DNA of 37,377 nt, from positions 1 to 37,377 of the forward strand of contig CASEEG010000099.1 in NCBI GenBank assembly GCA_949286885.1, written 5' to 3'. Origin of the DNA: an uncultured bacterium (GTDB lineage Bacteria > Cyanobacteriota > Vampirovibrionia > Gastranaerophilales > Gastranaerophilaceae). The notes below the pieces were generated by a model, which saw nothing but the letters and a program-made list of their open reading frames with translations, ran no database searches and was not told where the DNA came from. Both the position numbers and the translations under genes were made by a program. Every line of letters starts with the position of its first letter. The stretch's first letter is position 1. Shown piece by piece: positions 1 through 37,377 of the stretch.

Positions 1-1237
1 CGAAAAAATATATGAAAAAATCATCAAATATGCAAAAAACCTAAAAAAATATGCAGATGATTTAGAAAATGAATTTTCAATCCCTATTATCAATAAAAGA
101 ATTGCAATAACGCCAATTTCACTTATTGGCGAAAGCGCAAAAAATCCTGATTATATTTACCTTGCAGAAATTTTGGATAAAGCTGCAAACGAAGTAGGGG
201 TTGATTTTATAGGAGGCTTTTCAGCTCTTGTTGAAAAAGGCTGCACAAAAGGAGATGAAATTTTCCTTGAATCAATACCTGAAGCGTTAGCAAAAACATC
301 AAAATTATGCTCAAGTGTTAACCTTGCAACATCAAAAGCAGGAATAAATATGAAAGGCGTGCTTAAAGTTGCCGATATTATTAAAAAATCAGCAGAATTA
401 ACCGCAGATAAAGACGGTCTTGGAGCGGCAAAATTCGTATGTTTTTGCAATTCTGTATCGGACAACCCCTTTATGGCAGGCGCATATTGCGGTATAAACG
501 AACCGGAATGTGCACTAAACATAGGTGTCAGCGGTCCCGGGGTTGTAAGGTGGGCAATAGAAAATATGCCAAAAGATGCACCATTAGGAGAAGTTGCAAA
601 TGTTATTAAAAAAACAGCCTTTAAAATAACTACAACAGGTGAACTAATAGGCAGAGAACTTGCATCAAGACTCAATATACCCTTTGGTGTTATAGATTTA
701 TCGCTTGCACCGACACCAGCCAGAGGAGATTCTGTTGCGGGAATTTTTCAGGCAATGGGATTAGAGCAGGCGGGGGCACATGGTACAACAGCAGCACTTG
801 CAATGTTAAATGATGCGGTTAAAAAAGGTGGAATTATGGCATCATCGTACGTTGGAGGACTCTCAGGTGCTTTTATTCCCGTATCTGAAGATGCAGGCAT
901 GATTGAAGCAGCTAAACAGGGAGTTCTTACAATAGATAAGCTTGAAGCAATGACTTCTGTCTGCTCAGTCGGACTTGATATGATAGCAATCCCGGGGGAC
1001 ACTCCAAATACAACAATAGCGGGGATGATAGCCGATGAAATGGCGATTGGAATGATAAACAAAAAAACAACAGCAGTCAGGGTAATTCCTGTTCCAAACA
1101 AAAAAGAAGGCGATTGGGTAAAATTTGGCGGACTTTTAGGAGAAGCCCCCATTATGTCGATGAGCAAGCTTGATTCATCAGTATTTGTAAATCGCGGTGG
1201 CAAAATTCCTGCACCAATTCACAGTTTAAATAATTAA
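1..1237 (+). CDS. UPF0210 / DUF711 (PFL-fold) family protein, 5' end outside window
   Basis: The frame is open from the first bases of the window to a TAA at 1235-1237 (about 411 codons). The true start is therefore upstream, and roughly 40 residues are missing if it has the usual family length of about 450. Visible family features are the N-terminal [16 protein letters not shown] stretch, the Gly-rich [18 protein letters not shown] and [10 protein letters not shown] segments, and [18 protein letters not shown]. Members of UPF0210/DUF711 have the pyruvate-formate-lyase barrel fold but no established reaction, and none is claimed here. An internal ATG at 173 lies inside a conserved region and is not the start. 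The gene ends just before a hairpin shared with the convergent protease gene. The family assignment is firm; the role is unknown. Confidence 0.85.
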
Positions 1238-1238
1238 T

Positions 1239-1270
1239 TTTAAACCCGCCATTATCTGGGCGGGTTTAAA
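1239..1270. terminator. Bidirectional terminator between convergent genes
   Basis: A perfect 12-bp stem (1239-1250 with 1259-1270) encloses an 8-nt loop. Its core is ACCCGCC/GGCGGGT, flanked by TTTA/TAAA. It lies between the stop of the UPF0210 gene and the stop of the S41 protease on the other strand. T-rich sequence is present on either side, but neither U-tract is long. Confidence 0.75.
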
Positions 1271-2521
1271 TTACTTAATTATAACTCTTATATCGCTTTG
1301 TTGTTTGGCGTCTGTTTTATTCGCAACGATTTTAGAATTTAACAACTCAATAGCTTTTGCAACCTGAGGATCTCGTTCTTTTTTGATATCCTCTTCAGTC
1401 AAATCAACTTCATAATCAGGCTCAATTCCTTTTTTATTAATGTCGGTGCCATCAGGGGTTAAATATTTTTGAATAGTAATATGCATGGCTGAACCTCCCG
1501 GAAGTCTGTTAATTTCTTGCACAAGACCTTTGCCGAATGATTTTTTGCCAACAATAACAGCTCTATTATTATCCTTTAGCGCACCACTTAGAATTTCACT
1601 TGCAGAGGCGGAACCCCCGTTTATAATCACCGCAATGGGTTGGTCAGTAAGCATTCTTTGAGTTGCGCGAGTAGTATCTTTGTATCCTTCTCTGTCAACA
1701 GTAGAAACAATTACTTTTGAATCAAGCAACATATCCGCTATATAAATAGCATTTGTCAAAAGTCCGCCCGGATTTGAACGCAAATCTATAATCAAACCAT
1801 CTTTATCACAGTTTTGTATCAAAGCCTGCTCGAATTCGGCCGCAGCGTTTCTACTTATAAAAGAGCTCAAGCGTATATAACCGATATTATCGGGAATTTT
1901 AGCAAATTCAGGAGATTTTGTAGATACAGACTTAATCTCAATCTTTTCTCTTGTAATTTTATAAGTTTTTGCGGGTTCTTTTCCTCTTTTAACCAGCAGA
2001 GTAACTTGAGTTCCCTCGGGTCCTCTTATTTGTTCTGCGGCAGCGTCAACAGTTATGCCCTTTGTGCTTTTTCCGTTAATTTCCAATATTTCATCTTCAG
2101 CCTTTAGACCTGCACGCTCGCCCGGAGTATCTTCAATTGGAGCAATAACAAGTAACTTACCGTCACGAACACCTATTTGAACACCAATACCCTGTAGGGA
2201 CCCTTGTATGGAATCATTTTCTTCCTTAAAATCTTTGGGATTTAAAAACTTCGTATACACATCATTTAAGCTAGAAACCATTGACTCTATTGCAACATAA
2301 GCATCTTCATCGTCTTTAATAACATTGTCATAGCGATGACGCCACCTTGACCAATCTTGCTCGTTATTTGTCTGATCAACAAATTTTGAGTTTATTAGCT
2401 TCCAAGCCCTGTCATACAAACTTTGCGGAGTTTGTGCCAAAACAGGGTTCATAAAAGAACTCACATAAAAAAGTCCCAGCATTAAAATAAATATTGACGC
2501 TTTTTTCAATATAACTTTCAT
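1271..2521 (-). CDS. ctpA: Carboxyl-terminal processing protease (S41 family, CtpA/Prc type)
   Basis: This is a 416-aa exported serine protease of family S41, which trims or degrades proteins from their C-termini in the periplasm. Residues 1-29 form a signal peptide ending NPVLAQ. A PDZ domain spans about 108-185 (GIGVQIG...RAGLKAEDEI). The S41 catalytic domain follows, with the Ser-Lys dyad readable as Ser306 in GGSASASEI and Lys331 in GKKSFGKG, 25 residues apart as in plant D1 protease. The start ATG at 2519-2521 is preceded by a strong Shine-Dalgarno (AGAGGAGAGG) and an extended -10 promoter, so it is probably transcribed alone. The C-terminal tail (380-416) is charged and less conserved. 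In cyanobacteria CtpA matures photosystem II D1; a non-photosynthetic relative would have other substrates, which cannot be named from sequence. Confidence 0.92.
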   Translation of the reverse strand: MKVILKKASIFILMLGLFYVSSFMNPVLAQTPQSLYDRAWKLINSKFVDQTNNEQDWSRWRHRYDNVIKDDEDAYVAIESMVSSLNDVYTKFLNPKDFKEENDSIQGSLQGIGVQIGVRDGKLLVIAPIEDTPGERAGLKAEDEILEINGKSTKGITVDAAAEQIRGPEGTQVTLLVKRGKEPAKTYKITREKIEIKSVSTKSPEFAKIPDNIGYIRLSSFISRNAAAEFEQALIQNCDKDGLIIDLRSNPGGLLTNAIYIADMLLDSKVIVSTVDREGYKDTTRATQRMLTDQPIAVIINGGSASASEILSGALKDNNRAVIVGKKSFGKGLVQEINRLPGGSAMHITIQKYLTPDGTDINKKGIEPDYEVDLTEEDIKKERDPQVAKAIELLNSKIVANKTDAKQQSDIRVIIK

Positions 2522-2542
2522 AACCTCTCCTCTTTAATAGAT

Positions 2543-2571
2543 ATTATAACAAACTATTTTTTAATTTCCAA
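2543..2571 (-). promoter_or_regulatory. ctpA promoter, extended -10
   Basis: Read on the minus strand: TTGGAA (2571-2566), a 17-bp spacer, then TATAAT (2548-2543), with TG one base before the -10 (extended -10). Predicted start is near 2536, giving a short leader that contains the AGGAGAGG ribosome binding site. Confidence 0.6.
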
Positions 2572-2637
2572 AAAACTTTATAAATCCCATATTAATTATG
2601 TATTTAATTTTTACACCTCATAAAGTAAAATGAATGA

Positions 2638-4590
2638 ATGAAAATTTCACAAAAAAATTCATTGATTCTGCTTGCTTTTTCTTCCGTTTTAATATTGCTG
2701 ATAGTCTATATAATGGGCATTACAATATTTGAACCAAAGTCATATAATTTTTTGGTAAAAATTGCCACCCAAAACGCCAAAGCCTCTGATGACATTTTGC
2801 TTGTTGTTATCGATGATAAATCTCTTCATCAACTTGGACGCTGGCCCTGGAAAAGAACACGCTACAGTGAAATATTTGAATACATAACAAAATACACTCA
2901 AGCAAAACAAATTGGCTATGACGCAATAATAGTAGCACCTGATACAGATAACCCGACAGCAGACAAACAATTCTATAAGGACATAAAAGAAATTGACTCG
3001 TTAAGTGCTGGAGTGGGCTTTACTAATAATAATTTTAAAAATATTGATGAAAAATATTATGAAAAATTGCTTTTCAAAAAAAATAGCATATATATTGAGG
3101 ATAAAAGAAGCAAAAAAAATAAAATACCAAGCGGTTATAAAAGCTTCAGCACCTTTCAAAAGGAATATTTGAATAATATAAAAAACTTGGGCGCAGTCAA
3201 CACAAGCATGGACAATGACGGTTACATAAGAAAGATTGAGCAGGTCATAAACTATAAAGGCAGGTTGTATCCATCATTGGGTCTTTTAATGTATTCAAAG
3301 CACACCGGAATAAAACATTTTGTCTTAACTGACAAGTATTTGCTTGCCAAAAATAATGACTACTCACTCAGAATACCGGTCACAAATGAATCGGGCATAG
3401 CTTATTCGAATATATATTTTTATAAAACCGATGACAATTTGTACTCTCACCAAAAAATTTCAGCATCAGATGTTATAAAATCTTTAGAAGCAATCAAAAA
3501 AGGTGAAAAACCAATATTAAACAGTGAATTATTCAAGGATAAAATTGTTTTTGTCGGAGCAAATGCAAATGCACAGGCACTTTTGGATGTCAAAAGAACT
3601 CCTGTTTCAGATACTTTTTCCGGAGTAGATATACAGGCAACAAATTTAGATAATATAATAAATAACGAATTTTACAGGAATACAAGTCAACTATATAATA
3701 TCTTAAATGTCGTGCTTGTTTTCATAATAGCTTTTGTTCTTGTATGTACACTACCAATACCAATTGCAATACTTTCATGTGCTTGCTTAATGTTTATGTA
3801 CTTAATTTTTGCATTTTTTATGTTTAGCAATAAAATTGCCATAAATCTTATTCTGCCCGAAATTTTTATTCTTTTTGCCATAGGTTGTGCTTACCTGTAC
3901 AGGTACTTACTTGAAGGTAGAAAAAAGGAAAAAATACAATCTGCAATGGGCAAATATCTCTCAAAAGATGTTATGAAAAGCGTTGTAGATAACATAGATT
4001 CGGTAAAACTTGGCGGAAAAAGAGCTAATGTGACAGTACTTTTTGCCGATATAAGGGGCTTTACATCAATCAGCGAAAAAATAAGCGCCGAAGAAGTAAC
4101 AAGAATCTTAAATGAATATTTTACAGCAATTGTTCCGATTATTGAAAAAAACAACGGAATATTAAATAAATTTATGGGTGATGCAGTCCTTGCAGTATTT
4201 GGAGAGCCCATTAAAAGTAACAACCATGCGCTTGATGCAATTATTTGCGCCGATTGCATGCTCAAAAAAGTAAGGCAATTACAAGAAAAGTGGCTGGAAG
4301 AAGGCAAGCCAAAAATTGAAATAGGCGTAGGCATATCAACAGGTGAAGCTTTTGTCGGCAACATAGGATCCGAAGAAAGATTGGAATACACCGTTATTGG
4401 AGACACAGTGAATACCGCGTCAAGAATTGAAAACTACAACAAAGTGTATCGAACAAAGTTTTTAATAAGTCAGGAAACTTTCGAACAGGTACAAAAACAT
4501 GTCGATGTTATAAAAATACGGGAAGTTACAATTAGGGGTAAAGCAAAAAAAATTAACATTTATGAGGTTTTAAGACTCATTAATGTATAA
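2638..4590 (+). CDS. CHASE2-domain class III adenylate cyclase
   Basis: This is a 650-aa membrane sensor that should make cAMP. One transmembrane helix (about 8-30) leads into an extracytoplasmic CHASE2 domain (about 45-340, with DILLVVIDDKSL and GRWPWKRTRYSEI). Three helices follow (about 353-372, 375-397, 402-422). A cytoplasmic class III cyclase domain completes it (about 462-648). Metal-binding Asp471 (FADIRGF) and Asp515 (KFMGDAV) are present. Lys511 and Thr585 (EYTVIGDTVN) fit an ATP-specific cyclase, and Asn592 and Arg596 (NTASR) are the transition-state pair, so it looks active. The start is the third of three overlapping ATGs (2630, 2634, 2638), and only this one is in frame. There is no Shine-Dalgarno; TAAAAT (2626-2631) sits 6 nt upstream. 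recG follows after 7 nt. The ligand is unknown. Confidence 0.9.
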   Translation: MKISQKNSLILLAFSSVLILLIVYIMGITIFEPKSYNFLVKIATQNAKASDDILLVVIDDKSLHQLGRWPWKRTRYSEIFEYITKYTQAKQIGYDAIIVAPDTDNPTADKQFYKDIKEIDSLSAGVGFTNNNFKNIDEKYYEKLLFKKNSIYIEDKRSKKNKIPSGYKSFSTFQKEYLNNIKNLGAVNTSMDNDGYIRKIEQVINYKGRLYPSLGLLMYSKHTGIKHFVLTDKYLLAKNNDYSLRIPVTNESGIAYSNIYFYKTDDNLYSHQKISASDVIKSLEAIKKGEKPILNSELFKDKIVFVGANANAQALLDVKRTPVSDTFSGVDIQATNLDNIINNEFYRNTSQLYNILNVVLVFIIAFVLVCTLPIPIAILSCACLMFMYLIFAFFMFSNKIAINLILPEIFILFAIGCAYLYRYLLEGRKKEKIQSAMGKYLSKDVMKSVVDNIDSVKLGGKRANVTVLFADIRGFTSISEKISAEEVTRILNEYFTAIVPIIEKNNGILNKFMGDAVLAVFGEPIKSNNHALDAIICADCMLKKVRQLQEKWLEEGKPKIEIGVGISTGEAFVGNIGSEERLEYTVIGDTVNTASRIENYNKVYRTKFLISQETFEQVQKHVDVIKIREVTIRGKAKKINIYEVLRLINV

Positions 4591-4591
4591 T
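4586..4591 (+). promoter_or_regulatory. TATAAT -10-like box 6 nt before recG ATG
   Basis: A consensus TATAAT straddles the stop codon of the cyclase gene and is separated from the recG ATG (4598) by exactly 6 nt. No recognisable -35 lies at 17-18 bp, so this is a weak call unless an activator helps. If used, recG mRNA would be leaderless. Confidence 0.3.
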
Positions 4592-4597
4592 GTATAA

Positions 4598-7027
4598 ATG
4601 AATAAATTTTCCAGCTTTGATGAGATTTATGAGAAAATTATAACTTCTTGTAAAATAGAAATAGATCATAAGTATATCGATTTTTTTGGAAAGAGAACTA
4701 ACTTTTCAAAATTCATACTGTCTACGCTTTATATGGTACTAAAAAAAATAAATAAAACAGAGCGCCACAGGGTAGAAAAGCTGATTTCGCACTTTGAACA
4801 ATACCACATAGATTCACCCTCAGCACGAGCACACTCTATACAACTATTAATAGAAACTTTTGCCTATTTTAAAAAACTTATTGCACCACAGGTGCGTATT
4901 AAGAAAAAGGAAGATACCCCGCAAGTAAAAAAAACGTACACAGACAATATTGCAGATATAGAAGTGCAATATATAAAAGGTGTAGGGCCAAAAATAGCTA
5001 AACTTTTTAACAAATTGGATATTTATACAGTAAAAGAACTTCTTGAATACTATCCGAAACGTTACATAGATTATCAAGGCAGAGTAAAAATATCAAATTT
5101 AAAGATAGGCGAAAATGTTACTGTTTTTGCAACAATTAAAAAAGTAAGCGCCTACTTAACTCTTAGAAGGCTCACCGTACTAAACCTCCTAATAAGCGAC
5201 GGAAGCGGAGAAATTACGTTAAGTTTTTTCTATAAACTAAAAAACAGAAAAATGCTTGAAAGATATAAAGCACAGTACCCTCAAAACTCAAGCGTGATAG
5301 TTTTTGGTACGGTAAAAAAGGATCCGTATACAAATAAAATAACAATAGATAAGCCGGAAATTCAAGTTATGACTTGTGATTTTTGTTATGAAGATGACCA
5401 ACTTATAAGTAGTGGCAAAATTGTTCCGGTATACCCGCTTACAGAAAATTTAAATTCAAAAACACTTGTTAATGCCATCAAAAGTGCAATTGAAAAATAT
5501 TGCACAAAAATACAAGATCCGCTTCCCCAGGATATCAAGGATAAATTTGGTCTTATGGAAAGAAGCGAAGCCATAAAAAAAATTCATTTACCAATGACAA
5601 GAGAGGAAGCAGACAGAGCAAGGTATACAATAGTGTTTGAAGAACTTTTTACACTACAACTAAACCTTGCATTAATGCGCGAGGCAAATAAAAAAAACAC
5701 ATCAATACAATTAAAAATTAAGCGTGACGGCTTAGTCAGAAACTTTATTAAAAACTTGCCTTTTGAACTTACCGATGCACAAAAAAATGCCGTGGAAGAA
5801 ATTACAAATGACCTAAATTCAAAGGAGCCTATGCAAAGACTGCTTCAAGGTGATGTTGGCAGCGGAAAGACTGTTGTAGCTTGCATAATGTTATTATGTG
5901 CCATAGAAAACGGATACCAGGGAGCAATTATGGCACCGACAGAAATTCTTGCAACACAACACTATAAAAATTTTACACAGTGGTTAACACCGCTTAATTT
6001 AAGTGTGGGATTATTTTTAGGCAAACACGGAACAAAAATTAGGAATGAAATGCTGACATCGCTAAAAAACGGTCAAATGCATATAGCTATAGGTACACAT
6101 GCCCTTATTCAAGAAGGGGTTGAATTTTATAATCTTGGAGCCGTTGTAATTGATGAACAACACAGGTTTGGAGTAAAACAACGCTCAAAATTACTCACAA
6201 AAGGAAAATTTCCTCAAATGTTGACAATGACGGCTACACCTATTCCAAGAACCCTTGCACTTACGATGCACGGTGATTTAGATATCACAACAATAGATGA
6301 ACTTCCAAAAGGAAGATTGCCGATAATAACAACACTTGTAGGAGCACAAGGACGTAAAGAAGCCTATGAGTTAATTAAGGAACAAATTGCAAAGGGACAT
6401 CAAGCTTACATAGTCTATCCGCTAATAGATGAAAGCGAAGCAATCAGTGCAAGAAATGCTACACAGGAAGCGCAAAAGCTGCAAGAAAAAGAGTTTAAAA
6501 ATTACAAGATTGGTCTTTTACATGGCAAACTTAAAGCTGAAGAAAAAGAACAGGTAATGCTAGAGTTCAAAGAAAAAAAATATGACATTCTTGTATCAAC
6601 AACCGTTGTTGAAGTGGGAGTTGATGTGCCAAATGCCACCGTAATGATTATTGAAAATGCGGAAAGATTTGGTTTATCACAGCTCCATCAACTAAGAGGA
6701 CGAGTAGGACGTAACGACAAGCAGTCTTATTGTGTTCTTGTAAGCACATCAGCTTCAAAACAGGTTCGAAACAGATTAAAAATAATGACACAAACAAACA
6801 ACGGTTTTATAATTGCGCAAAAAGACCTTGAACTTAGGGGCCCGGGTGAATTCTTGGGAACAAGACAAAGTGGCATAGCGGATTTTGGACTTGCAGACAT
6901 AGTAAACGACGTAGAAATACTGGAAAAGGCACGTGAATGCGCACTTGAATTTGTAAAAAACAACGACATTGAACAATACCCTAAGTTAAAAGAAGAAGTT
7001 ATGAAACATAGCATGTTCAGAGGCTAA
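4598..7027 (+). CDS. recG: ATP-dependent DNA helicase RecG
   Basis: RecG is an 809-aa SF2 DNA translocase that regresses stalled replication forks and processes branched DNA. The N-terminal part contains the wedge/OB region (about 140-270: GVGPKIAKLFNKLDI, KRYIDYQGRVKI). The helicase motor carries Walker A GDVGSGKT (418-425), motif II DEQH (519-522), motif III TATPIPRT and motif VI QLRGRVGR, and ends with the RecG-specific LELRGPGEFLGTRQSG. It is longer than E. coli RecG (693 aa) because of an N-terminal extension of about 120 residues, mostly helical and charged; cyanobacterial RecG proteins also tend to be long. It starts 7 nt after the cyclase gene and lacks a Shine-Dalgarno. Its 3' end overlaps the convergent DUF1822-like gene by 11 bp, with no terminator between. 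Confidence 0.95.
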   Translation: MNKFSSFDEIYEKIITSCKIEIDHKYIDFFGKRTNFSKFILSTLYMVLKKINKTERHRVEKLISHFEQYHIDSPSARAHSIQLLIETFAYFKKLIAPQVRIKKKEDTPQVKKTYTDNIADIEVQYIKGVGPKIAKLFNKLDIYTVKELLEYYPKRYIDYQGRVKISNLKIGENVTVFATIKKVSAYLTLRRLTVLNLLISDGSGEITLSFFYKLKNRKMLERYKAQYPQNSSVIVFGTVKKDPYTNKITIDKPEIQVMTCDFCYEDDQLISSGKIVPVYPLTENLNSKTLVNAIKSAIEKYCTKIQDPLPQDIKDKFGLMERSEAIKKIHLPMTREEADRARYTIVFEELFTLQLNLALMREANKKNTSIQLKIKRDGLVRNFIKNLPFELTDAQKNAVEEITNDLNSKEPMQRLLQGDVGSGKTVVACIMLLCAIENGYQGAIMAPTEILATQHYKNFTQWLTPLNLSVGLFLGKHGTKIRNEMLTSLKNGQMHIAIGTHALIQEGVEFYNLGAVVIDEQHRFGVKQRSKLLTKGKFPQMLTMTATPIPRTLALTMHGDLDITTIDELPKGRLPIITTLVGAQGRKEAYELIKEQIAKGHQAYIVYPLIDESEAISARNATQEAQKLQEKEFKNYKIGLLHGKLKAEEKEQVMLEFKEKKYDILVSTTVVEVGVDVPNATVMIIENAERFGLSQLHQLRGRVGRNDKQSYCVLVSTSASKQVRNRLKIMTQTNNGFIIAQKDLELRGPGEFLGTRQSGIADFGLADIVNDVEILEKARECALEFVKNNDIEQYPKLKEEVMKHSMFRG

Positions 7028-8525
7028 TTACCAGTGTTACTTCAAGTGGTCTGGAAATAAAACCATGTGAAGGTGGTTTCATATACATTAAAGTTTCAGA
7101 CACACTTTTCTTTATTATATTGTCAATTTGGACAGAACCGGAACTTTGAAGAATTTTTATATCAATAACCTCACCACTGCTAGCTATTCTTATACTAAGT
7201 TTTATTACGCTATTTTTAGCAAAATCATTTGAGAGCAATAAATCGTTCTGCAAATTAAGCTTAACATTTTTTCCGACAAGCTGAAGGAATCTTGCATAAT
7301 TTGTCTTATTTGCTATATTTTCCGGAACTTCCCACGAAATTTTATTTATTGTTGCAACAAGTGGCTCGCCCGTGGTTTGACTAGCGCTTGAGTAATCTGC
7401 AGAATCATTAAGGCCGTACACTTCTTGGGGTAAATTGTGAGATGAAGCAAATTCATTTCTCTGCTGGATTAAATAGGAGGAATCTTGCCCATACTCACTG
7501 TCTATATCAGATATCGAAGAAATGTTAGAACTTGAACTTTTAATTGCCAAAGTAATCGAAAAAACTAAGAAAATAACAACCAACAGTGCAATTATAATAA
7601 TCTTCTTTTTTTTGCCGCTCATTATTGCAAATACTTTTGAAGGAGCAATTTCCTCCATGCTATCAAAAATGTCATCTATTATTTCCTGATAAGCTTCATT
7701 TTCATTATTTGTTGACATATCAGCCTTGCTTACAGGACTTATTGGAACGGTCTTCTTTTTATTGGCAAGTCCGGAAGTACGTTTAAAAGAAGCAAGTATT
7801 TCATCTTCCGCCTGTAATGCAACACTTTGATTAACAACATCGGTAATATCAGCAACAGATTTTACAGTTCTGTTGAAATCAATCACATCTGCTAATTTTT
7901 TGGCACAAGCAGGGCAAGTAGCCAAGTGCTGGATTAAAAATTTTTTATTGCCCTGGGCTAGTTCGTTATCAATAAACCTCAAAAACAAAGCAACACAATC
8001 GGAATGCTTACCAATAATTTGTTTTGGATATGCTGGTTTTTTTAACTCAAGACAAAGCGCTCTGATGCTTTTCAGATATATTTCATCTATCTCTGTAAAA
8101 TCGCCGCTTGAGCTCATAAAAGCAATATCGGAAGCTTTAAAATAGCCCAATATTTTTGCCTCTTTGAGTCTTTCACTCAAATCAACAACAACATAATAGT
8201 CAGGAGGACAGCCATATTCTTTGTGTATAGAAGGAACTCTGATTTTGTTATCACGAAATCTTGAAATTATATCAACCCTATAGTTGTTTATATAAATATC
8301 GCTTATTTTAAATTCTTCAAAAATCTCTGCAATTTTATGTAAACTTCTCGCACTGTTAACCTTAAACCCATGACTCTTAAAAAAGTCTATTGCACACATT
8401 ACTCCAAGAATATCTATAAGTCCTTTTCTGCGCAACAAAGGTTGTGTCATTCTGGCACTTATTTTTCTTGCGTAATTTGCCTGTTCGTCATTTATTTTTA
8501 GTACTACATCACTCAATTGCGACAT
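7017..8525 (-). CDS. Membrane protein: DUF1822-like domain, zf-HC2-like motif, TM, TonB-C-like domain
   Basis: This 502-aa protein has an unusual layout. Residues 1-160 resemble cyanobacterial DUF1822 proteins (helical start, then PDYYVVVDLSERLKEAKILGYF); this match is from memory and moderate. Residues 174-210 carry an anti-sigma-type zinc-finger pattern, H174-x2-C177 and H200-x3-C204-x2-C207 (HLATCPACAKKL). After a Ser/Asn/acidic linker comes one transmembrane helix (308-328) behind a GKKKK stop-transfer, so the N-terminal half should be cytoplasmic. The outside part ends in a TonB-C-like domain (about 433-502: NSVIKLSIRIASSGEVIDIKI). The start chosen is ATG 8523-8525, preceded by GAGAGGG; a TTG 21 nt further upstream has no such site. 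An anti-sigma or transmembrane signalling role is possible but only inferred. Confidence 0.7.
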   Translation of the reverse strand: MSQLSDVVLKINDEQANYARKISARMTQPLLRRKGLIDILGVMCAIDFFKSHGFKVNSARSLHKIAEIFEEFKISDIYINNYRVDIISRFRDNKIRVPSIHKEYGCPPDYYVVVDLSERLKEAKILGYFKASDIAFMSSSGDFTEIDEIYLKSIRALCLELKKPAYPKQIIGKHSDCVALFLRFIDNELAQGNKKFLIQHLATCPACAKKLADVIDFNRTVKSVADITDVVNQSVALQAEDEILASFKRTSGLANKKKTVPISPVSKADMSTNNENEAYQEIIDDIFDSMEEIAPSKVFAIMSGKKKKIIIIALLVVIFLVFSITLAIKSSSSNISSISDIDSEYGQDSSYLIQQRNEFASSHNLPQEVYGLNDSADYSSASQTTGEPLVATINKISWEVPENIANKTNYARFLQLVGKNVKLNLQNDLLLSNDFAKNSVIKLSIRIASSGEVIDIKILQSSGSVQIDNIIKKSVSETLMYMKPPSHGFISRPLEVTLVISL

Positions 8526-8599
8526 TAAGATATTCCCTCTCAACAATAAAATGACACATAATCAATATTATTTCAACAATTATAAGTTACATATACAAA

Positions 8600-8615
8600 T
8601 CTTAATATTTCTTAA
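8600..8615. promoter_or_regulatory. Direct-repeat operator-like box CTTAA-N5-CTTAA
   Basis: TCTTAATATTTCTTAA contains two CTTAA half-sites 10 bp apart, the geometry used by OmpR/PhoB-family response regulators. It lies between divergent genes, 3 bp upstream of the proposed glyS -35. It also covers the -35 position of a minus-strand TATAAT (8584-8579) facing the DUF1822-like gene. The same 16 bases occur in reverse at 22330-22345, upstream of the sigma-factor gene. Confidence 0.4.
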
Positions 8616-8618
8616 ACC

Positions 8619-8648
8619 TTGCTTTTAGCTTTTCTTTTGTAATAGAAT
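8619..8648 (+). promoter_or_regulatory. Probable glyS promoter
   Basis: TTGCTT (8619-8624), an 18-bp spacer, then TAGAAT (8643-8648). The predicted +1 falls on or beside the glyS ATG at 8655, and no Shine-Dalgarno is present, so a leaderless transcript is suggested. Confidence 0.4.
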
Positions 8649-8654
8649 TATCTT

Positions 8655-10715
8655 ATGAGTGATTTTTTATTAGAAATATTGGTTCAAGAACTACCGTATA
8701 AGTTTATTCCCAGCGCCCAAGAGCAACTTAGGATGGCTTATAAGAGGTTGTTTGACGAATATGGCATTGAATACAAAAAACTTGACGTACAGGCAACCCC
8801 AAGACGTCTTGCCGTTATGGTTTTTGATCTTACAGATAAACAGAAAGACATTATAAAAGAAGTCAGAGGACCGATTTTAAATATCGCAATTGACAATAAT
8901 AACGAATATACACAGGCGGCCTTAGGGTTTGCAAAGAAAAACGGTGTAGATGAAAATAGTTTATATCAGAAAGATAATTACATCTGGGCAAAAATTGAAG
9001 TCAAAGGAAAAAGCACAAAAGACGTATTAAAAGAAAACACTGAAGACATTGTATTTAATCTGCAAGGACCACATTTTATGCGTTGGGGCAATCACGAGCA
9101 AAAATTTTCTCGACCTATTGAAAATGTTGTCGCATTATACAATGATGAAGTACTGCCACTTAAAATTTTAGACAAAACTTCTACAAATACAACTATTGGA
9201 CATAGGTTTTCTCTCAACAAAAATATAAAAATATCAAATGCCCGTTCATATGCAGAAGAATTAAAAAATGCAAATGTTATAGTTAATGTTGAAGAAAGGA
9301 AAGACCTAATTGTCAGAAGTGCATCGCAATGTGCAGATAAAATAGGTGCATTTATTGATTTTAAAAATCTTAATGATCTACTTGAAGAAGTCACCTATAT
9401 AACAGAATACCCGGTGCCTGTACTGTGCGAATTTGACAAGAAATATTTGGAAATACCTGATATTGTAACAACAACTGTAATGTCAAAACACCAAAGATAT
9501 TTTCCTTTGTGGCAAGAGGATGGAAAACTCTCCAACCATTTTATTACAATGGCAAATTTTGTAGGCAGCGATGAAGAATCTATGAACAACATAAAAGCCG
9601 GAAACCAAAGAGTGGTGAGTGCCAGACTTGAAGATGGGATATTTTTCTACAAAGAGGATACAAAAACAACACTCGAAAGCAAAGTAGAAAACTTGAAGGG
9701 TATGACATTCCAAAAAGGTTTGGGAACGCTTTTTGACAAAACGCACAGAATTATTGTTCTAAGTAAAAATATTTGTGAACAACTAAAAATTAAAAACGAG
9801 GATGTATTACGTGCAGCAATGCTTTGCAAGGCAGATTTAAGCACTCAGCTTGTGTTTGAATTTACTGAATTACAGGGTTTTATAGGCGAAAACTACGCAC
9901 TTAAATCAGGTGAAAAGGAAAATATCGCCCTTGCAGTAAAAGAACACTATTTTCCTCTTAGTGCATACAGCAAAACACCTACGGGAATCGAAGGACAGGT
10001 AATATCAATCGCCGACAAAGTAGATACTATATGTGCACTTTTTATCTCAACACAGGGAAAAATGAAGAAAAAGCGCCCTACGGGTTCTAATGACCCTCTT
10101 GGCGCAAGACGTGCAGCAATAGGCATTTTAAGAATTATTATAAATAATAATTTGAAATTAAATTTGAAAACCCTCATAGATAATTCTCTTGAGATATTAT
10201 CAAAGGAATTTAGCATCTCTCTTGAAGCCGAAACAAAACAAGATGTTTATGACTTTATTTTAAACAGACTTATGGTTATGTACGAAAAAGAATTCTCACA
10301 AAATATTATAAAAGCAAGTTTTACGGGTAATCCGCTTGAAAATCTCACAGACTTTCCAATTAAGGCAAAACTCTTAAAAAGAGAATCTCAAAAAGAGACT
10401 TTTAGGAAACTTGCAGAAAGTGCAAATCGTGTTCTAAGAATAACAAAAGATAAAATCGCACAAAAAGTGGATAGCAGTCTTTTTGTTTTAGACGAAGAAA
10501 AAGCTCTCTACAGTGCAGTAATTTCTCAAAACACAGATGAAGAGGACATGTATAGCTACATAAAAAATCTTGAAGAACTTATAGTACCGATTGACAACTT
10601 TTTTGATAAAGTTTTAGTTATGGATAAAGATGAAAAGATTAAAAACAACAGAATTGCACTTTTAAATTTATTAAAAGAAAAATTCTTGAAAATTTGCGAT
10701 TTTCAATACTTGTAG
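8655..10715 (+). CDS. glyS: Glycyl-tRNA synthetase beta subunit
   Basis: This is the 686-aa beta chain of the bacterial alpha2beta2 glycyl-tRNA synthetase (E. coli GlyS is 689 aa). The beta chain binds and positions tRNA-Gly; the alpha chain (GlyQ) activates glycine. Family-typical stretches include LLEILVQELPYKFIP at the N-terminus, ATPRRLAVMV, FMRWGNHEQKFSRPI, MSKHQRYFPLW, and ADKVDTICALF with SNDPLGARRAAIGILRII in the HD-like region. glyQ is not next to it, although the two genes are usually paired, so the alpha subunit must be encoded outside this window. No Shine-Dalgarno precedes the ATG. The glycosyltransferase gene begins directly after the TAG stop, so they share a transcript. Confidence 0.95.
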   Translation: MSDFLLEILVQELPYKFIPSAQEQLRMAYKRLFDEYGIEYKKLDVQATPRRLAVMVFDLTDKQKDIIKEVRGPILNIAIDNNNEYTQAALGFAKKNGVDENSLYQKDNYIWAKIEVKGKSTKDVLKENTEDIVFNLQGPHFMRWGNHEQKFSRPIENVVALYNDEVLPLKILDKTSTNTTIGHRFSLNKNIKISNARSYAEELKNANVIVNVEERKDLIVRSASQCADKIGAFIDFKNLNDLLEEVTYITEYPVPVLCEFDKKYLEIPDIVTTTVMSKHQRYFPLWQEDGKLSNHFITMANFVGSDEESMNNIKAGNQRVVSARLEDGIFFYKEDTKTTLESKVENLKGMTFQKGLGTLFDKTHRIIVLSKNICEQLKIKNEDVLRAAMLCKADLSTQLVFEFTELQGFIGENYALKSGEKENIALAVKEHYFPLSAYSKTPTGIEGQVISIADKVDTICALFISTQGKMKKKRPTGSNDPLGARRAAIGILRIIINNNLKLNLKTLIDNSLEILSKEFSISLEAETKQDVYDFILNRLMVMYEKEFSQNIIKASFTGNPLENLTDFPIKAKLLKRESQKETFRKLAESANRVLRITKDKIAQKVDSSLFVLDEEKALYSAVISQNTDEEDMYSYIKNLEELIVPIDNFFDKVLVMDKDEKIKNNRIALLNLLKEKFLKICDFQYL

Positions 10716-11774
10716 ATGAAAATACTTATAGTTACAGACTTATATCCACTCAAAGAAAACCACAGAGGCATACCCTTGGCGGTTGAAAATTTCGCGATTG
10801 CATTAAAAGATTTAGGACATAAAGTTTTTGTTTTAAGAGCAGATTTAATTTTAAATTCTCTTTTAAGAGGCAGAAAGCCACTAAAACAAGGGAATTACAT
10901 TCATAATGGCATAGAAATATACAACCAAAATTTCATACTGCCTTTTTACTTAAACCCAAAAGTACCAGGTGATTTTGATGTAATAATTTCCCATATGCCT
11001 TCAGGAACACTCTGCGCTGCAAAAATTAAAAAGAAATATAAAAAACCCCATGCGGCTATAGCACATTCCAGCGATATTAAAGTACTTGAAAACTATAAAA
11101 TATATTTTGCAAAAGCTTTAGAAAATGCATATAAAAATGCAGACATAATTGGTGCACGTTCATATTGGATTAGAGACAAGCTCAAATTTGAAAATGTTTT
11201 TTTGGCGCCATCAGGCATTAAAGAAGAGGAAGTTTCCACAAAATCATTTGATGAAAAAAAATTTGAACTTATATGTGTCTCCTCGCTTATAAAAAGAAAA
11301 AACATAGATATACTTATTAAATCTGTTGGAGATTTTAAAGATATACCCCTTAAAATCTACGGCGTCGGAAAAGAAGAAAAAAAATTAAAAAAACTTGCCA
11401 AAGGATTGAATGTAGAATTTATGGGCCAAAAACCAAGAAAAGAAATTCTCGAGGCATTAGATAAAACACAAATTTTCATATTACCATCACAAAAAGAGAC
11501 TTTTGGTCTGAGCTATCTGGAAGCTCTGGCTAAAGGTTGTATTGTAATATGTTCCAAAAATAGCGGTATGGACGGATATATAAAAAATGGAAAAAATGGT
11601 TTTATTATCGAACCCAATTATTTAAGCATAAAAAAACTATTACAAAAAATTTTAGCACTAAAAAAAGATGAGTTGGAAAAAATTTCAGAAAATGCAATAA
11701 AACTTGCTCAAGAACTTGAATATTACAAATGTGCAAAAAATTATCTTGAAAATATTAAAAAAATCTGTAAATAA
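10716..11774 (+). CDS. GT-B glycosyltransferase (GT4 / group 1 family)
   Basis: This 352-aa cytoplasmic enzyme should move a sugar from a nucleotide-sugar donor to an unknown acceptor. The N-terminal Rossmann-like half begins MKILIVTDLYPLKENHRG, with the Gly-rich opening of retaining GT4 enzymes. The C-terminal half holds KLYGVGKEEKKL-like donor-binding sequence (KIYGVGKEE) and the EX7E signature, Glu261 and Glu269, in ETFGLSYLEALAKG. It is near the usual family length, and no membrane segment is seen. The ATG at 10716 abuts the glyS stop codon, implying translational coupling, and a separate nusB promoter appears at its far end. Nearby genes give no hint of the polysaccharide or lipid involved. 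Confidence 0.85.
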   Translation: MKILIVTDLYPLKENHRGIPLAVENFAIALKDLGHKVFVLRADLILNSLLRGRKPLKQGNYIHNGIEIYNQNFILPFYLNPKVPGDFDVIISHMPSGTLCAAKIKKKYKKPHAAIAHSSDIKVLENYKIYFAKALENAYKNADIIGARSYWIRDKLKFENVFLAPSGIKEEEVSTKSFDEKKFELICVSSLIKRKNIDILIKSVGDFKDIPLKIYGVGKEEKKLKKLAKGLNVEFMGQKPRKEILEALDKTQIFILPSQKETFGLSYLEALAKGCIVICSKNSGMDGYIKNGKNGFIIEPNYLSIKKLLQKILALKKDELEKISENAIKLAQELEYYKCAKNYLENIKKICK

Positions 11775-11787
11775 AAAATTTTTCAAC

Positions 11788-11793
11788 TATAAT
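11788..11793 (+). promoter_or_regulatory. Possible nusB -10 (TATAAT)
   Basis: A consensus TATAAT lies 14 nt after the glycosyltransferase stop, but the -35 position (around 11764-11770, TCTGTAA) is poor. It would give nusB-ftsY a short leader containing AAAAGGG. Confidence 0.35.
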
Positions 11794-11825
11794 TAACATA
11801 AACAATAATAGAAAAGGGAATAACT

Positions 11826-12479
11826 ATGCAAGCAAGACGAGCTTCAAGAGAGTTGGCACTAATACTATTTTCGCAACTTGAAAAAAACTTAGACAAATAC
11901 CAGGACTGTGATTTTGAGAAAATTGTTTTAAAATCCGTAAGAACACTGATAAGTTCATCACAGGAAGAATTAAATCTTGCAACAAGCGGCTTAAACGAAA
12001 TTGCACAGTATATAGATGAATATGAAAATAATCATCCTGATAATTTAAAAAGACCAATTGATGCAAATAATATACCTGTTCAAATTCCACTCACAAGTGA
12101 TATGTCAGGAAGAATTAAAGCAATTCTCTCTGTTTGTGACAAGGCAATAAATGCACTTGAAATAGCCGAGTTAAGTACACTTTCTCAAAAAGCAGATGTG
12201 AAAGATTATATTAATAAAATTGCAACCACATTCAAAGAAAAAAAACAAGATATCGACAATATTATTAAAGAACTCGCATTTGGCTGGGATATTGACAGAT
12301 TGTTTAAGATTGACAAAGATATTTTAAGGATTTCAATCGTAGAATTAGTATTTATGAAAGACGCACCACATAAGGTTGTAATTGACGAAGCACTTGAACT
12401 TGCAAAAAAATATTCAACAGATGACTCTCCATCTTTTATAAACGGAATTCTCGCAAAAGTGGTTGAAAGATATGTTTAA
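11826..12479 (+). CDS. nusB: Transcription antitermination factor NusB, long form
   Basis: NusB binds boxA RNA with S10 (NusE) in rRNA antitermination complexes. At 217 aa it is much longer than E. coli NusB (139 aa) and resembles the long cyanobacterial form. The N-terminus MQARRASRELALILFSQLEK is the conserved RNA-binding start. The C-terminal half matches the family closely (LFKIDKDILRISIVELVFM, HKVVIDEALELAKKYS, SFINGILAKV). The extra length is a helical insertion in the middle (about 35-120). The ATG has a good Shine-Dalgarno (AAAAGGG, 8 nt away). The end overlaps the ftsY start by 8 nt, so translation of the two is probably coupled. Confidence 0.92.
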   Translation: MQARRASRELALILFSQLEKNLDKYQDCDFEKIVLKSVRTLISSSQEELNLATSGLNEIAQYIDEYENNHPDNLKRPIDANNIPVQIPLTSDMSGRIKAILSVCDKAINALEIAELSTLSQKADVKDYINKIATTFKEKKQDIDNIIKELAFGWDIDRLFKIDKDILRISIVELVFMKDAPHKVVIDEALELAKKYSTDDSPSFINGILAKVVERYV

Positions 12480-13413
12480 TTTTTTTGGAAAAAAAGATAG
12501 TGAAAAGAAAAGTATTTCAGACGGATTTGAAGCACTTAAAAATGCGCTTTCAAAAACTTCAAAAACTCTTATAGATAACGTTTTGGACGTCACAAGGGGA
12601 AGTGGTGAAATTGACGAATTTACTCTTGACGACATTGAAACAATGTTAATTAAAGCCGATTTAGGTGTTGATTTAAGCGTTGAATTGGTAGAAAAAATCA
12701 AATCAAAAAAGTTAAAGTCATCAGAACTTAAGAGTTTTCTAAAACAAGAGTTTGAAGCCATTTTGGATTCAGCAGGCTCGAGCGAACTTATATATAATGA
12801 AAACCAACTAAATATATACTTTGTAGCGGGAGTCAACGGAGCAGGAAAAACAACACTAATCGGCAAACTTGCAAAAAAATTTAAAGATTCCGGCAAAAAA
12901 GTATTGCTTGCAGCGGGTGATACATTTCGAGCAGCAGCTGAAGAACAGCTTGAAATATGGGCAAAACGTGCCGGGGTTGAAATAGTAAGACGCGACAAAG
13001 CCGACAGTGCAAGCGTGGTCTACGAGGCAATAGAGATTGCAAAAAATGAAAATTATGACATCATAATTGTAGACACTGCAGGAAGACTGCAAAATAAATT
13101 CAATCTCATAGAAGAGTTAAAAAAGATTAAAAATGTAATAGATAAAAATGCACCAAGTTCTCTTAGTGAATGTATTTTGGTTCTTGATGCAAATCTTGGT
13201 CAAAATGGGCTTTCTCAAGCTAAAGTTTTTAAGGAAGCGTTAAATTTAACATCAGTAGCAATTACAAAACTTGACGGTTCAGCAAAAGGCGGAATAATAT
13301 TTGCAATAGCAAAAGAATTCACTCTCCCCGCAAAACTCATTGGAATTGGTGAAAAGAGTGAAGATCTTAAAAATTTTGATAAAAAAGAATTTATCAATGC
13401 AATTTTTAATTAA
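12472..13413 (+). CDS. ftsY: Signal recognition particle receptor FtsY
   Basis: FtsY is the SRP-receptor GTPase that docks ribosome-SRP complexes at the membrane. From ATG 12472 it has 313 aa: a short N-domain (about 15-100) and the G-domain with P-loop GVNGAGKTTLIGKLA (120-134), DTFRAAAEEQ (150-159), DTAGRLQN (201-208) and TKLDGSAKGG (265-274). It lacks the long acidic A-domain of E. coli FtsY, like many non-proteobacterial versions, and its MFNFFGKK start could be the lipid-binding helix. A TTG at 12463 is an alternative start, but the ATG with GAAAG just upstream fits better. It overlaps nusB, and its TAA is directly followed by the stop of the convergent 307-aa gene. Confidence 0.95.
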   Translation: MFNFFGKKDSEKKSISDGFEALKNALSKTSKTLIDNVLDVTRGSGEIDEFTLDDIETMLIKADLGVDLSVELVEKIKSKKLKSSELKSFLKQEFEAILDSAGSSELIYNENQLNIYFVAGVNGAGKTTLIGKLAKKFKDSGKKVLLAAGDTFRAAAEEQLEIWAKRAGVEIVRRDKADSASVVYEAIEIAKNENYDIIIVDTAGRLQNKFNLIEELKKIKNVIDKNAPSSLSECILVLDANLGQNGLSQAKVFKEALNLTSVAITKLDGSAKGGIIFAIAKEFTLPAKLIGIGEKSEDLKNFDKKEFINAIFN

Positions 13414-14337
13414 CTACCAGGGCATGCCTATCATTTGGTCAATTGCTTTTTCCGCATCAGTTCTATTATCATCAGGAGTGTTTGCCCAGTATGGAGAGCT
13501 GTTTGGATATCTTTCATTATCAACTTTTATACTATCTTCATATCTTTCCCTAATACTCATAGGAGAAGAAAAATATAAATCTTTGTTACTCAATAGATTT
13601 TGAAGTATTGCCGCAGGGGTTCTATTTGACATCAACTTTTGTTGGTAACTGCTTATTCTGCCTTTTTTTCTACATTCCAGAGTTACCTTTGATACAAGCG
13701 GGCTAATTGTTTGTATTGAATCGTCATTATATATTTTTACGGCCAATTCCCTTACATCATCATGATTTTTTACTGGAGTGCCATATTTATTCTTAGAATA
13801 CATATTCATAGCACGTGCCATATCGTCTTGTATAAATCTATACATAACGGATCTTCTGCTCAATGGATCTAATCTAGTAAAATTGGGGCTATCGTAATAG
13901 TCTTCGCTGGCACCCAACATTCCATCGCTATCGCTCCATAAGTTTTGCAATATTTCAACGAACTCATCTTCAGTAGGGTATAAAACATCGGAATTTTCGG
14001 TTGCGTAGCTTGATGAAGCAGCACAACAAAGCGGGAAGAATATATCCATACAATAATCAAAATCTTCATGTGTAGGCATTTTGTGTCCGCGAGCACCTGT
14101 ACATGTGAATAAATAAATCATTAAACAAGATTTTATTCCATCAACACCGTTTTTTATAACTTCCGGTCTTAAAGCATCGTTTTTATCATTACCACAGAAT
14201 ACAGGAGCAGATTTAATAAATGTATCCGGTAGATATTCTAAATTACGAGGATGCAACCCCACAGAAACATTTTTAGACAAATTAATACCATAAGAACTCT
14301 TAACTAAGCCTTCTCTCAGATTAAAGCCAATTTTCAT
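13414..14337 (-). CDS. Hypothetical protein, 307 aa, no recognised family
   Basis: I do not recognise this protein. It is a soluble-looking 307-aa chain without signal peptide, membrane helix or clear repeat. Visible features are a Cys-containing hydrophobic patch at about 90-128 (CLMIYLFTCTGARGHK, FFPLCCAASSSY), an acidic central part (EDEFVEILQNLWSDSDG), and a C-terminus ending AEKAIDQMIGMPW. The start is ATG 14335-14337 with GGGGGAT 7 nt upstream. It lies downstream of recN in the yajQ-nadK-recN direction, about 100 nt away. TTGACA is present in the gap without a convincing partner -10. Its TAG stop directly abuts the ftsY stop with no terminator visible. Codon and base use look like the neighbours. 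It is likely a lineage-restricted protein of unknown role. Confidence 0.7.
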   Translation of the reverse strand: MKIGFNLREGLVKSSYGINLSKNVSVGLHPRNLEYLPDTFIKSAPVFCGNDKNDALRPEVIKNGVDGIKSCLMIYLFTCTGARGHKMPTHEDFDYCMDIFFPLCCAASSSYATENSDVLYPTEDEFVEILQNLWSDSDGMLGASEDYYDSPNFTRLDPLSRRSVMYRFIQDDMARAMNMYSKNKYGTPVKNHDDVRELAVKIYNDDSIQTISPLVSKVTLECRKKGRISSYQQKLMSNRTPAAILQNLLSNKDLYFSSPMSIRERYEDSIKVDNERYPNSSPYWANTPDDNRTDAEKAIDQMIGMPW

Positions 14338-14441
14338 ATCAATATCCCCCGCTTATTTCGGCAATAAAACAACCATCAAAATCTTACCAAAAAACCGAAA
14401 AATATACAATTATATTTGTCAAGTAATTAACAAAACTTTAA

Positions 14442-16076
14442 TTAATATTTTAATAATTCTTTTGCAAAAGAAACGGAAATATTATTAATTTCACCTGAAG
14501 TAAGAGAGGCGATCGCCAATGATCTTTCATCTTGTGTCAACAATTTCTTAACACAGACTCTGGTAACACCGTCTTGGCTTTTTGTTACAAGAAAATGAGC
14601 ATCTGCACGGGCAGCTATAATTGGTTGGTGAGTAATCGCAAAAACCTGAATGTTTTTTGATAGACTTGAAATAGCCTCTGCAACTGCATTTGAGGCTTTA
14701 CCTGAAATACCTGTGTCTATTTCATCAAATATTACCGTCGAAACAACATCTACATGGGCAAAAACAGTTTTAATCGCAAGCATCACACGGGAAATCTCAC
14801 CCCCGGAGGCCACTTTTGCAAGAGGGGAAAGAGGTGAAGACACGTTTGTTGATATTAAAAATTCAACATCGTCAATCCCCTTTACATCGAAAGGTTTTTC
14901 TCTAACTTGAATTTCAAACTCAGCTTTAGAAAGTTCTAACTTTCTCAATTCTGCAACGATAAGCTTAGAAAGCTCTTTAGCACAGTCATTTCTAATAACT
15001 GAAAGCTCTTTTGAAACTTCAGCAACCTTTTTTGATAACTCTGTTTCTTTTTTTTGCAATTCTTCAATCGAAGTAAACCCGCCTTCAATCTCACTCAGCT
15101 GTTTTGCAAACTTGTCCCTTGCTTCTAAAACATCTCCATACTTTCTTTTTAACTTGAGAATCAGTGAAAGTCTCTCATTAATTTCATTTAATCTTTGCGG
15201 ATTATCTTCAAGGTTTTGAGAGTAATCACGCAAATAATCAGAGCAAAATTTCAAATTTTCGCGAGCTTCTGCAAAGGCATTTTGTACTTCTTCTAGCTTT
15301 TTATCACAACAAGCAGCACTGCAGAGTGATGCATTCATTTTGCCAAGTGCGTCATTAACGCCATCGTCACCACCAAGAGAGTAATATATACCATATGTAG
15401 TTTCTTTTAGAGTCTGTATATTGGATAAAATTTCAAGTTCGTTGCTAAGCTCTTGTTCTTCATTTTCATGTATTTCGGCAGAGTTAATTTCGTTTAATTG
15501 AAATTTCAGAAAATCAATTTCTGAGGCATTCTTTGAATTACTTTCTTTTAATTTGGAGAGTTTTTTCGAAACTTCGCACAATTGTGAATATGTTTGTTTG
15601 TAGACATCGTAATTTATTGAAAAATTATTATTGACAGCAAGACAATATGCGTCAAGAAGCTCTATATGATATTTTGGCGACACATAGGTATAACTCTGAT
15701 TTTGAGAATGAATATCCACAAGATATTCTCTCAAATCTTTAAGAGTTTCCAGATTTACAAGCGCACCGTTAATACGACATTTTTGAGAATTTTGCATTAT
15801 TTCTCTTGATATAACAGTTTCTTCACAGAAATCAAACTTAGCAAGGTTTTTTAAATCTTTTTCCGAGTGAACAAAGGTCAACTCAACCAATGCCGGTTTA
15901 GATTTGTCAAAAATAACGTCCTTTGAAACACGAGCACCTAAAGCAGTGTCAATAGCTTTTAAAACAATGCTTTTACCTGCTCCTGTCTCACCCGTTAAAA
16001 CATTAAAGCCGTTTTCAAATTCCAAAAACAGTTCATCAATTAATATAAAATTTTTAATTAATACAGATTTTATCAT
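14442..16076 (-). CDS. recN: DNA repair ATPase RecN
   Basis: RecN is a 544-aa SMC-like ATPase that acts early in double-strand-break repair. The N-terminal head half has Walker A GETGAGKS (29-36) after ILIDELFLEFENGFNVLTG. The middle is helical coiled coil (about 155-365). The C-terminal half has the ABC signature ASGGEISRVMLAIK and Walker B VIFDEIDTGISG (Asp about 451), followed by the switch ITHQP. All ATPase motifs look intact. The length is close to E. coli RecN (553 aa). The ATG overlaps the nadK TAA by one base (TAATG), so translation is coupled. The yajQ-nadK-recN order suggests one operon; nadK-recN adjacency is common in bacteria. Confidence 0.95.
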   Translation of the reverse strand: MIKSVLIKNFILIDELFLEFENGFNVLTGETGAGKSIVLKAIDTALGARVSKDVIFDKSKPALVELTFVHSEKDLKNLAKFDFCEETVISREIMQNSQKCRINGALVNLETLKDLREYLVDIHSQNQSYTYVSPKYHIELLDAYCLAVNNNFSINYDVYKQTYSQLCEVSKKLSKLKESNSKNASEIDFLKFQLNEINSAEIHENEEQELSNELEILSNIQTLKETTYGIYYSLGGDDGVNDALGKMNASLCSAACCDKKLEEVQNAFAEARENLKFCSDYLRDYSQNLEDNPQRLNEINERLSLILKLKRKYGDVLEARDKFAKQLSEIEGGFTSIEELQKKETELSKKVAEVSKELSVIRNDCAKELSKLIVAELRKLELSKAEFEIQVREKPFDVKGIDDVEFLISTNVSSPLSPLAKVASGGEISRVMLAIKTVFAHVDVVSTVIFDEIDTGISGKASNAVAEAISSLSKNIQVFAITHQPIIAARADAHFLVTKSQDGVTRVCVKKLLTQDERSLAIASLTSGEINNISVSFAKELLKY

Positions 16077-16882
16077 TATTTATTTGGCGCCATACCCCAG
16101 TGCAATTTCTCTCTTAGTACGTCATAAAAATGGTTCCCATTTTTATTTAAGAGCAAAAGTCTTGCATATTTATCATTCTTCTCGACACAAATTTCATTTT
16201 TTATAATCCTGGCATCTTGACCATCAGCAGTAATTTGAAAATCTTTGGGTGCATCAAGCGTAGTGACTTTAATATACTCATTAGCAGGTATAACAATTGG
16301 TCTCGCGTTAAGAGTGTGAGGACAAATAGGGACAACAACAAAGCACTCAATTTCAGGTGAAATTATAGGACCACCAGCAGAGAGAGCATATGCTGTTGAA
16401 CCCGTCGGAGTTGAAATAATCAAACCATCCGCTAAGTAAGAGCACAGTTTTATCCCGTTTATGTACAAATTTAATGTTGATGTGCGAGAGAAAGTTGCTC
16501 CTCTTATTACCATATCATTTAAGGCAATCGCATTTGTAGTCGGGCACTTTAGCATAATACGTTTTTCAATCCTAAAGTCACCTGATTTGATTTTATTGAC
16601 AACAAGGTCAACTTCATCAGGCATAGCCTGAGCCAAAAAACCAAGTCTTCCCATGTTAAAACCAAATAAGGGTATATCTAATGCACTGTACTTTCGTGCA
16701 CACTTCAAAAGCGTACCGTCACCACCGACAACTACAACAAAATCCGGATCATCAGGCATATTGTCAATGTTATACAAATTGGCGGCACCGTCAAATTTCT
16801 GCTTTATATTTTTTGCAACAAAAACTGTCCCCTCGATTTCAGGGTTATAAATCACAGCTATTTTATCTAAATTTAATCTCAT
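16076..16882 (-). CDS. nadK: NAD kinase
   Basis: NadK phosphorylates NAD to NADP using ATP or polyphosphate in the cytosol. The 268-aa protein has the family motif GGDGT (53-57) in VVVGGDGTLLKCAR, a variant of the second motif (ALNDMVIRG, Asp where Glu is usual), and the glycine-rich third motif GLIISTPTGSTAYALSAGGP. It is slightly shorter than E. coli NadK (292 aa). It lies 1 nt after yajQ and overlaps recN by one base, so it is the middle gene of a tight operon. No promoter of its own is visible. Confidence 0.95.
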   Translation of the reverse strand: MRLNLDKIAVIYNPEIEGTVFVAKNIKQKFDGAANLYNIDNMPDDPDFVVVVGGDGTLLKCARKYSALDIPLFGFNMGRLGFLAQAMPDEVDLVVNKIKSGDFRIEKRIMLKCPTTNAIALNDMVIRGATFSRTSTLNLYINGIKLCSYLADGLIISTPTGSTAYALSAGGPIISPEIECFVVVPICPHTLNARPIVIPANEYIKVTTLDAPKDFQITADGQDARIIKNEICVEKNDKYARLLLLNKNGNHFYDVLREKLHWGMAPNK

Positions 16883-16883
16883 T

Positions 16884-17384
16884 TTATCTATAATTCACAA
16901 ACTGCAGTGGTACATTAAAACTATCTTCTTTATCCTTCAAAAGTTTAATTATGTCCTGCAAATCGTCTTTGCTTTTACCGCTAACTCGCACTTGTTCGCC
17001 CTGAATTGAAGCCTGAACTTTTAGTTTTGAATCCTTAATTGTTGCACTAATCTTTTTAGCAAGCTCTTGAGTTAAACCCTTTTTAAGATTGAAAACCTGT
17101 CTGATATTGCCACCAAGAGCAGGCTCAGGAGTTTGAGGATCTAATATTTTAATGCTCAAATTTCTTTTTATCATTTTAGTTTGCAAGATATCAAGAATAT
17201 TTCTTAATTTTAAATCATCACATGTGGTTATTGTAATTGACCTATCTGAATCCAAAACTATATCTGAATTTGAACCTTTTAAATCAAATCTTGAATTCAA
17301 TTCCCGCTTTACCTGGTCAACAGCATTAACGAGTTCCTGCCTGTCAAATTCTGAAACTATGTCAAAACTACAGTCTTTTGCCAT
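16884..17384 (-). CDS. yajQ: YajQ family nucleotide-binding protein (UPF0234)
   Basis: This is a 166-aa protein of the YajQ family: two small RNP-like domains that bind nucleotides or RNA. A member in Xanthomonas is a cyclic-di-GMP effector, but whether this one binds cyclic dinucleotides is not known. Diagnostic sequence is CSFDIVSEFDRQELVNAVDQ at the N-terminus, SRFDLKGSNSDI, and KVQASIQGEQVRVSGKSKDD near the C-terminus. The length equals the family norm (about 163). The ATG has Shine-Dalgarno AAGGGG 6 nt upstream. That site lies inside a hairpin that competes with the rpsU terminator just upstream. It is first in the yajQ-nadK-recN group. Confidence 0.93.
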   Translation of the reverse strand: MAKDCSFDIVSEFDRQELVNAVDQVKRELNSRFDLKGSNSDIVLDSDRSITITTCDDLKLRNILDILQTKMIKRNLSIKILDPQTPEPALGGNIRQVFNLKKGLTQELAKKISATIKDSKLKVQASIQGEQVRVSGKSKDDLQDIIKLLKDKEDSFNVPLQFVNYR

Positions 17385-17390
17385 CTTTCA

Positions 17391-17423
17391 CCCCTTTTTA
17401 AAAAAGGGGATTATATCCCCTTT
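17391..17423 (-). terminator. rpsU terminator overlapping a competing hairpin that masks the yajQ SD
   Basis: On the minus strand the rpsU transcript ends in an 8-9-bp stem (17423-17416 with 17410-17403, AAAGGGGA/TCCCCTTT) plus a run of T to 17400. The CCCCTTTT of that hairpin can instead pair with AAAAGGGG at 17398-17391, which is the yajQ Shine-Dalgarno. The two stems are mutually exclusive. Confidence 0.7.
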
Positions 17424-17437
17424 AAACCTAAACTAAC

Positions 17438-17611
17438 TTAAACGCGTCTTTTACGAGCAGCCTCAGATTTGCGCTTTCTTTTAACAGAAGGCTTTTCATA
17501 CCTTTCTCTGCGTTTAATTTCAGATAAAATGCCGGCTTTTTGGATTTTTTTCTTAAATCTCTTAAGCGCGCTCTCGATACTTTCATTCTCGCGTACTCTG
17601 ACTTCAGGCAT
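17438..17611 (-). CDS. rpsU: 30S ribosomal protein S21
   Basis: This 57-aa basic protein of the small ribosomal subunit sits near the 3' end of 16S rRNA and helps translation initiation. It begins [20 protein letters not shown] after the initiator Met and ends in the Arg/Lys-rich [13 protein letters not shown] typical of S21. The ATG at 17609-17611 is chosen over upstream in-frame codons because a near-perfect Shine-Dalgarno (GAAGGAGGTG) lies 5 nt before it and the family consensus begins there. It has its own promoter overlapping the end of rseP and its own terminator, so it forms a single-gene unit between rseP and yajQ. Confidence 0.95.
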
Positions 17612-17652
17612 ATTTTCACCTCCTTCAAGCTTTAAGGATAACATTATGCTTA

Positions 17653-17681
17653 AATATAACATGTGCAATATCGCTCGTCAA
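17653..17681 (-). promoter_or_regulatory. rpsU promoter
   Basis: Minus strand: TTGACG (17681-17676), a 17-bp spacer, TATATT (17658-17653). This is close to the sigma-70 consensus, and the predicted start is near 17646, leaving a leader of about 35 nt with a strong ribosome binding site. Confidence 0.6.
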
Positions 17682-17686
17682 GTAAA

Positions 17687-19060
17687 CTAAAGCTGTTTTG
17701 TAACCAGAGCAAAAATGTCGTTAAAAACAACAAAAATCATGAGCAATATCAAAAGCATAAAAAATACTCTTGAAATACCTTCTACTATTTTCTCATCCAA
17801 CTCTCTGCCACATATTTTTTCTAACGCTAAAAACATAAGATGTCCGCCATCAAGTGCCGGAATAGGAAGTAAATTAATTATAGCAAGATCTATGCTTATA
17901 ATAGCACTTAACAATAGGCCTTTAAGCATACCCGAGTTTTCAATAATATCGCCTCCAACTTTTGTGATTGCAACAATCCCATGCATATCACTGAGAGGAA
18001 CTTTACCGCTAACCAGTTGCCACAGACCCAATAGCATAAGTTTTGTATTAACAACAATATAATCCCAAGAATGGGTCAGCACATCAAGAGGTGATTTAAC
18101 AGGAACAAAAATCTCGCTTACTTCTAATTTAACTCCCAACAAACCGTCCTTTGAAGTTCTAAGATTTTCAAAAGTATATTCTTTACCGTCTCTTAAAACT
18201 GTTACAGACAGCGGCTTATAACTGTCAGAAAGAGCATAGGCTATATCTGAGATACTATAGTCTTTATCAGCACTAAACTTGCTTTTTCCAGCCAGTAAGA
18301 GTGACAAATTTTTCTGCTCTTTTGAAAGTTCAATCTCATCAGTGACATATTTTTCTATTCCCAATAAAACGTTGTCACTTACTTTTACTTGGTTCTCAGG
18401 GGTCATCATAGGAAGGTATATTTCTTGTCCTGCCATTACCATCTCCCCAATTTCTGGGTTTAAACTCTTTAATTCATTTAATTTTCTCTCAACTGTGGTT
18501 TTTGATACAAATCCATCAAAAAATTTACTCTTTTGAACAAGAAAAATAAACTGATAAGAATTGACTATCTCAGATCCGTTAACTTTTATAATTTTATCGT
18601 TAGGCTTTAAACCCGACTGGGCAACATTAGAGCTGACTTCGGGAGCAAAATCTTTTATATAAACATCATATTTACTGCTGGGCAATTTGTGATAATATGC
18701 AGCGCAAAACATCACGAGAAATAAAGCAAAAACCACATTTGCAAAAACACCTGCAGAAACAACAATCGCTTTCTGCCAAGGTTTTTTGTTCTTGAAACGT
18801 TTGGGGGAATCAAGCGGTAAGCTTTTTATATCCTCATTATCCTCGTCGTCATCAGGGAAAGACACATAACCTCCCAAAAGAAAAGCATGTATGGTAATTT
18901 TTGTTTCACCACATTTTGTTTCGTATAAAACAGGCCCAATAGGCAAGCCAATACCAAAATGTGAAACTTGAATACCAAAAGCGCGTGCAGCAAGGTAATG
19001 ACCCAATTCATGGACAAGAACCAAAAGACTTATTAAAACTAGCATTATCAAAATATTCAT
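17687..19060 (-). CDS. rseP: Site-2 membrane metalloprotease RseP (M50B)
   Basis: RseP is an intramembrane zinc protease that cleaves transmembrane segments, classically of anti-sigma factors and leftover signal peptides. The 457-aa protein has zinc motif HELGH (17-21) in the first helix, a second helix (about 96-120), a periplasmic PDZ region, and the C-terminal motif NLLPIPALDGGH with LDG at 403-405 and a last helix (about 430-452). The PDZ region (about 145-315) is interrupted by about 100 residues (180-285), including LNPEIGEMVMAGQEIYLP, which looks like the end of a LysM repeat. It starts 8 nt after the 374-aa coiled-coil gene. There is no uppS, cdsA or dxr neighbour, which is the usual setting in many bacteria. 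Confidence 0.93.
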   Translation of the reverse strand: MNILIMLVLISLLVLVHELGHYLAARAFGIQVSHFGIGLPIGPVLYETKCGETKITIHAFLLGGYVSFPDDDEDNEDIKSLPLDSPKRFKNKKPWQKAIVVSAGVFANVVFALFLVMFCAAYYHKLPSSKYDVYIKDFAPEVSSNVAQSGLKPNDKIIKVNGSEIVNSYQFIFLVQKSKFFDGFVSKTTVERKLNELKSLNPEIGEMVMAGQEIYLPMMTPENQVKVSDNVLLGIEKYVTDEIELSKEQKNLSLLLAGKSKFSADKDYSISDIAYALSDSYKPLSVTVLRDGKEYTFENLRTSKDGLLGVKLEVSEIFVPVKSPLDVLTHSWDYIVVNTKLMLLGLWQLVSGKVPLSDMHGIVAITKVGGDIIENSGMLKGLLLSAIISIDLAIINLLPIPALDGGHLMFLALEKICGRELDEKIVEGISRVFFMLLILLMIFVVFNDIFALVTKQL

Positions 19061-19068
19061 ACTTTCAG

Positions 19069-20193
19069 CTACTTCTTGGCCTTTTTCCTAACAAATCTGT
19101 AAAAACCAAAAAAAGTTGGCTTATATGAATTTAAGTTTTTATTTGACTCTGCAAGCAGTAATTTTAGTTTTCTGTTCTGCTCTTCTAAGGTTGTTATTTT
19201 TTGTTCCAAAATTTGAGACTTCTTTTCGGCCTGAATAAGCTTAGTACTATTTCTGTCTTCGTTTGAGAGTACGGCAGAAACTTGTTTGGCAATCTTTTTT
19301 GCAATTGCTCTTGCAATCATGTTCAAAGTCTTCTCGGAAATATCGAATTTAAATGCATTTTCCTGTTTTGGCGGAGTAACATCGATATTTTTCTTTGCAA
19401 GCTCATTAACAATATACTTCTGGAATTTTTCTTGTGCCTGTATGGAATCCGACAGAAGACCTATATCATCAAAGTCATCCTCATTTTCATCTGTAGATGA
19501 TAATTCTGTGGCAATATTGTGTTCAATTTCATTGTTAAAATCTTTCTGCACAAAATCAGAAGTATCTTGGTTAGGATTTTGTGAACTACTCCAATAATTC
19601 TCTTGGGTTTGAACATTTTCATGCTCAAAAACAGTCTCATCTGAAGTCTTTGCAAACTGAAGCTGTATATCATGTTGAGAATCAGAACTTGACTCTTTGT
19701 TAGTGTTTTCACTTCCAGAGTCTATTATGCGGACATCATCTGTTGGTTTATCATTTGCAAAATCAGCAGAAACATCGTCCCAACGATACCATTTAATATT
19801 TTCAAGAGAGGCTTTTTTGTCAACCTCCAAACCTTTTGAATCTTCACCGGTAAAAGTTTGATTTGAATTCGATACCAAAACAGGTTGTCCAGTCGGGGTA
19901 TTAAAATTTTGCAGTGAAGGACCAGAATTTTGTGCAAAATCAGGTTTGTATCCGGCATCCCCGAGACTATTTTGCGACTCTTGATTATCAGTAGTGAATG
20001 GTTTTTTTAAAACATTTGAGACCAAAACATCATATGCGCTTTTGTCAAAAAACTCATTCCCATTTTCATCTTCAAAAATTGCCTCGATTTTATATTTCTG
20101 AAGAAAAGAGCCTAGAGTAAGATAGTCTACAAAAAACCCGTCTTGCGCAAGCTTCTGCAATATATCATTTTTACTAAAGACCTTTGTTTCCAT
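19069..20193 (-). CDS. Hypothetical protein: HTH-like N-terminus, acidic linker, C-terminal coiled coil
   Basis: The family of this 374-aa protein is not recognised. Residues about 6-60 (SKNDILQKLAQDGFFVDYLT, then FEDENGNEFFDKSAYDVLV) resemble a small winged-helix or MerR-like fold. Residues about 65-255 are Ser/Asn/Asp/Gln-rich and probably disordered. From about 258 it is helical, with a Lys/Ala-rich helix (NMIARAIAKKIAKQVSAVL), a coiled coil (about 318-352) and a basic aromatic tail (FFGFYRFVRKKAKK) that could touch membrane or nucleic acid. It has a good promoter upstream and is followed by rseP after 8 nt, so they are co-expressed. A role with RseP, for example as substrate or regulator, is conceivable, but no transmembrane helix is present. 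Confidence 0.6.
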   Translation of the reverse strand: METKVFSKNDILQKLAQDGFFVDYLTLGSFLQKYKIEAIFEDENGNEFFDKSAYDVLVSNVLKKPFTTDNQESQNSLGDAGYKPDFAQNSGPSLQNFNTPTGQPVLVSNSNQTFTGEDSKGLEVDKKASLENIKWYRWDDVSADFANDKPTDDVRIIDSGSENTNKESSSDSQHDIQLQFAKTSDETVFEHENVQTQENYWSSSQNPNQDTSDFVQKDFNNEIEHNIATELSSTDENEDDFDDIGLLSDSIQAQEKFQKYIVNELAKKNIDVTPPKQENAFKFDISEKTLNMIARAIAKKIAKQVSAVLSNEDRNSTKLIQAEKKSQILEQKITTLEEQNRKLKLLLAESNKNLNSYKPTFFGFYRFVRKKAKK

Positions 20194-20218
20194 TTCGATA
20201 CCGTAATACTATCCTTTT

Positions 20219-20247
20219 ATTATATATTAAAGCTGCCTTAATGACAA
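20219..20247 (-). promoter_or_regulatory. Promoter of the 374-aa gene and rseP
   Basis: Minus strand: TTGTCA (20247-20242), a 17-bp spacer, TATAAT (20224-20219), both near consensus. The start is predicted near 20212, so the leader is only about 19 nt and AAAGGA lies at its very 5' end. Confidence 0.6.
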
Positions 20248-20259
20248 CAGATAACTTTT

Positions 20260-20286
20260 AAAAAAATGCCTCGCAAACATTGAGGC
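20260..20286 (-). terminator. Terminator after the AMIN-like gene
   Basis: Minus strand: GCCTC (20286-20282), a 9-nt loop, GAGGC (20272-20268), then A and seven T. It is a short but GC-rich stem placed 30 nt after the stop codon, and it separates this gene from the 374-aa gene/rseP unit. Confidence 0.65.
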
Positions 20287-20315
20287 TATTGGTTGAGTAT
20301 TATTTTGCAATTAAA

Positions 20316-21446
20316 TCAAACTGCAGATTTTCTTCTGTTGATGCCTTCTCTAAGGCCTTGAGCAAGGTCAACTCTTCCGCTTTGTTCATATATCTTTGTT
20401 ACAGACTCCAGGAATTTTATATTTTCTATGTTAGCACCTTTTTTTTGTTGTTGGTCTTGCCTTTGAACTTTAGTTGCAAACTCGCTTGAAGGTTTTTGAA
20501 TTCGTTTCTGATAAGAAACTTGCTGAACTGTTTTGTTTTGTAGGCCTCTTGAAACATAAGGGTTTTTCTGCGAGTTTTGATATGCATTAAGAGCATAATT
20601 TTGTCGTATAGGATTTGCAGGCACCCTGTAATTTTGCCTTTGCTTCAAATTTGGAATATCAGCATATTTTAAAGACTGATTTTTTGGAGCTACATGAGAA
20701 TTATTGGGAACTCCGACCTGTTTATATACAGCGTTAAGCGCACCTTCTCTTATTTCACTTCTGTCATTTTTATAAGCAGAACTTAAGCCAATTAAGGGTT
20801 CTTCCTGGAGTTTTACCTTTGCAAATACCTTTTTGGAAATAATTGCACAAGCAGCCAAAAGGACTATGCAGACAACCAGTGTCAAATCTGTTTTTTCACC
20901 AAATAAACCAAAAAACGAAGAGAAAAGGTGCTCAGGATTAAAAGAGTTATCATCCCAATCTATATTCTCACCTGCTATCTCATTAATGTCGTTTGTTGGC
21001 CTGTATTCTCTTATAGGGCGATTAATAATAATTTCATTTTTTGCATTTGAACCTGTAGCTTGTTTTGTCTCAAACACAAGTCTTGTATTACTAGTATTAA
21101 TACCATTGACGTAAATTCTTACTTTGCTGTTTTCTAGTTGCTGAACAATAAGAGCATCAACTCCTGACACATTGTCATATATAGTATCAAGATTATCAAC
21201 AGTCAAGGCATTTTTTAAATCAAAATACACGCTATCAGCATTTTGCGCCTTTTCTTTGTACTCAACAGGCTTATCTGCCTTCACCGTCAACTGGTAAGCA
21301 CCGTTTAAATCTTTTGGCTTTGAAATCGTAACAGAAGTTATCAAACTTTCCTGCGCAGCAGAAGATAAACACAATAACAAGAAAGCTGTCAATGCCAAAA
21401 ATAATCTTTTAAAATTGAACACATATGTCCATTGCATAATACTCAA
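20316..21446 (-). CDS. Exported AMIN-like domain protein with one C-proximal TM and a Gln/Asn-rich cytoplasmic tail
   Basis: This protein of about 376 aa has an N-terminal signal or anchor (about 12-31). An AMIN-like beta domain follows (about 35-145: VTISKPKDLNGAYQLTVKAD, SVYFDLKNAL, LVFETKQATG), the kind that binds peptidoglycan in AmiC and PilQ-related proteins. A second membrane helix (187-205) and a basic, Gln/Asn-rich tail complete it. If residues 1-31 are cleaved, the tail (206-376) is cytoplasmic. The tail ends in a helical segment (IYEQSGRVDLAQGLREGINR). Two starts are possible: TTG 21444-21446, 5 nt after GGGAG, or ATG 21435-21437, 14 nt after it. The TTG spacing is better. The Shine-Dalgarno lies in a 10-bp stem. 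A cell-envelope or pilus role is inferred only. Confidence 0.6.
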   Translation of the reverse strand: MSIMQWTYVFNFKRLFLALTAFLLLCLSSAAQESLITSVTISKPKDLNGAYQLTVKADKPVEYKEKAQNADSVYFDLKNALTVDNLDTIYDNVSGVDALIVQQLENSKVRIYVNGINTSNTRLVFETKQATGSNAKNEIIINRPIREYRPTNDINEIAGENIDWDDNSFNPEHLFSSFFGLFGEKTDLTLVVCIVLLAACAIISKKVFAKVKLQEEPLIGLSSAYKNDRSEIREGALNAVYKQVGVPNNSHVAPKNQSLKYADIPNLKQRQNYRVPANPIRQNYALNAYQNSQKNPYVSRGLQNKTVQQVSYQKRIQKPSSEFATKVQRQDQQQKKGANIENIKFLESVTKIYEQSGRVDLAQGLREGINRRKSAV

Positions 21447-21506
21447 ATACTCTCCCTAATTAATATTAATGTATAGTTAAACATTAACTTTTTTTCGGGA
21501 GAGTAT
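21447..21506 (-). promoter_or_regulatory. SD-sequestering stem-loop in the leader of the AMIN-like gene
   Basis: On the minus strand ATACTCTCCC (21506-21497, upstream arm) is perfectly complementary to GGGAGAGTAT (21456-21447), which contains the gene's Shine-Dalgarno and ends one base before the TTG start. Inside the loop TTAATGT (21487-21481) can pair with ACATTAA (21472-21466), 8-nt loop, giving a two-tier hairpin. The arms hold five G-C pairs. Confidence 0.6.
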
Positions 21507-21552
21507 CATCAACCTGTGGATTTAAAATATACCTCAATCTAAAGATTGATTT

Positions 21553-22023
21553 TTATTTTAAATTAGATATTAAATTAACCATTTCAATTGCAGATTTTGC
21601 AGCATCAGAGCCTTTATTGCCTGATTTTGTACCAGCACGCTCAATTGCTTGTTCAATATTATCTGTTGTCAGTATTCCGAAAATAACAGGCAGACCCTCT
21701 GATAAAGAAACAGAAGCAACACCTTTTGAAACTTCAGCGCAAACATAGTCATAATGACTGGTTGAACCCTTAATAACAGCACCAAGAGTAACAATTGCAC
21801 AATATTTTTTTGTTTGAGCCGCTTTTTTTGCCATCAAAGGAATTTCAAAAGCACCGGGAACCCAAAGAACATCAATATTATTTTCATTTACACCAAGACG
21901 CAAAAAAGAATCAAGTGCGCCAGATAAAAGCTTTGAGCTTATAAATTCATTAAACCTTGAAACAATAATACAAAACTTATCAGATGATGATGCGTATAAA
22001 TTACCTTCTATAATATTTGGCAT
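21553..22023 (-). CDS. ribH: 6,7-dimethyl-8-ribityllumazine synthase
   Basis: This enzyme joins 5-amino-6-ribitylamino-uracil with 3,4-dihydroxy-2-butanone phosphate in the penultimate step of riboflavin synthesis. The 156-aa protein matches E. coli RibE in length and has [15 protein letters not shown], the substrate-binding VPGAFEIPL, and [15 protein letters not shown] with catalytic His90. The end [12 protein letters not shown] is also typical. It is alone: no ribD, ribE or ribAB neighbour and no FMN-riboswitch-like leader. The Shine-Dalgarno AAGGGGAT has upstream complements (AATATCC with GGATATT), so leader structure may affect it. A strong minus-strand terminator stands about 60 nt upstream, so ribH is either attenuated by read-through or has a promoter within those 60 nt. 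Confidence 0.95.
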
Positions 22024-22081
22024 AAAATATCCCCTTAACCTTTACAAAAGGATATTAACACAAAAATATTTTTACATAAAG

Positions 22082-22108
22082 AAAAAGGCTTTTGATTTTC
22101 AAAAGCCT
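22082..22108 (-). terminator. Strong minus-strand terminator upstream of ribH
   Basis: AGGCTTTTGA and TCAAAAGCCT form a perfect 10-bp stem (22086-22095 with 22099-22108), loop of 3. On the minus strand it is followed by TTTTTCTTT. The plus strand has no U-tract. It therefore ends a transcript that begins in the gap to the right, about 60 nt before ribH. Confidence 0.75.
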
Positions 22109-22205
22109 CTCGGAATACTTGTTTAGTAATTCCTCGTGTGTGAAGTGAAGGTTAGTGTGTGTTGGTTAGAAAGTATATCTTTTATGTTTTGTTATATCTT
22201 GTTTA
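22082..22205 (-). ncRNA. Candidate small RNA or ribH leader RNA (about 120 nt)
   Basis: The minus strand between the repeated 21-nt element (22228-22208) and the terminator holds no ORF. It is made of a long G-poor, A/C-rich stretch with CCAACACACAC and ACUUCACACAC, then a bulged hairpin (22133-22112, GGAAU...AUUCC), then the terminator hairpin. This is the layout of an sRNA: an unpaired target-binding stretch, a stabilising hairpin and an intrinsic terminator. ACUUCACACAC differs at two of 11 positions from ACUCCUCACAC, the conserved unpaired motif of cyanobacterial Yfr1 as I recall it. That likeness is weak because the sequence is low in complexity. The 5' end is not determined. Confidence 0.45.
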
Positions 22206-22207
22206 TC

Positions 22208-22228
22208 GCTTACATATATATAAAGTAT
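22208..22228 (-). repeat. 21-nt element, copy 1 (upstream of candidate sRNA)
   Basis: On the minus strand this is A-TACTTTATATATATGTAAG-C. An identical 21-nt sequence occurs on the plus strand at 34230-34250, in front of the 58-aa gene. Both copies lie just upstream of a short transcription unit ending in a strong terminator, so a promoter or regulator site is likely. Confidence 0.5.
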
Positions 22229-22329
22229 TTCACTTTTAAAAAATTGCGCATTTTCGTTTTTTGTTTACAAAACTTAACAATATGTAAAAATTAGTACTAT
22301 TAGCGAGAGTTTTCTGTTTTGTTTTAATA

Positions 22330-22383
22330 TTAAGAAATATTAAGAATAGAATTATTTTTTAAATTCATCTTAATTTTTCTTAA
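22330..22383. promoter_or_regulatory. Paired CTTAA-N5-CTTAA boxes upstream of the sigma-factor promoter
   Basis: TTAAGAAATATTAAGA (22330-22345) and TCTTAATTTTTCTTAA (22368-22383) are inverted copies of each other with one mismatch, 22 bp apart. Each contains two half-sites with a 10-bp period. The right copy ends 8 bp before the -35 at 22392. The left copy, reversed, is identical to 8600-8615. Confidence 0.4.
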
Positions 22384-22391
22384 CAATAGAC

Positions 22392-22420
22392 TTGTTATTT
22401 TTTATATCGAGTGATATATT
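22392..22420 (+). promoter_or_regulatory. Promoter of the sigma-factor gene, extended -10
   Basis: TTGTTA (22392-22397), a 17-bp spacer, TATATT (22415-22420), with TG one base before the -10. Start predicted near 22427, about 200 nt before the sigma ATG, which implies a long 5' leader. Confidence 0.5.
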
Positions 22421-22426
22421 AAATAT

Positions 22427-22630
22427 ATACGTTGTATATCAGTTGTTGTTTTTCTCATACGGTAACACTTTTTAGCGAAACATAAATAATTCGCAAAAAA
22501 ATTCCTGTTGTATCTTATTAAATTTTATTCGCAAAAATTAAGCCAAAAAAGGCTCGGCGTGGCGTGCAAAACGCCAAACATTTTATTGTCAAAAATTATG
22601 GTTAGAAATATATTTTAGGAGATGTCTTTT
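22427..22630 (+). other. Long, structured 5' leader of the sigma-factor mRNA
   Basis: The predicted leader contains three hairpins: GCGAA/TTCGC (22475-22479 with 22490-22494), AGCC/GGCT (22541-22544 with 22551-22554), and TGGCGT/ACGCCA (22560-22565 with 22571-22576, after a tandem GGCGT). No ORF is seen. The rest of the 22024-22630 gap holds the sRNA candidate and operator-like repeats listed separately. Confidence 0.35.
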
Positions 22631-23530
22631 ATGAAAAATTCGCTTAACAACAAAAATTATTTTAACTTTGCACAAATTTCAAATTTTGATGAAAATCTTG
22701 CACAATATGTAAGGAAAATCTCTAAATACCCTATTTTAAGCACACAAGAAGAAAAAGAGCTTGCACGCAAAGTAGCAGAAGGAGACATTGAAGCAAAGAA
22801 AAAATTAATTCAATCTAACTTAAGGCTTGTTTTTAACGTGGCAAAAAAATCAATCCACACGACAACACTAAGCTTGTGTGATTTGATTCAAGAAGGAAAT
22901 ATGGGACTAATTGCAGCAGTAGATAAATTTAACTGGAAATTAGGCTATAAATTTTCCACTTATGCCACCTGGTGGATTAAACAAGCAATGTTTAAGGCAA
23001 TTTCAGAGCAATCTTATTCAATGAAAATTCCTGTCTACATTCAAGAAACTTTATCAAGATACAAAAAGGCAAAAACTAGCTTAGAACAAAAATATGGCTG
23101 TAGCGTAAAAGGCTCTCAAGTAGCAGAAAAAATCGGATACAGTGAAGAAAAAATTGACTTATTTTTAAACGCATTTAACAAAGCATTATCTATTGAAACC
23201 GGTTTTGAAGTTTTGAAAGACTCAAAAGGCACGCGCGAAATGAGTCTTGGCGAAATAATAGAAGACGAGAAACAAAATGTTGAAAAATATGTTCTTGATG
23301 AACAGCTAAAACATGACATTAATTGCGCACTGGAGTGTCTTAAAACAAGGGAAAAAGAAGTCCTTACAATGCGATTTGGACTAAATGAAAGCGCAAGAAA
23401 AACACTAGAGGAAATAGGCAACATTTACGGTGTTACAAAAGAGTGCATAAGGCAAATTGAAAAGCGTGCATTATCAAAAATACACTCCACCAAGGCTTGC
23501 AGGGAAATGCTCGTTAGTTACGTTATTTAA
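22631..23530 (+). CDS. Alternative RNA polymerase sigma factor, sigma-70 family (group 2/3 type)
   Basis: From ATG 22631 the protein has 299 aa. It lacks region 1.1 and holds region 1.2 (about 21-52), region 2 (56-125: DLIQEGNMGLIAAVDKF, FSTYATWWIKQAM), region 3 (135-215) and region 4 (228-290, helix-turn-helix LEEIGNIYGVTKECIRQIEK). Region 2.4 reads AISEQSYSMKIPVYIQE, where housekeeping RpoD has charged ADQARTIRIPVHM-type sequence, so -10 recognition may differ. The ATG at 22631 is preferred to 22622 because AGGAG ends 9 nt before it but directly abuts the earlier codon. The promoter region has operator-like repeats and a long leader, suggesting tight control. The gene overlaps the convergent bioC by 8 bp. 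The regulon cannot be named. Confidence 0.88.
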   Translation: MKNSLNNKNYFNFAQISNFDENLAQYVRKISKYPILSTQEEKELARKVAEGDIEAKKKLIQSNLRLVFNVAKKSIHTTTLSLCDLIQEGNMGLIAAVDKFNWKLGYKFSTYATWWIKQAMFKAISEQSYSMKIPVYIQETLSRYKKAKTSLEQKYGCSVKGSQVAEKIGYSEEKIDLFLNAFNKALSIETGFEVLKDSKGTREMSLGEIIEDEKQNVEKYVLDEQLKHDINCALECLKTREKEVLTMRFGLNESARKTLEEIGNIYGVTKECIRQIEKRALSKIHSTKACREMLVSYVI

Positions 23531-24233
23531 CTTTTGCAAGTACATAAATCGGATTGTAAGTAAGTGCAACCCCGTTATTATCCCCAAAAAGCTCTCTATA
23601 CTTAGCTTCAAAGGTTTTAAGGCGCTCTTTGTTCCACTTATGATTATCACTAACCATCGCACCTGTTGATTTAATGTGTCTTAAAACCTCAATTGGGGAG
23701 GAAAAATAAATAGTTTGAATTTCCCTTTCATATTCAACAATTTCATATCCACACTCAGGCAAAATTTTTAAATAATCAACATAAAAAAGCCCTGTATCTA
23801 CAATGCTTTTAAACTGCATGCAATTGTCTTTGCCAAAACTTGAAAAAGCAAGTACGCCATCATTTGCAAGAGAACTTTTTATATTTAATAAAAAGTTCTC
23901 AATGTCAGAAATCCATTGAAAACACGCATTTGAAATTATTAAATTACAATTTTTTGGCAGCTGGATTTTTGCCACATCACCCTTTAAAAAAGAGTAATTG
24001 TAACCTGTGAAATTATCGGTAATATCGTTTAAAATAAGTTCATCAAATATAAAATTTTTAACTATATTTTCGCTCAAAAGTCCAGTGCCACAGCCAATTT
24101 CAAATATTTTAGAATATTTTTTCCCAAAATATTTTTCGCACAACAAACATAAGCTCTTTGCCATTTGTTTTTGCACAATCGCATTATCCCTGTAAGAATT
24201 TGCAGCTTTTGAAAAATCAAGTGCCTTATCCAT
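23523..24233 (-). CDS. bioC: Malonyl-[ACP] O-methyltransferase BioC
   Basis: BioC methylates the free carboxyl of malonyl-ACP with S-adenosylmethionine, so that fatty-acid enzymes can build the pimeloyl chain of biotin. The 236-aa protein shows the BioC start DFSKAANSYRDNAIVQKQMA, SAM motif I FEIGCGTGLLSE, the post-motif SNACFQWI, and LAFSSFGKDN. These together separate BioC from general methyltransferases. The ATG lies 2 nt after the bioG stop, with AGG in the end of bioG as ribosome site, so the two are co-translated. The 3' end overlaps the sigma-factor gene by 8 bp. bioA, bioB, bioD and bioF are not in the window. Confidence 0.9.
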   Translation of the reverse strand: MDKALDFSKAANSYRDNAIVQKQMAKSLCLLCEKYFGKKYSKIFEIGCGTGLLSENIVKNFIFDELILNDITDNFTGYNYSFLKGDVAKIQLPKNCNLIISNACFQWISDIENFLLNIKSSLANDGVLAFSSFGKDNCMQFKSIVDTGLFYVDYLKILPECGYEIVEYEREIQTIYFSSPIEVLRHIKSTGAMVSDNHKWNKERLKTFEAKYRELFGDNNGVALTYNPIYVLAKVK

Positions 24234-24235
24234 AG

Positions 24236-24898
24236 CTAACCTGCAAGAATTTCATCAAAATCTCTAAATTCAAAAAACGGAAAATGACCACACTCAAGCT
24301 CCAGCTTATTTTTATGGGTTGCCCAAAAATTTGCCTGCGAAGAATAAGGAAAAATTCTATCTTTTTTACTTAGTACAACTTTGTCAAAATCAAAATTTTT
24401 CTTAAACCAAGTATTTTTTGAAACAGTTCTTATATTCAAAAGTTCATCAGCAAGATTTTCAATCTTTCTGTTTGCACGTTTTATATTCAGCGGTGAAGAA
24501 GCACCAAGAGCCATTTTCTGTTCAAATTTTTCTATGGTATCAGAATTTAGTGAACGAGCCATAAGCTCATAAACCTTTTCGTTAACTCCATATTCATTAT
24601 CAACAGGGCAAAAAGTCCCACACAAAGCACAACTGGACTTTATCTCAGGTAGCAAGTTTTGATTATAAACATAATTAAGAGCCCAAACTCCATAAGAATA
24701 AGCAATAACACTCACTTCCGTATAATTTAAAAAATCGAAATATTCAAGCGGGTTACTCTTCATATCCGAATAATCGTAAACAAAAAGAATATCATTCTTA
24801 CCGTTATCAAACTCTATAAAACAGTTCGCATCAGTATAAAAACCACAGAAAAACACAATAAGCGAGTTTTTATTATGAGAAATAAATTCAGTTTTCAA
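24236..24898 (-). CDS. bioG: Pimeloyl-[ACP] methyl ester esterase BioG (DUF452)
   Basis: BioG is an alpha/beta hydrolase that removes the methyl group added by BioC, releasing pimeloyl-ACP for BioF. It replaces BioH in many bacteria. The 220-aa protein has the BioG-like start SLIVFFCGFYTDA, a nucleophile elbow AYSYG (Ser68), Asp180 in SKKDRIFPY and His205 in ECGHFPFFEF, a complete triad in the expected order. Translation appears to start at TTG 24896-24898, because GAGGT lies 6 nt upstream and the nearby ATG is out of frame and hits a stop at once. It is the first gene of a two-gene unit with bioC, which supports the assignment. Confidence 0.88.
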   Translation of the reverse strand: MKTEFISHNKNSLIVFFCGFYTDANCFIEFDNGKNDILFVYDYSDMKSNPLEYFDFLNYTEVSVIAYSYGVWALNYVYNQNLLPEIKSSCALCGTFCPVDNEYGVNEKVYELMARSLNSDTIEKFEQKMALGASSPLNIKRANRKIENLADELLNIRTVSKNTWFKKNFDFDKVVLSKKDRIFPYSSQANFWATHKNKLELECGHFPFFEFRDFDEILAG

Positions 24899-24979
24899 AA
24901 CATAACCTCAAAAATGTACTCTATAAATAAATAATACCAAAAAAAGCACTCAAGGGTATGAAAAAATTTATCATTGTAT

Positions 24980-24985
24980 TATAAT
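24980..24985 (+). promoter_or_regulatory. -10 box (TATAAT) for the TPR gene
   Basis: Consensus TATAAT with predicted start at about 24992. The -35 position (24957-24962, TATGAA) is poor. ATTATA at 24978-24983 overlaps it on the other strand and could serve bioG, so this may be a compact divergent promoter. Confidence 0.4.
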
Positions 24986-25004
24986 CAAGCAAAGAGGCAA
25001 GTTT

Positions 25005-25025
25005 ATGAAAGGTTGCAAAATATGA
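25005..25025 (+). other. Possible 6-codon leader ORF overlapping the TPR start
   Basis: ATG AAA GGT TGC AAA ATA TGA has its own Shine-Dalgarno (AGAGG, 7 nt away). Its TGA overlaps the TPR gene's ATG as ATGA. The AAAGG that serves the TPR gene lies within it. This may couple translation, or may be chance. Confidence 0.3.
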
Positions 25026-27178
25026 AAAAAGGACTGGTTGCAGCATTTGCGGCGATGATGTTTTTTACAAATTTAACTTATGCACAGCAGCCCACACAAG
25101 AAGAAATACAAAAATATAATTTGTATTTCAACAATGGCGTTTCTTACCTTAAAAACAAAAGATATTCATCTGCCATTGTAGAATTTAAAAAAGTTTTAAG
25201 ATTTCAACCTTATGATGCAACCGTAAGGCAATCTCTGTGCAGTGCCTATCTAGCACGTGCGCAATATTATCTGGATGAAGAAAAAAACCCGAAAAAAGCA
25301 ATTACTGATTTAAAAAGCGCACTTTTTTATATGAAATATTGGGAAAGCGAGCAAAATTCCCCCCAGCTTACCTCAATGATAAGTTCAACCCAAAACAGTC
25401 TTTTATCGCTACAAAAAAAATATGAAGCAAATTTAACACCTGCTCAAAAATTTCAAAATGCTAATACTCTAAGAGCTCAAGGAGAATTACCTGCAGCTGC
25501 TTATGATTTTTTAACTTTAAATAACGCACAATACACAAAAAGCGCAAATGAAAAAGCAGGGGATATTTTTAAAGCCCTAAATAATAAGGGTGAAGCTATG
25601 AACTGCTACAGGGAAGCCATTAAAGCAGATTCCAAGGATGCAAAAATTCACTTTAAATATGCAACAATTCTTGATGAAGTTAATAATCAAGACGCAGCAG
25701 CCGAAGAATATAATCTTGCACTTAAATACGGAGAGAAAAACCCTGAATTGCTTGATATTCTTGAAAATCTCTGGCGCACAAGAATTACAAACAACAAAAA
25801 TGATGTTCAGGCCTACATTAATTTAGGTACGGTTTTTCAAATGAAAGGTGATTTAGTTTCAGCTAAAAACCAGTATCTAAAAGCCCTTTCTCTTGAACCT
25901 AACGACAGAACAGCTCTTTTAAATTTAGCATCATTATACACTGCGCAAAATATGACCGCAATGGCAATAGCGCAATACGACAAATTACTTGCTAAAAACC
26001 CAAATGACCTTGAAATTATAAGGTACAAAGCTGCAACTTACGAAGGCAAACAAGACTATAAAAATGCACTCGCACAATACAAAGCGATTCTTGCAATAAA
26101 ACCTGATGACAATGATGCAAAAAACGCAATTGCAGACATTGTAACAAGTAAGTTCAGTCCTGAAGATAAATACAACTATATGATGTTAGAGGCAAACTCA
26201 AACCCTAATAATTATGACTTGCAGTATGCTTACGCTTATGAAATGCACAAGCAAAAAAGGTATGACGAGGCTATAAATTACTACAAACGAGCAATGGCAC
26301 TAAATCCTAAAAAGCAAGAAAACTATATAAATATTGCGCAAATTTATACACTTAAAAATGATTATGCAAGCGCACTTGCAATTTTAAATCAAGGTATAGC
26401 ACAAATTCCCTATGGTGCAGAACTTTTAGCACAAAAAGACACACTTGAAAAATCTCAAGCAGGACAAGTTTATGAAAATGCTACAAAACTTTATGAAGCA
26501 GGAAATTACCAGCAGGCACTGCAAAATTACTTAAAAATCCCGCAGCAAACACCTGAAGTTACCCTTGCCATTGCAAACTGCTACTATGAAATGAAAAATT
26601 ATCAAGCAGCAGTTCAAAATTACGAAAAAGTTTTGCAAAAAGACCCGAAAAATCAAGACGTACTCTATGTTTGTGCTATGTCATACAATGAGTTAAAAAA
26701 TCAAACAAAAGCACTTGAACTTTTAAATAAAATAGTTGCAATAAATCCGCAAAATACAAATGCAAAAGAGGCAATCGCTGCAATTCAAGAGGGTGAGCTT
26801 GCTCAAAATCTTGAAAAAGCAATAGAACAATACGAGAAAAAAGACTTTAACACCTCACTTTCGCTTTTAAATAAAGTACTTGCTCAAGAACCTAAAAACA
26901 CTTATGCACTTTACTATAAGGGATTAATTTTTGAAGAACAAAAAAATCAAAAAGATGCAAATGAGCAATTTAAACTTGCAATAAATTCAGATCCAAACTT
27001 TGCCCTTGGTTATTATTCCTACGCCTTAGGGCTTGATAATCTTGAAAAATATCAAGAAGCAGTTACAAATTACGACAAATTTCTTGAGTTAAAATTAAAG
27101 GAAAATACTCAAGATGAGTATACAAAATTTGCAAAAGAAAGAGTTGCTCAGCTCAGAGAATTTTTAAATAAAAAATGA
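25022..27178 (+). CDS. Exported tetratricopeptide-repeat protein
   Basis: From ATG 25022 the protein has 718 aa. Residues 1-21 are a signal peptide (MKKGLVAAFAAMM... ending TYAQ), which decides this start over an earlier frame-open ATG at 24974. The rest is almost entirely TPR units of 34 residues, recognisable by repeats such as AINYYKRAMALNPKKQENYI, AVQNYEKVLQKDPKNQDVLY and AVTNYDKFLEL. The middle is rich in Gln, Asn, Lys and Ala. Such solenoids act as scaffolds for protein complexes; the secretion signal places it in the periplasm. No catalytic domain is seen. The TGA overlaps the dusB ATG (ATGA), so the two are translationally coupled, although no functional link is known. Confidence 0.85.
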   Translation: MKKGLVAAFAAMMFFTNLTYAQQPTQEEIQKYNLYFNNGVSYLKNKRYSSAIVEFKKVLRFQPYDATVRQSLCSAYLARAQYYLDEEKNPKKAITDLKSALFYMKYWESEQNSPQLTSMISSTQNSLLSLQKKYEANLTPAQKFQNANTLRAQGELPAAAYDFLTLNNAQYTKSANEKAGDIFKALNNKGEAMNCYREAIKADSKDAKIHFKYATILDEVNNQDAAAEEYNLALKYGEKNPELLDILENLWRTRITNNKNDVQAYINLGTVFQMKGDLVSAKNQYLKALSLEPNDRTALLNLASLYTAQNMTAMAIAQYDKLLAKNPNDLEIIRYKAATYEGKQDYKNALAQYKAILAIKPDDNDAKNAIADIVTSKFSPEDKYNYMMLEANSNPNNYDLQYAYAYEMHKQKRYDEAINYYKRAMALNPKKQENYINIAQIYTLKNDYASALAILNQGIAQIPYGAELLAQKDTLEKSQAGQVYENATKLYEAGNYQQALQNYLKIPQQTPEVTLAIANCYYEMKNYQAAVQNYEKVLQKDPKNQDVLYVCAMSYNELKNQTKALELLNKIVAINPQNTNAKEAIAAIQEGELAQNLEKAIEQYEKKDFNTSLSLLNKVLAQEPKNTYALYYKGLIFEEQKNQKDANEQFKLAINSDPNFALGYYSYALGLDNLEKYQEAVTNYDKFLELKLKENTQDEYTKFAKERVAQLREFLNKK

Positions 27179-28128
27179 AGAACATAAAAATAATACAAGC
27201 ACCACTTGCAGGCATTTCAGACACAATTTATAGAGAACTTGTAAGAGAAAAATCAAAAGAAACTCTTTTAACAACAGAGATGATTTCCTCTGAAGCGCTT
27301 GTTAATAACCAAAAAACACTTATTATAGAATACGACAAATCACAATATCCGCTTTCTTTTCAACTGAGCGGGCATAAGCCCCATATAATGGCACGTGCGG
27401 CTAAATTTTTAAACGAAAGAGCAAGCTCAATTGATATAAATTTTGGCTGCCCCGTAAATAAAGTTGTAAAAGGAACAGACGGGGCTGCTATGATGAGAAA
27501 TCCAAAACTTGCCTCAGACATAGTAAAAGCCATAAAAGATGTAATTGACGTTCCGCTAAGTGCAAAATTCCGCTTGGGCTGGAGTTTAGATGAAATTAAT
27601 TTTGTAGAATTTGCAAAAACAATGGAAGAAGCAGGGGTTGATTTTATAACCGTTCATGCCCGCACCCGTTCTCAAATGTATTCAGGAAGCGCAGATTGGG
27701 AAAAATTAGCACAGCTAAAAAATGAAATAAACATGCCCTACTATGCAAACGGAGATATTAAAAGCGTTCAAGATGCAATAAAATGCCTTGAAATAACAGG
27801 AGCAAACGGGATAAGCATAGGCAGGGGTCTTATGGGCAATCCTTTTCTTGCATGGCATATTGAGCATTACTTTAAAACGGGTGAAATTTTAAAAGAAGCT
27901 ACGCTTGAAGAAAAAATTGAAATTTTAAAAAGGCACATTATAGGCGAAGTTAACTTGCGTGGCGAAAAGAACGGTATAAAATTTATGAGAAAATTTTATA
28001 ACTTTTACATATCATCTGTTAGAGATGCCTCAAAATATCGTCAGGTTTTAGTTAGGATAGAAAGTTTAGATGAAGTTTTAAAGGTTTTAGATGAAATATT
28101 ATCTCTACATCTTGCAAACTCAAGATAA
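27175..28128 (+). CDS. dusB: tRNA-dihydrouridine synthase (Dus family)
   Basis: This FMN enzyme reduces uridines to dihydrouridine in the tRNA D-loop using NADPH. The 317-aa protein has IQAPLAGISDTIYRELV at the start, the catalytic Cys92 in INFGCPVNKVVKGTDGAAMM, AKFRLGW, the VHARTRSQMYSGSADW loop and the phosphate-binding IGRGLMGNPF. The overall pattern is closest to bacterial DusB (E. coli DusB 321 aa); assignment to DusB rather than another Dus is likely but not proven. The ATG overlaps the TPR stop by 4 nt, and the end overlaps the GIY-YIG gene by 38 nt. Confidence 0.92.
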   Translation: MKNIKIIQAPLAGISDTIYRELVREKSKETLLTTEMISSEALVNNQKTLIIEYDKSQYPLSFQLSGHKPHIMARAAKFLNERASSIDINFGCPVNKVVKGTDGAAMMRNPKLASDIVKAIKDVIDVPLSAKFRLGWSLDEINFVEFAKTMEEAGVDFITVHARTRSQMYSGSADWEKLAQLKNEINMPYYANGDIKSVQDAIKCLEITGANGISIGRGLMGNPFLAWHIEHYFKTGEILKEATLEEKIEILKRHIIGEVNLRGEKNGIKFMRKFYNFYISSVRDASKYRQVLVRIESLDEVLKVLDEILSLHLANSR

Positions 28129-28333
28129 CACTCTTTATTGTGGTATTGCACGTGATGTTCAAAAAAGATTTCAAGAGCATTTAAGCGGCAAAGGTGCAAA
28201 ATACACACGCTCACATAAACCTGTTAAAATTGTCTACACAAAAGAATTTGAAAGTAGAAGCGAAGCGCAAAAAGAAGAATATCGCATAAAGCATTTATCT
28301 AAAGAGGAAAAGCTAAAATTAATTTCAGAATAA
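28091..28333 (+). CDS. Small GIY-YIG domain protein (UPF0213/YhbQ-like)
   Basis: This 80-aa protein is a single GIY-YIG nuclease-fold domain. It has YYLYILQTQDNTLYCGIARD (the GIY and YIG strands), then Arg and His in DVQKRFQEHLSGKGAKYT, and Glu in SRSEAQKEEYRIK. This is the UPF0213/YhbQ group found in many bacteria; members have DNA-processing activity in some reports, but the cellular role is open. The start ATG is inside the end of dusB, with AAAGG 6 nt upstream, and the domain begins at residue 2, so nothing is missing. It is not a homing endonuclease: no DNA-binding extension or intron is present. Confidence 0.88.
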   Translation: MKYYLYILQTQDNTLYCGIARDVQKRFQEHLSGKGAKYTRSHKPVKIVYTKEFESRSEAQKEEYRIKHLSKEEKLKLISE

Positions 28334-28359
28334 AAAAAAGGGAGTTTAACAAAACCCCC
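28332..28359 (-). terminator. cobO terminator
   Basis: Minus strand: GGGGGTTT (28359-28352), a 4-nt loop, AAACTCCC (28347-28340, one G-T wobble), then eight T (28339-28332). On the plus strand the stem has a mismatch and no U-tract, so it works only for cobO. It overlaps the stop codon of the GIY-YIG gene. Confidence 0.75.
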
Positions 28360-28431
28360 ATTTCCCCATTAAAAATCTTTTCCAATTAGTATTGTATCAT
28401 AAATAAATAATACAACAAGTTTTTGCTATTC

Positions 28432-28965
28432 TTAATATTCAATACCACGTCTTGCCATTACACCTATGTCAAAATAGTGTTTTACCGGCTGCATTTCAGT
28501 TACCAGATGAGCCATTGCAATAAGTTCTTGATGTGCATTTCTGCCTGTCAAAACAATTTCAAGATTTTTAGGCTTATTTAAAAGCGTATTTTTTACATCT
28601 TGAACTTTTATCATGCCCATATCAATACAAATATTAATTTCATCAAGAATTACAAGACCGTATTTTCCGCTCATAATCGCTTCTTTGGCACATTCCCAGC
28701 CTTTTTTTGCTTCTTTATAATCATCAATATTCATATTATGTGAATAACAAACTCTATCAAGACCAAATTGTTTAACTTCCAAATTGTCGCTGAAACGATG
28801 AGAAGAGGCAATCTCGCCATAAGTTGTACCTTGATCACCTTTTGCAAATTGGATAATTAAAACCTTCCAACCATGCCCAAGGGCTCTTAAGGCTAAACCC
28901 AAAGATGCTGTTGTCTTTCCCTTACCGTCTCCAGTATAAATTTGAATGTAACCGTTTTCTAACAA
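28432..28965 (-). CDS. cobO: Cob(I)alamin adenosyltransferase, CobA/CobO/BtuR type
   Basis: The enzyme transfers the adenosyl group of ATP to reduced cobalamin or corrinoids, giving coenzyme B12. The P-loop GDGKGKTTASLGLALRALGH near the start, IIQFAKG and the Walker B-like LVILDEIN mark the CobA/BtuR family (not the PduO type). Length is about 177-181 aa. No ATG start exists. TTG 28963-28965 has GGAGG 5 nt upstream; GTG 28975-28977 lies four codons earlier but only a poor, distant AAGG precedes it, so TTG is preferred. A 7-bp inverted repeat is directly upstream. No other B12 gene and no cobalamin riboswitch were seen, so it may act on salvaged corrinoids. Confidence 0.9.
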   Translation of the reverse strand: MLENGYIQIYTGDGKGKTTASLGLALRALGHGWKVLIIQFAKGDQGTTYGEIASSHRFSDNLEVKQFGLDRVCYSHNMNIDDYKEAKKGWECAKEAIMSGKYGLVILDEINICIDMGMIKVQDVKNTLLNKPKNLEIVLTGRNAHQELIAMAHLVTEMQPVKHYFDIGVMARRGIEY

Positions 28966-28977
28966 TTCTGCCTCCAC

Positions 28978-29297
28978 AAGGTCATTTGACCTTACCGCAA
29001 CTATTCTAATTCGAGTTCGTTTTTTAATGTCTCAACTACACTTATATAGTAAACCAAAACTCCTACTTTAGGCAACGGATAATTTTACTTTTCCCTTTTT
29101 GTTTACATTTTACACTTGTAGAAATGTGCTTTCATCCATTCATCAGAGGATTTTAAAAAATTCACCAAAATTAACATAAATAATTCTTCATTATTCTTAA
29201 AATATACTTGAAACAAGCATTTAAAAGCAATATGACCAAAATTTCAAAAAATAAATTCTGTTTATTTTTGTTAAAATTTTAGAACTACTCCATGCTT
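28978..29297. other. 320-bp non-coding gap between cobO and pseudopilin gene
   Basis: There is no ORF worth calling. It holds the inverted repeat AAGGTCA-TT-TGACCTT (28978-28993) beside the cobO start. An AT-only hairpin (about 29250-29274) that may weakly terminate the pseudopilin transcript on the minus strand is also present. A partial TTCTT-N5-TTCTT direct repeat lies near 29184-29199. No riboswitch consensus or tRNA was found. Confidence 0.5.
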
Positions 29298-30272
29298 TTA
29301 GTACGGCAAAGCAAATAAAGTCGTTGTAACAGGCTTAGACTGTTTTACATAGCAGTAAACATCCTGCGCAGTGCACTCATCCGAAGGTTCATAACCCAAA
29401 CTTTCACACTGACCTCTGGTTAAAATATTTGATCTGGATATACAGTCTGCTTCAGCAAAACTTATCTGAGATTTCACACTGTCATCCACTATAAGAACTT
29501 CAGAGATTCTCTCGTTTTCTTTGTATTTTCCAGAATTTATTTCCGCTTCTGTAACTAAACGTGACTTATAAACGGTATAAGCAAATGGTTCTTTTTCATT
29601 GATATACACTTTTGTATCTGTACCACAATTCGGATGCTTTGAAAATGTAGGGTTATTAAAAGTTTGCCCATCGCAACCGGCAGGCATTGCGACAGGTACT
29701 ATATCAGAGCATGTCCCGGGTATTACTTCTCCCGTCTGTAAAAGTTTTATTGGAAATTGATCTTTACCAATCGTATTATCACCGTCATCCCCATCTACAT
29801 CAATCATTATATCTTTCATACCTACGGATGTTTCAGCGCATGTGGCAGATTCTGAGGCAGCTCCGCGAAAAGTTGAGTAAAAATCCTTTTCCAACCCGGA
29901 ATATGCAATTAAATTTGCAGTTCTAAAATTTGGTGTTCCTGTATCGCCTTCGCCTTGGGCAGGTTTGCAATTTGCAGTTTTTACACAAGTATAGTCATCC
30001 AAAAGACTCATGGCTTCAGCAATAAGAACACAAGATTCATTAGAGTCGGCAACGGGATAACTTACAGTAGCATCTGATAGGTTTGTCGCATTTTTATCAC
30101 TTAAAACATAGCGAGCAGCATTGTTTAAATTATTTATAGCAGCATAGGCAAACGGCACGGTCTTGATTTTTTTTGGTTTGACAGCCTGAATTGACAATAT
30201 CATAATTATTGCAAGAACAAGCATTGAAACAACCAGTTCTGCCATAGTCCAAGCATCAATATTCTTTCTCAT
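29298..30272 (-). CDS. Type IV pilin / pseudopilin-like protein, Cys-rich, with acidic Asp-Gly loop
   Basis: This 324-aa protein begins with a type III (prepilin) signal: a short basic leader MRKNIDA, then WTMAELVVSMLVLAIIMILS, with Glu at +5 if cleavage follows Ala7. The usual residues are Gly at -1 and Phe at +1; here they are Ala and Trp. The body has about a dozen Cys, so disulfides are likely, and an acidic DVDGDDGDNTIGKDQF loop resembling a calcium site. It is larger than major pilins and fits a minor pilin or type II secretion pseudopilin. The ATG has AAGGA 7 nt upstream. It is the last gene of the glucokinase-holA-holB-DUF3326 set, 3 nt from DUF3326. No pilus assembly gene is in the window. 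Confidence 0.75.
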   Translation of the reverse strand: MRKNIDAWTMAELVVSMLVLAIIMILSIQAVKPKKIKTVPFAYAAINNLNNAARYVLSDKNATNLSDATVSYPVADSNESCVLIAEAMSLLDDYTCVKTANCKPAQGEGDTGTPNFRTANLIAYSGLEKDFYSTFRGAASESATCAETSVGMKDIMIDVDGDDGDNTIGKDQFPIKLLQTGEVIPGTCSDIVPVAMPAGCDGQTFNNPTFSKHPNCGTDTKVYINEKEPFAYTVYKSRLVTEAEINSGKYKENERISEVLIVDDSVKSQISFAEADCISRSNILTRGQCESLGYEPSDECTAQDVYCYVKQSKPVTTTLFALPY

Positions 30273-30275
30273 GTG

Positions 30276-31229
30276 CTAATCCTTTTTTATATACTCAAGA
30301 CAATCTTTATAGTTTTCAAAGCAAAGTATATCATCAGATTTAAGCTTGTCACATCCTACATCTAATTTAGAAGGATTTTTCACAGCACAAATTCTTATGT
30401 TATTTTCAAGTGCACCAAGAACGGCTTTTGAACCAAGCGCAGTTGCAGGAACCACCAAAAACTTAATATCTGTACAACAAAGGCCATTCTTAACAAAGGA
30501 TGGGGCGTGGTTAAGTCCTTGCAATACACAGGGCAAATATGTTGATGAAATACACTCTGAGGCAACTTTTCGGTTTTCTAACTTTTGAGAAATATCAATA
30601 TTAAAAAAAGCGGGCGCATGTGCAGAGGGAATTTTCAGCTCCTTTGTTATAAAGTGAGAAATTATAGCCTCTACGCCACCAATTGGGTCAATGCCAATTC
30701 CGTTAGAATAATCTTCGTTATCCGCATCATCACCAAAATAACAGACAATTGCAAGTGCTTGAGCACCCATGCCAATTAATTTTCTTGCCCCTTCCAATAA
30801 AGTTGCAGGATTCGATACAGTACCGGATGAAATATTATTATTAACTGAAAATTCAATTCCTACAGGCATTTTTGTAATAACCGGTTTCAGTATATCCATC
30901 CCCAAGACAACTTCCATTGCACTAATTGTATTAATGTGAACATTTAAAATATTTTCAGGTATGGAACAATCAAACAAAACACCTAATTTGTTTTGATTTC
31001 TCGGGTAGCTTAAAGCTAAATTCCCACATAAAAACTCGTCAAATGCATAACCTTCAACATAATACATATTAGAGTTAATTGCACTTAAAATTCCGCCGTT
31101 AACTGCGTTAGGATTAACCACAACCTTAAAATATTTTGCAAATTCCCTTACGATATACCCTATATCACCAGCAAAACCGCCTATTTGTGCACCGATTCCG
31201 GTAGGTAAAGAAAACGCTACATATTCCAT
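30276..31229 (-). CDS. DUF3326 family protein (cyanobacteria/plastid-lineage family)
   Basis: This 317-aa soluble protein of DUF3326, a family I know mainly from cyanobacteria and plants and whose function is unknown. Matching segments are SLPTGIGAQIGGFAGDIGYI, VVNPNAVNGGIL, MYYVEGYAFDEF, GIDPIGGVEAIISHFI, IPSAHAPAF, and the C-terminal VPATALGSKAVLGALENNI. The conserved Gly, Asn, Asp and His positions suggest an enzyme, but no reaction can be assigned. The ATG directly abuts the holB stop, and the pseudopilin gene follows after 3 nt, so it lies inside a replication-clamp-loader operon. Its presence supports a cyanobacterial-lineage host. Confidence 0.82.
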   Translation of the reverse strand: MEYVAFSLPTGIGAQIGGFAGDIGYIVREFAKYFKVVVNPNAVNGGILSAINSNMYYVEGYAFDEFLCGNLALSYPRNQNKLGVLFDCSIPENILNVHINTISAMEVVLGMDILKPVITKMPVGIEFSVNNNISSGTVSNPATLLEGARKLIGMGAQALAIVCYFGDDADNEDYSNGIGIDPIGGVEAIISHFITKELKIPSAHAPAFFNIDISQKLENRKVASECISSTYLPCVLQGLNHAPSFVKNGLCCTDIKFLVVPATALGSKAVLGALENNIRICAVKNPSKLDVGCDKLKSDDILCFENYKDCLEYIKKD

Positions 31230-32177
31230 TTAAAACCTCTTTGCAAATTTTAGAAGCATTGTATCAAAAATATTCTTTTCAGAAACTAAAGCAGAGGAAT
31301 ATTTTTTAGCTTCTGCAACATTATTGATGTCGTCTTGCAATTTTATTATATATGCCTCATCATCTGCAAATCTTAATTGTTTTATCAAATAGGCAAGTAC
31401 TACATCCAAAACAAAATCCGCGCTTAATTCATTTTCTTTAATATAAATTTGCAGATTCTCGCTGATTAAAAAGGCATCATGAATAGTTATATCCGGATAT
31501 TTTTCAAATATTTTTGAAATTTCAAAGATGTCAATTTTTTCCATATTGGCCGGTAATTTAAAGCACTGGGAGCGAGAAACAATCGTAGATATTAGATCAG
31601 CCCTATTTTTCGTCAAAAATACAAATGTAGTCCTTTCTGGGGGTTCTTCAATGCATTTAAGCAAGATATTCGGTGTTAAAGGGTTAAAAGTCTTCGTATT
31701 TATGTGACGCATGGACCAATCATTGTTCGGACATATTTGGTATAAATTTGGAGAATACTTCCTTAAAGAATCGGTTTGAACAGAACTCAATGGAGTACTT
31801 TGTGCATCAAAGAATATAAAAAATCTGTGATAATCAGAAGTTTCTCTTAATGATTTTTCTATGTTCTTAGCCTGAATGGCTGAAATAACGGTTTTTGATT
31901 CATCGTCTGAAGTTTTATAATGAATTTGAGAAACAAAATTGACCGCAGGATGTTTAGCCTCTCTTATCCAACGACAGTTAAGACATTGGCAATCCTCTTT
32001 GCCATCTTCCAGACAGTTTAGAACTCTTGCAAGCTCAAGTGCAAAAAAACATTGAGCATATACATCAAGTCCTTCAAAAACTATGGATTGCGGAAATTTC
32101 CTTACCTTAGAAGAAAAAAGTAGTGAAAAATAATTTGCAACAAAAGGAAATTTTTTAACAAGGGTATCCGCTATCAT
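31230..32177 (-). CDS. holB: DNA polymerase III subunit delta' (HolB)
   Basis: Delta' is the stator of the clamp loader that opens the beta ring. From ATG 32175-32177 the protein has 315 aa. It shows the RFC-like fold without a working P-loop (SIVFEGLDVYAQCFF instead of GxxGxGK), a four-Cys zinc site (C55, C63, C65, C68 in NCLEDGKEDCQCLNC), LLKCIEEPPERTTFVFLT, and the sensor stretch TIVSRSQCFKLP. This combination marks delta' rather than tau/gamma. The ATG is chosen because AAAGGAG lies 6 nt upstream and it overlaps the holA stop as ATGA; an in-frame TTG 27 nt earlier lacks such a site. Confidence 0.88.
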   Translation of the reverse strand: MIADTLVKKFPFVANYFSLLFSSKVRKFPQSIVFEGLDVYAQCFFALELARVLNCLEDGKEDCQCLNCRWIREAKHPAVNFVSQIHYKTSDDESKTVISAIQAKNIEKSLRETSDYHRFFIFFDAQSTPLSSVQTDSLRKYSPNLYQICPNNDWSMRHINTKTFNPLTPNILLKCIEEPPERTTFVFLTKNRADLISTIVSRSQCFKLPANMEKIDIFEISKIFEKYPDITIHDAFLISENLQIYIKENELSADFVLDVVLAYLIKQLRFADDEAYIIKLQDDINNVAEAKKYSSALVSEKNIFDTMLLKFAKRF

Positions 32178-33157
32178 ACCTTCTCCTTTAAAAATATCTT
32201 GCAAAAAGCGTTCATGGGTTCAATTTGCCCACTTTTAAGCAAATATTCGGCTTCGGTTAAATTTAATTTAATTCTTAAAAGCTCGTCTGCATTAATATTT
32301 TTTAATTTATCAATGTTCTTTTTAACTACAAACTCATGTTGATTTATTTTTCTGGAAATGTCCGAAGCAGACATGTCTTTTGAGAAAACCTTTATTTTAA
32401 GAAGATTTGTAAAACTTGTCTGCAAAAAAGCCATGATTTCTAAGCAGTGAGATTTTTCGAGTATTTTTGAAATTTGTTCCAAAGCCTTAGTGTAATCCTT
32501 TTGCAAAATTAAATCAGGCAAAGAAAAAATATCATCACCAGCAAAACAAACTTCTTTAACCATATCAACATTTATTTGTTTTTGAGGATAACAGTATAAT
32601 TTCAGTTTTTCAAGTTGTGCATCAAGATTTCTTATTGACGACCCGCAATATTGAATTAAAAGGGTAATGACATCATTTGGAATCAATATATCCTTTTCTT
32701 TTGCAAGATTTTTCAAAACAGGCGCAATTTTATAATCTTCATAGACCTTGTAAGATGGGAACTCTTTAACATCAGCTACTTTTGCGACAGTCTTATATAT
32801 TTTTTTTCTGCTATCGGGCTTTTTCTTCTCACCTCTTGGAATAAGGCACAAAAGTACAATGTTAACTCTATCGGCAATGCGCGAAAGCGATTCACAGAGA
32901 ATATCATTTTGTTTATCATCAAGCCTGATTTTATTCTTTGACTCCAAAAAATATTTATCACACTTAATAACATATAAAACATCCCCAAAAAACATCGGTG
33001 AAGTTCTTAAGGTCTCATCAAAGGTTAAAAAGTCAGGGTTATCAAGCACTCTAAAGTTAAGGGCGTCAAATTTGTCGCCCAGAACCTTTTTCTTAAGTGC
33101 CTTTAACTCTTTTTCAATTAAATAATCTTCCTCACCCCAGAAAAAATATAAGGGCAT
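32174..33157 (-). CDS. holA: DNA polymerase III subunit delta (HolA)
   Basis: Delta is the clamp-loader subunit that contacts and opens the beta sliding clamp. The 327-aa protein starts MPLYFFWGEEDYLIEKELKA, the family's usual opening, and has domain II (RNLDAQLEKLKLYC) and domain III helices (about 200-327) as in E. coli HolA (343 aa). Overall conservation of HolA is low, but context helps: holB overlaps it by 4 nt, a pair of adjacent clamp-loader genes. The ATG has AAAGGA with good spacing. The ROK kinase gene ends 14 nt upstream, so holA is probably transcribed from the kinase promoter. Confidence 0.88.
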   Translation of the reverse strand: MPLYFFWGEEDYLIEKELKALKKKVLGDKFDALNFRVLDNPDFLTFDETLRTSPMFFGDVLYVIKCDKYFLESKNKIRLDDKQNDILCESLSRIADRVNIVLLCLIPRGEKKKPDSRKKIYKTVAKVADVKEFPSYKVYEDYKIAPVLKNLAKEKDILIPNDVITLLIQYCGSSIRNLDAQLEKLKLYCYPQKQINVDMVKEVCFAGDDIFSLPDLILQKDYTKALEQISKILEKSHCLEIMAFLQTSFTNLLKIKVFSKDMSASDISRKINQHEFVVKKNIDKLKNINADELLRIKLNLTEAEYLLKSGQIEPMNAFCKIFLKEKV

Positions 33158-33171
33158 AGATTTCCTTTGCT

Positions 33172-34122
33172 TTAACTTTCTATAAGTAAACTTGCACCAA
33201 TTACACCTGCAGTATTGCCAAGTTGTGCATGAACTATTTCAACACTTGCAGCTTGAATTGGCATAGCGCGTTTTTGGATTGTTTCTTTAATTGGTTCAAT
33301 AAGTATATCACCGGCATCAGCTACCCCGCCGCCAATTATAACACGTTCAGGGTTTAAAAGATTGATAACTGAAGTTAAACCAATACCTATTATTTCACCC
33401 ATTTTCCTATAAATTTGTTTTGCAACTACATCACCCTGAAGTGCAGCCTGTGCAACAATATAAGGGCTTAACTCTTCTGTTGCAAGCTCTTTAAATTTAG
33501 ATGATTTACCACCTCTTATGTAATCTCTCGCCATTGCAACAATAGCAGGACCCGATGCATAAGCTTCAAAACAACCAAAATCTCCGCAGCCACATAGAGG
33601 ACCTTCGCCCATTGTCATTTTAATATGACCTATTTCACCTGCAGCATTTTTTGCTCCGCGAACAAGTTTACCGTTCATAACAAGACCAGACCCAATACCT
33701 GTGCCTATTGTTATGCACACCAAATTCTCGCAACCCTTACCTGCACCGTATTTAAGCTCACCCAAAGTTGCAACACGAACATCATTATCGAGACGAACGG
33801 GAATTTTAAATTCATCCTCTATAATTTGCGCAAAAGGTATTTCAACCCAGCCTGGCATATTTGTAAGCAAACGAACAATACCCTCTTTGTAATCTACTTG
33901 GCCGGGGAAACCGAAACCGATTGCCTCAATTGTTGTTTCATCAGAATTTGTTTCCTTCATTAAATCAGAGATTGCCTGTTTTATATTTGCTATAGAATAC
34001 TCATAGCCCATATCCGCACGGGTTGGGGTAGTATTTGAATAAACAATTTTACCTTGTAAATCAACAAGGGCTATTTTAATATTTGTTCCGCCGATATCGA
34101 CGCCTATTCTGTATTTTTTCAT
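33172..34122 (-). CDS. glk: ROK-family glucokinase
   Basis: The enzyme should phosphorylate glucose (or a related sugar) at C6 with ATP. From ATG 34120-34122 it has 316 aa: ATP-binding RIGVDIGGTNIK at the start, substrate-binding RLDNDVRVATLGE (Asn113, Asp114), Glu163 and His166 in AAGEIGHIK, and the zinc cluster C177-x-C179-x4-C184 in PLCGCGDFGCFE. It ends in the adenine-binding ROK part NPERVIIGGGVADAG. All ROK signature residues are present. The start is set by GGAG 5 nt upstream; in-frame codons further upstream fall in the promoter. It is the first gene of an operon with holA and holB. Fructose or allose kinase activity cannot be excluded. Confidence 0.9.
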   Translation of the reverse strand: MKKYRIGVDIGGTNIKIALVDLQGKIVYSNTTPTRADMGYEYSIANIKQAISDLMKETNSDETTIEAIGFGFPGQVDYKEGIVRLLTNMPGWVEIPFAQIIEDEFKIPVRLDNDVRVATLGELKYGAGKGCENLVCITIGTGIGSGLVMNGKLVRGAKNAAGEIGHIKMTMGEGPLCGCGDFGCFEAYASGPAIVAMARDYIRGGKSSKFKELATEELSPYIVAQAALQGDVVAKQIYRKMGEIIGIGLTSVINLLNPERVIIGGGVADAGDILIEPIKETIQKRAMPIQAASVEIVHAQLGNTAGVIGASLLIES

Positions 34123-34154
34123 GTCCTCTCCAAATAAAATATTGTTGTGTAAGG

Positions 34155-34184
34155 ATTTTAGCACAAACAAAAATTATTTGTAAA
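34155..34184 (-). promoter_or_regulatory. Promoter of the glucokinase-holA-holB-DUF3326-pseudopilin operon
   Basis: Minus strand: TTTACA (34184-34179), an 18-bp spacer, TAAAAT (34160-34155), with TG one base before the -10. The start is predicted near 34148, giving a leader of about 26 nt that carries the GGAGAGGA site. Confidence 0.5.
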
Positions 34185-34229
34185 GTATTGTAACATTATT
34201 TAAACAACTTGAAATTACATACTTTGTAT

Positions 34230-34250
34230 ATACTTTATATATATGTAAGC
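34230..34250 (+). repeat. 21-nt element, copy 2 (upstream of 58-aa gene)
   Basis: This copy is identical to the minus-strand sequence at 22228-22208. It is preceded by a partial tandem copy (ATACTTTGTAT at 34219-34229), so the ATACTTT unit repeats with an 11-bp period, one helical turn. It lies 27 nt upstream of the 58-aa gene's ATG. Confidence 0.5.
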
Positions 34251-34277
34251 ACTGAATAAGAGAAAGAAGATAGAGTT

Positions 34278-34454
34278 ATGATGACGGCAGTAAATGATTT
34301 AGACCAAAAATTGGCAGAAATATATTTTGAAAAAGTAACTGTTAATCTTGATGCAAAATCAACTCTTTCACCTAATGAGTTCTGGAGCTCAATGGAATTA
34401 ATAGCAACAAATAATAAAGCCGTTATGAATTTTCAAATGAAAAAAGGTGTATAG
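34278..34454 (+). CDS. Orphan small protein, 58 aa
   Basis: The ORF reads from ATG ATG at 34278-34283 to TAG at 34452-34454. The product starts MMTAVNDLDQKLAEIYFEKV and ends NFQMKKGV. It is soluble, mildly acidic at the start, with a single Trp (EFWSSMELIATNN) and no membrane helix or Cys. A purine-rich GAAGATAGAG lies before the start as ribosome site. It has all the parts of an independent gene: an upstream 21-nt promoter-like element, an ATG with a ribosome site and a strong terminator 25 nt after the stop. It may alternatively be a short regulatory RNA. I recognise no family. Confidence 0.55.
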   Translation: MMTAVNDLDQKLAEIYFEKVTVNLDAKSTLSPNEFWSSMELIATNNKAVMNFQMKKGV

Positions 34455-34478
34455 CAATAGATGGAATAAGGAGTTTAG

Positions 34479-34505
34479 CCCCGATACAAAAAGTATCGGG
34501 GTTTT
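34479..34505 (+). terminator. Terminator after the 58-aa gene
   Basis: CCCCGATAC (34479-34487), loop AAAAA, GTATCGGGG (34493-34501), then TTTT and further T-rich sequence. A perfect 9-bp stem. It isolates the 58-aa gene from thrS. Confidence 0.85.
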
Positions 34506-34574
34506 AAATTTTTCTTTATAATAAATACGGTTAGTGGTAAAATTTTTTTATAAATACAATAAAATGAGGAAGTT

Positions 34575-36347
34575 ATGGAAAAACACGAAGAATTGCAAAT
34601 TTTAAGACACTCAACTTCGCACATTATGGCGCAAGCAGTGCAAAACCTTTTCCCCAACGCAAAACTTGCAATAGGTCCTGCTATTGAAAACGGCTTTTAT
34701 TATGATTTTGATATTGAAGGTACAACGCTTAATGAAGAAAACCTAAAAGACATTGAAAAAGAAATGAGAAAGCTTGTAGAGCAGAATTTGACCTTTGAAA
34801 AATATGTAATTCCGGATGTTCAAAAACAAATTGACGAATTTAAAGCTCAAGGTGAAATTTATAAAGCCGAGCTTTTAGAAGAACACAAAAACGACAACCC
34901 GACTTTGTATTTAACAAAAGACAAAGACGGAAATGTCTTATTTAACGACCTTTGTGCAGGCCCTCACCTTGAAAATACTAAAAAAATCAGAGCGTTTAAA
35001 CTCCTCTCTGTTGCAGGTGCTTACTGGAGAGGAGATGTAAAAAATAAAATGCTGCAAAGAATTTATGCAACAGCATTTTTTACAAAAGAAGAATTAAACG
35101 AATATTTAACTATGCTTGAAGAAGCAAAAAAACGAGATCACAGAAAACTCGGTGCAGCGCTTGATTTATTCTCTGTAAGAGATGAAATAGGCGGCGGGCT
35201 TGTACTTTGGCACCCAAATTTAGCAGTTGTAAGAGAAGAAATTGAAAACTATTGGAGGCAAGAACATAGAAAAAGAGGCTATGTAATAGTTAACACTCCT
35301 CAAATTGCAAAGTCTAAACTCTGGGAATTGTCAGGACACATTGACCACTACAAGGAAAATATGTTCTTTATTCAAAAAGAAAACGAGGAAGACGACCAAT
35401 ACATTGTAAAACCAATGAATTGCCCGTTCCATATCCTTATTTATCAGGCAAACAGACACTCTTACCGCTCATTACCTCTTAGAATGGCAGAATTAGGAAC
35501 TGTTTACAGAAAAGAAAAATCAGGAGCACTCTCGGGTTTAACACGTGTACAAGGCTTTACACAGGATGATGCACACGTTTTCTGCACGCCCGAGCAGCTT
35601 GTAGATGAAATTAACGCTATTATTGACTTTGTGGCTGATACTATGGACATTTTCAATATGAAATTTGAAGTAGAATTATCCACCCGTCCTGAAAGCTATG
35701 TTGGTGACCTTAAAAACTGGGAATTAGCAGAAGCAGGGCTAAAAGAGGCAATGGACAGACGTGGCATGAAATATGAAATTAACGAAGGCGACGGCGCATT
35801 TTATGGTCCAAAAATTGACTTTAAAGTAAAAGACGCTATTGGAAGAACCTGGCAGTGCGCAACAATTCAGCTTGATTTTAACTTGCCCGAAAGGTTTGAA
35901 ATTAAATATCAAGACAAAGACGGACAACTAAAAACTCCGGTTATGTTGCACAGGGTAATTTTTGGCTCTATGGAAAGATTTCATGGTATATTAATCGAGC
36001 ACTATGCAGGCGCTTTCCCGACTTGGCTTGCACCACATCAAGTGGCTATTGTTCCTATTGCAGACAGACACGCTGACGCTGCAGCTGAAATTACAAACAA
36101 AATAAAAGCACTTGGAATAAGAGCACTGCTTGACGACAGGTCAGAAAGTATGAATTACAAAATAAGAGAAAACTTGCAACAGAAAAAAATCCCCTATGTC
36201 CTTGTTGTGGGCGATAAAGAGATTGAAGACAAAACCGTTGCAATACGTGCGCGCGGACGTGGTCAAATAGGCACAAAACCGCTTGATGAGTTTATTTCAA
36301 TGCTTGAGGAAGAAATAAAAACAAAAGGCAAAAAAATCGTTGAATAA
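34575..36347 (+). CDS. thrS: Threonyl-tRNA synthetase lacking the TGS domain
   Basis: ThrRS charges tRNA-Thr and edits mischarged Ser. At 590 aa it is shorter than E. coli ThrRS (642), because it starts directly with the editing domain: LQILRHSTSHIMAQA holds the HxxxH pair (His12, His16), and DLCAGPH carries the editing Cys. The N-terminal TGS domain is absent, as in cyanobacterial ThrRS. The class II core has the zinc ligands Cys283 (MNCPFH), His334 (DDAHVF) and His459 (MLHRVIFGSMERF), all at the E. coli spacing. A C-terminal anticodon-binding domain (about 490-590) follows. The ATG has GAGG 7 nt upstream. No T-box leader is seen in the 70 nt after the preceding terminator; a poor TTAGTG-N18-TACAAT promoter is possible. 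Confidence 0.96.
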   Translation: MEKHEELQILRHSTSHIMAQAVQNLFPNAKLAIGPAIENGFYYDFDIEGTTLNEENLKDIEKEMRKLVEQNLTFEKYVIPDVQKQIDEFKAQGEIYKAELLEEHKNDNPTLYLTKDKDGNVLFNDLCAGPHLENTKKIRAFKLLSVAGAYWRGDVKNKMLQRIYATAFFTKEELNEYLTMLEEAKKRDHRKLGAALDLFSVRDEIGGGLVLWHPNLAVVREEIENYWRQEHRKRGYVIVNTPQIAKSKLWELSGHIDHYKENMFFIQKENEEDDQYIVKPMNCPFHILIYQANRHSYRSLPLRMAELGTVYRKEKSGALSGLTRVQGFTQDDAHVFCTPEQLVDEINAIIDFVADTMDIFNMKFEVELSTRPESYVGDLKNWELAEAGLKEAMDRRGMKYEINEGDGAFYGPKIDFKVKDAIGRTWQCATIQLDFNLPERFEIKYQDKDGQLKTPVMLHRVIFGSMERFHGILIEHYAGAFPTWLAPHQVAIVPIADRHADAAAEITNKIKALGIRALLDDRSESMNYKIRENLQQKKIPYVLVVGDKEIEDKTVAIRARGRGQIGTKPLDEFISMLEEEIKTKGKKIVE

Positions 36348-36351
36348 CTTT

Positions 36352-36388
36352 AAAATCCCGATAAGACAATTGTCAAATCGGGATTTTT
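36352..36388 (+). terminator. thrS terminator
   Basis: An 11-bp stem (36352-36362 with 36377-36387, core TCCCGAT/ATCGGGA) with a 14-nt loop that itself contains the palindrome GACAATTGTC, followed by T-rich sequence. It is placed 5 nt after the thrS stop. Confidence 0.8.
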
Positions 36389-36480
36389 CATATTCCAAAC
36401 ATCTCAGGCGTTTTTAAAATTTTTACCAAAACTTAATTGTTACAAATTAACTTTTGTACAAAAATTTTAACACGTATTTT

Positions 36481-36509
36481 TTGACATTTGAAGCTGGGAA
36501 AACTAATAG
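36481..36509 (+). promoter_or_regulatory. Promoter of the ribbon-helix-helix gene
   Basis: TTGACA (36481-36486), a 17-bp spacer, TAATAG (36504-36509). The predicted start, about 36516, falls inside the first CACGTG palindrome. Confidence 0.5.
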
Positions 36510-36513
36510 CAAT

Positions 36514-36536
36514 TTACACGTGTAATCTCACGTGTA
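36514..36536. promoter_or_regulatory. Tandem CACGTG palindromes overlapping the transcription start
   Basis: TTACACGTGTAA (36514-36525) is a perfect 12-bp palindrome. A second CACGTGTA follows at 36529-36536, centre to centre 12 bp. This suits a dimeric repressor binding side by side, possibly the ribbon-helix-helix protein encoded downstream. A separate palindrome TTTTGTACAAAA lies at 36452-36463. Confidence 0.45.
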
Positions 36537-36595
36537 TTTACCCCAGTAGAATTTATTGCAAATTAATGCGATATTTATACTTGGAATTGAAATTT

Positions 36596-36799
36596 ATGCA
36601 AAAACTTGAAAAAATTCGCCGCTTAACAAGTTACAAGACTAAACAATTTACGCTGACACTAAACCCAGAACTTGTCAGTCTTTTTAAAATAGCTTGTAAT
36701 AAAAATAAAATTAATATGACAAATGCTGTTGAAACTTTTATGATAACTTACATTGATAACAATGAACTGCTAGAAACAAAAAACAACTCTGAGTACTAA
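36596..36799 (+). CDS. Small ribbon-helix-helix (RHH) DNA-binding protein
   Basis: From ATG 36596 the protein has 67 aa. KQFTLTLNPELVSLFKIACN gives a beta strand with alternating residues followed by a helix, then NKINMTNAVETFMITYIDNN forms the second helix, the CopG/Arc/MetJ-like layout. Upstream in-frame starts (TTG 36488, ATG 36566) would add a Cys-rich tail unlike RHH proteins and would begin within the operator. The Shine-Dalgarno is modest (GGAA, 11 nt away). The gene has its own TTGACA promoter with tandem palindromes at the start site, so self-repression is likely. It ends 1 bp from the convergent XRE gene. It could be an antitoxin, but no toxin gene is adjacent within the window. Confidence 0.6.
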   Translation: MQKLEKIRRLTSYKTKQFTLTLNPELVSLFKIACNKNKINMTNAVETFMITYIDNNELLETKNNSEY

Positions 36800-36800
36800 T

Positions 36801-37196
36801 TCAACCTTTAAGCTCGTCAATCTCCTGCAACTTTTGCAATCCCTTAATAAAATAAAGCGCAAGGGATAAATTTTTAGGATTTAAATTCATCTTAATAGCA
36901 AGCAATTCCCTTAATTCTTCGTAAGGGTCATTTTGAACTTTTTGTTTAAGTGGTAAATCATCAAGCATATCAGCTAAAATAAACAATTCATTATTTTCAA
37001 ATTTAAGGGCAGAGCTTAGCTGGTCAATAGTTAAACGCCTTGGAAAATTAGGCATTTGCGCATTTTCAAGCTTGGCAATAAGAGCAGGGCTAACATTTGA
37101 AATAGCTGAAAGTTCGCGCATGGTATAGCCTAAAGATTGCCTTCTGTTTTTTATTATTATACCAAATTTCTTTAATTGTTCTTTTTTACTTTGCAT
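36801..37196 (-). CDS. XRE-family helix-turn-helix regulator
   Basis: From ATG 37194-37196 this is a 131-aa cytoplasmic DNA-binding protein. The helix-turn-helix spans about 8-65, with IIIKNRRQSLGYTMRELSAI, SNVSPALIAKLENAQMPNFP and LTIDQLSSALK, the Cro/cI-type pattern. The C-terminal 60 residues are helical and of unknown role (YEELRELLAIKMNLNPKNLS). In-frame codons upstream would add a Tyr/Phe-rich hydrophobic stretch translated from promoter DNA, so they were rejected. There is little Shine-Dalgarno; TAAAAT lies 8 nt before the ATG. It is divergent from the secreted-protein gene at the window end, with overlapping promoters, so it may control it. Confidence 0.8.
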   Translation of the reverse strand: MQSKKEQLKKFGIIIKNRRQSLGYTMRELSAISNVSPALIAKLENAQMPNFPRRLTIDQLSSALKFENNELFILADMLDDLPLKQKVQNDPYEELRELLAIKMNLNPKNLSLALYFIKGLQKLQEIDELKG

Positions 37197-37204
37197 AATA
37201 CGAC

Positions 37205-37266
37205 ATTTTAACCTTGTAAATAAAAATAAACAAGTGTTGACATAGTGTAAATAATAATTGTATATT
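37205..37266. promoter_or_regulatory. Divergent promoters between XRE gene and secreted-protein gene
   Basis: Plus strand: TTGACA (37237-37242), 18 bp, TATATT (37261-37266). Minus strand: TTGTTT (37233-37228), 17 bp, TAAAAT (37210-37205). The -35 boxes are 3 bp apart. CTTGT-N12-ACAAG (37214-37235) spans the minus -35 and spacer and could be an operator. Confidence 0.45.
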
Positions 37267-37377
37267 ATGAAAATGAAAAAGATATTTATTGCTTTGTTTT
37301 TCTGTATTGCTTTTTGCAATTGTGTTTTTGGTGAAAGTATTAAGGAAACAAGATTTTATGACCAAGATACACATTTA
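37267..37377 (+). CDS. Start of an exported protein, 3' end outside window
   Basis: Only the first 37 codons are visible. They encode a signal peptide, MKMKKIFIALFFCIAFCNC, ending near VFG, followed by ESIKETRFYDQDTHL. The Cys residues lie inside the hydrophobic stretch without a clear lipobox. Two in-frame ATGs exist (37267, 37273). The promoter -10 ends at 37266, so the second ATG would be at about +1 of a leaderless mRNA. Function cannot be told from this fragment. Confidence 0.6.
   Translation, partial: MKMKKIFIALFFCIAFCNCVFGESIKETRFYDQDTHL

Follow-up and report, generated by a model that had tools for sequence, protein, structure and literature searches.

The minus strand upstream of ribH in the 37,377-nt stretch of DNA analysed here (the window) carries what is best explained as the gene of a base-pairing small RNA, sRNA A, that would be controlled by RpaB and would have another small RNA, sRNA B, as its partner. 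We give this explanation a probability of about 0.6. The sequence features behind it are a promoter block, a terminator of its own, conservation throughout the family Gastranaerophilaceae, a placement that is independent of ribH, an HLR1 motif at a fixed position, and an RpaB ortholog encoded in the genome. That sRNA A is an independent small-RNA gene is, on comparative evidence, nearly certain. As judged from sequence, it represents a new family within a known kind of sRNA, limited to Gastranaerophilaceae and with an unexpected promoter link.

The first-pass annotation had placed a candidate small RNA at 22082-22228 and had described a 10-bp minus-strand terminator with a U-run about 60 nt before ribH, a hairpin and a G-poor, A/C-rich stretch upstream of this terminator, and a repeated 21-nt element. 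All of these are present (Table 1), and the gap between the terminator and ribH is 58 nt. The interval itself was too short because the gene reaches further upstream, through the core promoter block to the HLR1-like site. The terminator is the strongest of four sites found in the stretch by the terminator scan, against 0.2 expected in shuffles, and has 13 pairs when G-U pairs are counted. The predicted fold of sRNA A has a z of -4.5, with equal stability in 0 of 200 shuffles, and this stability above the shuffles is mainly that of the terminator. In the partition function the C/A-rich CACACACUAACCUUC (22161-22147) has an unpaired probability of 0.99, and the ACACGAGGA element at 22139-22131 is complementary to sRNA B. 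The 5' part that follows the promoter block would be about 40 nt of A-rich RNA. The promoter block overlaps the 21-nt repeat, which is its -10/start block, and in most other genera it has the form CAATT..TTTAT..ATGTAAG. The two (G/T)TTACAWW direct repeats of the HLR1-like site are readable on the plus strand. A sigma-70-type gene (22622-23530) is in divergent orientation.

Table 1. Features of the sRNA A locus, the second promoter module in the window, and the sRNA B core
Feature	Position	Strand	Remarks
sRNA A, inferred transcript	22082..22207	-	about 125 nt, taking its 5' end from the promoter and its 3' end from the terminator
HLR1-like (RpaB-type) site ATTGTTAAGTTTTGTAAA (transcript strand)	22264..22281	-	score 17/18
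Core promoter block GCAATT...ACTTTATATATATGTAAG, -35-like and -10/start region	22209..22247	-	conserved in same-genus copies
21-nt element ATACTTTATATATATGTAAGC	22228-22208 and 34230-34250	- and +, respectively	two copies in window
G-poor unpaired region with invariant ACACTAACCT motif and ACACGAGGA element	22131..22180	-	24-sequence alignment; partition function
Hairpin GGAAUUAC-UAAACAA-GUAUUCC	22112..22133	-	present in nearly all aligned members
Intrinsic terminator AGGCTTTTGA-AAA-TCAAAAGCCT + T5	22108-22082	-	10 bp, U-tailed
TGTTAATAT, extended -10-like sequence, likely for ribH	22052..22060	-	consensus resemblance only
ribH (6,7-dimethyl-8-ribityllumazine synthase), neighbour outside the element	21553..22023	-	Pfam PF00885, E 4.5e-58; start at 22023
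Second HLR1 and promoter module	34177..34250	+	HLR1 18/18 at 34177-34194; 21-nt repeat 34230-34250
sRNA B core CTCTCTTAATATCCTCGTGTTT	G000:C70:298-319	-	L004, L164; similar promoter and terminator

Within the genus, 14 further genomes have this stretch with 88-98% identity, and in other genera the core of sRNA A turns up at unrelated loci. When named genomes were scanned with a sequence pattern, at least 112 stretches matched; the records that hold them are labelled Gastranaerophilales or Melainabacteria, are unclassified bins, or, in a few cases, are bins whose names are probably wrong. Among the carriers of sRNA A are records named Brachyspira, Heliobacteriaceae, and Fusobacterium CAG:439 (L035, L094, L095), which are probably misnamed Gastranaerophilales. 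The covariance model R1, which was built from 24 diverse copies of sRNA A, matches the window at 22082-22186 with 80.7 bits and an E of 5e-14, the window copy being part of the training set. R1 matches were obtained in 110 of 117 family genomes and in 39 of 41 genera, with 1-6 copies per genome, and in zero genomes outside Gastranaerophilaceae in class- and phylum-wide samples; searches of more than 40 genomes were run with stricter filters, by which weak matches may be lost. The first hairpin is nearly invariant in sequence across the aligned members and, because it hardly varies, the alignment gave no covariation in its support. The terminator, on the other hand, has a stem of at least 6 bp before the T-run in 120 of 128 unique members with 53 different stem sequences, and thus sequence change has left the helix intact. 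The Rfam search of the window gave no match for sRNA A, and in the literature searched there was no report of it or of any sRNA in gut or animal-associated Melainabacteria/Vampirovibrionia. The suggestion in the first-pass annotation of a trans-acting type of sRNA with an unpaired seed is supported by this comparative evidence and by an intrinsic terminator and a promoter, the latter recognised by sequence only, that go with sRNA A whatever its neighbours. Multi-copy anti-Shine-Dalgarno sRNAs of this general description are the csRNAs and LhrC, and sRNA A is likened to them by description only: it has several copies per genome, C-rich unpaired seeds, a strong terminator, and a regulator-linked promoter. 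Second-tier paralogs with similar promoters were also seen (L196-L207, L209), and three ACGAGGA-like copies are present in L197, L202, L206, and L207.

RpaB is a light/redox regulator of cyanobacteria. Its ortholog in this genome is at G000:C85:9227-9916 (NCBIfam NF045944, 365 bits, cut-off 330), and 43 of 48 relatives have one above the same cut-off. The RpaB site, HLR1, consists of two (G/T)TTACA(T/A)(T/A) repeats with 2-nt spacing, and in cyanobacteria a location ahead of the core promoter is in keeping with RpaB acting as an activator (PMC9241938, PMC6331805). Among 90 unique promoters of the family, 77 have a reverse-strand HLR1 motif 17-18 nt upstream of the -35-like CAATT and nine more have it at 7-8 nt, which is about one helical turn closer. 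An HLR1 score of at least 16/18 was found in 82 of the 90 as compared to 1.6% of base-shuffled upstream regions; HLR1 is AT-rich, and since the promoters are related by descent they are not 90 independent observations. When 800 kb of the relative G020 was scanned for the module of HLR1, spacing, and -10, it was found at the sRNA A gene and at two unconvincing places. Taken together, it is probable that RpaB controls the sRNA A promoter. As in the HLR1/RpaB-regulated genes of cyanobacteria, there are two (G/T)TTACAWW repeats, 2 nt apart, upstream of a core promoter and an RpaB ortholog is encoded, but the target here would be the gene of an sRNA, in gut bacteria that do not photosynthesise, and the site is a putative one. 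Homologs of RpaA, RpaB, and NblS have been reported in Melainabacteria, which are without photosynthesis, and the paper that named this group left the role of these proteins open (PMC3787301). With an RpaB-type site fixed before a family-wide sRNA this question is now directly testable, and the link points to where the RpaB regulon may be sought.

The second HLR1 and promoter module in the window lies upstream of a 58-aa ORF (34278-34454, plus strand) that has a terminator, is without a Pfam match, and precedes a class II (threonyl-type) tRNA synthetase gene; 34177-34454 (+) is listed here as a candidate RpaB target. The same HLR1 and promoter occur a third time at G000:C109:6583-6629(-) (L002, L208), in a short transcript unit that has a C-rich CTTCCTAACCTTCCCTTCC and a terminator and is upstream of an apparent tRNA-Leu gene.

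The partner, sRNA B, was located through a weak match of the sRNA A promoter within the same genome (contig C70). It has an sRNA A-like promoter, a variable 5' part, then the ultraconserved UACUCUCUCUUAAUAUCCUCGUGUUUAUUUAAUG, and a terminator. HLR1-like sites at its promoters are weak and weakly enriched. Nearly all of the family genomes that were searched have an exact match to the 22-nt core, mostly as a single copy; outside the family the exact core was not found and there were two matches with three mismatches. By these features sRNA B is an undescribed family-wide sRNA. In about ten genera, sRNA A has in its 5' part a AUUAAAUAAACACGAG to which the CUCGUGUUUAUUUAAU of sRNA B is perfectly complementary. 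Perfect complementarity of 15-16 nt, which is beyond chance as the longest run in 9,600 shuffles was 13, is found in about half (50 of 96) of the unique copies of sRNA A, and at least one copy of ACGAG, and up to three, is present in 93 of the 96 as compared to 10% of shuffles. In 800 kb of G020, sRNA A is the longest complement of sRNA B, B itself aside, and sRNA B is the longest complement of sRNA A. The predicted gain on forming the A-B dimer is -16 to -20 kcal/mol in four genera with the 5' site and in three of them it is beyond all 30 shuffles. In the window's own genus the complementarity is down to 9 nt and the gain of -8.8 kcal/mol is inside the shuffled range (mean -7.1, minimum -11.2). 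The UUUAUUUAAU part of sRNA B is altered where sRNA A is without the 5' site, as in the window's genus, G016, G035, G040, and G042, and is unaltered where sRNA A has it, a pattern that carries no correction for phylogeny; in some genera sRNA A is without the 5' site and yet sRNA B is unchanged. Pairing of A with B in the family is, from these comparisons, rather likely. In the window's genus pairing is uncertain and the 9-nt contact may be weak. In G040 the genes for A and B are arranged tail to tail with about 130 bp between them, and one sheep-gut bin has them in tandem at a distance of about 330 bp. In L134 (1164-1185 and 1493) the B core directly follows the 3' end of an ORF and is without the usual promoter, and a copy of A is in tandem with it, about 330 bp downstream.

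We propose that RpaB would bind to HLR1 and switch the sRNA A promoter, the position of the site upstream of the -35-like block being compatible with activation as in cyanobacteria. The unpaired C-rich stretch of sRNA A would cover Shine-Dalgarno regions, its ACACGAG elements would pair with the complementary UCCUCGUGU(UUAUUUAAU) of sRNA B, and the two sRNAs would titrate each other. This resembles the sRNA sponges and anti-sRNAs, in which one sRNA has repeated sites complementary to another, although titration in the case of A and B is a prediction. A wider and more tentative proposal, to which we give somewhat less than an even chance, is that the ancestral cyanobacterial NblS/RpaB system runs a lineage-specific riboregulatory circuit in Gastranaerophilaceae in which RpaB-driven sRNAs (A, its paralogs, and perhaps B) share SD- and anti-SD-like elements and titrate one another. 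If true, RpaB would have a function that predates or has outlived photosynthesis.

A different explanation for the position of sRNA A, given as an alternative in the first-pass annotation, is that it acts in cis on ribH, as a leader or attenuator. It does lie about 58 nt before ribH, in the same orientation, at each of the 12 same-genus loci that have sufficient flank, but when the upstream regions were compared among relatives this association with ribH, or with riboflavin genes, was confined to the window's genus. In other genera the genes that sRNA A precedes or adjoins, in either orientation, include glnA, gyrB, hpt, and a gene for a GH38 mannosidase (glnA and GH38 were named through Pfam and the rest were read from protein starts). 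Of all 104 loci, 56 have their next ORF on the strand of sRNA A and 48 have it on the other strand. Between the terminator and ribH there is also the extended -10-like block TGTTAATAT, which is found with small changes in most same-genus genomes. Because of the varied neighbours and this separate promoter-like block for ribH, sRNA A is therefore not regarded as a ribH leader, and such a role is highly improbable. Neither the FMN model nor any other riboswitch model of Rfam gave a match upstream of ribH in the window. Two tandem copies of sRNA A upstream of the glutamine synthetase gene, on the same strand, were seen repeatedly (L032, L062, L063, L067, L105, L114, L116, L124) and may hint at nitrogen control. 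It is also very improbable that sRNA A sequesters CsrA through GAGGA as a CsrA motif that is repeated up to three times. The window's genus has CsrA and the GGA elements, with up to three ACGAG copies, are there, but CsrA does not accompany sRNA A throughout, many sRNA A-bearing genomes that are 98-99% complete being without it (G015, G016, G020, G021, G023, G024, G026-G028), and the GGA is at the base of a stem and not in a loop. That sRNA A is a short mRNA for a small peptide, with GAGG as a possible Shine-Dalgarno sequence, has hardly any likelihood, given that the alignment has no conserved start codon and has 2- and 4-nt indels inside the most conserved block.

The likeness to Yfr1 that had been noted is correct in that ACTTCACACAC (22146-22136) agrees with the Yfr1 ACUCCUCACAC at 9 of 11 positions, and an unpaired C-rich stretch ahead of a terminator would also fit a divergent Yfr1. 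However, the corresponding sequence in most other genera is TCTACACACAC or close to it, and there is no conservation of the 11-mer across the family. The Rfam model of Yfr1 (RF01116) had no match in the window at E<=10 and none in 58 relatives, whereas the Synechococcus elongatus control was positive. Yfr1 is 54-69 nt long and has two stem-loops that flank the unpaired motif (PMC2190773), while sRNA A has an inferred length of about 125 nt and no 5' stem-loop, its hairpin and terminator both being 3' of the unpaired region, and it is often multi-copy and restricted to one family. Descent from Yfr1 is thus extremely improbable. The likeness that is left is to the Yfr1/Yfr2 pair, which are widely conserved sRNAs that have nearly complementary motifs and are able to pair with each other (PMC6778093). 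Here too there are two conserved sRNAs with complementary motifs, an unpaired C-rich motif, and a terminator, and the UCCUC core is common to sRNA B and Yfr1. By analogy, sRNA A may work like the Yfr1/Yfr2 pair, and A and B would then be a second, apparently independent, case of a conserved mutually complementary sRNA pair in the cyanobacterial phylum.

An explanation that we consider unlikely, but far less so than the rivals above, is that sRNA A is a conserved sRNA that acts on mRNAs only, that its match to sRNA B is vestigial or has some other role, and that the HLR1-like site belongs to another OmpR-type regulator or is an AT-rich upstream element. The weak A-B pairing in the window's genus, the drift of sRNA B in several genera, and the two other full-length OmpR-type regulators encoded in the genome would be in keeping with this. 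Against it are the exact 15-16-nt matches between A and B in about ten genera, the standing of A and B as each other's longest complement in 800 kb of G020, and the HLR1 direct repeats, which fit the published consensus (PMC9241938) at a fixed position.

Pairing with mRNAs was examined at 743 gene starts of G020, where neither A nor B gave an excess over its shuffled versions: A paired with fewer gene starts than its shuffles and B with about as many, and the best pairing energies of A were unexceptional as compared to those of shuffled A. The two best hits were compared across relatives. Of these, rnhB was rejected as a target as its pairing is not conserved. For the other, a sprA-like gene that may be a target, conservation extends to only about four genera; the pairing is strong in G020, moderate in G015, G023, and G024, and weak in the window's genus. 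A candidate mRNA target is the gene at G020:C11:545910 (L277), in which TAGGTAGTGTAA, with 12 nt complementary to sRNA A, is just upstream of the Shine-Dalgarno sequence.
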